Origin: Prosthecobacter sp.
GTDB taxonomy: Bacteria; Verrucomicrobiota; Verrucomicrobiia; Verrucomicrobiales; Verrucomicrobiaceae
NCBI RefSeq assembly: GCF_014879935.1
Contig: NZ_JACSRD010000129.1
Location: 1-47,483 of the forward strand
Direction of reading: 5' to 3'
Length of the DNA: 47,483 nucleotides
Position numbers and translations under genes: made by a program. How positions within the stretch are numbered: the first letter of the stretch is position 1; every line of letters starts with the position of its first letter. The notes beneath the pieces are model-generated. The model was not told where the DNA came from, made no database searches, and saw only the letters and a program-made list of their open reading frames with translations. This document shows, in pieces, positions 1 to 47,483 of this stretch.

Positions 1-75
1 TCACTGCTCGCTTTCGCCGCTGTCATCGATTGGATGCAGCCGCTCAAGAGGTTTTAAAACACTGCCTAAATTGTG

Positions 76-102
76 GGCGAATCTGATTCGCCAACAGTTT
101 TT
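76..102 (+). terminator. Possible intrinsic terminator
   Basis: A 7-bp perfect stem (ggcgaat / attcgcc) with a 3-base loop at 76-92 is followed within six bases by a run of five T (98-102). This fits a rho-independent terminator for a plus-strand gene lying left of the window. The stem is short. The rest of 1-184 holds no recognisable gene. Confidence 0.35.
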
Positions 103-184
103 ATGGGATGACCGGGTTGACTTGAGGAAGTGGGCACGAGTTCACTGACATTCAGGCTCTTGATTTCACCCATAGATGGAAGCG

Positions 185-299
185 AAAAAGCCGCGAGGGG
201 TCAAGCCTTGGCTGTGGCGGGTCGTCGAGGCTGCGAGCGTTTGGAGGCGATGTCTCGCGTCATCACCTCGGTGAACTCAGACCTTGCTCCCTCAGATTG
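185..299. repeat. Direct repeat, left copy, flanking PIN toxin-antitoxin pair
   Basis: This stretch aligns with 1058-1169 in the same orientation. The shared core is ggcttggctgtggcgggtcg (with one change) followed by tcgaggctgcg and a matching tail ending in cagatt; identity is roughly 80-85% by eye. It ends 14 bases after the stop codon of the antitoxin at 314. The two copies bracket the toxin-antitoxin pair, as expected if the cassette was inserted or the flank duplicated. Confidence 0.7.
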
Positions 300-313
300 C
301 CGCCTGTTTGCGG

Positions 314-553
314 TCATGGGAGTTCGTCGCCTGGGTCGGGGGCCACGTTGGGAATCCGCGTCATGATGCGATCAAACTCCGCAAAGTCAGCTCTTGCCGC
401 ACGCTCGCGAAGATAATCCATGGTGGCAAATGAGGAGAGTTTTTCTGCCGCCGCACAGACGAGAAACTGGTTCAATGAATAGCCATCCTTGGCAGTCAGT
501 TCTTCGATGCCGTCGCGGAGTGAGTCGGGAATGTCGATGGAGAGTGTAGCCAT
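314..553 (-). CDS. HicB-like / ribbon-helix-helix antitoxin
   Basis: This 79-residue protein has an N-terminal beta strand (ATLSIDIPDSLRDGIEELT) followed by two helices with SLNQFLVCAAAEKL, the pattern of short ribbon-helix-helix antitoxins of the HicB C-terminal/Arc type. Such proteins bind their own promoter and neutralise the partner toxin. Its start lies 3 bases after the stop of the PIN-domain gene at 557-970, so the two are almost certainly co-transcribed, toxin first, an order often seen for this PIN family. The C-terminal part (RERAARADFAEFDRIMTRIP) would be the toxin-wrapping segment by analogy. The family assignment comes from pattern, not from a search. Confidence 0.8.
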   Translation of the reverse strand: MATLSIDIPDSLRDGIEELTAKDGYSLNQFLVCAAAEKLSSFATMDYLRERAARADFAEFDRIMTRIPNVAPDPGDELP

Positions 554-556
554 AAA

Positions 557-970
557 TCAGGGGCGGATAAGTTTTAGCGCTTCGGCTGGCGTGACCGTTC
601 GTATGCCAAGCGATTCACAGCCACTAAAGTGGCGAAGATTGTTTGTGATGATGTATGGCGTGCCAGCCGCAAGAGCCACCTCCAAAACCATGTCATCTCC
701 AGGATCAATGAGGTAAGGACGCCATGTGAAATAGACCTTTTGCTGGACAGCCAAGGCACACAGGACATCAACGACGACTCCAATGCTCCGCGCATCAAGC
801 GCAGGCACCACCCCAGGCCGGGTGGCAACATCCTCATACTCCAGAGCCAAGGCGACCGATAAAGCGATCTTGATTCGCTTGGCTCGGATAGCTTGGAGCA
901 CGGCATAGCTGGCCCCCGCACTGGAGCGCAAGGCAGAGATGAGAGTGCTGGTATCAAAAACTGCATACAT
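557..970 (-). CDS. PIN-domain toxin (COG1569-type)
   Basis: This 137-residue protein is a full-length PIN domain, a metal-dependent RNase fold used as toxin in type II toxin-antitoxin modules. The first acidic residue is in the N-terminal strand (VFDTSTL, D6), followed by E44 (ALEYEDV) and the DPGDD stretch (residues 89-93). The last motif reads TNNLRHF, with Asn where many PIN proteins carry Asp; this is common in the COG1569 group as I know it. The gene is followed after 3 bases by the ribbon-helix-helix antitoxin at 314-553. The pair is bracketed by long direct repeats, which suggests that it is mobile or once was. Probable target is RNA, by family; the specific target is unknown. Confidence 0.85.
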   Translation of the reverse strand: MYAVFDTSTLISALRSSAGASYAVLQAIRAKRIKIALSVALALEYEDVATRPGVVPALDARSIGVVVDVLCALAVQQKVYFTWRPYLIDPGDDMVLEVALAAGTPYIITNNLRHFSGCESLGIRTVTPAEALKLIRP

Positions 971-1057
971 CTGGTGAGAATCATCAATGAAACGGGCAAG
1001 CCCACAACGAAATTGTTCGCTCCCGTGCTGGTGGCCAGCATCGGACCGATGGGAGCT

Positions 1058-1169
1058 ACAAAGCCACGAGAGGTCAAGGCTTGGCTGTGGCGGGTCGTCG
1101 AGGCTGCGGGCGTTAGGAGGCGCCTTGCGTCATCACCGGGGCCAAACCAGACCTTGTCTCCCACAGATT
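1058..1169. repeat. Direct repeat, right copy, flanking PIN toxin-antitoxin pair
   Basis: Second copy of the repeat at 185-299, same orientation, roughly 90 bases upstream of the toxin start. One short gap and scattered substitutions separate the two. Its right edge runs into the inverted repeat at 1161-1228. The interval 971-1494 contains no convincing gene; it is made almost entirely of this repeat and the three palindromic elements listed next. Confidence 0.7.
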
Positions 1170-1228
1170 CAGGGAGGCCCACAGATTGGCTCCAAAATAG
1201 AAATCTGCTGACCTCCCTGAATCTGTGG
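1161..1228. repeat. Inverted-repeat element, type ccacagattcaggga, copy 1
   Basis: A perfect 17-bp inverted repeat: ccacagattcagggagg at 1161-1177 and its reverse complement at 1212-1228, 34 bases apart. A second, less perfect copy with nearly the same span is at 1373-1441. The two lie either side of a third palindrome at 1261-1327, all in the gap before the response regulator gene. Confidence 0.75.
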
Positions 1229-1260
1229 AAAATCACAAACCGTGCGAGGCAGACGGATCA

Positions 1261-1327
1261 AACCGCTGATTAGACGCTAATCAGACGCTGATGTCAGAGG
1301 TTTGGGATCAGCGTCTTATCAGCGGTT
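1261..1327. repeat. Palindromic repeat, type aaccgctgat(n)agacgct, copy 1
   Basis: Arms 1261-1281 and 1307-1327 are inverted repeats with two mismatches in 21. The same family recurs at 26038-26115 in the space between creD and creB, so this is a dispersed element rather than a local hairpin. It could form a long stem in RNA or DNA; no T-run follows it. Confidence 0.75.
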
Positions 1328-1372
1328 AAAGATCACCCATCTGAACGCAGAGCTGCCAAACCCAAAATTCTG

Positions 1373-1441
1373 CCGCAGATTCAGGAAAACCGAAGATGGA
1401 GTTGTTGGGTCAAAAAATCTGTGGCTTCCCTGAATCTGTGG
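1373..1441. repeat. Inverted-repeat element, type ccacagattcaggga, copy 2
   Basis: Left arm starts ccgcagattcagg at 1373; right arm ccctgaatctgtgg ends at 1441. Spacing and arm sequence match the element at 1161-1228, with more mismatches. It ends 53 bases before the start of the response regulator, so it lies within or just upstream of that gene's promoter region. Confidence 0.6.
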
Positions 1442-1494
1442 CAAACCCCTCTTCACAGCGGCATTGATTTAGAACTCGTCTTTCCCCACACCTC

Positions 1495-2109
1495 ATGATC
1501 TCCCTCCTCCTCATCGACGATCACTTTGTCGTCCGCAGCGGCCTCGTGGCCTCGCTGGAGCTTGAGGACGACCTGAAAGTCGTCTGCGAGGCGGATCGGG
1601 GCGAGGACGCTTCGAGGCTTTTTGCCCAAACGAAGCCCGATGTCGTGCTCATGGACATCCAACTGCCCGGGATCAGCGGCATCGACGCCACCGCCGCGCT
1701 GCTCCGCGAGCATCCGGCCGCCCGAGTGCTCATTTTCTCCACCTTCGCCCGCGACGACGAGATCCACACCGCGCTCAAAGCCGGAGCCCTCGGCTACCTG
1801 CAAAAATCCTCCACCCGCGACGCCCTGCTCGCCGCCATCCGCAGCGTCGCCCGTGGCGAGCGCTCTTTGCCCGCCGACCTCGAAAAGCGCCTCCAGGACC
1901 GTCTTTCCGAGCCCGAGATCACCCCCCGCGAACGCGAAATCCTCACCCTCGTCACCCGAGGCAACGCCAACAAGGAAATCGCCTCCATTCTCGGCATCGG
2001 CGAGGACACGGTGAAGCAGCACGTCAGCCGCATTCTCATGAAGCTGAAGGTCAACGACCGCGCCCAGGCGACAGCGGAGGCCATCCGCCGCGGTTTGGTG
2101 CAGGTGTGA
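1495..2109 (+). CDS. NarL/FixJ-family response regulator
   Basis: This 204-residue protein has an N-terminal receiver domain and a C-terminal LuxR-type helix-turn-helix. In the receiver, D8 and D9 form the acidic pocket, D54 (LMDIQLPG) is the phospho-acceptor, and S82/T83 and K104 are the switch residues. The DNA-binding part begins at about residue 141 with ITPREREILTLV and contains EIASILGIGEDTVKQHVSRI. It should act as a phosphorylation-controlled transcription factor. No histidine kinase gene is adjacent, so it is an orphan within this window. A degraded copy of its last ~36 codons lies at 8421-8537. The ATG at 1495 puts the receiver exactly at its usual start. The upstream region is crowded with inverted repeats. 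Confidence 0.93.
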   Translation: MISLLLIDDHFVVRSGLVASLELEDDLKVVCEADRGEDASRLFAQTKPDVVLMDIQLPGISGIDATAALLREHPAARVLIFSTFARDDEIHTALKAGALGYLQKSSTRDALLAAIRSVARGERSLPADLEKRLQDRLSEPEITPREREILTLVTRGNANKEIASILGIGEDTVKQHVSRILMKLKVNDRAQATAEAIRRGLVQV

Positions 2110-2175
2110 CCGCGATTGATCGAAGCCAGCAAAGGTTCCTTCACCCGTTCGGAAACGCCTTCATCGGACGTTTGA

Positions 2176-2204
2176 TTGACAAACTACGAGTTATTTCGTA
2201 TTTC
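2176..2204 (+). promoter_or_regulatory. Promoter with overlapping BlaI-type operator
   Basis: TTGACA at 2176-2181 matches the -35 consensus exactly; 17 bases later is tatttc (2199-2204) as a weak -10. The dyad tacga-N6-tcgta at 2185-2200 fills the spacer. BlaI/MecI-family repressors bind dyads of this kind over their own promoters, so this is a likely autoregulatory operator. The repressor ATG at 2213 is only 8 bases past the -10 and no Shine-Dalgarno is visible, so the transcript may be leaderless. Inference from sequence only. Confidence 0.6.
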
Positions 2205-2212
2205 ATGCCGCC

Positions 2213-2608
2213 ATGCCTGTTCGCTCGTCCAAAATGCCCACCGAGGCAGAAATGGAGATTCTTCAGATTCTCTGGGAACGTGGTCCCTCGACCGTGCGTG
2301 AGGTGCACGAGCTTGTGAACGAGCCTCGCGGCACGGCTTACACCACGACGCTGAAGGTGATGCAAGTCATGCATGAGAAAGGCGTGGTCACGCGGGATGA
2401 CTCGGAACGGTCCCACCGATTTAGCGCCGCCATCGACCGGGAAAAAACGCGGCAAAGCATGCTCAAACAGCTCATCGACCGTGTCTTCGGCGGTTCGGCA
2501 GAAGAACTGGTGCTCAGCGCGCTGGGCGCGGCAAAGGTGAAGCCGGAGGAATTGCAGCAGATCAAGGAGCTGCTGGCGAAACAGGGCGGCAAAGGAGGCG
2601 GAAAATGA
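2213..2608 (+). CDS. blaI: BlaI/MecI/CopY-family transcriptional repressor
   Basis: This 131-residue protein is a winged-helix repressor of the penicillinase-repressor family. The N-terminal half has the family pattern PTEAEMEILQILWERGPSTV, then the recognition region TTTLKVMQVMHEKG, followed by a C-terminal dimerisation region (residues ~75-131). Proteins of this type hold a promoter closed until cleaved by the partner membrane protease. The gene overlaps that protease gene by 4 bases (ATGA), and a dyad lies over its own promoter at 2185-2200. In Verrucomicrobiota such pairs are numerous and most are not next to a beta-lactamase; none is visible here, so the regulated target beyond the pair is unknown. 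Confidence 0.92.
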   Translation: MPVRSSKMPTEAEMEILQILWERGPSTVREVHELVNEPRGTAYTTTLKVMQVMHEKGVVTRDDSERSHRFSAAIDREKTRQSMLKQLIDRVFGGSAEELVLSALGAAKVKPEELQQIKELLAKQGGKGGGK

Positions 2609-3699
2609 ACGTGTGGGTGCATGATCCGCTGCTGCACACGCTCGGTTGGGTCGTGGTGCACCTCATCTGGCAGGCCACCATGGTGGCCGCGGTCTTGTGG
2701 GGTACGAACCGCATGCTGAGCCGTGCTTCAGCTCGCAGCCGTCATGCCTGCGCCTGGCTGGCGCTGCTCGTGTGCGCGGCATTGCCGCTGATCATCGCGA
2801 CACGCTTTCTGAACCACTTTGACAATCAACGCGGCATCGTCCAAGCCGTCGCAGAGGCACCAAGGGAATCGCAAACTCCGGGTGTGCATGTCATGCTTCG
2901 CTGGCGTGGCCCCGTGCCGGTGCCTCGCGTGACGGTGATTCTGACCGTGGAGCAGACGCAGGTGGTCTTGAAGATTTTTCCCGTGCTGGCCGGACTATGG
3001 ATGATCGGAGCCCTCTTCCTGCTCTGGCGTTTCCGCCGGGGCTGGTCGCTCCTGCTGCGACGGCTCGACAACGCTGTGATCGCTTCGCCCGAGACGCTGC
3101 AAGTGCTGGCCGAAGTCTCCAAATCCATGAACAGGCAGCGCCCTGTCGAGTGCCGGCAAAGTGCCCTGGTGCAGGCACCGGTCGTCGCAGGCGTTTGGCG
3201 GCCGATGATCGTCGTTCCGGCTCATTTTGACGCCGCATTCCCGGATGAGCAGCGACGCATGCTGCTGGCGCATGAGCTGGCGCACATCATCCGTAGCGAT
3301 CCGTGGTGGAATGCTTTGCAGTGCCTTGTCGAGGCGTTCCTTTACTGGCATCCGGCCGTCCTGTGGATCTCGCGATGCATCCGGCACGAGCGTGAGTTGT
3401 GTGCGGACGAGCTGGCGGTGCGTCATTTGAATGACCGCTGCAGCCTCGCGCGTGCGCTAGGTCATCTCGCCGAATCCTGCAGCAGCCGGGCTTGCCTCGC
3501 CGTCGGCGCCAACAGCGGCAGCCTGCTGCGTCGTGTGCAGGTGCTGCTGGGGGGGGTGTTCCCGCTGCGGTTGCAAGCCGGACGCCTCGCGCTCGCGCTG
3601 GTGGCGCTCTCCATCACGCTTCGTCTCGGCTTCGAGGCACATGCTGGCGCTGTGCCGGCATCACGCGATCTCATTTCAAGCTCCGACAGGCCTCGCTGA
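2605..3699 (+). CDS. BlaR1/MecR1-like M56-family membrane metallopeptidase
   Basis: This 364-residue integral membrane protein has hydrophobic segments near residues 12-32, 48-68 and 122-142 and a C-terminal one near 330. The zinc site HELAH is at 223-227, and HERELCADEL at 261-270 supplies the downstream glutamate region typical of peptidase family M56. By family it cleaves or inactivates the BlaI-type repressor encoded immediately upstream (4-base overlap). Unlike classical BlaR1 it stops soon after the last membrane helix and has no extracytoplasmic penicillin-binding sensor domain, so the inducing signal is probably not a beta-lactam. The ATG overlapping the repressor stop is taken as the start. 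Confidence 0.9.
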   Translation: MNVWVHDPLLHTLGWVVVHLIWQATMVAAVLWGTNRMLSRASARSRHACAWLALLVCAALPLIIATRFLNHFDNQRGIVQAVAEAPRESQTPGVHVMLRWRGPVPVPRVTVILTVEQTQVVLKIFPVLAGLWMIGALFLLWRFRRGWSLLLRRLDNAVIASPETLQVLAEVSKSMNRQRPVECRQSALVQAPVVAGVWRPMIVVPAHFDAAFPDEQRRMLLAHELAHIIRSDPWWNALQCLVEAFLYWHPAVLWISRCIRHERELCADELAVRHLNDRCSLARALGHLAESCSSRACLAVGANSGSLLRRVQVLLGGVFPLRLQAGRLALALVALSITLRLGFEAHAGAVPASRDLISSSDRPR

Positions 3700-3726
3700 A
3701 ATCCACTTCTCAACCTCATTTCCGAC

Positions 3727-6321
3727 ATGAAGCGGCTCACCCTCCTTCTTCTCCTCTTCGTCGCCCGTCTGGCACATGCCTATGATGCGAACGCCAATCA
3801 GCAAAGCGACATCTGGGAGATTCTATACGGTGCCTCGAATCTGCCTGCGCTCGTCGATTCGGATCTCGATGGCTACTCAAACACACTGGAAAGCCTCGCG
3901 GGCACGAATCCGCTCGATGGGGCCGATTTTCCGAATTCCGGGCTCACGCCGGGCCTTGCGGGCCAGGTGCAGCTTTCGTGGCCAAGCCAGCCGGGAAAGC
4001 GTTATCAGCTTTTTGGCAGCCCTGACCTCAATCCGGCGAATTTCATGCTCCTGGAGACTTACACCGGCGATGGCGCCTCGATGCTCGAATCGCTCTCCAC
4101 GGCCTCGCAAAGCCGCTGGTTCTTCAAACTGGCCGCGGATGATCTCGACAGCGATTCCGACGGCCTCAGCGACTGGGAGGAGCATCAGATCGGCTTCAAT
4201 CCCCTGCTCAACCATAGCGACCGAAATGACACGGCTGACCTCACGCGGGTGCAAAGCACGCTGAACGCCACGAGCACGATCACCATGGGCCTCATTGATG
4301 GTGACATGCGGGAGGACTGGCCGGACAAAGGCGTGATCTCCATCCGCCGCAGCGGCGGCCTGAAGCCGCTAACGGTCAATGTGACCTTCACCGGCAGCGC
4401 CACGCGGAATGCGGACTACATGGCGAGCATCCCGGCAACGCAGGTGACCGTGCCATTTGGCGCACGCGAGACGTGGATCCAGCTCTCGCCGGTAAACGAT
4501 GCCTCTTTGGAAGGCATTGAGGACATCGTGGTGACGGCGACCACAGGCACAGGATACACGCTTGGCAGCGTGACGAGTGCCACGGCGATGCTGGCAGATG
4601 CTTCTCCCCTGCCCTCGGCGAAGGAATCGGCCCGTTTCCTCATTCAGGCGGCTTTTGGTCCCGATCAGGATGACAGCGACGGCGATAGCGTGCCTGAAAA
4701 CGTCGAGGAAGTGATGTCGATGGGCCTCGAAGCTTGGATCGATGACCAGTTCACGCGCCCGATCGGCTACATCCAGCCCTACGTGACGTGGGCGCTGCAA
4801 TACGCCAACGCGATGGAGCTTTACGGCAACTACAAGGAGCACTCGTGGTGGCGGCGTGCGATGGGTTCGCCGAAACTGCGCCCGGATTCCGCGACGGACC
4901 AGCTTCCCGATCCGCTGCGGCAGCGCGTGGCATTTGCTCTCAGCGAGATCTGCGTCACCTCCGACCGCCCGGAGACACTGGCGGTCGATTACGAGGGGAT
5001 GGCGCATTACTACGACATCTTTGAGCGTCATGCCTTCGGCAACTACCTCGATGTGCTCAAGGAAGTGGCGATGCATCCGGTGATGGGCGTTTACCTCAGC
5101 CATCTCGGCAATCAGAAGGCCAATCCCGCGCTCAACCTGCATCCCGATGAGAACTTCGCGCGAGAGATCATGCAGCTCTTCAGCATCGGCCTATGGAAAC
5201 TGGAGACCAACGGCGTGCGCAAAACCTATCCCGTGGGCCATCCCTATGCCGGGCAGTTCATCCCGACCTACAGCAACGCGGACATCACGGAACTCGCACG
5301 CGTCTTCACCGGTCTCACTTGGGCGGACAGCATCGGCTTCAACCCCAGCAATCTCACCAACGGCGACCGCCTGCACCCCATGAAGATCTGGGACGCCTAC
5401 CACGACTGCGACGCGAAGACGCTGCTCGGCGGCCTTTCATTGCCCGCCCGCACCGCGAGCCCAGGCAACACCGGCACCGCAGGCGCTCTCGACATCGACG
5501 CGGCCGTGACCAACCTTTTCAATCATCCAAATGTCGGCCCTTTCATCGCTTTCCGGCTGATCCAGCGTTTCGTCACCTCCAATCCGAGCCACGACTACAT
5601 CGGCCGAGTGGCGGCGAAGTTTAACAACAACGGCAGCAACGTGCGCGGCGACATGAAAGCCGTGATCAAGCAGATCCTCATGGACCCGGAGGCGCGTGAT
5701 CCGGCGATGATGGACTCCCCCACCTTTGGCAAGCTGCGCGAGCCTTTCCTGCGTGTGGTGAATCTGGCCCGCGCCTTCAATGCGGCATCGACTTCCGGGC
5801 ATTATCCGCTGGACCAGTTCAATCTCGACCATCTGCAAGACCCGCAAAACTCGCCCAGCGTCTTCAATTTCTTCCTGCCGAATCACAGCCCGCCAGGGCC
5901 GGTGACGGAGATGGGTCTCGTGGCACCCGAATTTCAGATCCTGAACGCCAGCTCCGCCATCACCGGCGCAAACTACTTCCTCCAAGCCATCGGCGACAAC
6001 TCGCTGCACCGCTGGGGAAGCGGCACACCGGAATACAACGTGCGGCTGAACCTCGACCCCGAGATTTCGAGGATTGTTCCCGCCGTCACGATCACTCAGG
6101 ATGTCCCTGATGTGGGCGGCATCATGGACCTCGACGCCCTGATCCGCCGTTACGATCTCACGCTCATGGGCGGCACGATGAGCCCGCAGCTCTTCCAATG
6201 CATCCGCGAGTCCGTCGATCGCATCAAGCCACCGGACTACCAATGGCAGTGGCACCGCGAACGCCTCCGCCAGCTCATCAACGCCATCGTCACCTCCGCC
6301 GAGTTCAACGTGATGCGGTAA
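3727..6321 (+). CDS. Secreted DUF1800 protein with calcium-type repeats and Calx-beta domain
   Basis: This 864-residue protein starts with a signal peptide (MKRLTLLLLLFVARLAHA). Two thrombospondin-type-3-like acidic stretches follow (DSDLDGYSN near residue 40 and DSDSDGLSDWEEH near 140), then a Calx-beta-like domain at about 178-290 and a DUF1800 domain from about 299 (ESARFLIQAAFGP) to the end. HPDENFAREIMQLFSIG is the most typical DUF1800 motif. DUF1800 proteins are nearly always paired with a DUF1501 protein; here the partner is at 6991-8421 but the two are separated by an opposite-strand toxin-antitoxin module. The biochemical role of DUF1800 is not established; an extracytoplasmic location is supported by the signal peptide. 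Confidence 0.92.
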   Translation: MKRLTLLLLLFVARLAHAYDANANQQSDIWEILYGASNLPALVDSDLDGYSNTLESLAGTNPLDGADFPNSGLTPGLAGQVQLSWPSQPGKRYQLFGSPDLNPANFMLLETYTGDGASMLESLSTASQSRWFFKLAADDLDSDSDGLSDWEEHQIGFNPLLNHSDRNDTADLTRVQSTLNATSTITMGLIDGDMREDWPDKGVISIRRSGGLKPLTVNVTFTGSATRNADYMASIPATQVTVPFGARETWIQLSPVNDASLEGIEDIVVTATTGTGYTLGSVTSATAMLADASPLPSAKESARFLIQAAFGPDQDDSDGDSVPENVEEVMSMGLEAWIDDQFTRPIGYIQPYVTWALQYANAMELYGNYKEHSWWRRAMGSPKLRPDSATDQLPDPLRQRVAFALSEICVTSDRPETLAVDYEGMAHYYDIFERHAFGNYLDVLKEVAMHPVMGVYLSHLGNQKANPALNLHPDENFAREIMQLFSIGLWKLETNGVRKTYPVGHPYAGQFIPTYSNADITELARVFTGLTWADSIGFNPSNLTNGDRLHPMKIWDAYHDCDAKTLLGGLSLPARTASPGNTGTAGALDIDAAVTNLFNHPNVGPFIAFRLIQRFVTSNPSHDYIGRVAAKFNNNGSNVRGDMKAVIKQILMDPEARDPAMMDSPTFGKLREPFLRVVNLARAFNAASTSGHYPLDQFNLDHLQDPQNSPSVFNFFLPNHSPPGPVTEMGLVAPEFQILNASSAITGANYFLQAIGDNSLHRWGSGTPEYNVRLNLDPEISRIVPAVTITQDVPDVGGIMDLDALIRRYDLTLMGGTMSPQLFQCIRESVDRIKPPDYQWQWHRERLRQLINAIVTSAEFNVMR

Positions 6322-6339
6322 ACCCGGCCATGCACACGC

Positions 6340-6687
6340 TCATGACTCCTCCTCAGCCAATGGCGGCCGACTTTCATGCCGGACAAGCAGCACACGAACC
6401 GTCCTTCGTGCCTTATCAATCCAAAACAACACCCGCCAGCCACGCCCGGACTGCCATGGGCGAAACAGCATGCGCCGCAGAGTCACCTCAGGATGCCATT
6501 TGCCATTCTCGGCAGCCAGCGCATGACGCTCAGGAGTCCGAGCGAGCAACTTTAGCGACACTCGCAGTTCTCGGAGCCAGCGTTCCGCGAGGGCATCTCC
6601 GTCAGGCCGCACCTGAGTTTCAAACCAGAGAACCTGTTCGTCGATGGAATCAATGGCCTCGGGAGACAGCTCCACTTGATAGCTCAT
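6340..6687 (-). CDS. RelE/ParE-family toxin
   Basis: This 115-residue protein has the ParE/RelE superfamily layout: YQVELSPEAIDSIDEQVLWF at the N-terminus, a helical pair (DALAERWLRELRVSLKLLART), and C-terminal strands with RRMLF, WRVLFWID and VRVLLVRHESR. Family members either poison gyrase (ParE) or cleave mRNA on the ribosome (RelE); the sequence does not decide which. Its start overlaps the stop of the upstream antitoxin by 4 bases (ATGA), the usual antitoxin-first arrangement. The module lies on the opposite strand between a DUF1800 and a DUF1501 gene, which suggests insertion into a pre-existing pair. Confidence 0.85.
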   Translation of the reverse strand: MSYQVELSPEAIDSIDEQVLWFETQVRPDGDALAERWLRELRVSLKLLARTPERHALAAENGKWHPEVTLRRMLFRPWQSGRGWRVLFWIDKARRTVRVLLVRHESRPPLAEEES

Positions 6688-6926
6688 GCAATGGCACCTG
6701 CACGCCGCTCATCCCGACGACGGAGAAGTGTTTCAAAAGCCTCTTCGATCTGGACGGCCTCAGTGCCTGCCGCGCAACCTTCCACCGCAGACTGCAACCT
6801 TGCATCCATGCGTTTGTCATACGCCTCCCAGTCCATTCTGGCCTCGGCGGTGCTCAAAGGCATCTCCGCCACGCCGCTGGACATGGCGTGGTAATGGACA
6901 GGCTCCTCACGAACGACCGGTTTCAT
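6684..6926 (-). CDS. Putative antitoxin partner of RelE/ParE-like toxin
   Basis: This 80-residue acidic/helical protein (MKPVVREEPVHYHAMSS to the C-terminal RRRDERRAGAIA) lies directly upstream of the toxin with an ATGA overlap, in the position and size of a type II antitoxin. I do not recognise its DNA-binding fold with certainty; the C-terminal half is predicted to be mostly helical. An upstream extension to 6998 is open but would run into the DUF1501 start region, so the ATG at 6926 is preferred. A later ATG (MSSGVAEMP) is also possible. Function is inferred from position. Confidence 0.65.
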   Translation of the reverse strand: MKPVVREEPVHYHAMSSGVAEMPLSTAEARMDWEAYDKRMDARLQSAVEGCAAGTEAVQIEEAFETLLRRRDERRAGAIA

Positions 6927-6990
6927 GCCCGTAGAGTAGCATGACGCACCGCTTTTCCGCAAACAGCAATTCTCGCCGCCTCTCAACACC

Positions 6991-8421
6991 ATGATCACCT
7001 TTTCCCAACATCGCCGTCAGTTCCTGGGCCAGGCCAGTTGTGCCGCGGTGAGCTCCATTCCGGTGCTCAACACGCTGCTGAACCTCTCCTTTGCGGAAAA
7101 GATCTCCGCAGTCACCGCACCGACGAACAGCGACTATCGCGCCCTGGTCTGCGTCTTCCTCTCCGGGGGCAATGACAGCTTCAACATGCTCGTCCCGCGC
7201 GAGGCCTCCGCCTATGCGCAGTATCAAACCACTCGCTCAAACCTCGCTCTGGCACCCGGGTCACTCATCGACATCCATCCCACGGGCCAACCGACCTTCG
7301 CCGTGCATTCCGGCATGCCGGAGGTGGCAGCGCTCTTCGAGGCCGGAAACGCGGCTTTCGTGGCCAATGTCGGCACGCTCATCGAAGCGGTGCAGAATCG
7401 CACGCAGGTGAACACGCTCGCGAAGCAGCTTCCGCTCGGTCTTTACTCGCACTCGGATCAAATCGAGCAATGGCAGACCAGCATGCCGCACCAGCGTTCC
7501 GGCATCGGCTGGGCCGGCCGCACCGCGGATCTGCTCCAAGGACTTAATGCGAACGTGAAAGTGCCGATGAACATCTCCCTCGATGGCAGCAATGTGTGGC
7601 AGACGGGCAACAACGTGGCCGAGTATGCCATCACCACCGGCGGAGCCGTCGCATTACAGAACTACAAGTTTGGCTGGCAGCAGTATGACACCGGCAGCCA
7701 GGCGCTCAGCCAGGGTGTGGACAGCCAGCTCGCGCTGCAATACTCCAACGTGCTGATGCAGACCTTCAACACCCGCAAGAAGGCGGCGCTTGATGCCTAC
7801 GATGCCTTCACCACAGCGACTTCCGCCGCCTTGCCCGGCGGTGTCACCTTTCCCGGGACGTATGTCGGTTCACGCCTTCAAATGATCGCGAAGGCGATTC
7901 AAGGTCACGCGCATGCTGCGCTCGGGGCCGTCCGGCAGACCTTCTTCATCAACTTCGGCGGCTGGGACCATCACAGCGGCGTGCTGGGCTATCAGAGCCA
8001 GATGCTTCCCCAGGTCAGCGCGGCCATCGGCGCCTTCTACAATGCACTCACGGCCATGGGCATGCAGAACAACGTCACACTCTTCACCGCGTCGGACTTT
8101 GGCCGCACACTCACCAGCAACGGCCAGGGCAGCGACCACGCCTGGGGTGGCAACCAGCTCGTCGTCGGCGGTAGCGTGGCCGGCAAAAAGATCTACGGCC
8201 AGTTCCCCAGCCTCGCGTTGAATCCGCAAAGCGGTCCGGAACAGAACCCGCTCGACACCGGCAGCGGTCGCCTCATTCCCACGACGAGTTGCGACGAATT
8301 CTTCGCCGAGCTCGCCCTCTGGCTCGGCGTGTCGCCGACCGATCTGCCCCTCGTGCTGCCGAACATCGGCAACTTCTATTCGCCCGGCAGTTCCACCCCG
8401 CCCATCGGTTTCATGGCGTGA
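6991..8421 (+). CDS. DUF1501 protein, Tat-type signal
   Basis: This 476-residue protein has an N-terminal twin-arginine-like signal (HRRQFLGQASCAAVSS, R8-R9). The body shows DUF1501 hallmarks: LVCVFLSGGNDSFNMLVP near residue 50, NFGGWDHHSG and SDFGRTL in the C-terminal half. The fold of this family resembles alkaline phosphatase/sulfatase, but no activity is established. It is the usual partner of DUF1800 (3727-6321). Its TGA stop overlaps the ATG of a 38-codon remnant of a LuxR-type regulator (TGATG), so that remnant could be translated by coupling. Confidence 0.9.
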   Translation: MITFSQHRRQFLGQASCAAVSSIPVLNTLLNLSFAEKISAVTAPTNSDYRALVCVFLSGGNDSFNMLVPREASAYAQYQTTRSNLALAPGSLIDIHPTGQPTFAVHSGMPEVAALFEAGNAAFVANVGTLIEAVQNRTQVNTLAKQLPLGLYSHSDQIEQWQTSMPHQRSGIGWAGRTADLLQGLNANVKVPMNISLDGSNVWQTGNNVAEYAITTGGAVALQNYKFGWQQYDTGSQALSQGVDSQLALQYSNVLMQTFNTRKKAALDAYDAFTTATSAALPGGVTFPGTYVGSRLQMIAKAIQGHAHAALGAVRQTFFINFGGWDHHSGVLGYQSQMLPQVSAAIGAFYNALTAMGMQNNVTLFTASDFGRTLTSNGQGSDHAWGGNQLVVGGSVAGKKIYGQFPSLALNPQSGPEQNPLDTGSGRLIPTTSCDEFFAELALWLGVSPTDLPLVLPNIGNFYSPGSSTPPIGFMA

Positions 8422-8537
8422 TGACATCCAAGAACACCGTGCATCAGTACGTCAGCCGCATTTTGATGAAGCTGAAGGTCAGCGACCGTCTTCCGGCGAC
8501 TGCGAAGGCCATCCGACGCGGGCTGATGCAGGCGTAG
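8421..8537 (+). pseudogene. C-terminal remnant of a LuxR-type response regulator
   Basis: The 38 codons from ATG 8421 read MTSKNTVHQYVSRILMKLK and continue to RRGLMQA. They match the last ~36 residues of the response regulator at 1495-2109 (DTVKQHVSRILMKLKVNDRA...RRGLVQV) at about 75% identity. Only the last helices of the LuxR helix-turn-helix remain; receiver and linker are missing. The ATG shares its A with the stop of the DUF1501 gene. The TAG stop (8535-8537) lies inside the palindrome at 8534-8589. It is most simply a duplicated fragment or the 3' relic of a paralogue; a translated mini-protein is possible but lacks a full DNA-binding domain. Confidence 0.75.
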
Positions 8538-8589
8538 AACGAACTTCCAAGTTCGTTGGCCTCGAAACGAACTTGGAAGTTCGTTCTAC
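8534..8589. repeat. Nested palindrome, type gtagaacgaacttccaagtt
   Basis: Arms 8534-8557 and 8566-8589 are perfect 24-bp inverted repeats around an 8-base loop. Each arm is itself a palindrome (aacgaactt-cc-aagttcgtt), so the element can fold as one long hairpin or as two small ones. The first arm supplies the TAG stop codon of the LuxR remnant. No T-run follows, so it is more likely a REP-type element than a simple terminator, though it may stop transcription. Confidence 0.85.
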
Positions 8590-8656
8590 GTCGCCCCTCA
8601 CGAAAGTGGGGTGCCGGGAATGCTGAAAACAGGCCGCCATTCGCGTTCATAGGCGC

Positions 8657-11600
8657 ATGACTTCCCACCGAGTCCTATTCGCCCTTTCAGCCCTCTCCAT
8701 CCTGCCCGCCGCAGCGCAAAACGACAGCGGGGGCAATGACGCGTCTGACAAGCCTGCCTCCTCACCCGTGATGCAGTGGCGTTTTGATGATGGCGCGGAA
8801 CCGGGGCCACGTTCGCCGACGTATCCGAGCTTCTCCGAAACAAACAAGGCGCGGAAGTTTGATGTGAAATCGCCCATCAAGGTCGCTGACAGCCCGGAAC
8901 TGCGTTTTGGCCTGAATGAAACGATCACGCTGGAGGCCTGGGTGAAGGTCGCGGATGCCTCGGGCACGCCGTACATCATCGGGAAGGGCCGGCTCGGCAC
9001 GAAGGAGTTCGGCGCGAACAATCAAAACTACGCGTTCCGGCTTCAGCATGGCAAAGAGGGCTCGCAGATCGGTTTTTTGTTTCATAGCGCCGATGTGCCG
9101 GGCACAAAGGGCGACTGGCATCGCTGGTGGTCGAAGGACACGGTGCCCACGGCGGGCTGGCATCATGTGGCGGTGACTTACACCTACGGGAAGCCAAAAA
9201 GCATCAAAGGCTTCATCGACGGTCGCGAGACCGACGGCACCTGGGACATGGGCGGCGCGACGGATCGTGCGCCGGTGACCGATGGCGACGCGGTGGTGAT
9301 CGGCAATGGCTCGACGATGGCCGAATCGCACGCGTTTGAAGGCTGGCTCGATGATGTGGCCATTTATCGCGGCCCCATCGACACCGACGCGCTGAAGGCG
9401 AAGTATCAATTCATCCCGCCGCCTCCGCCGGTGGCGAAAAAAGACGTGCCCGCCGGTCGCGTGCTCGTGCAACTCGCCGAGGAAGGCATGCCCGACGCGA
9501 ACGCGTGGCCCAGCGAGCCGCCGAAGGTCGGCGAGACCTACACCGAGGACGTTTTCGGCTTCTTCGACGTGCCGCAGAAGTATGTGGAGACCGGTGTGCG
9601 CGGTGATCGCCATGTGCCGTTCCTTTTGCGTGCCGCAGCGAGCGTGACCTTCCCGAAAGGCAAGCATCGCCTGCTGCTGCGGGCCCGTGGAGCCACGAAT
9701 CTCTACATCGATGGCAAAAGCATGCTCAAGACGCCTTTCCCGCCGAAGGACAGCGACGGCCATCACCTCGTCGCCGATCAAAAGGACTACCTCGACCTCG
9801 GTCCCGACTTCCGCTTCGTGCCGCCGGGCAATCGCGAATCGTGGTGCGAATTCGAAGGCACCGGCAAACCGCAGTTCATCGTGCTGGAGACGCTCGTGGG
9901 CAGCTACGTCGGCAAATCCATCCGCCGGCCCGAACTCGGCGAAACGATCGTCGCGTGGTCGAAAGAAGGCTCGCAGAGCTGGCAGCTCATCTCCGCTGGC
10001 AAACGCAGCGTGCCTTACAACGACGCCGAATGGGCCGCGTATGAAAAAGAGCGCACCGCGCATTACGAAGTCGTGAATGACAAACGCCGCGCCGAACTCC
10101 GTGCAAAGTCCGATCCTTACTGGAAGACACGCCGCGATGCCGCGCAGCAGTGGCTGGCCAAAGCCGGCGATGTGAAGGTGCCCGAACTGCCCGCAGGCCT
10201 GCCGCGCCTCAATGACATCGACAACTTCATCGGCGCCACCATCGCCAAAGTGAAGTCGCAGACCTCGCATCAGGGCAGCGTGGACTTCTTCAAGCAAGTA
10301 CAGCCCATTCTCGAAACGAAGTGCCTCGAATGCCATCGCGGTGGCAAAGCCAAGGGCGATCTGCAACTCGACACACTCGCAGCTGCGATCAAGGGCGGCG
10401 AAAACGACGGCGCAGCCATCACACCCGGCAAACCCGACCACAGCGCCATCTTGAAGCGTGTCGTGTCCACTGACGAAGACGAGGTCATGCCACCCAAAGG
10501 GGCAAAACTCACCGCCGCCGAGGTCGAGGCGCTCACGACGTGGATCAAGGAAGGTGCCGTGTGGCCGGAAATCCGCGCCGATCGCACCGAAGTGACTTCA
10601 TTGACGGATGATCTGAGCTTTTTGCGCCGCGTGTATCTCGACGTCGTCGGCGTTCCGCCGTCGCTCGAAGAGATCGCGGCCTTCCAAAAGAATCCGGACC
10701 GCAAAGCGCTCATCGACAAAGTGCTCGCCGACCCTCGCTGGGCCGATCACTGGATGGGCTACTGGCAGGACGTGCTCGCGGAGAATCCGAACATCCTCAA
10801 TCCCACGCTGAACAATACCGGCCCCTTCCGCTGGTGGCTCTACGAATCGCTGCGTGACAACAAGCCGATGGACTTCTTCGTCACCGAATTGCTGCGCATG
10901 AAGGGCAGCGAGCGTCTCGGCGGGCCGGCTGGATTTGCCACCGCCTCGCAGAACGATGTGCCCATGGCCGCGAAGGGCACCATCATCGGCAGTGCCTTCC
11001 TCGGTGTCGAAATGAAGTGCGCCCGCTGCCACGATGCCCCCGCCGCGAAAAGCACGCAGGAGGACCTTTTCAAGATCGCCGCCATGCTGAACTCGAAGGA
11101 GATCGAGGTGCCGCTCACCAGCAGCGTGAACCCGGATCGATTCAAGATGACCGGCCGCAAGCCGCTCATCAGCATCACCCTCACCGTCGGCACCAAGGTG
11201 AAGCCGCAGTGGTCGCTCACCGAGTTCTGCGACGAGTCCGCCGCGAAGCTCGCCGAGCATCCCGACGACACCCGCGATCAACTCGCCGCCCTCATCACCG
11301 CACCGCAGAACGAACGCTTCTCGCAGGTCATGGCGAACCGTCTTTGGGCCCGCTACATGGGCCGCGGCATCGTCGATCCCGTCGCCGATTGGGAAAAGGG
11401 CAAACCTTCTCATCCCGAGCTGCTGAAATGGCTCGGTCGCGAGTTCGTGCGTGGCGGTTACGACATGAAACACCTCGCGCGGCTCATTTTGAACTCGCAC
11501 GCCTATCAACGCGCCACCGACACCGAATTGAAGGAAACCAGCCCGCTCTTCGCCTCGCCCGCACCGCGTCGTTTGATGGCCGAGCAGATCGTGGACGGCC

Positions 11601-12289
11601 TCTTCTCCGCCACCGGCAAGCCCTTCCGCACCGAAGAAGTCTGCCTCGACATCGACAACACCCGCGACCTCAAAAACGCCATCCACATGGGAAAACCTCG
11701 TCGTAGCTGGATGCTCACCAGCACCAGCAACGAGCGCGACCGCCCCAGCCTCAGCCTCCCGCGCATCCAGGCCGTCGGCGATGTCCTCAGCGCCTTCGGC
11801 TGGCGCGGTGCCCGTCAAGATCCCACCAGCGTCCGCGATCAAGCTCCGAACGTCCTCCAGCCCGCCATCATCAGCAACGGCACCGTCGGCGTCTGGCTCA
11901 CGAGACTCAGCGACGACCACGGAGTCACCCAACTCGCGCTGCAGAAGCAAACCGTCGATCAACTCGTCGATAACCTCTATTTGAAGCTCCTCACACGCTT
12001 GCCGACGAAGGAGGAGAAGGAGCTTTACGTGAAGCATCTCACGCCGGGGTATGAAACCCGCGGTCAGAAGTCAGAAGTGAGAAGTCAGACGTCCACTCGC
12101 TCGCGTGAAAAGTATGTGAGTTGGTCGAATCACCTCGACGCCGAAGCCACCCTCGTCCGCCAAGCCCAAGAAGCCGCCGCCCGCAAAGGCGAGCCGCCCA
12201 CCGCGAAGCTCAATCCCGAATGGCGTCAGCGCCTCGAAGACATCCTCTGGGCCATGCTGAACGCACCGGAGTGGGCATTTAGTCCGTGA
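8657..12289 (+). CDS. Secreted LamG-PSCyt1-DUF1549-DUF1553 protein
   Basis: This 1210-residue protein begins with a signal peptide ([21 protein letters not shown]). A concanavalin/LamG-like domain spans about 35-250 ([39 protein letters not shown]) and is followed by a beta-rich spacer. A PSCyt1 haem segment has CLECH at 556-560. DUF1549 (PSCyt2) lies at about 640-830 and contains a second CxxCH, CARCH, at 788-792; DUF1553 (PSD1) runs from about 880 to the end. Such proteins are characteristic of Planctomycetota-Verrucomicrobiota and are followed by a DUF1501 gene, as here 47 bases downstream. Two CxxCH motifs suggest covalent haem c and a periplasmic redox role. Residues ~1136-1145 are encoded by a heptanucleotide tandem repeat inserted in frame (12064-12091). 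Confidence 0.93.
12064..12091 (+). repeat. Heptanucleotide tandem repeat (tcagaag)4, inside a gene
   Basis: Four 7-bp units: tcagaag, tcagaag, tgagaag, tcagacg. They lie in frame in the DUF1553 part of the preceding gene and encode part of [11 protein letters not shown], which interrupts an otherwise family-like stretch just before the [11 protein letters not shown] segment. The unit length matches the (ttgaaac)4 arrays at 12299-12326 and 27315-27342. Confidence 0.75.
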
Positions 12290-12298
12290 TCTCATCTC

Positions 12299-12326
12299 TT
12301 GAAACTTGGAACCTGAAACTTGAAAC
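12299..12326 (+). repeat. Heptanucleotide tandem repeat (ttgaaac)4
   Basis: Four units in a row: ttgaaac, ttggaac, ctgaaac, ttgaaac. They occupy the short gap between the DUF1553 gene and the DUF1501 ATG at 12337. An inverted copy with the same unit and the same number of units is at 27315-27342, again directly upstream of a start codon. Confidence 0.8.
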
Positions 12327-12336
12327 TCATCCGACC

Positions 12337-13602
12337 ATGAAACGCCGCTCCTTCCTCACCTCCGCCGCCGCGCTCGGTGCATCGCCTTTGTTTGCCAATA
12401 CAACGCCTGTCCACACACCGAAGGGCAAGGCGGAGCATTGCATCTTCATCTGGCTCGGCGGTGGCATGGGGCAGATCGACACTTTTGACCCGAAGGACCT
12501 CGGGGAGAACCTCAGCAAGCCATCGAAGCCCGGGTCGCTCTACAATTCCATCGAGACCAGCGTGCCAGGCGTTCGACTCAGCGAGCATCTCGGCAAGACG
12601 GCGAAGCTGATGGAGCATGCAACGGTGATGCGCACGGTGAACCACCACGTCATCGACGAGCACGCGTTCGCGACGAATCTCGTGCACACGGGGCGCATGA
12701 TCTCCGGCAACGTGACCTATCCGAGCGTCGGTTCGATCATCGCGCATGAGCGTGGGGCGGCGGACAAGAATGTGCCGGCATATATTTTGATCGGCTATCC
12801 GAACGTCAGCCGTGGGCCGGGCTTTCTGGGTGCCAAGGCGGGCTACGTTTATCTCACGGACACTGAAACGGGCCCGGCGGGCTTCACGCGGCCGGACTTT
12901 GTCGATAATGACCGTGCAGCCGTGCGGCAGAAACTGCTGCAGCCCCTGATGGCGCGTGCCCTGAAGAGCAGCGCGGCGGCCGATTACCAGATGGCTCAGG
13001 AAGAGGCGCTGCGGCTCGCGGGACCGGGCTTCATGAAGCATTTCAACCTCAAGGAGGAGCCTGCGTCGCTGCGAAATGAGTATGGCGGTGAGTTTGGCCA
13101 GCGCTGCCTGCTTTCGCGTCGTCTGGTGCAGGTGGGCGTACGTTTCATCGAGGTGTCCCACAACCTCAATTTCATGAACGGCACGGGCTGGGACATTCAC
13201 AACGAAGGTTTCAAGAACCAGCACCTGCTCATCCAGGAACTCGACACGGCGCTCGCCGCGCTGATCCGCGACTTGAAGGACAAGAAGCTGCTCGACAAGA
13301 CGCTCATCGTCGTCGCCACCGAATTCGGCCGTCCTCCGGAGTTCGATGGCCGCGGCGGTCGTGGGCATCAGGGAACAGCGTTTTCCATGGTTCTGGCCGG
13401 TGGCGGTTTGAATCACCGTGGCGCGTATGGCGTGACCGACGAGCTCGCGAAGAAGCCGGTGGAGAACCCGGTCTCGCTTGTTGATTTCCACGCGACCATC
13501 CACGCCGCGATGGGCATTGATCCGGGGCATGAGCTCATGGACGGCAGCCGCCCTGTGCCGATCACAGATGGTGGCAAGGCGGTGGCAGCGTTGTTCGGCT
13601 GA
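12337..13602 (+). CDS. DUF1501 protein, Tat-type signal
   Basis: This 421-residue protein starts [20 protein letters not shown], a twin-arginine-like export signal. DUF1501 features are [19 protein letters not shown] near residue 35, [11 protein letters not shown] in the middle, and [12 protein letters not shown] with [13 protein letters not shown] towards the C-terminus. It is the usual downstream partner of the DUF1549/DUF1553 protein ending at 12289. A GTG codon at 12286 would add 17 residues, but these are encoded by the heptanucleotide repeat and would hide the export signal, so the ATG at 12337 is chosen. Enzymatic role unknown; fold relation to the sulfatase/phosphatase group is family knowledge. 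Confidence 0.92.
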
Positions 13603-13643
13603 GCGCCGCGCAACTCAGGAGCCCCGAGAAGGTCGCAAACATA

Positions 13644-13665
13644 AACGCGCATTCATCTGCGCGTT
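13644..13665 (+). terminator. Hairpin after DUF1501 gene
   Basis: A 7-bp perfect stem (aacgcgc / gcgcgtt) with an 8-base loop lies 41 bases after the DUF1501 stop. No clear T-run follows, so it is only a possible terminator. Confidence 0.3.
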
Positions 13666-13727
13666 CAGGATGTGTTTAGCCACACGGGATTTTCATGACC
13701 ACAGGCAGTTCAGCCTGCTCCCCGGCC

Positions 13728-14927
13728 ATGAACCTCCCCCGCACCTCCTCCCTGCGTTCCCTTTTCACTGCTGCTGCCCTCGCGGCATTCACTCCACCGC
13801 CAGCATCCGCTGAAGGCATCGGCATCGAGCCACCTTACACGGACTTTCATGTTCCCAGCACACTCGCAGGGCAGTCCTATGCCGCACGCATCTGGGACGA
13901 TCTGCAAAGGCGGAAAGACGCGCTGCTTCCAATCACGCTCGGTGCCTGGCACTGGTGGCGCATCCCGACCGGCGGTCCAGGCAGCGATGGCTACGGTTCA
14001 TCGTCACTTCCTGGCACCTACTATTACTACCTGATGCTCGATCCGTGGTGGGAGACAGGCCACGAAGCGATCCAACGCGTCGGGTTGCACACCGAACTGC
14101 GGTCTCGTGAAGAGAATGCCTTTCGCGGCTCCAACGACGCTCTTGTCTGGCTGTTTGAGATGTATGCGTGGGCAAGCACACCGGTGGGCGTGTTCAAGGC
14201 GGGCCAGATCCGACGCAAGTTCGGCATCGACTGGGATGGCAGCTTCTACGGCAATGTCGCCTACTACGACGGCTTCAAGCTGAACTCCGACATCGGTGTC
14301 TCGTGGGAACGCACCTTCTGGATCAAACCAAAGTTCAGCATCGATGCGCATGCCCAGTTCTTCCTTCGCGAGGACGGCATCAGCTCCGGTCTCGTCGGTG
14401 CCGATTCGGAGAGCACCTCCGTGTTTCGTCTGCAAAACAACGCCGTCTTCCGCATCGTGCCCACGTGGTGGTTCAGCCCCACCTCCAGCCTCGCGCTCGG
14501 CCTTTCCGCCTCCATCGGGCAGATGAAGGCCCGAAACGCCGCGCTCAGCGATCACGCGTTCTCGGCCTGGGGTGTCGATCTCACTTACACGCGGGGCAGA
14601 TTCAAGGCTTACGTCGAGGTTTTGCAACGCAATGGCGCTGTGAATCCTGTGCGTTACGTCTCCGGAGGCATGAGTTCACAGACCACTGACTTCATCGTCG
14701 GCCTCAGTTACATCACCGGCCCGGTCACCTGGCGTGCGGCGTATTCGGCAGGCTTTGACCAAAATCCGGGCGGCCACCAGCAAATGTATGTTCCGGGTGC
14801 CACGATTGCGATCACGAAGAACATCGATCTCTACCTCGAATACGTGTTCTGGCGTGTCGCCGCCACCGGAGCCAGTGCCGTCACCTTTGAAAACGGCTTC
14901 CAGGTTGCGCTCAATTGGCGCTTTTGA
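13728..14927 (+). CDS. Putative outer-membrane beta-barrel (porin-like) protein
   Basis: This 399-residue protein has a signal peptide (MNLPRTSSLRSLFTAAALAA, cleavage probably after PPPASA). The mature part is rich in aromatic residues, with alternating hydrophobic strands (GTYYYYLMLD, VGVFKAGQIRRKFGIDW, IDLYLEYVFWRVA), and it ends in a strand with terminal Phe (FQVALNWRF). These are marks of an outer-membrane beta-barrel recognised by the BAM machinery. I cannot assign a porin family or substrate. An upstream in-frame ATG at 13695 exists, but the start at 13728 gives the better signal peptide. The DUF1080 gene follows 35 bases downstream on the same strand, so co-transcription is possible. 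Confidence 0.65.
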   Translation: MNLPRTSSLRSLFTAAALAAFTPPPASAEGIGIEPPYTDFHVPSTLAGQSYAARIWDDLQRRKDALLPITLGAWHWWRIPTGGPGSDGYGSSSLPGTYYYYLMLDPWWETGHEAIQRVGLHTELRSREENAFRGSNDALVWLFEMYAWASTPVGVFKAGQIRRKFGIDWDGSFYGNVAYYDGFKLNSDIGVSWERTFWIKPKFSIDAHAQFFLREDGISSGLVGADSESTSVFRLQNNAVFRIVPTWWFSPTSSLALGLSASIGQMKARNAALSDHAFSAWGVDLTYTRGRFKAYVEVLQRNGAVNPVRYVSGGMSSQTTDFIVGLSYITGPVTWRAAYSAGFDQNPGGHQQMYVPGATIAITKNIDLYLEYVFWRVAATGASAVTFENGFQVALNWRF

Positions 14928-14962
14928 ACAAGCCGCCGCCTTCATCGCGTTATCACACGCGC

Positions 14963-16156
14963 ATGAAACCCACCACGCTGCTCGCCGCACTCTCGCTTTC
15001 GCTCACTCTTGCCAACGCCGCCGATGAAGAAGGCTTTGTGCCCATGTTCAACGGCAAGGATCTCAGTGGTTGGGTGAATGCGAACTGCGCCCCGGAGACG
15101 TGGAGCATCAAGGACGGCGTCATTCATTGCACCGGCCTCCCCACGGGCGCACTGCGCACCGAGAAGCAGTATGAGAACTTCATCCTGGAGTGCGAATGGC
15201 GACACCTCACCAGCGGTGGCAATTCCGGCGTCTTCATCTGGGGCAGCCCCATCTCCGCGCCCGGCGTGCCCTTCCTGCGCGGCATCGAGGTCCAGGTGCT
15301 CGACCACGGCTACATGAAGCATGCCGATCCGAAAAAACCACGCTGGTTCACCACGCACGGCGATGTCTTCCCCATCCACGGCGCCACCATGGAGCCGCAT
15401 GGCGACCACAGCGGCCAGCGCAGCTTTCCCAGCGAGGAACGCAGCAAATCCTCGCCCGAATGGAACCATTACCGCATCACTGGCAACAACGGCACGCTCA
15501 CGCTCGCCGTGAACGGCAAGGTCGTCAGCGGCGGCGACAAATGCTTCTGGCGCAAAGGCTACCTCGCCCTCGAGTCCGAAGGCGCTCCGGTCGAATTCCG
15601 CAACGTCCGCATCAAGGAACTGCCCTCCACCGGTGCCACCGCCGCTGATTCAGCGCCGCTCGATCAAGGCTGGAAGCATCTCTACAACGGCCTCGACTTT
15701 CGCGGCTGGAAAGTCCCCGCCGGAGCCGAAGCGAAATGGAAAACCTCCAACTGGAACCTCAAACTCGAATCCACCGACGGCAAACTCGGCGAACCGCTGT
15801 GGAGCGAGGCCGAACTCGGCGATGGCGAGTTCATCGCCGACTTCCAAATCCTCAAGACTGCTGATCTGAACAAGGACTACGTCGGTCTCTGCGTACGCGG
15901 TAATCCTGATCCCGTCGTCATCATCGGCGCTGGCGACGCCCCCATCGTCTTCGGCCCCGACAAGGTGAAACTCGGCAAATGGTATCGCGTCCGCCTCAAA
16001 CTCGATGGCAACAAGGCCACTGCCACTCTCACCGAACCGCAGGACGCCAATCCACAAACCGCCGAAGGACTCATCAAAGGCAGCGCCAAAGGCCCCGTCG
16101 GTCCCGCCGACCTCGGCCAGCCCGTGACTTTCGCGAACTTCTTCATTCACGAATAG
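14963..16156 (+). CDS. Secreted protein with two DUF1080 (3-keto-disaccharide hydrolase type) domains
   Basis: This 397-residue protein has a signal peptide (MKPTTLLAALSLSLTLANA). The first DUF1080 domain begins FVPMFNGKDLSGW (residues ~26-215) with WSIKDGVIHC, NFILECEWRH and GNSGVFIWG. A second, more divergent copy begins with HLYNGLDFRGWKV at about 236 and runs to the end. DUF1080 has a concanavalin-like fold, and members are annotated as 3-keto-disaccharide hydrolases; the activity of this protein is inferred. The ATG at 14963 is chosen for the signal peptide. It ends 4 bases before a 27-bp inverted repeat and faces the convergent prolyl oligopeptidase. Confidence 0.9.
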   Translation: MKPTTLLAALSLSLTLANAADEEGFVPMFNGKDLSGWVNANCAPETWSIKDGVIHCTGLPTGALRTEKQYENFILECEWRHLTSGGNSGVFIWGSPISAPGVPFLRGIEVQVLDHGYMKHADPKKPRWFTTHGDVFPIHGATMEPHGDHSGQRSFPSEERSKSSPEWNHYRITGNNGTLTLAVNGKVVSGGDKCFWRKGYLALESEGAPVEFRNVRIKELPSTGATAADSAPLDQGWKHLYNGLDFRGWKVPAGAEAKWKTSNWNLKLESTDGKLGEPLWSEAELGDGEFIADFQILKTADLNKDYVGLCVRGNPDPVVIIGAGDAPIVFGPDKVKLGKWYRVRLKLDGNKATATLTEPQDANPQTAEGLIKGSAKGPVGPADLGQPVTFANFFIHE

Positions 16157-16160
16157 CGCC

Positions 16161-16322
16161 GGGAGCGCGGCTCTCCGAAGCCGCTGCAGGTCGTCTGCAT
16201 GGTGCATATGTTTGACTACCAATGAGGCCGCAAACACGGTGATCGTCGATGCGACGAGGCATTGAGTAGCGCGGAGTGCGACTTGTTGATGGCGCGCAGC
16301 GGCTTCGGAGAGCCGCGCTCCC
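16161..16322. repeat. 162-bp element with perfect 27-bp terminal inverted repeats
   Basis: Arms 16161-16187 (gggagcgcggctctccgaag and seven more bases) and 16296-16322 are exact inverted repeats of 27 bp, enclosing 108 bases without a gene. The element exactly fills the space between two convergent genes: 4 bases from the stop of the DUF1080 gene and 1 base from the stop of the peptidase gene. It resembles a miniature inverted-repeat element; it may also act as a bidirectional transcription end. Confidence 0.85.
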
Positions 16323-16323
16323 A

Positions 16324-18423
16324 TCACATCCCCAGCACCCGCACCAAAAACGCCCACTCGTCCGCCACCTTCTCGATGGTCTTGTTCAGCGCGGTGCCGG
16401 CACCATGGCCAGCACTGGTTTCGATGCGGATCAGCACGGGCGGACCGTCCTTGGCCTGGCATTCCTGAAGTCGCGCACCGAATTTGAAGCTATGCGCGGG
16501 CACGACGCGGTCGTCGTGGTCGCTGGTGAGCACGAGCGTGGCGGGATAGCGCGTGCCGGGCCTGAGATTGTGATACGGCGAATATTTCAGCAGCGCGGTG
16601 AACTCCGCCTTGTTCTCCACGGTGCCATAGTCGCTCTTCCAGCCCCAGCCGATGGTGAACTTTTCGAAACGCAGCATGTCCAGCACGCCCACAGCCGGCA
16701 AAGCAGCCGCGTAGAGCTCCGGACGCTGCGTCATGCACGCGCCGACGAGCAAGCCGCCGTTGCTGCCGCCCTGGATCGCGAGTTTTTCGCGCGAGGTGTA
16801 TTGATCGGTGATGAGCCACTCCGCGGCTGCGATGAAGTCATCAAAGACGTTCTGCTTGCCGAGCTTGATGCCCGCCTGATGCCATTCGCGGCCGTATTCA
16901 CCGCCACCGCGCAAATTCGGCATGGCAAAGACGCCGCCCATCTCGAGCCATACGGCGCGTGAGACGGAGAAGCCCGGGGTGAGGCTGATGTTGAATCCAC
17001 CGTAGCCGTAAAGCAGCGTCGGGTTCGCTCCATCGAGCTTCAGCCCCTTCTTGTGCACGATGAACATCGGGATCTTCGTGCCGTCCTTGCTCGCATAGAA
17101 CACCTGCTTCGTCTCGTAGGCAGAGCTGTCGAATTTGACCTCCGACTTGCGCCAAAGAGTGCTTTCACCCGTCGCTAGATCGAGGCGAAAGATCGCGCCC
17201 GCCTCGGTGAAGCTCGTGAACGAGTAAAAGGTCTCCTTGTCCTCCCGATGACCGCCAAATCCGCCTGCGGAACCGATGCCTGGCAGCTTGATGTCACGAA
17301 TCCACTTCCCGGCCAGATCGAAGCACTTCACCTCGGTCTTCGCATCCCGCAGATACTGGCAGAACATCTGGCCGCCCACCGTGCTGACATCCTCCAGCAG
17401 CACCTTGGGCACCTCGGGAACGAGGATGCGCCAATGCTCGCGCTGCGGCTTGCGCACGTCGATGGCGATGACCTGGAAGCACGGCGCGTTCAGGTCGGTG
17501 CGGAAGTAGAACACCGGGCCGTCGTTGTCGATGAACTCGTAGCGTGCGTCGTTGTCGTTAAGCAACTCCACCACAGGCGCATCGACGGCGACCTTCTTGT
17601 AAAACACCCGGTTCTTCGGCTCCGTGCCCAACCACACTTGGATGATGAGATAATCGCCATCTTCCGTCACATGGCCGCCAAAGCCCCACTTCGGCTCGTT
17701 TTTGCGCTCATACACCAGCTTGTCGTCGTCTTGCGTCGTGCCGAGCTTGTGGAAGTAGAGTTTGTGAAACTCATTTTTCGCGGTCAGAGCCGCACCGGGC
17801 TTCGGTTCATCATAACGTGAGTAAAAGAAGCCGCTGCCGTCCTTCAGCCACGAAACGCCACTGAATTTCAACCAGCGCACCACATCGTCCAGATCACGAC
17901 CGCTGGCGATGTCGCGCACGCGGATGGTGTTCCAATCGCTTCCGGCCTCCGAGACACCGTAGGCGATGAGTTTGCCATCCTCGCTCGGCTCGTAGTCACT
18001 CAACGACGTCGTGCCGTCCTTCGACATCGCATTCGGATCGAGCAACACCGAGGCCTCGCCGTCCAGCACCTCGGTGGTTTTGAGCACGGCCTGGTTTTGC
18101 AACCCGGAGTTGTAGGAATAGAACCAACGCCCGCCTCTCTCGAACGGCATGCCGACGCGCTCGTAATTCCACAACTCGCGCAACCGGGATTCGATCTCAT
18201 CCCGGCGCGGCAGTTTCTTCAGGTAGCCGAACGTCACCTCGTTCTGAGCCTTCACCCATGCCTTGGTCTCCTCCGAGTTGTCATCCTCCAGCCAGCGATA
18301 CGGATCAGCGATCTTGACCCCATGCAGCGTGTCCACCACGTCCTCCTTGCGAGTTTTCGGGTAGTTCAGGGATTGAGCAGAGAGTGTGGAAGCCGTCAGC
18401 ATGATCAAAAGTGCGGTGCGCAT
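16324..18423 (-). CDS. Prolyl oligopeptidase family serine peptidase (S9A)
   Basis: This 699-residue protein has a cleavable signal peptide (MRTALLIMLTASTLSA). The family start follows directly (YPKTRKEDVVDTLHGVKIADPYRWLED), then a seven-bladed propeller region (~75-410) and the alpha/beta-hydrolase domain. The catalytic triad is visible: S554 in GGSNGG, D638 in DHDDRV and H673 in SAGHGAG. Length is normal for prolyl endopeptidases. It should cleave short peptides after proline, in the periplasm or outside the cell given the signal peptide. It is convergent with the DUF1080 gene across the 27-bp inverted-repeat element. No regulatory site was recognised upstream. Confidence 0.95.
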   Translation of the reverse strand: MRTALLIMLTASTLSAQSLNYPKTRKEDVVDTLHGVKIADPYRWLEDDNSEETKAWVKAQNEVTFGYLKKLPRRDEIESRLRELWNYERVGMPFERGGRWFYSYNSGLQNQAVLKTTEVLDGEASVLLDPNAMSKDGTTSLSDYEPSEDGKLIAYGVSEAGSDWNTIRVRDIASGRDLDDVVRWLKFSGVSWLKDGSGFFYSRYDEPKPGAALTAKNEFHKLYFHKLGTTQDDDKLVYERKNEPKWGFGGHVTEDGDYLIIQVWLGTEPKNRVFYKKVAVDAPVVELLNDNDARYEFIDNDGPVFYFRTDLNAPCFQVIAIDVRKPQREHWRILVPEVPKVLLEDVSTVGGQMFCQYLRDAKTEVKCFDLAGKWIRDIKLPGIGSAGGFGGHREDKETFYSFTSFTEAGAIFRLDLATGESTLWRKSEVKFDSSAYETKQVFYASKDGTKIPMFIVHKKGLKLDGANPTLLYGYGGFNISLTPGFSVSRAVWLEMGGVFAMPNLRGGGEYGREWHQAGIKLGKQNVFDDFIAAAEWLITDQYTSREKLAIQGGSNGGLLVGACMTQRPELYAAALPAVGVLDMLRFEKFTIGWGWKSDYGTVENKAEFTALLKYSPYHNLRPGTRYPATLVLTSDHDDRVVPAHSFKFGARLQECQAKDGPPVLIRIETSAGHGAGTALNKTIEKVADEWAFLVRVLGM

Positions 18424-18488
18424 GTCTCATGCTGGCCGGTGACGGCAAGAGTGCAACGACGCGCCCGACTTTTTGAGGGCGCCTCGAC

Positions 18489-18956
18489 TCAAGACCACGG
18501 TTCGCCCACCGAACTGCACACTGCCTGGATGAGATGCTCGCCAAACCAGCAGTTGCCCAGTTTCTGGGCCTCGCGAATCAACGGTGCCACCTCAGCAACC
18601 AAGCCTTTGTTTTTCGCCAGCACGAAAAAGCCCAGCAACCCTGTGACTCGCAGGTGATGCACCTGCGCGAGCTTTCTACCCAGCCGCTCGTCCATGAGCA
18701 GCGCATCAGGTTGGAGTTCCAGCGCGAGCGCGATGGCCTCGGTCTCACCAGCATCGAGTCCAGCATCGGAGATCACCTGCGGGATTTGAGCGGGCTTCAA
18801 GACCTCGATCCACACAGGCAGTGAACGATGCGCCTTCAACAGTTCTGATTGAACTGCCGGTGGAATCACCACGCGTCCGAAGACAAGCCGCAGAAGCTCC
18901 TCCCTCCGGCTGAGCAGAAGCGCCGTCAGAGGCGAGGTGTCGCTTATCACCAGCAT
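18489..18956 (-). CDS. DUF3368-family PIN-like toxin
   Basis: This 155-residue protein starts MLVISDTSPLTALLL, the N-terminal PIN strand with D6 and the SPL signature of DUF3368. LDAGETEAIALALEL (residues ~66-80) and LLMDERLGRKLA (~86-97) hold the other acidic positions. DUF3368 proteins are PIN-type RNase toxins usually encoded with a UPF0175 antitoxin, which lies 11 bases upstream at 18968-19207. This is the third toxin-antitoxin module in the window. Confidence 0.88.
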   Translation of the reverse strand: MLVISDTSPLTALLLSRREELLRLVFGRVVIPPAVQSELLKAHRSLPVWIEVLKPAQIPQVISDAGLDAGETEAIALALELQPDALLMDERLGRKLAQVHHLRVTGLLGFFVLAKNKGLVAEVAPLIREAQKLGNCWFGEHLIQAVCSSVGEPWS

Positions 18957-18967
18957 GACGGCCTCCT

Positions 18968-19207
18968 TCAGCTCAAGGCTGCCACGGTCTTCAAATCTTG
19001 CTCGAAGTCATCCACATCGTAGTGCTGCGGGATTTTCCTCCGGGCCAGCTCCTTCATCATTTCGGCCTGGGACACACCCGCAATCTCCGCAGCCTGCCCC
19101 AAAGTCACTTCCTCCGCGGTGAAAGCGCCTATGGCAAGATGCAGCTTCGCATCACGCGGCTGCATCTTCTTCTCCAAGGCGGCTGGAAGCGGCAAAGTCA
19201 GGGTCAT
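18968..19207 (-). CDS. UPF0175-family antitoxin
   Basis: This 79-residue protein has the UPF0175 pattern: LHLAIGAFTAEEVTLGQAAEI, then AGVSQAEMMKELARRKIP, then a short acidic end (YDVDDFEQDLKTV). It is a small helix-turn-helix antitoxin by family and sits directly upstream of the DUF3368 toxin gene. An upstream extension of 20 codons is open, but the ATG at 19207 gives the family-normal N-terminus. It is divergent from the HerA-like ATPase, with 87 bases between the two starts. Confidence 0.88.
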   Translation of the reverse strand: MTLTLPLPAALEKKMQPRDAKLHLAIGAFTAEEVTLGQAAEIAGVSQAEMMKELARRKIPQHYDVDDFEQDLKTVAALS

Positions 19208-19294
19208 GGCCGGACACTGCCACACAAGGTGATTTTTCCAATTCCCATTTCGAGCTCCCTCCGCCATCCTGCGGCACTCTTCTCTCCAACAGCC

Positions 19295-21700
19295 ATGCCC
19301 ATCTCACCTGATCAATACGAAAAGCTCGGCACCTTCTACCTCGGCCGCGAATACGATCTCGAAGCCAAAGCCGTCAAAGACGACCTCGTGCTCTACGATT
19401 CGAAGGACCTCGTCACGCACGGCGTGGTGCTCGGCATGACGGGCAGTGGCAAGACAGGCCTGTGCCTCGGCTTGCTTGAGGAAGCGGCCATCGATGGTGT
19501 TCCAGTCATCGCCATCGATCCGAAGGGAGACATCGGCAATGCGTTGCTCACCTTCCCAAATCTCGATGCGAAGGAGTTCCGCCCGTGGATCAATGAGGAC
19601 GAGGCACGGCGCAAAGGCCAGTCGCCGGACGAATATGCCGAATCGCAGGCCGCGACTTGGAAGAAAGGGCTCGGTGACTGGGGGCAAAGCGCCGATCGCA
19701 TCAAGAAGCTGCGCGAGATGGTCGATATGGCCATCTACACGCCCGGTAGCAACGCAGGCCTTCCCGTTTCGATTCTCAGCTCGCTGAATTGCCCGCCCGC
19801 GGAGGTCATGGATGATGCGGAGGCGCTCGCCGATCGCATTGAGAGCACCGTTTCGTCGATGCTCGGTCTCATGGGCATCGAGGCTGACCCGGTGCAGTCG
19901 CCGGAGCACATTTTGCTCAGCAACATCGTCGCGCATTGCTGGAAGAAGGGGCAAAATCTCACGCTCGAAAACCTCGTGCGGCACATCCAGCAGCCGCCGA
20001 TCCGCAAAGTCGGCGTCGTGGACCTCGAATCGTTCTTCCCTGAGGCCAAACGCGCACCGCTGGCGATGAAGCTGAACAATTTGCTCGCCTCGCCCGGCTT
20101 CAGCACGTGGCTGGAGGGCGAGCCGCTCGACATCCAGCGCATGTATTACACGAAGGAGGGCAAACCGCGCATCACGATCTTCTGCATCGCGCACCTCAGC
20201 GATACGGAGCGCATGTTCTTCGTCTCGTTGCTGCTGAATCAACTCCTCGGCTGGATGCGCACGCAACAGGGCACCACCTCACTCCGCGCCATCTTCTACA
20301 TGGACGAGATCATCGGCTACCTGCCGCCGACGGCGATGCCGCCATCGAAGAAACCGATGATGATCCTGCTCAAACAGGCCCGCGCCTTCGGTCTCGGCAT
20401 CCTTTTGGCCACGCAAAACCCCGCCGACCTCGATTACAAGGCGCTGGCGAACATTGGCACCTGGTGGCTTGGCCGATTGCAGACGGAGCGCGACAAGATG
20501 CGCGTGCTCGACGGCCTCGAAGGCGCGGCGAACACCGCCGGTGGCAAATTTGACCGCCAGCTCATGGAGCAAACGCTCGCCGGTCTCGGTGCTCGCGTTT
20601 TTCTCATGAACAACGTGCATGAAGACGCGCCCGTCGTTTTCCATGTGCGCTGGATTCTGAGCTATCTGAGCGGTCCGCTGGCTCGCAATCAGATCAAAGC
20701 CCTCATGGACCCGATCCGTCCGGCGAAAGAGGAAAATGCCGCTGCTGAGGATGATGGTTTCGCCCCTCCCGGAGCGAGCACATCCAGTGCAGATCGCAAT
20801 ACGACGCGTCCGAAGCTCCCCGAGGACACCACCGAGCTTTTCCAGCCCAGCGATGAAGACGGCGAGAGCCTCACTTACACGCCCGCCATCGTACGCAGCG
20901 CCGTGGTGGTCTTTGATGACGCAAAACGCAAAATCAGCGGCAAGAGCGTCATCACCAAGGTCAACGAGATCGACATCGAGAAGCAAAAGGTGCTCTGGGA
21001 CAAGTTCGTGGACATCCCGGAGAACGACGACCTCTCGAAATACGACACCGATCCCAAAGATAACGCCGCCTACGCCGATCTGCCCGGCCCCGCGCTCAAA
21101 TCGAGCACCTATACGAGCATCAAAAAAGACTTCGCTGACTGGGTTTACGCGAATCACAGCCTTGAAGTCTATTTCAGCCCGCTTCTGGAGGCCTATTCGA
21201 ATCCCGGCGAGAAGCAGGACGAGTTCAAAGCCCGCGTGACGCAAACGGCGCGCGAGCAACGAGACAAGGCCGTGGAAGAACTCCGCGAGAAGACCGCCAA
21301 AGCCGTGAAAGCCCTGGAGGCCAAGGCAGACAAAGCCTCAGCCAAGGTGGAAACACAGAAGGCACAGGCCAGCAGTGCCACGCTGAGCAGCGTCGTCTCC
21401 ATCGGCGGCGGCATTCTGGGGGCCATCTTTGGTCGCAAGAGCGGCATCACTGCCGCCAGCAGCAGCATCGCCGGGGCCAGCCGCGTCATGAAGGAACGCC
21501 GTGAGGCGGCCGCCGCCGAGAGCGAGCTTGCGGCCATCCATTCGGAGATGGCAGACCTGGAAAAACAACTCGCCGACGAAACGCAGAAGATCCGGGATCA
21601 ATACGATCCGGCCGCGCTCACGCTGGAGACGTTCAAACTGACCCCGGTGAAGAAAAACATCCAGGTGACTGCGACGGGGATTTTGTGGCTGGTGAAGTGA
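19295..21700 (+). CDS. HerA/VirB4-like P-loop ATPase with C-terminal coiled coil
   Basis: This 801-residue protein has a HerA-type N-terminus. Walker A GMTGSGKT is at 47-54, the following strand reads VIAIDPKGDIGN, and Walker B FYMDEI has D337-E338. LLATQNPADLDYKALANIGTWW and RVFLMNNVHE are typical of DUF87/HerA-FtsK motor proteins, which form hexamers and translocate DNA. From about residue 640 the sequence is a long charged coiled coil (REQRDKAVEELREKTAKAV). A glycine-rich hydrophobic stretch at about 695-712 (VVSIGGGILGAIFGRKSG) and a second coiled coil follow. No nuclease (NurA), SIR2 or DUF4297 partner is adjacent. The ATG at 19295 is chosen because the first 99 codons of the open frame overlap the divergent antitoxin gene. 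Process served is unknown; DNA processing or defence are options. Confidence 0.82.
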   Translation: MPISPDQYEKLGTFYLGREYDLEAKAVKDDLVLYDSKDLVTHGVVLGMTGSGKTGLCLGLLEEAAIDGVPVIAIDPKGDIGNALLTFPNLDAKEFRPWINEDEARRKGQSPDEYAESQAATWKKGLGDWGQSADRIKKLREMVDMAIYTPGSNAGLPVSILSSLNCPPAEVMDDAEALADRIESTVSSMLGLMGIEADPVQSPEHILLSNIVAHCWKKGQNLTLENLVRHIQQPPIRKVGVVDLESFFPEAKRAPLAMKLNNLLASPGFSTWLEGEPLDIQRMYYTKEGKPRITIFCIAHLSDTERMFFVSLLLNQLLGWMRTQQGTTSLRAIFYMDEIIGYLPPTAMPPSKKPMMILLKQARAFGLGILLATQNPADLDYKALANIGTWWLGRLQTERDKMRVLDGLEGAANTAGGKFDRQLMEQTLAGLGARVFLMNNVHEDAPVVFHVRWILSYLSGPLARNQIKALMDPIRPAKEENAAAEDDGFAPPGASTSSADRNTTRPKLPEDTTELFQPSDEDGESLTYTPAIVRSAVVVFDDAKRKISGKSVITKVNEIDIEKQKVLWDKFVDIPENDDLSKYDTDPKDNAAYADLPGPALKSSTYTSIKKDFADWVYANHSLEVYFSPLLEAYSNPGEKQDEFKARVTQTAREQRDKAVEELREKTAKAVKALEAKADKASAKVETQKAQASSATLSSVVSIGGGILGAIFGRKSGITAASSSIAGASRVMKERREAAAAESELAAIHSEMADLEKQLADETQKIRDQYDPAALTLETFKLTPVKKNIQVTATGILWLVK

Positions 21701-21708
21701 CAAGGGAT

Positions 21709-21751
21709 GGGGGACTCTGTCCCCCTCTGAGTTTGGGGGACAGAGTCCCCC
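21709..21751. repeat. REP-like nested palindrome left of transposase
   Basis: Two arms, gggggactctgtccccc at 21709-21725 and its exact reverse complement at 21735-21751, are separated by 9 bases. Each arm is itself a near-palindrome. A matching element lies on the other side of the transposase gene at 22425-22485. Confidence 0.88.
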
Positions 21752-21782
21752 GCTCCGTGATGCTCCTTGAAATGCCAACGCC

Positions 21783-22421
21783 ATGAAGTGGGACGATCTC
21801 AAGTTCTTCAAGCCCTTCGCCGAAATTGAGCACACGGCGAACAAACTGCCTCACTGGCAGCAACCCGGCGCTACTTACTTCATCACCTTCCGCCTCGGCG
21901 ACTCCACTCCGACGGAGTTGCGGAATCGCTGGCAAGCTGAGCGCGAACAATGGCTGCTTCACCATCCGAAACCCTGGTCGGCGGAGGTTGAAGCCGAGTA
22001 TCACCTCCGTTTCAGTCGGCAGATGGACCAGTGGCTTGATGCGGGATACGGCTCATGTCTGCTACGAGGATCAGAAGTGCGCAGTATCCTCGCCGGCACC
22101 TTGCAGCATTTTGATGGTGACCGTCACCATCACCACGCCTGGATCATCATGCCGAATCATGTGCACTGCCTGACCACTCTATCGAGCGGGTCGAAGCTGG
22201 AACAGGTGATCAAGAGCTGGAAGGGCTTCTCTGCCACGAGCATCAACAAGCATCTGCATCGCTCCGGCCCGCTGTGGCAGGAAGATTACTTTGACCGACT
22301 GATCCGCGATGCTGAGCATTTCACGAACTGCGCACGCTACATCCGCCGAAACCCGCAGAAGGCAAAGCTAAATCCCGACGAATTCACTTTGTTCGAGACT
22401 GAATTCGCCCAACGCCGCTGA
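21783..22421 (+). CDS. REP-associated tyrosine transposase (Y1-type, RAYT)
   Basis: This 212-residue protein belongs to the IS200-like Y1 transposase superfamily, RAYT branch. The HUH metal site is H126-V-H128 in IIMPNHVHCL. The C-terminal part has the RAYT pattern GPLWQEDYFDRLIRD followed by ARYIRRNPQKAKL, with Y186 the likely catalytic tyrosine. The gene lies between two copies of the same GC-rich palindrome (21709-21751 and 22425-22485), as RAYT genes usually do; such proteins cut single-stranded REP DNA. It appears intact. The ATG at 21783 gives the usual N-terminus with PHWQQPGATYFITFRL. Confidence 0.92.
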   Translation: MKWDDLKFFKPFAEIEHTANKLPHWQQPGATYFITFRLGDSTPTELRNRWQAEREQWLLHHPKPWSAEVEAEYHLRFSRQMDQWLDAGYGSCLLRGSEVRSILAGTLQHFDGDRHHHHAWIIMPNHVHCLTTLSSGSKLEQVIKSWKGFSATSINKHLHRSGPLWQEDYFDRLIRDAEHFTNCARYIRRNPQKAKLNPDEFTLFETEFAQRR

Positions 22422-22424
22422 TCC

Positions 22425-22485
22425 AAGGAGTGGGGGACTCCGTCCCCCATGAACCCAGAAGGGGGGACGGAGTCCCCCGCTCCTT
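22425..22485. repeat. REP-like nested palindrome right of transposase
   Basis: Arms gggggactccgtccccc (22432-22448) and its exact reverse complement (22462-22478) are extended outward by aaggag / ctcctt to 22425 and 22485. Same family as 21709-21751; the centre base pair differs in both arms (t/a there, c/g here), so each element has kept its own pairing. Confidence 0.88.
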
Positions 22486-22494
22486 GAACAAAGC

Positions 22495-23658
22495 TCAATA
22501 CACATCCCGGCGATACCGCTTCGCATCCTTCATCGCCTGAACGTAGGCGGCGGCTTCCTCGGGAGTCTTGCCGCCTTCTTTTTCGATGATGGCGTGCAAC
22601 GCACGGTCAACATCCAGGGCCATGCGCGAGGCGTCGCCGCAGACGTAGAAGATCGCGCCCTGTTCAAGCCACGCCCAGAACTCGGCGCTGTTTTCGAGCA
22701 TCTTGTGCTGCACGTAGATTTTTTCGGCCTGATCGCGGCTCCAGGCGGTGCTGAGCTTCGTCAGCGTGCCGTCAGCCAGATAGGCCTCGAATTCCTCCTT
22801 GTAGAAAAAGCAGGACTTGCTGCTGACCTCGCCGAAGAACAGCCAGGCCTTCCCTTTGGCACCGGTGGCTTTGCGTTCTTCGAGGAAGGCTCGGAACGGC
22901 GCGATGCCGGTTCCGGGGCCGCACATGATCACTGGCGTCACATCATGCGGTTCCGGCAGACGGAAGCCTTTTCCGTGATTCACGAAGCACGGGATGAGTG
23001 TCTCGTTCGGCGTCACGCGTTCGGCCAGGAACGAGGAACACACGCCAGCGCGGGCGCGGCCGTGGCTGGTGTAGCGCACCGTGGCGACGGTGAGGTGCAC
23101 TTCATCCGGATGCGCCTTCTGGCTGCTGCTGATCGAGTAGAGGCGGATGTTGAGCTTTTTCTGCGTGGCGATGAACTCCTCCGGCGTGAACTTCGCGGTC
23201 GGGTTTTCGAGCAGCAGGTCGATCACAAAGCGGCCCCAGAGGTAGTTCTTGAGCTCTTCCTTCTTCTCGGGCAGCGAAAGTTCGGCGAGAGGCGTGTTGC
23301 CGCCGGTTTTCTCGACGATGGCCTTGATGAGCTTGTTATCGACCTCGGTGATGAGCGCGCCCTCGATCAAGGCCTGGCGAATCGGCACCTCGGCGGCGGT
23401 TTTGGGGTGCTTTACGATTTCCGTGCCGGAAAAGCCGAGCGCCTTGAGCGTGTCGTCCACGAGTGCGGGATCGTTCGTGGGTTGCACAGCCAGCGAGTCA
23501 CCTGGCGTGTATTCGAGGCCGCTGCCGCCGAGGTCGATCTCATAGTGCGCGGTGTGCTTCGGGGCATCGGGGCCGGAAAGGTTGAACATGCGCTTCACTT
23601 TCGCGATGCAGGGGTTCTTGACGTTGTAAACGGGCTTTCCGGCGTCTGGGGTGCTCAT
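22495..23658 (-). CDS. CysJ-like flavoprotein reductase (FAD/NADPH part only)
   Basis: This 387-residue protein matches the C-terminal reductase half of sulfite reductase alpha subunit and other diflavin reductases. The FAD-binding motif RLYSISSS is at 172-179, GVCSSFLA at 205-212, the NADPH phosphate loop CGPGTGIAPFRAF at 246-258 and FYVCGDASRMA at 337-347. The C-terminus YRRDVY ends in the aromatic residue that stacks on FAD. The flavodoxin (FMN) domain of full CysJ is absent, so it needs an external electron acceptor. No sulfite reductase haemoprotein gene is adjacent. An extension to 23880 is open, but it is encoded by the inverted-repeat element; the ATG at 23658 is used. Confidence 0.85.
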   Translation of the reverse strand: MSTPDAGKPVYNVKNPCIAKVKRMFNLSGPDAPKHTAHYEIDLGGSGLEYTPGDSLAVQPTNDPALVDDTLKALGFSGTEIVKHPKTAAEVPIRQALIEGALITEVDNKLIKAIVEKTGGNTPLAELSLPEKKEELKNYLWGRFVIDLLLENPTAKFTPEEFIATQKKLNIRLYSISSSQKAHPDEVHLTVATVRYTSHGRARAGVCSSFLAERVTPNETLIPCFVNHGKGFRLPEPHDVTPVIMCGPGTGIAPFRAFLEERKATGAKGKAWLFFGEVSSKSCFFYKEEFEAYLADGTLTKLSTAWSRDQAEKIYVQHKMLENSAEFWAWLEQGAIFYVCGDASRMALDVDRALHAIIEKEGGKTPEEAAAYVQAMKDAKRYRRDVY

Positions 23659-23715
23659 GGTGGTTGGTTGAAAAATTCGCGCGAGACTAGGGAACGCTGG
23701 AGGACCTGTCAATCT

Positions 23716-23889
23716 GTAGGCCGGATGTGTTCGGCGGAAACGACGCCTCACCCGCAAGGGGAACCTTTGCCGAACTATCCGGCTGGAGCGTGTGTCTCGG
23801 GTGATAAACGCACGAGCAGAGCCGGATAGTTTGGCGAATGTCATGTAGGAGATGATGTGAACGATGTGCGCCAAACACATCCGGCCTAC
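23716..23889. repeat. 174-bp nested inverted-repeat element
   Basis: The outer arms 23716-23736 (gtaggccggatgtgttcggc plus one base) and 23869-23889 pair with one mismatch in 21. The inner arms 23769-23784 and 23820-23835 pair with one mismatch in 16. It fills the space between the CysJ-like gene start and the creC stop. The right outer arm contains the TAG stop codon of creC (23886-23888). No gene inside. It resembles a miniature mobile or REP-type element. Confidence 0.85.
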
Positions 23890-25319
23890 GTTCTGGCGGC
23901 AAAAATCAACATCGCCCTGGCACCCGGCCCGCTTTCAAGATTTGTCAGCTCCACGCTGCCGCCGTGCAACTCCGCGACCTCTTTGACGAAGCACAGGCCC
24001 AGACCGGTGCTCTTTTTGCCCGTGTCGGGACGCGGCAGCGAGTAGAAGCGCTCAAAGACACGTGCACGGGCATAATCAGGAATGCCAGGGCCACGATCTT
24101 CGATTTCGATGACCGCTTTCGAATCAAAGCGGTAGGCGCGAACGACGATGACGCTGCTCTTCGGCGCGAAGTCGATGGCGTTTTGGATGAGATTGCCCAC
24201 CGCGAGCTCGATGAGCCAGGAATCGCCCTCGATGACGAGATCCTCCGCGACCTCGCACTTCAAAGAAACCTCACGGGCCGCAGCCACCAACGCGTGATGA
24301 TCCCAGGCACGGTTGATCACCGCACCAAGATCCACCGGCTCACGCTTTTCGAGCTTCTTCTGTTTTTCGAGCGCGGCGAGGTGCAGCAGTCGTTCGAGCA
24401 GATCGCGGAGGCGACCGGCCTCGACGCGGATGTTTTGCAGGAAACGTGCACGTTTCGGTTCCGGCACATCGCCCTGAAGAATCTCGCTGGCGCCGAGAAT
24501 GGCGGCGACGGGGCTTTTCAGCTCATGCGTGAGGCTTTGGACGTAATGCTCGACGTATTCGCGGCCTTCGAGCGAATCCCGCATCGACTCGAGGGCTGAG
24601 GCGAGCGTCTTCATCTGATGACCGGGCATGTGGGGTGCGGTGGAGCGCTCGCCACGGCTCACCGCCAGCGCATGCTGCGCCAGCACGTCGAGCGGACGCG
24701 TGGCCCAGCGTGCAGCCAGGTAAATGCCGAGCAGCATGAGCACGACGGTGGTGATGATGGACAGCTTCAGCCAGCGCTCGGTTTCCCAAACGAAAGCCAG
24801 CACACCGCGTTGAGGTTTGGCGACGCTGATCATGCCGATCGTCCTGCCATCCTTCACAATCGGAGCGCCGACATACATGACAACCGACAGCGGATCGTAT
24901 TCGCTCGTGCGTGAGGAACGCGCCCCGTATTCGCCCACGAGCGTGAGATTCACGTCGCGATGATTCGAGATCGTGCCGATCTTTTCGATGCCAGAAGAGT
25001 CGAACAGGACTCGTCCCTGGGCATCAGTGACATAGACCTGCATGTCCACGCGGCGTTTGTTCAGGTTGTAGATGCGTGCGTTGAGCTGACGCTGCTGGGC
25101 GGCGCGGATGGCCTGCTCGACCTTCTGCGGATTGAGAACGCCGTCTTTGGCGTCCGCGCCGATGACTTCGGCCAGGATGTTCGCCACATCGACCATCGGC
25201 TCCTCGACGGCTTCAAAATATTGCCGCTCGACGCGGCGAACGAGCTGCGAAAACAGGACCGCCAGCCCGACGCTCGCCACGAGCGCAAAGCCGAGAAGAA
25301 AACGCGCGGTGAGGCTCAT
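23886..25319 (-). CDS. creC: Sensor histidine kinase CreC
   Basis: This 477-residue protein has a membrane helix at about 7-25, a periplasmic sensor region (~30-180) and a second helix (~185-205). A HAMP-like segment, a HisKA domain with H265 in SLTHELKSP and a HATPase domain (GNLIQNAID, DRGPGIPD, GLGLCFVKEV) follow. The stretch YVEHYVQSLTHELKSP followed by AAILGASEIL is characteristic of CreC. It should phosphorylate CreB, whose stop codon it overlaps by 4 bases. In enterobacteria CreBC responds to carbon/fermentation state and cell-wall stress. The stop codon lies inside the inverted-repeat element at 23716-23889, so the last codons may have been altered by its insertion. Confidence 0.9.
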   Translation of the reverse strand: MSLTARFLLGFALVASVGLAVLFSQLVRRVERQYFEAVEEPMVDVANILAEVIGADAKDGVLNPQKVEQAIRAAQQRQLNARIYNLNKRRVDMQVYVTDAQGRVLFDSSGIEKIGTISNHRDVNLTLVGEYGARSSRTSEYDPLSVVMYVGAPIVKDGRTIGMISVAKPQRGVLAFVWETERWLKLSIITTVVLMLLGIYLAARWATRPLDVLAQHALAVSRGERSTAPHMPGHQMKTLASALESMRDSLEGREYVEHYVQSLTHELKSPVAAILGASEILQGDVPEPKRARFLQNIRVEAGRLRDLLERLLHLAALEKQKKLEKREPVDLGAVINRAWDHHALVAAAREVSLKCEVAEDLVIEGDSWLIELAVGNLIQNAIDFAPKSSVIVVRAYRFDSKAVIEIEDRGPGIPDYARARVFERFYSLPRPDTGKKSTGLGLCFVKEVAELHGGSVELTNLESGPGARAMLIFAART

Positions 25320-26014
25320 GCGGAAGGCCAGGTTTCGAGCAGCGAGTAACCCATGCCGCGATGCGTGACGATGGGATCGATGCCCTCCCGCACGCCACGC
25401 ATGCGGGCCCGGAGGGTTTTGATGTGCGTGTCCACCGTGCGTTCCATGGAGGCATCCGGTTCCTCGGAGGCGTGGTCCATGAGCTGTTCGCGGGAAAAAA
25501 CTCGGCCTGGATGCGCGGCAAAGGCCTTCAGCATGCGAAACTCGTAGCGTGAGAGATTCAGCGCCGTGCCGAAGTAAACCGCCTGACAGCGCAGATCGTC
25601 GATCACGAGCGGGATGGAGGTATCGTGACCGTTTGGCGGCAGAGGGACCGAAGAAACACGCCGCAGGATGGCGCGGACGCGGGCCACGAGCTCACGCGGG
25701 CTGAAGGGCTTCACGACATAATCGTCTCCACCGATCTCCAGTCCCACCACACGGTCCACCTCGCTGGAACGTGCGGTGAGGAAGAGGATGGGCAGCGTGC
25801 GAGTTTTGCGCACCGCCTTGCAGACCTCGAATCCGGTCATGTCCGGCAAGCCGACATCGAGGATGATGAGATCGAAGGTTTGCGACTTCATCTGCTCCAG
25901 CGCATCGCGACCAGTGGTGGCGGTCGCGACGGCGAATCCGTCTGCTTCGAGGGCATAGACGACGTTTTCGCAGATGGAAGGCTCGTCTTCGACGATGAGA
26001 ATGCGTGAGGACAT
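25316..26014 (-). CDS. creB: Response regulator CreB (OmpR family)
   Basis: This 232-residue protein has an N-terminal receiver (D10/E11, phospho-acceptor D53 in IILDVGLPD, T80, K102 in YVVKPFSP). Its C-terminal winged helix has LSRYEFRMLKAFAAHPG, DTHIKTLRARM and THRGMGYSL. Length and domain order are those of OmpR/CreB regulators. It is followed directly by creC (ATGA overlap) and preceded, across a palindromic repeat, by creD. By family it binds DNA when phosphorylated and controls creD among others. Confidence 0.9.
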   Translation of the reverse strand: MSSRILIVEDEPSICENVVYALEADGFAVATATTGRDALEQMKSQTFDLIILDVGLPDMTGFEVCKAVRKTRTLPILFLTARSSEVDRVVGLEIGGDDYVVKPFSPRELVARVRAILRRVSSVPLPPNGHDTSIPLVIDDLRCQAVYFGTALNLSRYEFRMLKAFAAHPGRVFSREQLMDHASEEPDASMERTVDTHIKTLRARMRGVREGIDPIVTHRGMGYSLLETWPSA

Positions 26015-26037
26015 GTGTTCGGTCGAGTAAGTTTTTG

Positions 26038-26115
26038 AACCGCTAACGTGACGCTGACAAGACGCTAATTCAGAATCTCTTTGATTAGCGTCAAATCAGC
26101 GTCTCATCAGCGGTT
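26038..26115. repeat. Palindromic repeat, type aaccgctgat(n)agacgct, copy 2
   Basis: Arms 26038-26069 and 26084-26115 are 32-bp imperfect inverted repeats (about 25 of 32 pair). They share the repeated hexamers gacgct / agcgtc and the ends aaccgct / agcggtt with the element at 1261-1327. The element occupies most of the 113-bp gap between creD and creB. Confidence 0.7.
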
Positions 26116-26127
26116 AAGCTCAATGAT

Positions 26128-27312
26128 TCACGCCAGCCTCGGCGAAACCACGCCGAGCTTCTGGCTCCAGTCGATCTTTGCTGTGAGCGCCATCAAGACA
26201 CCGAGTGTGGCGATGCCGCCGAGCGTCAGCGTGAGACCGGTGAGGCCCTTGAAGAAGAAGCTGTAGCTGAAGAGCACCATGTAGGCCGTCTGGGAGACGA
26301 CCGCGACTCCGAAGAGGAAATGGCCTGCGGCGGCCCGGATGTAGCCGCAGACCAAGGCCAGCGAGCAGGCGGCGGCGATCACGAAGCTGAGATGCACGGG
26401 CACAACATCGAGCATGTAGGAGAAGAGCAGCGGAAAGGCGAAGAATCCGGCGGCGAGGAAGAAGTAATTCACCGGATGCAGCGAGACGCCGCGCGAGATG
26501 GCGGTGATGATGATCACTCCAAAGAAGAGCAGCAGCGACAGCGGCGCGTAGAACGCGATCTGCGCGGCCACAGGCCCGGCATTCAGCTCACGGGGCATCT
26601 CCATGGCGATGCCAGGAGCGGAAATGGCGTCCTCATATTTCCAGACGAGCTGCATGCCTTTGTCCGCCTCCTTGCGATCTGTGGGAGAGCTGACGGGGAA
26701 GTTCACATCGGTGAAGTCAGTGCTCATGGTGAGCGTGAAGTCGCGGATGCGACTGGTGTCGGCGAAGGCGTAGCGCCATTCGTCCATGCCACGGCATTCG
26801 TAGCTCACGGTCACGGGAATGCTCTCCCCAGGGGCGAGTTGGACGCTGTCCGTGATCACGCCCTGCTCGGGAGCGGCGACGGAGCGTCGGGCTTTCTCGC
26901 CTTCACCGAGCGTGAAGTTGATCTTGTCCAGCATCGTGTTTCCGGCAGGAAGATCGAAGTCGATGGCCAGCGTCTGCGTGATGGCGGTGTTGTTGGTGAA
27001 GGTGTAGCCGCCTTCAAACTGCACGCCGTAGGTGCGGTGCCACAGAAGGCCCATTTTGACCGGCTGATAGGCCAGCTTCACTTTCACATCGCTCTTCGCG
27101 GGCTGGAGCACCACCTTTGAGCCACTCGACGAGGTGTAGCGAGCCACGGGATGCTTTTGCAAAAGCGGCGGCCCCCAGCGCCCGCTGACGCTGTCGCCGG
27201 TCTGATACGAGACGTGGTTGGTGCGATGCACGATGACGCCGCCCAGAAACCACCAGGCAATGCTGGTGCAGAGGAAGATGAGCGAGATGACGATGAGGTG
27301 GGAGAGTTTCAT
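26128..27312 (-). CDS. creD: Inner membrane protein CreD
   Basis: This 394-residue protein has one N-terminal membrane helix (LIVISLIFLCTSIAWWFLGG). A large periplasmic beta-rich region (~40-255) with QFEGGYTFTN and a C-terminal bundle of hydrophobic helices follow, including NYFFLAAGFFAFPLLFSYML and a last helix ending LMALTAKIDW, the usual CreD finish. CreD is the main output of CreBC in proteobacteria and affects beta-lactam and colicin tolerance; its biochemical function is not known. The ATG at 27312 is used; a TTG three codons upstream is open but falls in the heptanucleotide repeat. A secreted protein of unknown function lies immediately upstream. Confidence 0.85.
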   Translation of the reverse strand: MKLSHLIVISLIFLCTSIAWWFLGGVIVHRTNHVSYQTGDSVSGRWGPPLLQKHPVARYTSSSGSKVVLQPAKSDVKVKLAYQPVKMGLLWHRTYGVQFEGGYTFTNNTAITQTLAIDFDLPAGNTMLDKINFTLGEGEKARRSVAAPEQGVITDSVQLAPGESIPVTVSYECRGMDEWRYAFADTSRIRDFTLTMSTDFTDVNFPVSSPTDRKEADKGMQLVWKYEDAISAPGIAMEMPRELNAGPVAAQIAFYAPLSLLLFFGVIIITAISRGVSLHPVNYFFLAAGFFAFPLLFSYMLDVVPVHLSFVIAAACSLALVCGYIRAAAGHFLFGVAVVSQTAYMVLFSYSFFFKGLTGLTLTLGGIATLGVLMALTAKIDWSQKLGVVSPRLA

Positions 27313-27314
27313 AA

Positions 27315-27342
27315 GTTCCAAGTTTCAGGTTTAAAGTTTCAA
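27315..27342 (-). repeat. Heptanucleotide tandem repeat (ttgaaac)4, inverted copy
   Basis: Read on the minus strand the four units are ttgaaac, tttaaac, ctgaaac, ttggaac. Same unit and unit number as the array at 12299-12326. It ends 2 bases before the creD ATG, so it occupies the place where a ribosome-binding site would be expected. Confidence 0.8.
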
Positions 27343-27349
27343 GTTGAGG

Positions 27350-28498
27350 TCAGTTGGAGGTGCGTTTGCGGTAGGTGATGCGGGCCTGGGGTTGTTGATC
27401 GCGGCAGAGGGATTTCCGCAGGTGAAGGCCGGGGGACGTGGCCTTGTCGGCGATGGGATCGACGTTCCCCGCGAAGCTGAGGTCGTAGGCGGCGGGGAGC
27501 TGCACATTCCAGTCGATCTGCTTCGCAAAGAACGGCGTCTGTGGCAGCGCCAGGTCGAGTTCTCCTTCGGCAGCTTGCAAAGCGGCGAGCGTGGCGGTGA
27601 AGGAGAGTTTGACCTCCGATTCGGCTCCGTCGGTCGCAGGATCGTCGAGGGGGATCTCCACGCGACCGGCGTCATTGACGACGGGGCGCACCGGATCGCC
27701 GTTGACGTGACATTGGAGGAGTTTCGCAGCCTCCGGGAGCTGCAACGCGAGTTTCACCGGATGGTCATGGCGCACCGTGATCGTGCCTTCGGTGAGCACG
27801 GAGCCATCACGCACGACTTGCGTGGTGTAAGTAGCGAGACTGACGATGGCGTCGTCTGTGAGGCCGGAAGCTGCAACTGGGGCCGATTTGCGGGCATCAA
27901 CGAGTGACAGGACGATTTCACCACCCGCCGCAGGCAGCGCCATGAAGCCGGGTCTGGCGAGGGTTTTCACCTCCGAGCCGATTTGGAGACGCAGCACCTG
28001 ATTCTCGGCCAATTCTTTCACCTCCAATGCCGCCACCGGAGATGCAGCGAGATGCAGCACGGTCCCCTGCCCTTCGGGTGAAAGCGAAAAAGTCAGCTTC
28101 ACCGACTGCGGGCCGGCTTTGTCGGTGACAAGGCAGAGATGATCGCCGCTGACGATGATGCGGGCATCCTTGGGCTCGACGGCGATCACGCTGGAAGCCG
28201 CTCCCGTGAGAGGAATCGACTGCCAGCCGTCCTCAATGCTCTCCACCTGCATCTCGGCGGTGATCGTTCCCGATTTCGGATCGAGCTGATAATGACTCGC
28301 AAGCAAGGCCGCCCCGACCGGTGCCTTCGATTTGGCGCTGGAGGGCACTTCCTTTGGCAAAGTGGCCGCGACGAGGCGTTTCAGTTCGCCGTAGGTGATG
28401 CGCACCTCGCTGTCATCGAGCGTGGCAGCGGTGACGCGGGCGGGTGTTTGAGCCGTGAGGGTCACGGCTCCGAGCAGGAGGATGAGGAGTGCTTTCAT
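27350..28498 (-). CDS. Secreted protein of unknown function upstream of creD
   Basis: This 382-residue protein starts with a signal peptide (MKALLILLLGAVTLTAQTPA). The rest has an alternating hydrophobic/charged beta-strand pattern with few helices and no cysteine pair or catalytic motif that I recognise. Short strand-like runs such as YQLDPKSGTITAEMQVESI and VKLTFSLSPEGQGTVLHLA suggest one or more beta-sandwich domains. The creD gene starts 37 bases downstream on the same strand, which suggests a shared transcript and a periplasmic job linked to the Cre response. This link is inference from position only. Confidence 0.7.
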   Translation of the reverse strand: MKALLILLLGAVTLTAQTPARVTAATLDDSEVRITYGELKRLVAATLPKEVPSSAKSKAPVGAALLASHYQLDPKSGTITAEMQVESIEDGWQSIPLTGAASSVIAVEPKDARIIVSGDHLCLVTDKAGPQSVKLTFSLSPEGQGTVLHLAASPVAALEVKELAENQVLRLQIGSEVKTLARPGFMALPAAGGEIVLSLVDARKSAPVAASGLTDDAIVSLATYTTQVVRDGSVLTEGTITVRHDHPVKLALQLPEAAKLLQCHVNGDPVRPVVNDAGRVEIPLDDPATDGAESEVKLSFTATLAALQAAEGELDLALPQTPFFAKQIDWNVQLPAAYDLSFAGNVDPIADKATSPGLHLRKSLCRDQQPQARITYRKRTSN

Positions 28499-28810
28499 CG
28501 CCCGCCATGCTCAAGAGCGGCGTGAAACCTTGATGAAGCGGGGATGAATTGGCCGTGAAAAGGGATTTCACGAGGCGGGAACGGCAGAAATGGCATCGGA
28601 ACCCGTTGAAGGCGCTGCTGGTGACCGCGTTCCCTGGCGGAGCGCTGGGTTTGCTTCACGGTGGCCTGCGACAAACCCAGGGCGGCGCTCGCCAAGGCTC
28701 GCTTGCCCTGGGCTGTGTTACGCAAGCCCCTTGGGTGCTTTTCTGGGAGAAGAAAGGGATTGAAGCACATCCGGAACACGCCCCCTCAGTTGCGGCGCAA
28801 CTGAGCTACT
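28499..28810. other. Gene-free interval with palindromic segments
   Basis: No open frame here looks like a gene; the two longest have low-complexity translations and no start context. It contains ctgggtttg / caaacccag (around 28646-28682), cccagggc / gccctggg (around 28676-28712) and the hairpin at 28785-28805. The promoter for the minus-strand genes ending at creC should lie at its left edge, but I could not place -35/-10 boxes. Confidence 0.5.
28785..28805 (-). terminator. Hairpin after the cbb3 oxidase operon
   Basis: A 9-bp perfect stem (ctcagttgc / gcaactgag) with a 3-base loop starts 6 bases after the last gene of the operon (stop at 28811). No T-run follows on the minus strand, so it may be a weak terminator or an mRNA 3'-end stabiliser. 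Confidence 0.45.
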
Positions 28811-29509
28811 TTACAAAGCCGCGTGGCAGCAGCTCGGGATGGCGTCGCTGCTGAAGTCGAGGGTGCCGCGAAGGCGCCAGGCCATGACGAGGGCGGCAGT
28901 GAAAGCGAGGCCGCGCTGGATTTTGCGCATGGTCTGCGGCTGAACTTTGCCGCTGATGAGGTGGAGCTGTGTCTGCGCCAGCCAGAGCAACGGGAGGGTA
29001 CCCAAACCGAAGGCGAAGGCAAACTCGCCGCCCTTGATAGCGGAGCCGTTTGCCATGGCGAGGGCGAACATGAGGTAGAGCGGACCGCAAGGCAGCAGCG
29101 GTGTGGCAAAACCCAGCAAGCCGGCACGTGCGGCGCTGTGCAGGCGGAAAGCAGCGGTTTGGATGCGGCGCACACCGGCACGGAGGAACTGCGGCTTTGG
29201 CAGGTAGGTCTCCAACCCCATGCCGACGATGGCGAAGGCGATCACGAGCATCCACGGCAGCACGATGCCGGCGCCGTGCTGGAAGAACTTCAGGGGCATG
29301 ACGCCGATCATTCCGGCGAGCGTCCCGACCAGCGCATACGAGACGAGGCGGCCCAGGTGATAGAGCCCGGTGTCACGCATGAAACCGGAGGCTCCCGGCT
29401 TCGCTGACACCGCCCAGGAGCACGAAAGCGGCCCGCACATGCCCACACAGTGGACACTGGTGACGAGTCCGGCCAGAAAGGCGGCCGCACTGGTGTCAAT
29501 GGCCTGCAT
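28811..29509 (-). CDS. SafE/DsbD_2-type membrane protein of the cbb3 operon
   Basis: This 232-residue polytopic membrane protein starts MQAIDTSAAAFLAGLVTSVH followed by CVGMCGPLSC, the two-cysteine signature of the sulfite-exporter TauE/SafE-like (DsbD_2) family. A second motif, FATPLLPCGPLYLMFALAMA, is at about 140-160. Relatives in cco operons are thought to help with copper or thiol handling during oxidase assembly; that role is inferred here. The start overlaps the end of the 51-residue membrane protein gene by 14 bases. An extension to 29548 (MRRRRFRSS) is open but less likely. Confidence 0.82.
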   Translation of the reverse strand: MQAIDTSAAAFLAGLVTSVHCVGMCGPLSCSWAVSAKPGASGFMRDTGLYHLGRLVSYALVGTLAGMIGVMPLKFFQHGAGIVLPWMLVIAFAIVGMGLETYLPKPQFLRAGVRRIQTAAFRLHSAARAGLLGFATPLLPCGPLYLMFALAMANGSAIKGGEFAFAFGLGTLPLLWLAQTQLHLISGKVQPQTMRKIQRGLAFTAALVMAWRLRGTLDFSSDAIPSCCHAAL

Positions 29510-29651
29510 GAACGGTGCGGGTGACGAGCGGAATCTCCTGCGGCGCATTCTTGACCGCCAGGGTGATGAAGAACACCCACCACGCGACGAATCCGGTGAA
29601 AGCCACGGCGACGAAAAGCCAGGGACGGACGGAGAGGAACTTGGGGATCAT
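29496..29651 (-). CDS. 51-residue membrane protein in the CcoH/FixH position
   Basis: This small protein has one membrane helix (LFVAVAFTGFVAWWVFFITL) preceded by MIPKFLSVRP and followed by a short tail ending TRTVHAGH. It lies between ccoG and the SafE-like gene, where other operons carry ccoH/fixH, and its helix resembles the N-terminal anchor of FixH. The periplasmic FixH domain (~100 residues) is missing. It could be a minimal CcoH or an unrelated oxidase assembly peptide. ATG at 29651 is used; it overlaps the next gene by 14 bases. Confidence 0.6.
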   Translation of the reverse strand: MIPKFLSVRPWLFVAVAFTGFVAWWVFFITLAVKNAPQEIPLVTRTVHAGH

Positions 29652-29700
29652 GGGGCGCGTTGGGGTTTGAGGAAAAAGCACGGGATTCCTCCCGCAGGAT

Positions 29701-31134
29701 TCAGTGGATGAAGTCTTTGACGTCGAGGGACGAAGCGGGGCCGGTCTGCACGTTCGGGCCGAGGTATTCCATGACGCGCGTCTCCATGCTGTCGCCGCGC
29801 GCTGCGTCGGACACCTTCACGCGGAACTTGATGGGGCGCTTGTAGTCGGCCTGGGGCAGCGTGACGACGAGTGTCTTCAACTCCTCAGCCATGGGTTTGA
29901 GAGTGAGCGTCTGATCCTCGCCGATGACCTGGAGCGAAGGCGGAACCTCACCGATGAGCTCGATCGTGTAGGTGGAGCTGTCATTGCGTTTGTTGATGAC
30001 GCGGAGCTGGAACTGGTTCCTGATGATGCCGTTGTCCACGTAGAAGGACGCGCCGCCCATGCGCACGACACTGGCGCGCAGCGGCGAGATCCGGGTGGTG
30101 GCGATGCTGAAGGCAACCATGCCGACGAGAAGAACGCAGGCGTAGAATATGGTTCGCGGGCGGATGAGGCGCGTCCTGCCCCCGTTGAGGCCGGTGTAGG
30201 AGTCGTAGCGCACGAGTCCCTTCGGACGGCCGAGCTTGGCCATGATGTCATCGCAGGCATCGACGCAGGCGGCACAGCCGATGCACTCGAGCTGCAGTCC
30301 GTTGCGGATGTCGATGCCGGTGGGGCAGACCTGGACGCAGCGGCGGCAGTCCACGCAGTCGCCCGCAGGTTTTTCGACGGTGGCCTTGCCACGCGGCTCA
30401 CCGCGCTTTTTGTCGTAACCGATCACGACGGAGTTGTCGTCGGTCAGCGCCGACTGGAGGCGGCCGTAGGGACAGAGAATGATGCAGAACTGCTCACGGA
30501 ACCAACTGAAGGAGCCATAGAGCGCGGCGGTGAGAAACACGACGACACCGAAGGCCTTCGCATGCTGCGCAGGCGAATGGTGCATCATCTCGTACAGCGC
30601 CTTGATGGAGACGAAGTAACTGAGGAAGACGTGGGCGATGGCGGCCGAGATGGCGATGAAGATTGCGTGCTTGAAGACACGACGGGCGATCTTTTGAGCG
30701 GTCCACGGCGCATCCTCCAGGCGGCGGCGGTTCGGGCCATCACCATCGATCCAGCGCTCCACCCGGCGATAGACCTGCTCCATGAACACGCTGTAGGGAC
30801 AGGTCCAGCCGCACCAGATGCGGCCGAAGAGCGAGGTGACGTAGAAGAGCGAGAAGGCCAGCCCTGTGACGAGAAAGAAGCCGATCCAGAGGTCCTGCGT
30901 GGCGAGCGTCAGGCCGAAAAAGTGGAAACGGCGTTCCTGCACGTCCAAAAAGACAGCAGGAAAGCCGTTCACCGGAATCCACGGCAGTCCCACATAGATG
31001 GCCAGCAGCACCAGCGCGACCACGCGCCTCCAGAAGGTGAAGGGTCCACGGACATCCGCCGGATGGACGAATTTGCGTGAACCATCAGCATTGATTGTGG
31101 AGAGGGACTCGAGTGTGGGGGTGGATGGTTTCAT
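29701..31134 (-). CDS. ccoG: Cytochrome c oxidase accessory protein CcoG (FixG/RdxA)
   Basis: This 477-residue protein has membrane helices at about 38-58, 85-105, 160-180, 200-220 and 335-355. A ferredoxin-like region with two 4Fe-4S cluster motifs lies between them: C260-x2-C263-x2-C266-x3-C270-P and C284-x2-C287-x2-C290-x3-C294. A C-terminal immunoglobulin-like periplasmic domain is at ~375-470. WCGWTCPYSVFMEQVYR is a CcoG hallmark. CcoG is needed for cbb3 oxidase maturation and has been linked to copper reduction. It lies 42 bases downstream of ccoP within the operon. Confidence 0.95.
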   Translation of the reverse strand: MKPSTPTLESLSTINADGSRKFVHPADVRGPFTFWRRVVALVLLAIYVGLPWIPVNGFPAVFLDVQERRFHFFGLTLATQDLWIGFFLVTGLAFSLFYVTSLFGRIWCGWTCPYSVFMEQVYRRVERWIDGDGPNRRRLEDAPWTAQKIARRVFKHAIFIAISAAIAHVFLSYFVSIKALYEMMHHSPAQHAKAFGVVVFLTAALYGSFSWFREQFCIILCPYGRLQSALTDDNSVVIGYDKKRGEPRGKATVEKPAGDCVDCRRCVQVCPTGIDIRNGLQLECIGCAACVDACDDIMAKLGRPKGLVRYDSYTGLNGGRTRLIRPRTIFYACVLLVGMVAFSIATTRISPLRASVVRMGGASFYVDNGIIRNQFQLRVINKRNDSSTYTIELIGEVPPSLQVIGEDQTLTLKPMAEELKTLVVTLPQADYKRPIKFRVKVSDAARGDSMETRVMEYLGPNVQTGPASSLDVKDFIH

Positions 31135-31176
31135 TTGGTTGCCTGGCGCGACAGGCGGTGTGGACTGAGGCGGAGT

Positions 31177-31860
31177 TTAGTTTTGAGCAGATGCAGGTGC
31201 CGGGGCAGGAACGGCGGGAGCAGGAGCAGGAGCAGCGGGAGCAGCGGTGGCAGGAGCAGCAGTCGCCGCACCCGCTTTCAGAGGGGAGTCCGCAGCGAGT
31301 GTGACGGGTTCGCCCTTCTGATGCTTGCTGAGCACGAAGGCGACGACTTCGACCACGCGGTTGAGACCGAGCTGCGGCTCCCACGGCGGCATGCCCTTGG
31401 TGAGATCAGGAGCGCCTTTGCGGACGATGTTGAGCATCTGCAGCGGATTTCCACCGTGCTTCCACTCGGTGTCGTTGAGCGGAAGGCCCGGCAGCTTGGC
31501 TCCGGCGATCTTCGCCGAAAGGTCGGGCGCATGGCAGGCCACACAGGTCGCGGCAAAGGTGGCGGCGCCAGCGGCGACGACCTTCTCGTCCTTGGACATT
31601 TCCCAGAGCTTGTCGTCGGAGATCTTCTCCATCTCTTTCATCTGCACGTTCTTCACGTTGGCGATGGCATTCTCGACCTTGGCGATGTCGGAGTCGCCGA
31701 GGCGGAGCTGGTAGTAGGCCACCCAGGCGATGACAAACCACACGATGGTGATGTACCAGGTGAAGAGCCACCAGTTGGGCAGTTTTTGATCGTACTCCTG
31801 GATGCCGTCATAGACGTGATCGCGGAGGACGGGGCCGTTGTTGGGAGATTCGGGTTTCAT
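31177..31860 (-). CDS. ccoP: cbb3 oxidase subunit CcoP, mono-haem
   Basis: This 227-residue protein has the N-terminal DHVYDGIQEYDQKLPNWW segment and one membrane helix (LFTWYITIVWFVIAWVAYYQ), then a single cytochrome c domain with CVACH at 106-110 and a distal MPPWEP methionine motif near 160. Typical CcoP carries two haem c domains; here only one is present. After ~190 the protein becomes an alanine/proline-rich tail (TAAPAAPAPAPAVPAPAPAS). It transfers electrons from soluble cytochrome c to CcoO/CcoN. The ATG at 31860 is chosen because it precedes the family-typical N-terminus; it is 28 bases after ccoQ. Confidence 0.93.
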   Translation of the reverse strand: MKPESPNNGPVLRDHVYDGIQEYDQKLPNWWLFTWYITIVWFVIAWVAYYQLRLGDSDIAKVENAIANVKNVQMKEMEKISDDKLWEMSKDEKVVAAGAATFAATCVACHAPDLSAKIAGAKLPGLPLNDTEWKHGGNPLQMLNIVRKGAPDLTKGMPPWEPQLGLNRVVEVVAFVLSKHQKGEPVTLAADSPLKAGAATAAPATAAPAAPAPAPAVPAPAPASAQN

Positions 31861-31888
31861 GGGTTCAATCGAGGTGAGAAAAGTCAGG

Positions 31889-32044
31889 TCAGTCGTCCAA
31901 AGGCATGCGGGAGAGCCTGTCTGCGCGCTCCTTGCGGAGGGAGAGCGCACGCACGAGGAAGGTGAAGAAGACGAGCGCGGTGACGGCGAAGGCGACGTAG
32001 GGCACCCAGTCGAGGGCGGAGTCGTAAATCAGGCGTTTGTACAT
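31889..32044 (-). CDS. ccoQ: cbb3 oxidase small subunit CcoQ (FixQ)
   Basis: This 51-residue protein reads MYKRLIYDSALDWVPYVAFA, then AVTALVFFTFLVRALSLRKE, and ends DRLSRMPLDD. One membrane helix followed by a charged cytoplasmic tail, together with the position between ccoNO and ccoP, identifies it as CcoQ, which stabilises the core complex in other bacteria. It begins 19 bases after the ccoNO stop. It is below the size threshold of many gene finders. Confidence 0.88.
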   Translation of the reverse strand: MYKRLIYDSALDWVPYVAFAVTALVFFTFLVRALSLRKERADRLSRMPLDD

Positions 32045-32063
32045 GGCGTCGTGAGGTCAGGGG

Positions 32064-34451
32064 TTACTTGGTCACGGCAGAGGTGCGATACCCGTCAGGA
32101 ATGCCCGGCTTGAGCGGGAACGGAATGGCGAGCGGTGTGCCCTTGGTCTTGTCCTCGACCTGCGGCACATCGTATTTGCCGAGTTTCTGGAGGTAGGAGA
32201 TCAGGGCGACGATCTTCGTGTCCGGCAGGGCGCCGGGGCGGCCTTGCGCTTCGAGTTCCTTGGCGATCTGGATGCCCTGTTCGACGGCCTTGGTCTTCAC
32301 CTCGGTCTCCGTCATGGCAGGATAAGGCACCCCGAGCTTTGTCAGCACGCCGATCTTGCTCCACAGGGTCTTCTGATCGTATTTTTCGTCAAAGAGGTGG
32401 GGATAAGGGGGCATGTTCGAGCCGACGGAGATGAGGCGCGGGTCCTTCATGTGGTCGTAGTGCCAGCTATGCGGGTATTTGCCGCCTTCACGGGCAAGGT
32501 CCGGTCCGGTGCGCTTCGATCCCCATTGGAAGGGATGATCGTAGATGCTCTCGCCGAGGCGGCTGTAATCACCGTAGCGCAGCACGTCCGGCAGCATGGT
32601 GCGGATCATCTGCGAGTGGCAGTTGTAGCAGCCTTCGCTGACGTAGATGTCGCGCCCGGCGAGTTCGAGCGGCGTGTACACCTGCTGGATGCGATCCTCG
32701 ACGTTCTGCGCACGATTCACCATGACGGTCGGGATGATCTGGATCAGGCCGCCGAGGGCCACAGCGACGAAGGTGAGCACGGTGAAGGGCATCCAGTTGT
32801 TCAGCAGGCTTTCATACCAGTTCGACCAGCGATGGTGGCTCTTCTGGAAACGCTTCACTGCAAGGACGGCGAAGATGCCAGCGCAGATGAGGGCGGCGAT
32901 GTCGGCCCCCGGCGGCAGGAACAACCAGGCGAGCACCAGGATCAGCCCGGCGAACATGCAGGCAATGGGATCATTGAGGAAGGTCTCCTTCAGACCCATC
33001 GTGTCGCGCTGGTGGCGCTCGATCACGGCCACCTCACGGGTTTCGTTGACGGCCTTGCCCTTGCGGATGGTGATCCAGATGTTCAGCGCCATCAGGATCA
33101 TGCCCACCAGGTAGAGCGAGCCGCCGATGATGCGGAAGCCCATCATGGCGCGGATCGAGGTCAGCGTGTCGATGAAGTTCGGGTAAACGAGCGCCGTGCC
33201 ATCCGGAGTCGTGGCATTCAACATGAGGCCCTGCATGATGCCGGACACCCACATGGAGCCGACATAGACCAGGATGCCGATGAGGCCGAGCCAGAAGTGG
33301 AAGTTCGCCCAGCTCTGGGAGTGCAGCTTCGTGCCATACAGACGCGGCGTGAGCCAGTAGAACATGCCGGCGGCCATGAAGCCGTTCCAGCCCATCGCAC
33401 CGGAGTGCACGTGGCCGATGGTCCAGTCCGAGTAGTGCGAGAGGGAGTTCACCGCACGGATCGAAAGCAGCGGGCCTTCAAAGGTGGACATGCCGTAGAA
33501 AGTCACGGCAGCGATGAAGAACTTCACCACAGGATCGGTGCGCAGCTTGTCCCAGGCGCCGCGGAGCGTGAGCAGGCCGTTGAGCATGCCGCCCCAGCTC
33601 GGAGCCCACAGCATCAGGGAAAAGAACATGCCCAGCATCTGCAGCCATTTCGGCAGCGCGGTGTTGAGGAGGTGATGCGGACCCGCCCAGATGTAGATGA
33701 ACACCAGTGACCAGAAGTGAACGATGGACAGGCGATACGAATACACCGGACGCTCCACCGCCTTCGGCAGGAAGTAATACATGATGCCGAGGATCGGCGT
33801 GGTCAGGAAGAAGGCGACGGCATTGTGACCATACCACCACTGCACCAGGGCGTTCTGCACACCGGCGAAGACCGAGTAGCTGTGCGTCAGGCTCGTTGGA
33901 ATCGACAGGTGGTTCACGATGTAGAGCAGGGCGATTGTGATGATCGTGGATATGTAGAACCACAGCGCCACGTAGAGGGAGGGCTCGTTGCGCTTTGCCA
34001 GCGTCCAGAAGAAGTTCACCGCGAACACCACCCAGATCAGCGCCACGGCGATGTTGATCGGCCAGATGAGCTCGGCGTATTCCTGCCCGCGTGTGAGGCC
34101 CAGCGGCAGCGTGATGGCCGCGCTCACAATGATCAACTGCCAGCCCCAGAAGTGGATCTTCGACAGCAGGTCCGAAGCCATCCGTGCCTTGCACAGGCGC
34201 TGCGTCGAATAATAGATGCCGGCGAACATCATGTTCCCCACGAAGGCGAAGATCACCGCGTTTGTGTGCAGCGGGCGGAGGCGGCCGAAGGTCAGCCAGG
34301 ATGCGACATTGAGCTGGTGGAAGTTCAGCTGCGAGGCGATGAAGACGCCCGCCAGCATGCCGACGATGCCCCAGATGATGGAGGCCAGCATGAACTGTCG
34401 GACGACCTTGTCATCGAACTCGATCGTGATTTTTGAGGTGGTGGTGGTCAT
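32064..34451 (-). CDS. ccoNO: Fused cbb3 oxidase subunits I and II (CcoN-CcoO)
   Basis: This 795-residue protein joins the catalytic subunit CcoN (residues ~1-480) to the mono-haem subunit CcoO (~560-795) in one chain, linked by two extra hydrophobic segments (~495-535). CcoN haem/copper ligand regions are visible: RPLHTNAVIFAF, WWYGHNAVAFF, WAGPHHLLNTALP and GHVHSGAMGWNG. The CcoO part has GCYNCHSQMIR with the haem site C608-x2-C611-H612 and the methionine-ligand region MPPYPHLF. It reduces oxygen to water with high affinity and pumps protons. Such fusions are known in Bacteroidota and relatives. The gene follows ccoS by 18 bases. Confidence 0.96.
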   Translation of the reverse strand: MTTTTSKITIEFDDKVVRQFMLASIIWGIVGMLAGVFIASQLNFHQLNVASWLTFGRLRPLHTNAVIFAFVGNMMFAGIYYSTQRLCKARMASDLLSKIHFWGWQLIIVSAAITLPLGLTRGQEYAELIWPINIAVALIWVVFAVNFFWTLAKRNEPSLYVALWFYISTIITIALLYIVNHLSIPTSLTHSYSVFAGVQNALVQWWYGHNAVAFFLTTPILGIMYYFLPKAVERPVYSYRLSIVHFWSLVFIYIWAGPHHLLNTALPKWLQMLGMFFSLMLWAPSWGGMLNGLLTLRGAWDKLRTDPVVKFFIAAVTFYGMSTFEGPLLSIRAVNSLSHYSDWTIGHVHSGAMGWNGFMAAGMFYWLTPRLYGTKLHSQSWANFHFWLGLIGILVYVGSMWVSGIMQGLMLNATTPDGTALVYPNFIDTLTSIRAMMGFRIIGGSLYLVGMILMALNIWITIRKGKAVNETREVAVIERHQRDTMGLKETFLNDPIACMFAGLILVLAWLFLPPGADIAALICAGIFAVLAVKRFQKSHHRWSNWYESLLNNWMPFTVLTFVAVALGGLIQIIPTVMVNRAQNVEDRIQQVYTPLELAGRDIYVSEGCYNCHSQMIRTMLPDVLRYGDYSRLGESIYDHPFQWGSKRTGPDLAREGGKYPHSWHYDHMKDPRLISVGSNMPPYPHLFDEKYDQKTLWSKIGVLTKLGVPYPAMTETEVKTKAVEQGIQIAKELEAQGRPGALPDTKIVALISYLQKLGKYDVPQVEDKTKGTPLAIPFPLKPGIPDGYRTSAVTK

Positions 34452-34469
34452 GGCGTTGGAGTGAGAGAA

Positions 34470-34643
34470 TCAGGAAACCGGCGGTGCGTTGCGGACGCGA
34501 ACGGGTGCGCCGTCATCCAGCGGGAGCAGGGCGTCCTGCTCGATGCTGCGATGCTTCCGCTGCGCCCTCTCCCCCAGGAACAGCACCGCGAACAAGACAG
34601 CGAATGCGAGGCTCATGAAGATGGTGACAGCGAAGACTTCCAT
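34470..34643 (-). CDS. ccoS: cbb3 oxidase assembly protein CcoS
   Basis: This 57-residue protein starts with a membrane helix (MEVFAVTIFMSLAFAVLFAV) followed by RAQRKHRSIEQDALLPLDD, the short acidic tail typical of CcoS, which is needed for haem/copper insertion into CcoN. It is the first gene of the operon that runs to 28811. It is divergent from the PVC haem protein gene, with 139 bases between the two starts. Start at ATG 34643; a longer frame adds 7 unlikely residues. Confidence 0.72.
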   Translation of the reverse strand: MEVFAVTIFMSLAFAVLFAVLFLGERAQRKHRSIEQDALLPLDDGAPVRVRNAPPVS

Positions 34644-34782
34644 TGGTGCGACAATAGAGCGCATCCACTGACCCGCTCAGCATGCGTTGCTTGATGCTGC
34701 ACGGATATTGCGTGCCAGTTTTGTGCCCGGCGCGCAAAGGAAGATGCGTGCCGCGAGCGTTGGTTTGCAGCCCCCTCCCGCC

Positions 34783-37239
34783 ATGCGCCCGCTCCCACTG
34801 CTCCTCGCCCTCGTTTTCACCTCCGCCCGCTCTGTTTTCCCGGCGGAAATTCCCGCAAACATGCGCCAGCATCCGCTGCCGGAAGGAGTCTCGCTCAAGG
34901 ATGACCTGGGCCGCGACAACGGCGTCCGTTTTGTGGACATCAATGGCGACGGCAACGAGGACCTCATCATCTCCAATCCACGCGAATACGGCGTCTTCAT
35001 GTTCGTGCCGAAGGAACGCGAGAAAAAGAACCTGCAATGGAACGAAGGCTGGACGCAGGTCATGCGCGAAGGCAAACCAGGCGATGCGAACAGCCTGCCG
35101 CTCATCGTCGATGCCAGCGGACGTGATCAAGGCATCACTTTTCGGCACGGTGCCATGGGGAGTGAGGCCAGCAAGCAACGCATCCCCTTCTCCGAACTGC
35201 TCAAGGTGCCCGGACCCGCGCCGAAATCACCGCAGGACTCCCTGAAGGCGCTCAAACTCAAACCTGGCTACGAGGCGACGCTGGTGGCGCACGAACCGCT
35301 CGTTCAGGACCCGGTTTTCATCGACTGGGACGCCCACGGTCGCATGTGGGTGGTGGAAATGGGCGATTATCCCTTCGCCCCTGGTGAAAAGACCAAGGAT
35401 GGCAGCGTCGGGCAGGAAAAAGTCTCCGATTTGCAAAGCGGCCGCGTCAAGATCCTCACCGATACCGATGGCGACGGCGTCTATGACAAGGCTTCGCTCT
35501 TTCTCGACGGCCTGAAGCACCCTACCGGCCTCGCTTTCTGGAAAAACGGCGTCTTCATCGCGAACATCCCGGACATTTTCTACGCCGAAGACACCGATGG
35601 CGACGGCACCTGCGACAAGCGCGAAACGTGGTTCACCGGCTTCACCGCCGGCAATCCGCAGCATCTCGTGAATGGCTTCTGCTGGGGCCTCGACGGCTGG
35701 CTCCACGGCGCGAATGGAGACAGCGGCGGCGACCTCACCTGCGTGAAGACAGGCCAGAAGATCGCCCTCGGCACGAATGACTTCCGATTTGACCCGCGCA
35801 CCGGCGATTTCGCACTCGAAGGCGGCCGCAGCCAGTATGGGAAGTGGCGCGATGACTTCGGCAACTGGTTCGGCAACAACAACAGCACCATCGGCTGGCA
35901 CTACTGGCTGCCCTTCCGCTATTTGGAACGTCATCCCGAAGTCGTGGCGAAGTCCGTCCGTGCCACGCTCAATGAAGAAAAGGCCGTCTTCACCGCCAGC
36001 CCGCCCGTGCGCCGCTTCAACTGGGCCAGCGCCATCAACACGCTCACCTCCGGCTGCTCACCCATGCCGTTTCGGGACACAACTTTCGGTCCCGATGGCG
36101 AAAATGTCCTGTTCATCTGCGAACCGGCCAACAACCTCGTTCACCGCGAGGTTTTGAGCTACACCGGCGCCTCCATCACCAGCAAGCGCCACCCCGGCGA
36201 CGTAGAAAGCGAGTTCATCGCCAGCCAGGACAACTGGTTCCGCCCCAGCATGGCCCGCTCCGGCCCTGACGGTGCTCTTTATGTCGTGGACATGTATCGC
36301 CTCGTGCTGGAGCACCCGGAATGGATTCCTGCGGAGATCGCCCGGGGCCTCGATCTGCGTGGTGGCGAGGACAAAGGCCGCGTCTATCGCATCGCCAGGG
36401 CCGGAACACTCCCGCGAAGCATCAAAATGCCCGATCCCGTCACCGCGATGGCTTCATCGAATGGCTGGATTCGCGACACTGCTCAGCGTCTGTTGCTGGA
36501 GAAAAACGCCACCGCCGCGGTGGCAGGGTTGAAGAACCTGCTCACCGCGTCGCCTGCGGTGAAGATCCAGGCCGCGTTCACGATCATGCAACTCGGCGGC
36601 ATGCTCCCGGACGAGTTGCTCCCCCTCCTGCGCCCGCACGCGCCCTACGTCCGTGCCGCCACCCTCACCGCCACCGGCAGCACGAGTGATGACGTGTTCA
36701 TCGATTTGGAGAAGCCCCTGCTCAAACAGTCACCCACCAAGGCCCCTGCCGCCGTTCAGGCGCCCGTCATCACGAACCACAATCCCAACCGGCAGAAAGT
36801 TGTCGCGCAATACGTCGCCGAGGCTGGAAAGCTCGGCGGCGATGCCAAACGCGGTGCCGCCGTGTTTCAGAAAGTCTGCATGATCTGCCACAAAGTCGGC
36901 GATCTCGGCGTCGAAGTCGGCCCCGACCTCAAAACCGTCGCCACCAAGCCGCGCGAGCAGCTCATCGAGGCCATCTTCGACCCCAATCGGGCCGTGGAGC
37001 AGCGCAACGCCGCCACCCAAGTCACAAAGAAGGACAAATCCCTCGTCGTCGGCCAGCTCGCCGCCGAAACGCCCGGGAACATCACGATCCGCCTGCCTGG
37101 CGGCGCGGAAATCGTCGTCCTGCGCACCGACATCCACGAGATGAAGACCCTCGCCACCTCCCTCATGCCCGACGGCCTCGAAAGCGTCCTCACCGCCCAG
37201 GACGTGGCCGATGTGCTGACGTTTGCAGGAGCGAAGTAG
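34783..37239 (+). CDS. PVC-type haem-binding CxxCH protein (membrane-bound dehydrogenase type)
   Basis: This 818-residue protein has a signal peptide (MRPLPLLLALVFTSARSVFP). A short FG-GAP-like segment (VRFVDINGDGNEDLII) comes first. The Piru_Ver N-terminal beta-propeller domain (~150-560) follows, with calcium-type loops DTDGDGVYDK and DTDGDGTCDK and the hallmark PGYEATLVAHEPLVQDP. HEAT-like helices are at ~570-650. The C-terminal haem domain has C699-x2-C702-H703 (CMICHK) and ends with a TIGR02603-like region. These proteins are found almost only in Planctomycetota-Verrucomicrobiota; they resemble PQQ/sugar dehydrogenases fused to cytochrome c and probably oxidise a carbohydrate outside the cytoplasm. 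The ATG at 34783 is chosen for the signal peptide. Confidence 0.92.
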   Translation: MRPLPLLLALVFTSARSVFPAEIPANMRQHPLPEGVSLKDDLGRDNGVRFVDINGDGNEDLIISNPREYGVFMFVPKEREKKNLQWNEGWTQVMREGKPGDANSLPLIVDASGRDQGITFRHGAMGSEASKQRIPFSELLKVPGPAPKSPQDSLKALKLKPGYEATLVAHEPLVQDPVFIDWDAHGRMWVVEMGDYPFAPGEKTKDGSVGQEKVSDLQSGRVKILTDTDGDGVYDKASLFLDGLKHPTGLAFWKNGVFIANIPDIFYAEDTDGDGTCDKRETWFTGFTAGNPQHLVNGFCWGLDGWLHGANGDSGGDLTCVKTGQKIALGTNDFRFDPRTGDFALEGGRSQYGKWRDDFGNWFGNNNSTIGWHYWLPFRYLERHPEVVAKSVRATLNEEKAVFTASPPVRRFNWASAINTLTSGCSPMPFRDTTFGPDGENVLFICEPANNLVHREVLSYTGASITSKRHPGDVESEFIASQDNWFRPSMARSGPDGALYVVDMYRLVLEHPEWIPAEIARGLDLRGGEDKGRVYRIARAGTLPRSIKMPDPVTAMASSNGWIRDTAQRLLLEKNATAAVAGLKNLLTASPAVKIQAAFTIMQLGGMLPDELLPLLRPHAPYVRAATLTATGSTSDDVFIDLEKPLLKQSPTKAPAAVQAPVITNHNPNRQKVVAQYVAEAGKLGGDAKRGAAVFQKVCMICHKVGDLGVEVGPDLKTVATKPREQLIEAIFDPNRAVEQRNAATQVTKKDKSLVVGQLAAETPGNITIRLPGGAEIVVLRTDIHEMKTLATSLMPDGLESVLTAQDVADVLTFAGAK

Positions 37240-37261
37240 GAACCACGGAGGCAGGCCGAAC

Positions 37262-40135
37262 TCAAGCCGCGATTCCCTTGATGAAGGTCGCGACATAGTC
37301 CACTACCCGCTCAAAAACTCTCCTCTTCGATGGTCCGCGCTCCATCACCTTCATCGGCTTGAGGATGATCTCGGCGATGTCGGGATCCGGCAGCGGGGCT
37401 TGGCCGGTATAGACGTAGCGGTCGATCACTTTCTTGAGCTTGTCGGCATCGAGGTCTTCCTCGGCCACGAGCTGGTCAAAGGCGGCCACGCGTTCCTTTT
37501 CCCAGAAGGCCTCGAAGCTGTCGGGGATCTCCGCTTCGCTGCCGACGTTCGGCAGGTTGTCCTCGATGAATTTCTCGATCAGCTTCGCCTTGCTGCGCAG
37601 CTCAATGTCGCCAGTCACGCTGTCGAGGATGAGCTTGCGGAGCTTCGGTGCCTCCTCGGCATCGGCGCTGTAGAGGCGGGCGAGCAATTGCAGGATGTAC
37701 TGCACGTTGATCACGTCCCGGTGGATCAGTTCCAGCTCGAAATCCACGTCATTGAGGATGCTGGCCTTCTGCACCTGATTGTCGGACTTCACCTTGTCGT
37801 AGAGGTCCAGGTAGGCGCTGCGGTAGTCGGCGAAACGCTGGGCGGGCAGGGACAAATCGTTGTCGTCGAACTCGGAGAAGCTTTCCAGGATGTTCCGCAG
37901 GCGCATCAGCTCGCGGAAGATCTTCACGAACTGCATCTCCGCCTCCTCGTCCTTCAAATCCTTCACGCTTTTCACCGTCGGCGTCAGCTTGAGCAGCTCC
38001 ACGACCACCTCGTTGAACTTGGCAACGTAGTCCTCGTAGGGCGGCACAAAGACCGTCTCCTTCGCGTTCACATCGGCAAAGAGCGCGAGAGCTTCGTCCG
38101 TGCGCTTCTTGAGGTTGCGAAAGACCACGATGTTCCCCTGGCTCTTCACCTCATTGAGGATGCGGTTCGTGCGGGAGTAGGCCTGGATGAGGCCGTGGTG
38201 CTTCAGGTTCTTGTCCACCCACAGCGTGTTCAGCGTCTTGCTGTCGAATCCGGTGAGGAACATGTTCACGACCAGCAGCAGGTCCACCTTCCGCTCCTTC
38301 ACCTTCTTGGCGATGTCCTGGTAGTAGCTGTAAAAGCTCTGCGTGTCCTTCGTCGAGAAGGCGGTGCCAAACATCGCATTGTAGTCGCCGATGAATTTCT
38401 CCAGCTTCTCCCGCGTGTGCGGATCACCGCCCTCGCCGCCGATGATCTCCCCGCCTTCGTCGAGGATGCCGTCGGCGTCCTTGTCCTCCTCGTTGCTCGT
38501 GTAGCTGAAGATCGTCGCCACGCGCAGCTTGTGCTTCCCGGCGGCTTTCCGGGCGGCAAACAGCTCGTAATACTGGATGAGCGTTTCCACGCTGCTCACG
38601 CACATCATCGCGGTGAACTCCTTGTTCCGTGTTTTCACCGCGTGGTGCTCGATGACGTAGTCCACGATCTTCTCCAGCCGCTGCGGAGAGTTCATGAGTT
38701 CCTTCGTGTCGATGCCTTCGACCTCGATGTCCACCTCCGTGGCGCTGCCAGGCTTGCGCTGGTAGCGGCCCACATACTCCACGGCAAATTTCAGCACGTT
38801 CTCGTCCTTGATGGCGTCCGTGATGACGTAGCTGTGCAGCTTCTGGTGAAAGAGGTCCTTCGTGGTGTGCTTCTTGCCGTCCTTGCTCACCGCGTTCTCG
38901 GCAAAGATGGGCGTGCCGGTGAAGCCGAACATCTGGTGGTTCGTGAAGAACTCCGTGATGCGCCGGTGCGTGTCGCCGAACTGGCTGCGGTGGCACTCGT
39001 CGAAGATGAAGATGATCCGCTCGCCCCTCAGCTTCTCCATCTGCTTCAGATGCGCCTGCTTGCTGATCGCCGTGTTCAGCTTTTGCAGGGTGGTCACGAT
39101 CAGCTTCGTCGTGTCATCGCTGAACTGCCGCACCAGCGTCTTCGTGTCGTTCGTGCTGTCCACGCTATCCTTCTGGAAGCCATTGAACTCCTTGATCGTC
39201 TGGTAGTCGAGGTCCTTGCGGTCCACGCAGAAGACCACTTTCGCGATGCTCGACAGCGCCGTGAGGATTTGCGCCGCCTTGAAGCTCGTCAGCGTCTTGC
39301 CGCTGCCGGTGGTGTGCCAGATGTAGCCGTTCGGGTTCTCGGCGGGCGGATTCAGCACCCGCTCCACGATCCGCTCCACCGCGTAGTATTGATACGGACG
39401 CAGCACCATCAGCACCTTGTCCGTCTCATTGAGCACGATGTATTTCCCGATCATCGCGCCCAAATGCTCGCGATTCAGGAAGGCGGAGGCAAAGGCCGGC
39501 AGCTCGCGGATCGTCTTGTTGTCCTCTGCCGCCCAGTAAAAGGTCTGCTTGAAGCTCTGCCGCCGCGCATTGGCGTAATACTTCGTGTTCACCCCGTTGG
39601 AGATCACAAAGAGCTGCACGAACTGGAACAAGCCCTGCCCGCTCCAGAAACTGTGCTTCTGGTAGCGCTGGATCTGATTGAAGGCCTCCTTCATCTCCAG
39701 CCCGCGACGCTTCAGCTCGATCTGCACCAGCGGCAGGCCGTTGACCAGGATCGTCACGTCATAGCGATTCTTGAAGGTGCCCTCCGCCGTCACCTGCTGC
39801 GTCACTTGGTAGCGATTCTTGAGTGGGTTCGCGCCTTCGAAGAAGCTGATCCACACCGTGCTGCCGTCGTCACGCTTCAGTTGCATCCGGTCCCGCAGCG
39901 TCTTCGCCTTCGCAAAGACACCCGCCGCGCGGTTCAGGTGGTTCAAGACCTTGCTGAACTCCAGCTCGGACAGTTTCAGCCCGTTGAAGGCTCCCAACTC
40001 GGCTTTCAGGTTTGCCAGCATCGTCGCCTCATCCGTCACCGCCGCCTTCGCGAAGCCCTGTCCCACGAGTTGAGCCACCAGCTCGTTTTCGAGAGCTTGC
40101 TCCGGCTGGGTGAATGGGAGGGTGTTGGGTGGCAT
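37262..40135 (-). CDS. hsdR: Type I restriction endonuclease, HsdR subunit
   Basis: This 957-residue protein is the motor/nuclease subunit of a type I restriction-modification system. The N-terminal nuclease has the YDVTILV segment followed by QIELKRRG, with E140-L141-K142 as the PD-(D/E)xK core. The helicase part has Walker A HTTGSGKT (274-281, K280), DECHR (D379) and the later motifs GFTGTPIF and YSRTNRILNE. The C-terminal helical region should bind HsdM. All motifs look intact. It lies 52 bases after fic on the same strand and closes the locus. Type I enzymes translocate DNA and cut away from the recognition site. Confidence 0.96.
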   Translation of the reverse strand: MPPNTLPFTQPEQALENELVAQLVGQGFAKAAVTDEATMLANLKAELGAFNGLKLSELEFSKVLNHLNRAAGVFAKAKTLRDRMQLKRDDGSTVWISFFEGANPLKNRYQVTQQVTAEGTFKNRYDVTILVNGLPLVQIELKRRGLEMKEAFNQIQRYQKHSFWSGQGLFQFVQLFVISNGVNTKYYANARRQSFKQTFYWAAEDNKTIRELPAFASAFLNREHLGAMIGKYIVLNETDKVLMVLRPYQYYAVERIVERVLNPPAENPNGYIWHTTGSGKTLTSFKAAQILTALSSIAKVVFCVDRKDLDYQTIKEFNGFQKDSVDSTNDTKTLVRQFSDDTTKLIVTTLQKLNTAISKQAHLKQMEKLRGERIIFIFDECHRSQFGDTHRRITEFFTNHQMFGFTGTPIFAENAVSKDGKKHTTKDLFHQKLHSYVITDAIKDENVLKFAVEYVGRYQRKPGSATEVDIEVEGIDTKELMNSPQRLEKIVDYVIEHHAVKTRNKEFTAMMCVSSVETLIQYYELFAARKAAGKHKLRVATIFSYTSNEEDKDADGILDEGGEIIGGEGGDPHTREKLEKFIGDYNAMFGTAFSTKDTQSFYSYYQDIAKKVKERKVDLLLVVNMFLTGFDSKTLNTLWVDKNLKHHGLIQAYSRTNRILNEVKSQGNIVVFRNLKKRTDEALALFADVNAKETVFVPPYEDYVAKFNEVVVELLKLTPTVKSVKDLKDEEAEMQFVKIFRELMRLRNILESFSEFDDNDLSLPAQRFADYRSAYLDLYDKVKSDNQVQKASILNDVDFELELIHRDVINVQYILQLLARLYSADAEEAPKLRKLILDSVTGDIELRSKAKLIEKFIEDNLPNVGSEAEIPDSFEAFWEKERVAAFDQLVAEEDLDADKLKKVIDRYVYTGQAPLPDPDIAEIILKPMKVMERGPSKRRVFERVVDYVATFIKGIAA

Positions 40136-40187
40136 GGCAGGAGATCAGTCAACTTTGAGCCAACCGATTGGTCAACCATCGGTCAAC

Positions 40188-41261
40188 CTACGAGGAGGGG
40201 AGCTGGATCGTGGTGAGCAGGTGGTAGAGGGGGCGGTTGATGTAGAAGTTGCTCCGGCTGATCTTTGCTTTCTCGACGAAGCCTGCCTGCGTCAGTTGAT
40301 CCAGGTATTTCATCGCCGTCGGGCGGGAGACGCCCAGCTCTTTTTCGATGAATTCGATCTTCGTATAGGGGTGGCGGAAGAGGTTGTTCAGCAGATCCTG
40401 GCTGTAGAGCTTCGGCAGCTCTGTCCGCAGCCGGTGCTTGTAGTCCAGCATCAGGTCCCGCAGGGCCTTGATGAGCTGGATTTCACTGCGGGCGGTCTGT
40501 GCCACGCCTTTCAGCATGTAGAGGCACCACTCCGCCCTGCGGTTCTGCTCCCGCACGGTTTGCAGCAGTTCGTAGTAGGCGGCTTTGTTTTGATTGATGT
40601 AGCGGCTCAGGTAGAGCAGCGGCAGCTCCAGTAAATCTTCCCGGATCAGCAGCAGGATGTTTAAAATGCGCCCCGTGCGGCCATTCCCATCATAAAAAGG
40701 GTGGATGCTCTCAAACTGATGATGCACCACCGCCATCCGTAGCAGCGGGTCCAGCCCGTCATCCGCGTGGATGTAGTCGATCAGGTTCCCCATCAGCGAC
40801 TCCACCTCGGCGGCATCCTGCGGCGGTTCATAGATCACCCGGCCGGTGGCTTCGTTCTTCAGAACGGTGCCAGGCAGCTTCCGCAGTCCCGCGCGGTTCT
40901 GTTCCAGCTCTGCCTGCACGGCCAGCACCGTCTCCAGGCGGATCAGCCCGCTGCCACGCACGGCTTCATAGCCCGTCCGCAGAGCCGCCATATAGTTTTG
41001 CACCTCATTGGCCGCCGGGGTGCCAGACTGTCCATGGGCTGCATACAGCTCATCATGCGTGGTGATGATGTTCTCGATCTCGGAGCTGTCCTTCGCTTCC
41101 TGGATCGCCAGTGTTTCCAGCAGCAGGGCTGGATTTGGCAGGTAGGCACACAGCCCTTTCAGTTCCGCCAGCCACCGGTGCGCATCCCGCAGCGCCCGCC
41201 AGACCTGCGCAGACTCCAGCGCGGAGAGGTCAGCCAGCGGCAATGGGGAGAGGGAGGCCAT
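40188..41261 (-). CDS. Fic-family protein with N-terminal inhibitory motif
   Basis: This 357-residue protein has the complete Fic core HPFYDGNGRTGR, with H187 the catalytic histidine. The inhibitory motif S-x3-E-N is in the N-terminal part (S59 and E63-N64 in SSEIEN), as in class II Fic proteins. A C-terminal winged-helix segment (~285-340: KELGVSRPTAMKYLDQLTQAG) may bind DNA. Fic proteins usually transfer AMP onto target proteins. The gene is inserted between hsdS and hsdR on the same strand, a neighbourhood seen for this type of Fic in other type I loci. The target is unknown; HsdR, HsdM or a host protein are possible. Confidence 0.93.
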   Translation of the reverse strand: MASLSPLPLADLSALESAQVWRALRDAHRWLAELKGLCAYLPNPALLLETLAIQEAKDSSEIENIITTHDELYAAHGQSGTPAANEVQNYMAALRTGYEAVRGSGLIRLETVLAVQAELEQNRAGLRKLPGTVLKNEATGRVIYEPPQDAAEVESLMGNLIDYIHADDGLDPLLRMAVVHHQFESIHPFYDGNGRTGRILNILLLIREDLLELPLLYLSRYINQNKAAYYELLQTVREQNRRAEWCLYMLKGVAQTARSEIQLIKALRDLMLDYKHRLRTELPKLYSQDLLNNLFRHPYTKIEFIEKELGVSRPTAMKYLDQLTQAGFVEKAKISRSNFYINRPLYHLLTTIQLPSS

Positions 41262-41420
41262 GAGAAGTCAAGAAATCGGGGTTTTCAGCCACCGTGCGGG
41301 CTAACGTGTCAAGAAAACGCCAAAAACTTAACAGGCGGCGACTGACATGTAAAGATTTTCGGCTTTTCTTTACTCCAAGGCGTTACCCTTCGATTGGCCT
41401 TTGGCCCTTACCCAGGCCTT

Positions 41421-41552
41421 TGCCCTTCGCTGCGATAGATTGCACCGTTGGTGCTACTTCTTGAGCGCCAAAGGCGCGGCCTATCGCAGCCCAGGGCAAC
41501 GCCCTGGGGTTGCCGCGCAACGACGCCGGAGCCCTGTAGGGGCGACCCAATT
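41421..41552. repeat. Composite palindromic repeat, copy A
   Basis: It contains, in order, gcgatag (pairing with ctatcgc further on), the hairpins gcaccgttggtgc, gcgccaaaggcgc and cccagggcaacgccctggg, and the end sequence ggagccctgtaggggcgacc (41528-41550 with three more bases). Copy C at 42367-42498 is nearly identical, and copy B at 42051-42275 is related. It lies just downstream of the IS200-like transposase gene. The remaining gap 41262-41420 shows no gene; fic promoter boxes were not found with confidence. Confidence 0.85.
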
Positions 41553-41575
41553 CAAAAGACAAGATCATCGGCACA

Positions 41576-42028
41576 TCAATCCCACACATACCGTTCGTCA
41601 TATTGGATCTTGTGCTTGGTCAGAAACTCCAGGTATTCCTCCTGAAAGGTCTTCACCCGGTGGTGCTCTTCTTGAGTGCGGATGTAGTTCGCCACCTTCG
41701 GCACGTTGGACTCGCTCACGGAAAATCCGCCGTATCCGGCTTGCCACGCAAACTGCCCGAACTTCGGCCCCTGTGTCTTGATCCATTTGGAGGACGACTT
41801 CTTCACGTCTTCCACCACCTGGGCCAAAGTCACCGTGCGCCCCATGTTGAAGAGGACATGCACATGGTCCTCCACCGAGTTGATGAGCACCGCCGGGGAG
41901 TTCAGATTCGCCAGCACCGTCGCCATGTAGGCGTGTAGATCGGGGCGCACGTCTTTGGAGAGAAACGGAAACCGTTCCTTCGTCGAGAAGATCAGGTGGA
42001 CGTAGAGGTTGGCGAGCGATTGCGGCAT
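41576..42028 (-). CDS. tnpA: IS200/IS605-family transposase TnpA
   Basis: This 150-residue protein is a full-length Y1 transposase of the IS200 type. It starts MPQSLANLYVHLIFSTKER, carries the HUH motif H55-V-H57 in VEDHVHVLF and the catalytic tyrosine Y115 in VPKVANYIRTQEEHH. Proteins of this family excise and insert single-stranded DNA at short hairpins. No tnpB accompanies it. It lies between inverted copies of a 23-bp end sequence (41528-41550 and 42051-42073) and interrupts the space between hsdS and fic. The in-frame extension to 42091 is encoded by the repeat, so the ATG at 42028 is used. Confidence 0.93.
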   Translation of the reverse strand: MPQSLANLYVHLIFSTKERFPFLSKDVRPDLHAYMATVLANLNSPAVLINSVEDHVHVLFNMGRTVTLAQVVEDVKKSSSKWIKTQGPKFGQFAWQAGYGGFSVSESNVPKVANYIRTQEEHHRVKTFQEEYLEFLTKHKIQYDERYVWD

Positions 42029-42050
42029 GTGAGATGATGCGCGTTGGGAT

Positions 42051-42275
42051 TTAGGTCGCCCCTTCAGGGCTCCGGGATGTCCTTCGTCCACGCTACCCCA
42101 GGGCGTTGCCCTGGGCTACGGTAGTTTGCACCGTTGGTGCGGAAGAATCAGACAAACGATGTAAAACCATGTGTGCCCCGTGGATCGGAGCGCCAAAGGC
42201 GCGGCCTATCGCAGCCCAGGGCAAGGCCCTGGGTTGGCGGCGCAAAGACACCGGAGCCCTGTAGGGGCGATCTAA
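42051..42275. repeat. MITE-like composite repeat, copy B, with 23-bp terminal inverted repeats
   Basis: The ends 42051-42073 (ttaggtcgccccttcagggc plus tcc) and 42253-42275 are inverted repeats with two mismatches in 23. Inside are a cccagggc palindrome in each orientation, the gcaccgttggtgc hairpin (42129-42141) and gcgccaaaggcgc. About 45 bases at 42143-42186 replace the corresponding short spacer of copies A and C. No gene inside. It directly precedes the transposase start. Confidence 0.85.
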
Positions 42276-42295
42276 TGCGTGGAATGGCGGAAAGG

Positions 42296-42357
42296 CCTTC
42301 CTCACACAAACATCTGCTGCAGCAGCCCCTTCTTCCAGGCCTGCGTCTGCCTCATCT
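42296..42357. repeat. Duplicate of the hsdS 3' end
   Basis: This 62-bp segment matches 42516-42577 with one mismatch. The second copy is the true end of hsdS (codons for the last ~18 residues, ending GLLQQMFV, with the stop). The two copies are 220 bp apart and enclose copy C of the composite repeat, so the hsdS end and the repeat together look like a tandem duplication. Confidence 0.88.
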
Positions 42358-42366
42358 CCAGGGCGC

Positions 42367-42498
42367 TGCCCTTCGCTGCTATAGATTGCACCGTTGGTGC
42401 GCCTTCTTGAGCGCCAAAGGCGAGGCCTATCGCAGCCCAGGGCAACGCCCTGGGTTGGCGGCGCAACGACGCCGGAGCCCTGAAGGGGCGACCTAATT
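42367..42498. repeat. Composite palindromic repeat, copy C
   Basis: Nearly identical to copy A (41421-41552) along its whole length, in the same orientation, ending with the 23-bp end sequence at 42474-42496. It lies between the duplicated and the genuine hsdS 3' end. The gap 42029-42521 contains only this copy, copy B and the hsdS duplicate; no gene is present. Confidence 0.85.
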
Positions 42499-42521
42499 TG
42501 GGGGATGGGCGCGCACCTTCG

Positions 42522-43757
42522 TCACACAAACATCTGCTGCAGCAGCCCCTTCTTCCAGGCCTGCGTCTGCCTCATCTGCTCTCCCACCGCCCCGATCTTC
42601 CCGTCCAACGCGCTCAGGAAGCTCGCGATCTTCGTTTGTTCGGGCAGGCTGGGGAGGCGCAGCAACAGGCCCTTGAGCTGATCTGGGTAAAGATGCACCA
42701 CCGAGCTCCCTTGAGCGACCCGCGCTATGGCGTGTTTGCAGGCATTGTTCAGGTAGTAGGCCAAGAAAACACCGTTCTGCTTGGTCTGCATGATGTTCAG
42801 GTCTCCTCCCAACGCGACATCGTCGTGAATGACACAAGCCGCTCGTGCGATGTCGATGTGGGTCTCTCCCGATGATGGAATAATGACATCGTTCTTGCGG
42901 CTCATGACCAAATCTTTGCGTGGAAGACTGGTCCGGGACTTAACTTCATCGATGAGCTCACCATAGTCGGTGTAGAGTTCGCCGTAGCGAATGCAGGGCG
43001 TGTCCCCGTTCGCATCAATATCAGCTTTGGAGATACCTGAACCCTTCGTGATCGTTGCCACTTGGCTTAACCGCTTCTCCTCCCAATCCGGGAAGTCGTG
43101 GCCGTGGTCGTCTTGGAAGCGGAGGGTTTGGGTGAAGAGCTGTTGCATCACGCCCTTCTTGTAGGCCTCCAGCAGGGCTTTCTTCCGGCTCAGTTGCTCG
43201 ATCCGCCCATCCACCGCCGTCAGGAACGCCGCGACCTTTTGCTGCTCGGGGACATACGGGAGTGTGACTTCAAGATTCTTGAGCAAATCACCACTGAGGT
43301 TCTTTTGACTGCCATCATTACTCAATTGGCGCAGTTCGGTATATCGACGCTGCAGATCATAGAACAGATATTCGTTCACCAACCGGCGGTCGTGGATCAA
43401 CATGGCTGCACATGCCTGATTTGTCGCTGCTTCAAACTCAAGTATCGCAACCTTACCTCTAGTGACCCCTTGCCCATACAAGGCCATTATCACTGTGCCT
43501 TTCGGAAAAAGTTTAGCGGACGAGTTATCCAAGCCTTCATCCGTGATAAACTCATCAGCACACGAGACGCGGTTAAAATCGATCAGAGAAGTTGTGACCC
43601 AAGGAATCTGACCATCCCAATATCTTGGTATTTGTCTGCTTGGTGTTCCGCCTGATGTGACTTTGGCCACCTCACCAAGTTTGATTTGGAATGCATCGTC
43701 ACTAAACCCCGGAAACCTGAGCTTGGGCACGTGGGCGGATGTTTTCGTCGTGCTCAT
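42522..43757 (-). CDS. hsdS: Type I specificity subunit HsdS
   Basis: This 411-residue protein has two target-recognition domains (~20-165 and ~225-365), each followed by a conserved helical spacer: PEQQKVAAFLTAVDGRIEQL (from ~168) and PEQTKIASFLSALDGKIGAV (from ~372), both continuing to a KKG(V/L)xQQ(L/M)F end. It should recognise a bipartite DNA sequence; the sequence itself cannot be predicted. The start overlaps the hsdM stop by 4 bases (ATGA). The first recognition domain (43260-43680) is visibly more AT-rich than its surroundings, consistent with exchange of this domain by recombination. Its 3' end is duplicated downstream at 42296-42357. Confidence 0.95.
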   Translation of the reverse strand: MSTTKTSAHVPKLRFPGFSDDAFQIKLGEVAKVTSGGTPSRQIPRYWDGQIPWVTTSLIDFNRVSCADEFITDEGLDNSSAKLFPKGTVIMALYGQGVTRGKVAILEFEAATNQACAAMLIHDRRLVNEYLFYDLQRRYTELRQLSNDGSQKNLSGDLLKNLEVTLPYVPEQQKVAAFLTAVDGRIEQLSRKKALLEAYKKGVMQQLFTQTLRFQDDHGHDFPDWEEKRLSQVATITKGSGISKADIDANGDTPCIRYGELYTDYGELIDEVKSRTSLPRKDLVMSRKNDVIIPSSGETHIDIARAACVIHDDVALGGDLNIMQTKQNGVFLAYYLNNACKHAIARVAQGSSVVHLYPDQLKGLLLRLPSLPEQTKIASFLSALDGKIGAVGEQMRQTQAWKKGLLQQMFV

Positions 43758-45325
43758 GCCAGCGGTGCTTTGATTCCCAACTCCGCGCAGAACCCGGCGA
43801 TGACCTGGTCGTTCTCGCGCATGGACTTCTCCAGCTCGGCGAGCTGGGTGGCGACGGCATCGAGGTCGATCTGCTCCTCCTCGTCGAAGGTATCGACGTA
43901 GCGGGGGATGTTGAGGTTGAACTCGTTTTCCTGCACTTGGCGGAGGTCGGCCACGTGGCTGAACTTTTCCTCGCTGCGGCGCTGCCGGTAGGTGGTGACG
44001 ATGCGCTCGATGTGCTCGGGGCGGAGCTGGTTCTGGTTCCCCACCTTTTCAAAGCCCTGGCTGGCATCAATGAACAAGATGTCGTCCGGGTGCTCGCGGC
44101 CTTTTTTCAGCACGAGGATGCAGGTGGGGATGCCGGAGTCTTTAAAAATGTTCGCCGGCAGGCCGATGACGGCGTCCAGGTAGTTGCAGGTGTCGATGAG
44201 GTAGCGGCGGATGTGCCCCTCCGCGCCGCCACGGAACAGGACGCCATGCGGCAACACGCAGGCCATGGTGCCTCCATGCTCCAGGTGGTGGATCATGTGC
44301 TGCACAAAGGCGAAGTCCGCCTTCGACGAGGGGGCCAGCTTCCCATAGGCGCTGAAACGGTCGTCGCCCTTCAGCACCTCGCTGGCGGACCATTTCACGG
44401 AGAAGGCCAAACTGGCCACGACGGCCTCAAAGCGCAGGTCGGCATGCTCCGGCGCGGGATGCTCCAGCGTGTCCTCATTCCGCAGGTCGAAGCGCTGATA
44501 ATGCACGCCGTGCAGGATCATGTTCATGCGGGCGAGGTTGTAGGTGGTGGGGTTCATCTCCTGCCCGTAGAAGTGGCCCACGTCCTCCACCTCCTTCGCC
44601 ACTCGCAGCAGCAGGGAGCCGGAGCCGCAGGTGGGGTCATAGACGCTCTTCAGGCTCTTCTTCCCGGTGGTGACGATCTTTGCCAAAATGGTGCTGACCT
44701 CCTGCGGCGTGTAGAACTCCCCGGCCTTCTTTCCCGCGCCGCTGGCAAACTGGCCGATGAGATACTCATAGGCATCCCCCAGCACGTCCGCCTCGGTATC
44801 GGCCAGGCGGAAGTCGATCTTGTCCAGATGCACGAGCACCTTGGCGATGAGTTCGTTCTTCTGGTTCTCGGTCTTGCCGAGCTTTGACGAGCCGAGGTCG
44901 AGGTCCTCAAACAGTCCCTCAAAGTCCTCCTCGCTGTCATGCCCCATGGTGCTGGACTCGATGTGCTTCAGGATGGCGGCGAGGTCCTCCAAAATGAAGT
45001 TGTCCTCCTTCCGCGCCCCTTTCTCCGCCACGCGATGAAACAGCTCCGCGGGCTTTAAGAAGTAACCCAGACGCTCCACCGCCTCCTTTTCGATGGCCTC
45101 CAGCATCTCTTTGCCCTCGGCGGACTTTTCATCCAGCTCGGCAAAGGTGACGCCGTCGTGTTTCAGGATCTCATCCGCGAAGAGGTGGATGCGCTCGGAG
45201 AGGTATTTGTAGAAGATGAAGCCCAGGATGTAGTCCCGGAACTCATCCGCCCCCATCTTCCCGCGCAGCGTGTTGGCGATGTTCCAGAGCTGGGTGTGGA
45301 GGGTCTGTTTGGCGTCGTCGGGCAT
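43754..45325 (-). CDS. hsdM: Type I methyltransferase subunit HsdM with altered motif IV
   Basis: This 523-residue protein has the N-terminal HsdM helical domain (LWNIANTLRGKM, DEFRDYILGFIFYKYLSER). The SAM-binding motif I is intact (D230-PTCGSGSLLL) and the C-terminal HsdM region is normal (SKADFAFVQHMIHHL, GVLFRGGAEGHIRRYL, DASQGFEKVGNQN). The catalytic motif IV, which should read [NDS]PP[YFW], is S305-L306-A307-F308 in VVASLAFSVKW. The reading frame and flanks are otherwise family-like, so this is a replacement of the motif and not a frameshift. The protein may therefore bind SAM and DNA but not methylate. Start at ATG 45325 fits the family; an ATG five codons upstream (45340) is possible. 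Confidence 0.93.
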   Translation of the reverse strand: MPDDAKQTLHTQLWNIANTLRGKMGADEFRDYILGFIFYKYLSERIHLFADEILKHDGVTFAELDEKSAEGKEMLEAIEKEAVERLGYFLKPAELFHRVAEKGARKEDNFILEDLAAILKHIESSTMGHDSEEDFEGLFEDLDLGSSKLGKTENQKNELIAKVLVHLDKIDFRLADTEADVLGDAYEYLIGQFASGAGKKAGEFYTPQEVSTILAKIVTTGKKSLKSVYDPTCGSGSLLLRVAKEVEDVGHFYGQEMNPTTYNLARMNMILHGVHYQRFDLRNEDTLEHPAPEHADLRFEAVVASLAFSVKWSASEVLKGDDRFSAYGKLAPSSKADFAFVQHMIHHLEHGGTMACVLPHGVLFRGGAEGHIRRYLIDTCNYLDAVIGLPANIFKDSGIPTCILVLKKGREHPDDILFIDASQGFEKVGNQNQLRPEHIERIVTTYRQRRSEEKFSHVADLRQVQENEFNLNIPRYVDTFDEEEQIDLDAVATQLAELEKSMRENDQVIAGFCAELGIKAPLA

Positions 45326-45431
45326 GGGGAGGATTTTCATCCAAGCCGCGACCGTTTTGCCTGGCAAGCAGCATCGTTCGGCCCTGTTTGCCGATCTGGG
45401 GCGCAACAGCGCGAGCCTTTCGCTCCGGGCT

Positions 45432-46652
45432 TCACTTCACATCACGCCAGAGCCAGCGGAGGGCGTCGGGGAGGTGGGGGGCCATGCCTTTGCTGCCGTG
45501 GAAGCATTGCGTCCAGTCGATGCGGAAGTCATAGCCCATGTATTTGAGCGCAGCGGCCATCTGCTTGTTGGCGAGGGGCCAGTTGCCGAATTTGTTGTCG
45601 AGGTCGTTTTCGCCATCGAGGAGGTAGAGGCGCAGGGGTTTGCGCTCGGTGAGGCGGATGAGGGAGGGATAGACGTGGCCGCCTTTGAGATCGACGAAGG
45701 AGCCGACCCAGGAGAGGACTTTGCGGAATCTGTCGGGGCGTTCCCAGGCGACCGTGAAGGAGCAGATGCCGCCGGAGGAGCCGCCGGCTATGGCCCAGGC
45801 TTCGGGCTGGGGGCGAAACTTCACCTGATGGCGCTTTTCGACCTCGGGGAGGATTTCCTGGAGGAGGAAGCGGGCGTAGGCGTCGCCGAGGGAGTCGTAT
45901 TCGAAGCCACGGTTGGCCGCTTTGTCGCCGGGCTTTTGCTGGGGCTTGCGGCCGGGATCGATGAAGACGCCGACGGTGCGGGGCATGTCTTTTTTGTGGA
46001 TGAGATTGTCGAAGACGGTGGAGACACGCATGGAGCCGTGGGGATCGACATGGCGGGAGCCGTCCTGCCAGACCATGAGGCAGGTTTCCTCACCAGGCTG
46101 GAGGCCGGCGGGAAGATAGACGGTGACGTCACGGACGGTGCCAGGGAAGATCTGGCTGGTGGCCCACTCGAACTTTTCCAGCCGGCCCTGCGGGACGCCG
46201 GGCTGCGGGAGGCTGTCGGCGGTGTAGTCGTAGTGCTCGATGTGGACGGTGCCGGCGAGGCGGGGCATGCCTTCGGATTCGATGCGGTAGGCGGTGTCGG
46301 TGAAGTTCGGCATGTCGGCGACGAGCACCTGGAGGCCGTCTTCGCCGAGGGCGGTCATGTCGCCAATGAGTGCTCCGTCCTGGCTGAGGACGCGGGCCGG
46401 TTTGGGGTCGAGCACAGCCCAGGCGACGGTGGTGGCCTCGATCTTCGCGCCTGCACGGCCCTGGGTGAGGTTTTTGAGGCCGAAGAGGCGGAGCACCTGG
46501 TCGTGGAGGGCTTTTTGATCTTCGGGCTGCGTGGCGGTTTTCAGGCCCTCGCGAATCTGCCGGGGAGTGGCCGTGGCTTGGGGCGCAGGTCTGAGCTGGG
46601 CATGACCGGGGCTGGCAAAGGAGAGGAGCAAAAGGACGAGGACAACACGCAT
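45432..46652 (-). CDS. Secreted esterase (enterochelin esterase / esterase D-like alpha/beta hydrolase)
   Basis: This 406-residue protein has a signal peptide (MRVVLVLLLLSFASPGHA) and an N-terminal helical and beta-rich part (~25-165). The hydrolase domain opens with RDVTVYLPAGLQPGEETCLM. The nucleophile is S292 in AGGSSGG; LLDGENDLDN probably holds the acid, and FHGSKGMAPHLPDALRWLW the histidine. It resembles the Fes/esterase D superfamily; relatives in this phylum often act on carbohydrate esters. Substrate unknown. It lies on the same strand as the restriction locus but is separated by 106 bases and unrelated in function. Confidence 0.85.
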   Translation of the reverse strand: MRVVLVLLLLSFASPGHAQLRPAPQATATPRQIREGLKTATQPEDQKALHDQVLRLFGLKNLTQGRAGAKIEATTVAWAVLDPKPARVLSQDGALIGDMTALGEDGLQVLVADMPNFTDTAYRIESEGMPRLAGTVHIEHYDYTADSLPQPGVPQGRLEKFEWATSQIFPGTVRDVTVYLPAGLQPGEETCLMVWQDGSRHVDPHGSMRVSTVFDNLIHKKDMPRTVGVFIDPGRKPQQKPGDKAANRGFEYDSLGDAYARFLLQEILPEVEKRHQVKFRPQPEAWAIAGGSSGGICSFTVAWERPDRFRKVLSWVGSFVDLKGGHVYPSLIRLTERKPLRLYLLDGENDLDNKFGNWPLANKQMAAALKYMGYDFRIDWTQCFHGSKGMAPHLPDALRWLWRDVK

Positions 46653-46734
46653 GAAGACGTTTTCTAACGCCGATGCATGCAGTGGAATATCGCCCGATTT
46701 CCGCAGCCGCTGACAGGCGTGCGCCTGGACGCGA

Positions 46735-47451
46735 TCAAAGCGCGGCGGTGACAGGGAACTTCGCGTGGGACAGTCCTGCGGTGCGCAGCCGGGATTCGAT
46801 GCCGTCCATCATGGCGCGGACGTGCTTCCAACGGGTGCGGTCGCGCATGAGATCCATGCTGCGCTCGAAGGAGCCCCACTGGATGACTTCGATGTCCACA
46901 TGACGCACGCCCCACGCGTCCATCATGGAGCGGCTGGGCTTGTAGAGATCGATGGTGCCGGTGCCGACGAGGGCACTGCCGTAGTCATCGACTTCATAAA
47001 CGACGCCGGGCTGGCCGGCGATGCGGAACCGGGTGCCGACGGGGAAGCGCGACCAGTCGGCGGCAGCACTGCGGACGCTGCCGAATTTCAGATTCGTGCC
47101 GATGGCGTTTTTGACGCCATAGATGATATGGTCGCTCTCGCTGTGAGTGTAGGCGGTGGTGCGAACGCGGATCTGAGAACTGCGATGCACATTCGACGCG
47201 GCGATGAGGGGAGGTTTTGCCTCCTGAAAGACGAAGGTGTAGCGCTGGATCTCGCCGGGTCGGAAGGGCACGTTGGAGGCGAGGGCCTTCCGCACCTCGT
47301 ACGTCTTGCCCGTTTCAAGAGGGGAAACGCTGTTGGAACGACGCATTTCCTTCCAGTAAGTGAGCAAAGGCTGCTTCGGCAAGGCGCAGGAGGAAAGTGC
47401 GGCTGCAAGGACAGCGAGAGCGCCAGAGGTCATCAAACGTGAGTCGAACAT
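46735..47451 (-). CDS. 3D-domain lipoprotein
   Basis: This 238-residue protein has a lipoprotein signal (GALAVLAAALSSC, lipobox cysteine at residue 22). From about residue 90 it has a 3D (Asp-Asp-Asp) domain: RVRTTAYTHSESDHIIYG, FPVGTRFRIAG, VYEVDDYGSALVGTGTIDLY and the WGVRHVDIEVIQWG end strand. The 3D domain is a double-psi beta-barrel found in MltA and related peptidoglycan-acting proteins; the three aspartates are in DD near residue 154, TIDLY and GVRHVD. Likely anchored to a membrane and acting on cell wall glycan; enzymatic activity is inference. Upstream sequence 47452-47483 is too short to judge a promoter. Confidence 0.85.
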   Translation of the reverse strand: MFDSRLMTSGALAVLAAALSSCALPKQPLLTYWKEMRRSNSVSPLETGKTYEVRKALASNVPFRPGEIQRYTFVFQEAKPPLIAASNVHRSSQIRVRTTAYTHSESDHIIYGVKNAIGTNLKFGSVRSAAADWSRFPVGTRFRIAGQPGVVYEVDDYGSALVGTGTIDLYKPSRSMMDAWGVRHVDIEVIQWGSFERSMDLMRDRTRWKHVRAMMDGIESRLRTAGLSHAKFPVTAAL

Positions 47452-47483
47452 GGCTGGTGTATTTTTGTTATTGAAAGAAGTTT

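Follow-up and report, generated by a model that had tools for sequence, protein, structure and literature searches.

The window analysed here, the whole stretch of 47,483 nucleotides, carries a Type I restriction-modification locus in which hsdM, hsdS and hsdR lie together with uninterrupted reading frames (Table 1). The gene order after hsdM is hsdS, an IS200-like transposase gene, fic and hsdR, with the fic and Y1 transposase genes thus standing between hsdS and hsdR, and the hsdM stop codon (43754-43756) overlaps the hsdS start. The fic product contains the sequence SSEIEN, which we take to be a possible self-inhibition motif. Fic-like genes 28-30% identical to that of the window were also seen downstream of hsdS at two other loci (L040 and L041). 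Elsewhere in the window (32064-34451), a single open frame of 795 residues joins COX1 and FixO domains and apparently encodes a fused cbb3 oxidase subunit.

Table 1. Features of the restriction-modification locus, in coordinates of the window
Feature	Position	Strand	Details
hsdM coding sequence	43757..45325	minus	523 codons, ATG at 45325; TIGR00497, PF02384, PF12161
Motif I (SAM site), DPTCGSGS	44615..44638	minus	intact in the window HsdM
First cluster, V302-K311	44393..44422	minus	seven window-derived base changes in 30 nt
Altered motif IV, S305-L306-A307-F308	44402..44413	minus	in place of NPPF
Second cluster, K395-D396-S397	44135..44143	minus	Y-G-T in the nearest relatives; immediately after F394
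hsdS	42522..43757	minus	411 aa, two specificity stretches, PF01420
IS200-like (Y1) transposase gene	41576..42091	minus	between hsdS and fic; PF01797
fic gene, SoFic-like	40188..41261	minus	between hsdS and hsdR; HPFYDGNGRTGR present
hsdR	37262..40135	minus	957 aa; ELK, GSGKT, DECH, GFTGTP, QAYSRTNR present

The HsdM protein belongs by descent to the Type I family, scoring 438 bits against NCBIfam TIGR00497 (cut-off 242.75), and both domains of the family are present, N6_Mtase with 350.7 bits and HsdM_N with 73.2 bits. The motif I sequence expected of a gamma-class amino-methyltransferase was found, and the nuclease and motor motifs of HsdR were found as well; a reading made from the sequence only had already called the former normal and HsdR apparently intact, and both statements are borne out. 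Among solved structures, the Streptococcus thermophilus Type I M subunit (PDB 3lkd) matches HsdM as the same family over nearly its full length (426.3 bits), and EcoR124I M (7bst, 358.6 bits) ranks second among the chains matched. HsdR for its part carries the EcoR124_C domain (PF12008, 224.6 bits), and this domain together with an M subunit close to EcoR124I M is presumably a marker of the Type IC-like subclass, to which we assign the system. Two other assignments do not fit. For the MADS system, the mad2 model NF047738 gave 66.5 bits against a cut-off of 720, and in PADLOC mad2 reached 180.9 bits, far under the Type I model at 559.6. The non-canonical M1M2S enzyme PacII (PDB 7vru) has a homologous M fold, but it uses two M subunits, with NPPF and NPPY, whereas the window operon has one hsdM. 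An arrangement resembling the PacII type does occur on another contig of the same genome (C49), where tandem HsdM genes (L002 and L003) carry NPPF and NPPY.

The unusual feature of this hsdM is its catalytic motif IV. On the minus strand the codons AGT TTG GCC TTC (44413-44402) encode S305-L306-A307-F308, numbered from the ATG, so that SLAF stands where an active gamma-class amino-methyltransferase is expected to have its motif IV, typically NPP(Y/F/W) in amino-methyltransferases (PMC3874165; here and below, PMC numbers refer to excerpts of the papers). The sequence-only reading had located SLAF correctly and had described it as a departure from [NDS]PP[YFW]. This holds for the two prolines, both of which differ, but not for the first residue, since serine fits that very pattern; serine at this position is tolerated in other amino-methylases. 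The residue changes of the whole first cluster are I302V, N305S, P306L, P307A, A310V and N311K. A single base error, which had already been thought insufficient, is ruled out because four window-derived base changes lie in the three codons and seven in the 30-nt cluster. The C-terminal half of the protein had been described as normal, and so it is with the sole exception of a second odd cluster at K395-D396-S397.

HsdM homologues were surveyed in four genome searches (386, 337, 274 and 299 genomes), in the genome that holds the window and in IMG/VR. The matches listed, up to 30 loci for each genome search, together with the best 80 of the 85 in IMG/VR gave 204 loci with 202 distinct proteins, a sample that leans to close relatives because it was drawn in this way. 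One of the proteins, L061, ends before motif IV, and 201 cover the site. The count leaves out copies of the window (L001, L048, L049, L053 and L056), loci from pattern scans (L038, L039, L054 and L164-L168), L050-L052, and larger regions (L040-L047) that repeat genes already counted. Among these matches, NPP[FY] is present in 196 of the 201 homologues (145 NPPF and 51 NPPY), and the other five differ by one residue each (2 NMPF, 1 NPHF, 1 NFPF and 1 NPPV), four of them at a proline, in agreement with the earlier claim that the prolines are nearly invariant. The alignment and search for SLAF elsewhere that had been proposed thus returned none in the 201 distinct HsdM-like proteins covering the site, among the matches listed; none of them is altered at more than one motif IV residue, and all 136 that cover the site with at least 40% identity keep NPP[FY]. 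The NPHF, NFPF and NPPV variants are L125, L148 and L194, respectively. The NMPF variants (L227 and L228) come from two genomes in the group around a Liquorilactobacillus record; their open frames are 531 and 527 aa long, and in each case the matched stretch contains one stop.

A degenerate DNA pattern for SLAF in its context matched twice in genome_contigs (84,980 species) and once in IMG/VR, each time outside an HsdM. These three (L038, L039 and L054, of which the last two are an identical stretch) match no protein of the window operon and were rejected as chance. The scan was exact and used one degenerate context, so SLAF in other contexts escapes it, and it samples few genes, because NPPF in the same context matches five IMG/VR stretches. 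A search of plasmids with a 24-residue query gave nothing above 66.7% identity. The KDS pattern of the second cluster was found in the window alone among 48 genomes of the genus, and it gave no match in IMG/VR.

Among the matches listed from 386 genomes of the order, the nearest relatives of the window hsdM are L009, L010 and L022, two of the three from the same genus. Their proteins are 92-95% identical to the window HsdM over the aligned part, yet all three have NPPF and YGT where the window has SLAF and KDS, and the hsdR genes of L009 and L022 are 94-95% identical to that of the window. The hsdM of L010 has a premature stop near residue 76 and that of L022 a frameshift near residue 72; the hsdR at the latter locus (also L042) has no stops, and no hsdR stop was found on the L010 contig up to its end. 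These breaks may be assembly errors; genuine breaks would suggest that the lineage tolerates losing M while keeping R.

A base was called window-derived where L009, L010 and L011 share one base, the window has another and L022 does not have that of the window. There are 26 such changes in hsdM, of which 13 are nonsynonymous if taken singly. With the two clusters delimited after the data had been seen, 12 of the 26 fall inside them, seven in the 30 nt around motif IV and five across 11 nt of the second cluster, and 11 of the 14 changes outside the clusters are synonymous. A stretch of 33 nt contains six of the nonsynonymous changes, and none of 20,000 random placements of 13 such changes was as dense. 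At positions that do not vary among 19 relatives with identities of 65% or higher, the window-private changes are I302V, N305S, P306L, P307A, A310V and G396D and no others, and against 29 order-level sequences they are only N305S, P306L and P307A (both counts omit residue 1, the final eight residues and some of the N-terminus of L022). The number of these changes is not unusual, as other sequences carry 0 to 5 in the order-level comparison against the window's 3, and in the comparison with 19 relatives L023 carries 9, L026 7 and L027 32 against the window's 6. The private changes of L023, L026 and L027 are scattered along the protein, and it is therefore place and not number that distinguishes the window. 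The few changes elsewhere in hsdM also indicate that the alteration is recent, and their mostly synonymous character would suit a loss that happened very recently or a protein that is still used, not a long decay. No comparable cluster was found in hsdR, whose product has 14 unique residues in 957 when compared with two relatives, the closest pair being neighbours (100-101).

At the second cluster, the window reads N-I-F394 followed by K395-D396-S397. Among the matches listed, 171 of 200 homologues have F[YF][GS]T at this site, none has FKDS, and one distant homologue has FKPY. The solved subunits 3lkd and EcoR124I M differ from the window at both sites, with NPPY in place of SLAF and FFNT or FFGT in place of FKDS. 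The positions were mapped by aligning the window HsdM to PacII M2 (PDB 7vru chain B) and counting residues along the alignment. This places S305-L306-A307-F308 on N285-P286-P287-Y288, F204 on F180 and F394 on F373. In PacII M2, F180, P287, Y288 and F373 form a cage around the flipped base, and the side chain of N285 and the main chain of P286 hydrogen-bond the target amino group, in a subunit that methylates cytosine (excerpt of PMC9613975); the same two hydrogen bonds are described for the adenine enzyme M.TaqI (PMC3874165). By this alignment, each of the three altered motif IV residues falls on a position named as part of the pocket, and KDS comes immediately after a further one, which puts both clusters at the pocket that receives the target base in a Type I methylase bound to DNA. 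The residues matching the pocket aromatics (F204, F308 and F394) are retained. The predicted structure of the window HsdM has 3lkd_A as its best solved fold match (E 3.3e-34, TMq 0.73). From alignments of 16 sequences, mean pLDDT was 74.0 with values below 50 at 307-315 and 395-398, and for the NPPF control L009 it was 68.4 with values below 50 at 306-337 but not at 395-398. The dips in confidence cannot be credited to the substitutions because the control scores worse overall.

Taken on its sequence, this hsdM does not appear to be generally decayed but to be changed locally at its base pocket, with the SAM motif, HsdS and HsdR all apparently intact beside it. The explanation that we consider probable is a recent, localised rewrite of the pocket in a Type IC-like HsdM, by which methyl transfer was lost or strongly reduced and restriction probably went with it. 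The N-P-P stretch, which in relatives that have been studied forms hydrogen bonds to the flipped base at its amino group, has become S-L-A here, and K-D-S now stands in the loop that follows the second pocket aromatic. Methyl transfer would then most likely be lost or very weak. Less certainly, the M2S core may still fold and bind DNA, and a base that is not seated may give no cutting-competent state. The whole system would be silent, with neither restriction nor modification, allowing the cell to live with an intact hsdR, and it would be either at an early stage of decay or retained for binding alone. Complete loss of methyl transfer seems likely, though not proven, because the equivalents of the pocket aromatics are kept. 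Single proline replacements in four of the 201 homologues, among the matches listed, may count against this explanation, as does the tolerance of other amino-methylases for serine at motif IV position 1.

Self-restriction poses a problem only for a complex that has kept its cutting activity. In the fused Type IIG enzyme TspGWI, the NPPY substitution N473A almost abolishes both methylation and cleavage (excerpt of PMC3968444), and by analogy with that enzyme a pocket in which the base is not seated may likewise be unable to license cutting. The same excerpt reports that sinefungin brings cleavage by N473A back and that its clone strongly affects E. coli division, so that a pocket change need not render such an enzyme harmless. 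Natural single HsdM substitutions are described in Mycobacterium tuberculosis, where isolates with hsdM P306L have no GATN4RTAC methylation and isolates with G173D together with hsdS L119R are also without methylation (PMC5760664, in excerpt); P306 there may or may not fall in motif IV.

That the altered pocket still methylates, as an unusual but working catalytic motif, seems to us unlikely. The S305 side chain would provide one hydrogen bond and the L306 main chain would stand in for that of the first proline, with KDS compensating on the facing loop. The pairing of two clusters beside one pocket does resemble compensation, and the retained aromatics, the mostly synonymous changes in the rest of hsdM, the conservation of HsdR and the NMPF variants in open frames, albeit with a stop in each matched stretch, all agree with a working enzyme. 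It is opposed by the survey, in which none of the 201 homologues listed departs from motif IV at more than one residue, and by the single substitutions in TspGWI and M. tuberculosis that go with a loss or near loss of methylation. We regard as improbable a rewriting of the pocket by selection and not by decay, through which a non-methylating HsdMS would read DNA via HsdS and, with HsdR, act as a sequence-specific binder or translocator or as a sensor of foreign modification, leaving the host unmarked. The private changes at the pocket beside intact SAM motif, HsdS and HsdR would be in keeping with this, as would the match of the predicted fold to Type I M subunits, but the altered state was seen in one genome only among those examined and so no lineage shows it being maintained.

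Two further possibilities concern the origin of the clusters. A wrong consensus at two places is conceivable in a draft (G000, 286 contigs, contamination estimate 1.64%), the more so for a singleton, but such an artefact is very unlikely. It would have had to make twelve substitutions in two in-frame clusters without an indel or a stop and to leave hsdR without a comparable cluster, and a contaminating or admixed real hsdM would most likely have brought NPP[FY], which 196 of the 201 listed homologues carry. Nor does the assembly supply a source: the first tract has no other match in it, and the second has only three partial ones (77%, 88% and 74% identity). Two of these (C214 and C49) are in other HsdM-like genes without KDS, and the third (C73) is in an unrelated gene and stops short of the KDS codons; all three were rejected as donors. 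We give only a very slight chance to short tracts of gene conversion or template switching, copied from a diverged donor outside the sample, which would have written both clusters with the same functional outcome as in the pocket-loss explanation. Several adjoining bases are changed in each cluster, as such tracts would do, and the SVKW that follows the motif is an ordinary variant found in EcoR124I M. Against this, no donor was found in the genome, no homologue among the matches listed has SLA or KDS, and the rest of the window has no match of 11 bases or more to either cluster. Matches of 10 bases number seven for the first cluster, one of them within 3 kb, and one for the second, where it covers unaltered bases; we judge these matches in the window uninformative.

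Natural substitutions that remove HsdM function are already known from M. tuberculosis, and hsdM deletion mutants have been made in S. pyogenes, where the deletion removes the whole subunit (PMC8597746, in excerpt). In the literature searched we found no account of a naturally occurring HsdM in which both prolines of motif IV are replaced, and nothing on an EcoKI N266D mutant. A double rewrite of the pocket with hsdR kept appears to be new. In a Type I system whose marking subunit is disabled while the cutting subunit is intact, the chromosome of the cell would be expected to come under attack, so that a case from nature would show whether cutting has to be licensed by base seating in HsdM. 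For the annotation of this family, a full-length, high-scoring hsdM gene is not safely taken to encode an active methylase without inspection of its pocket.
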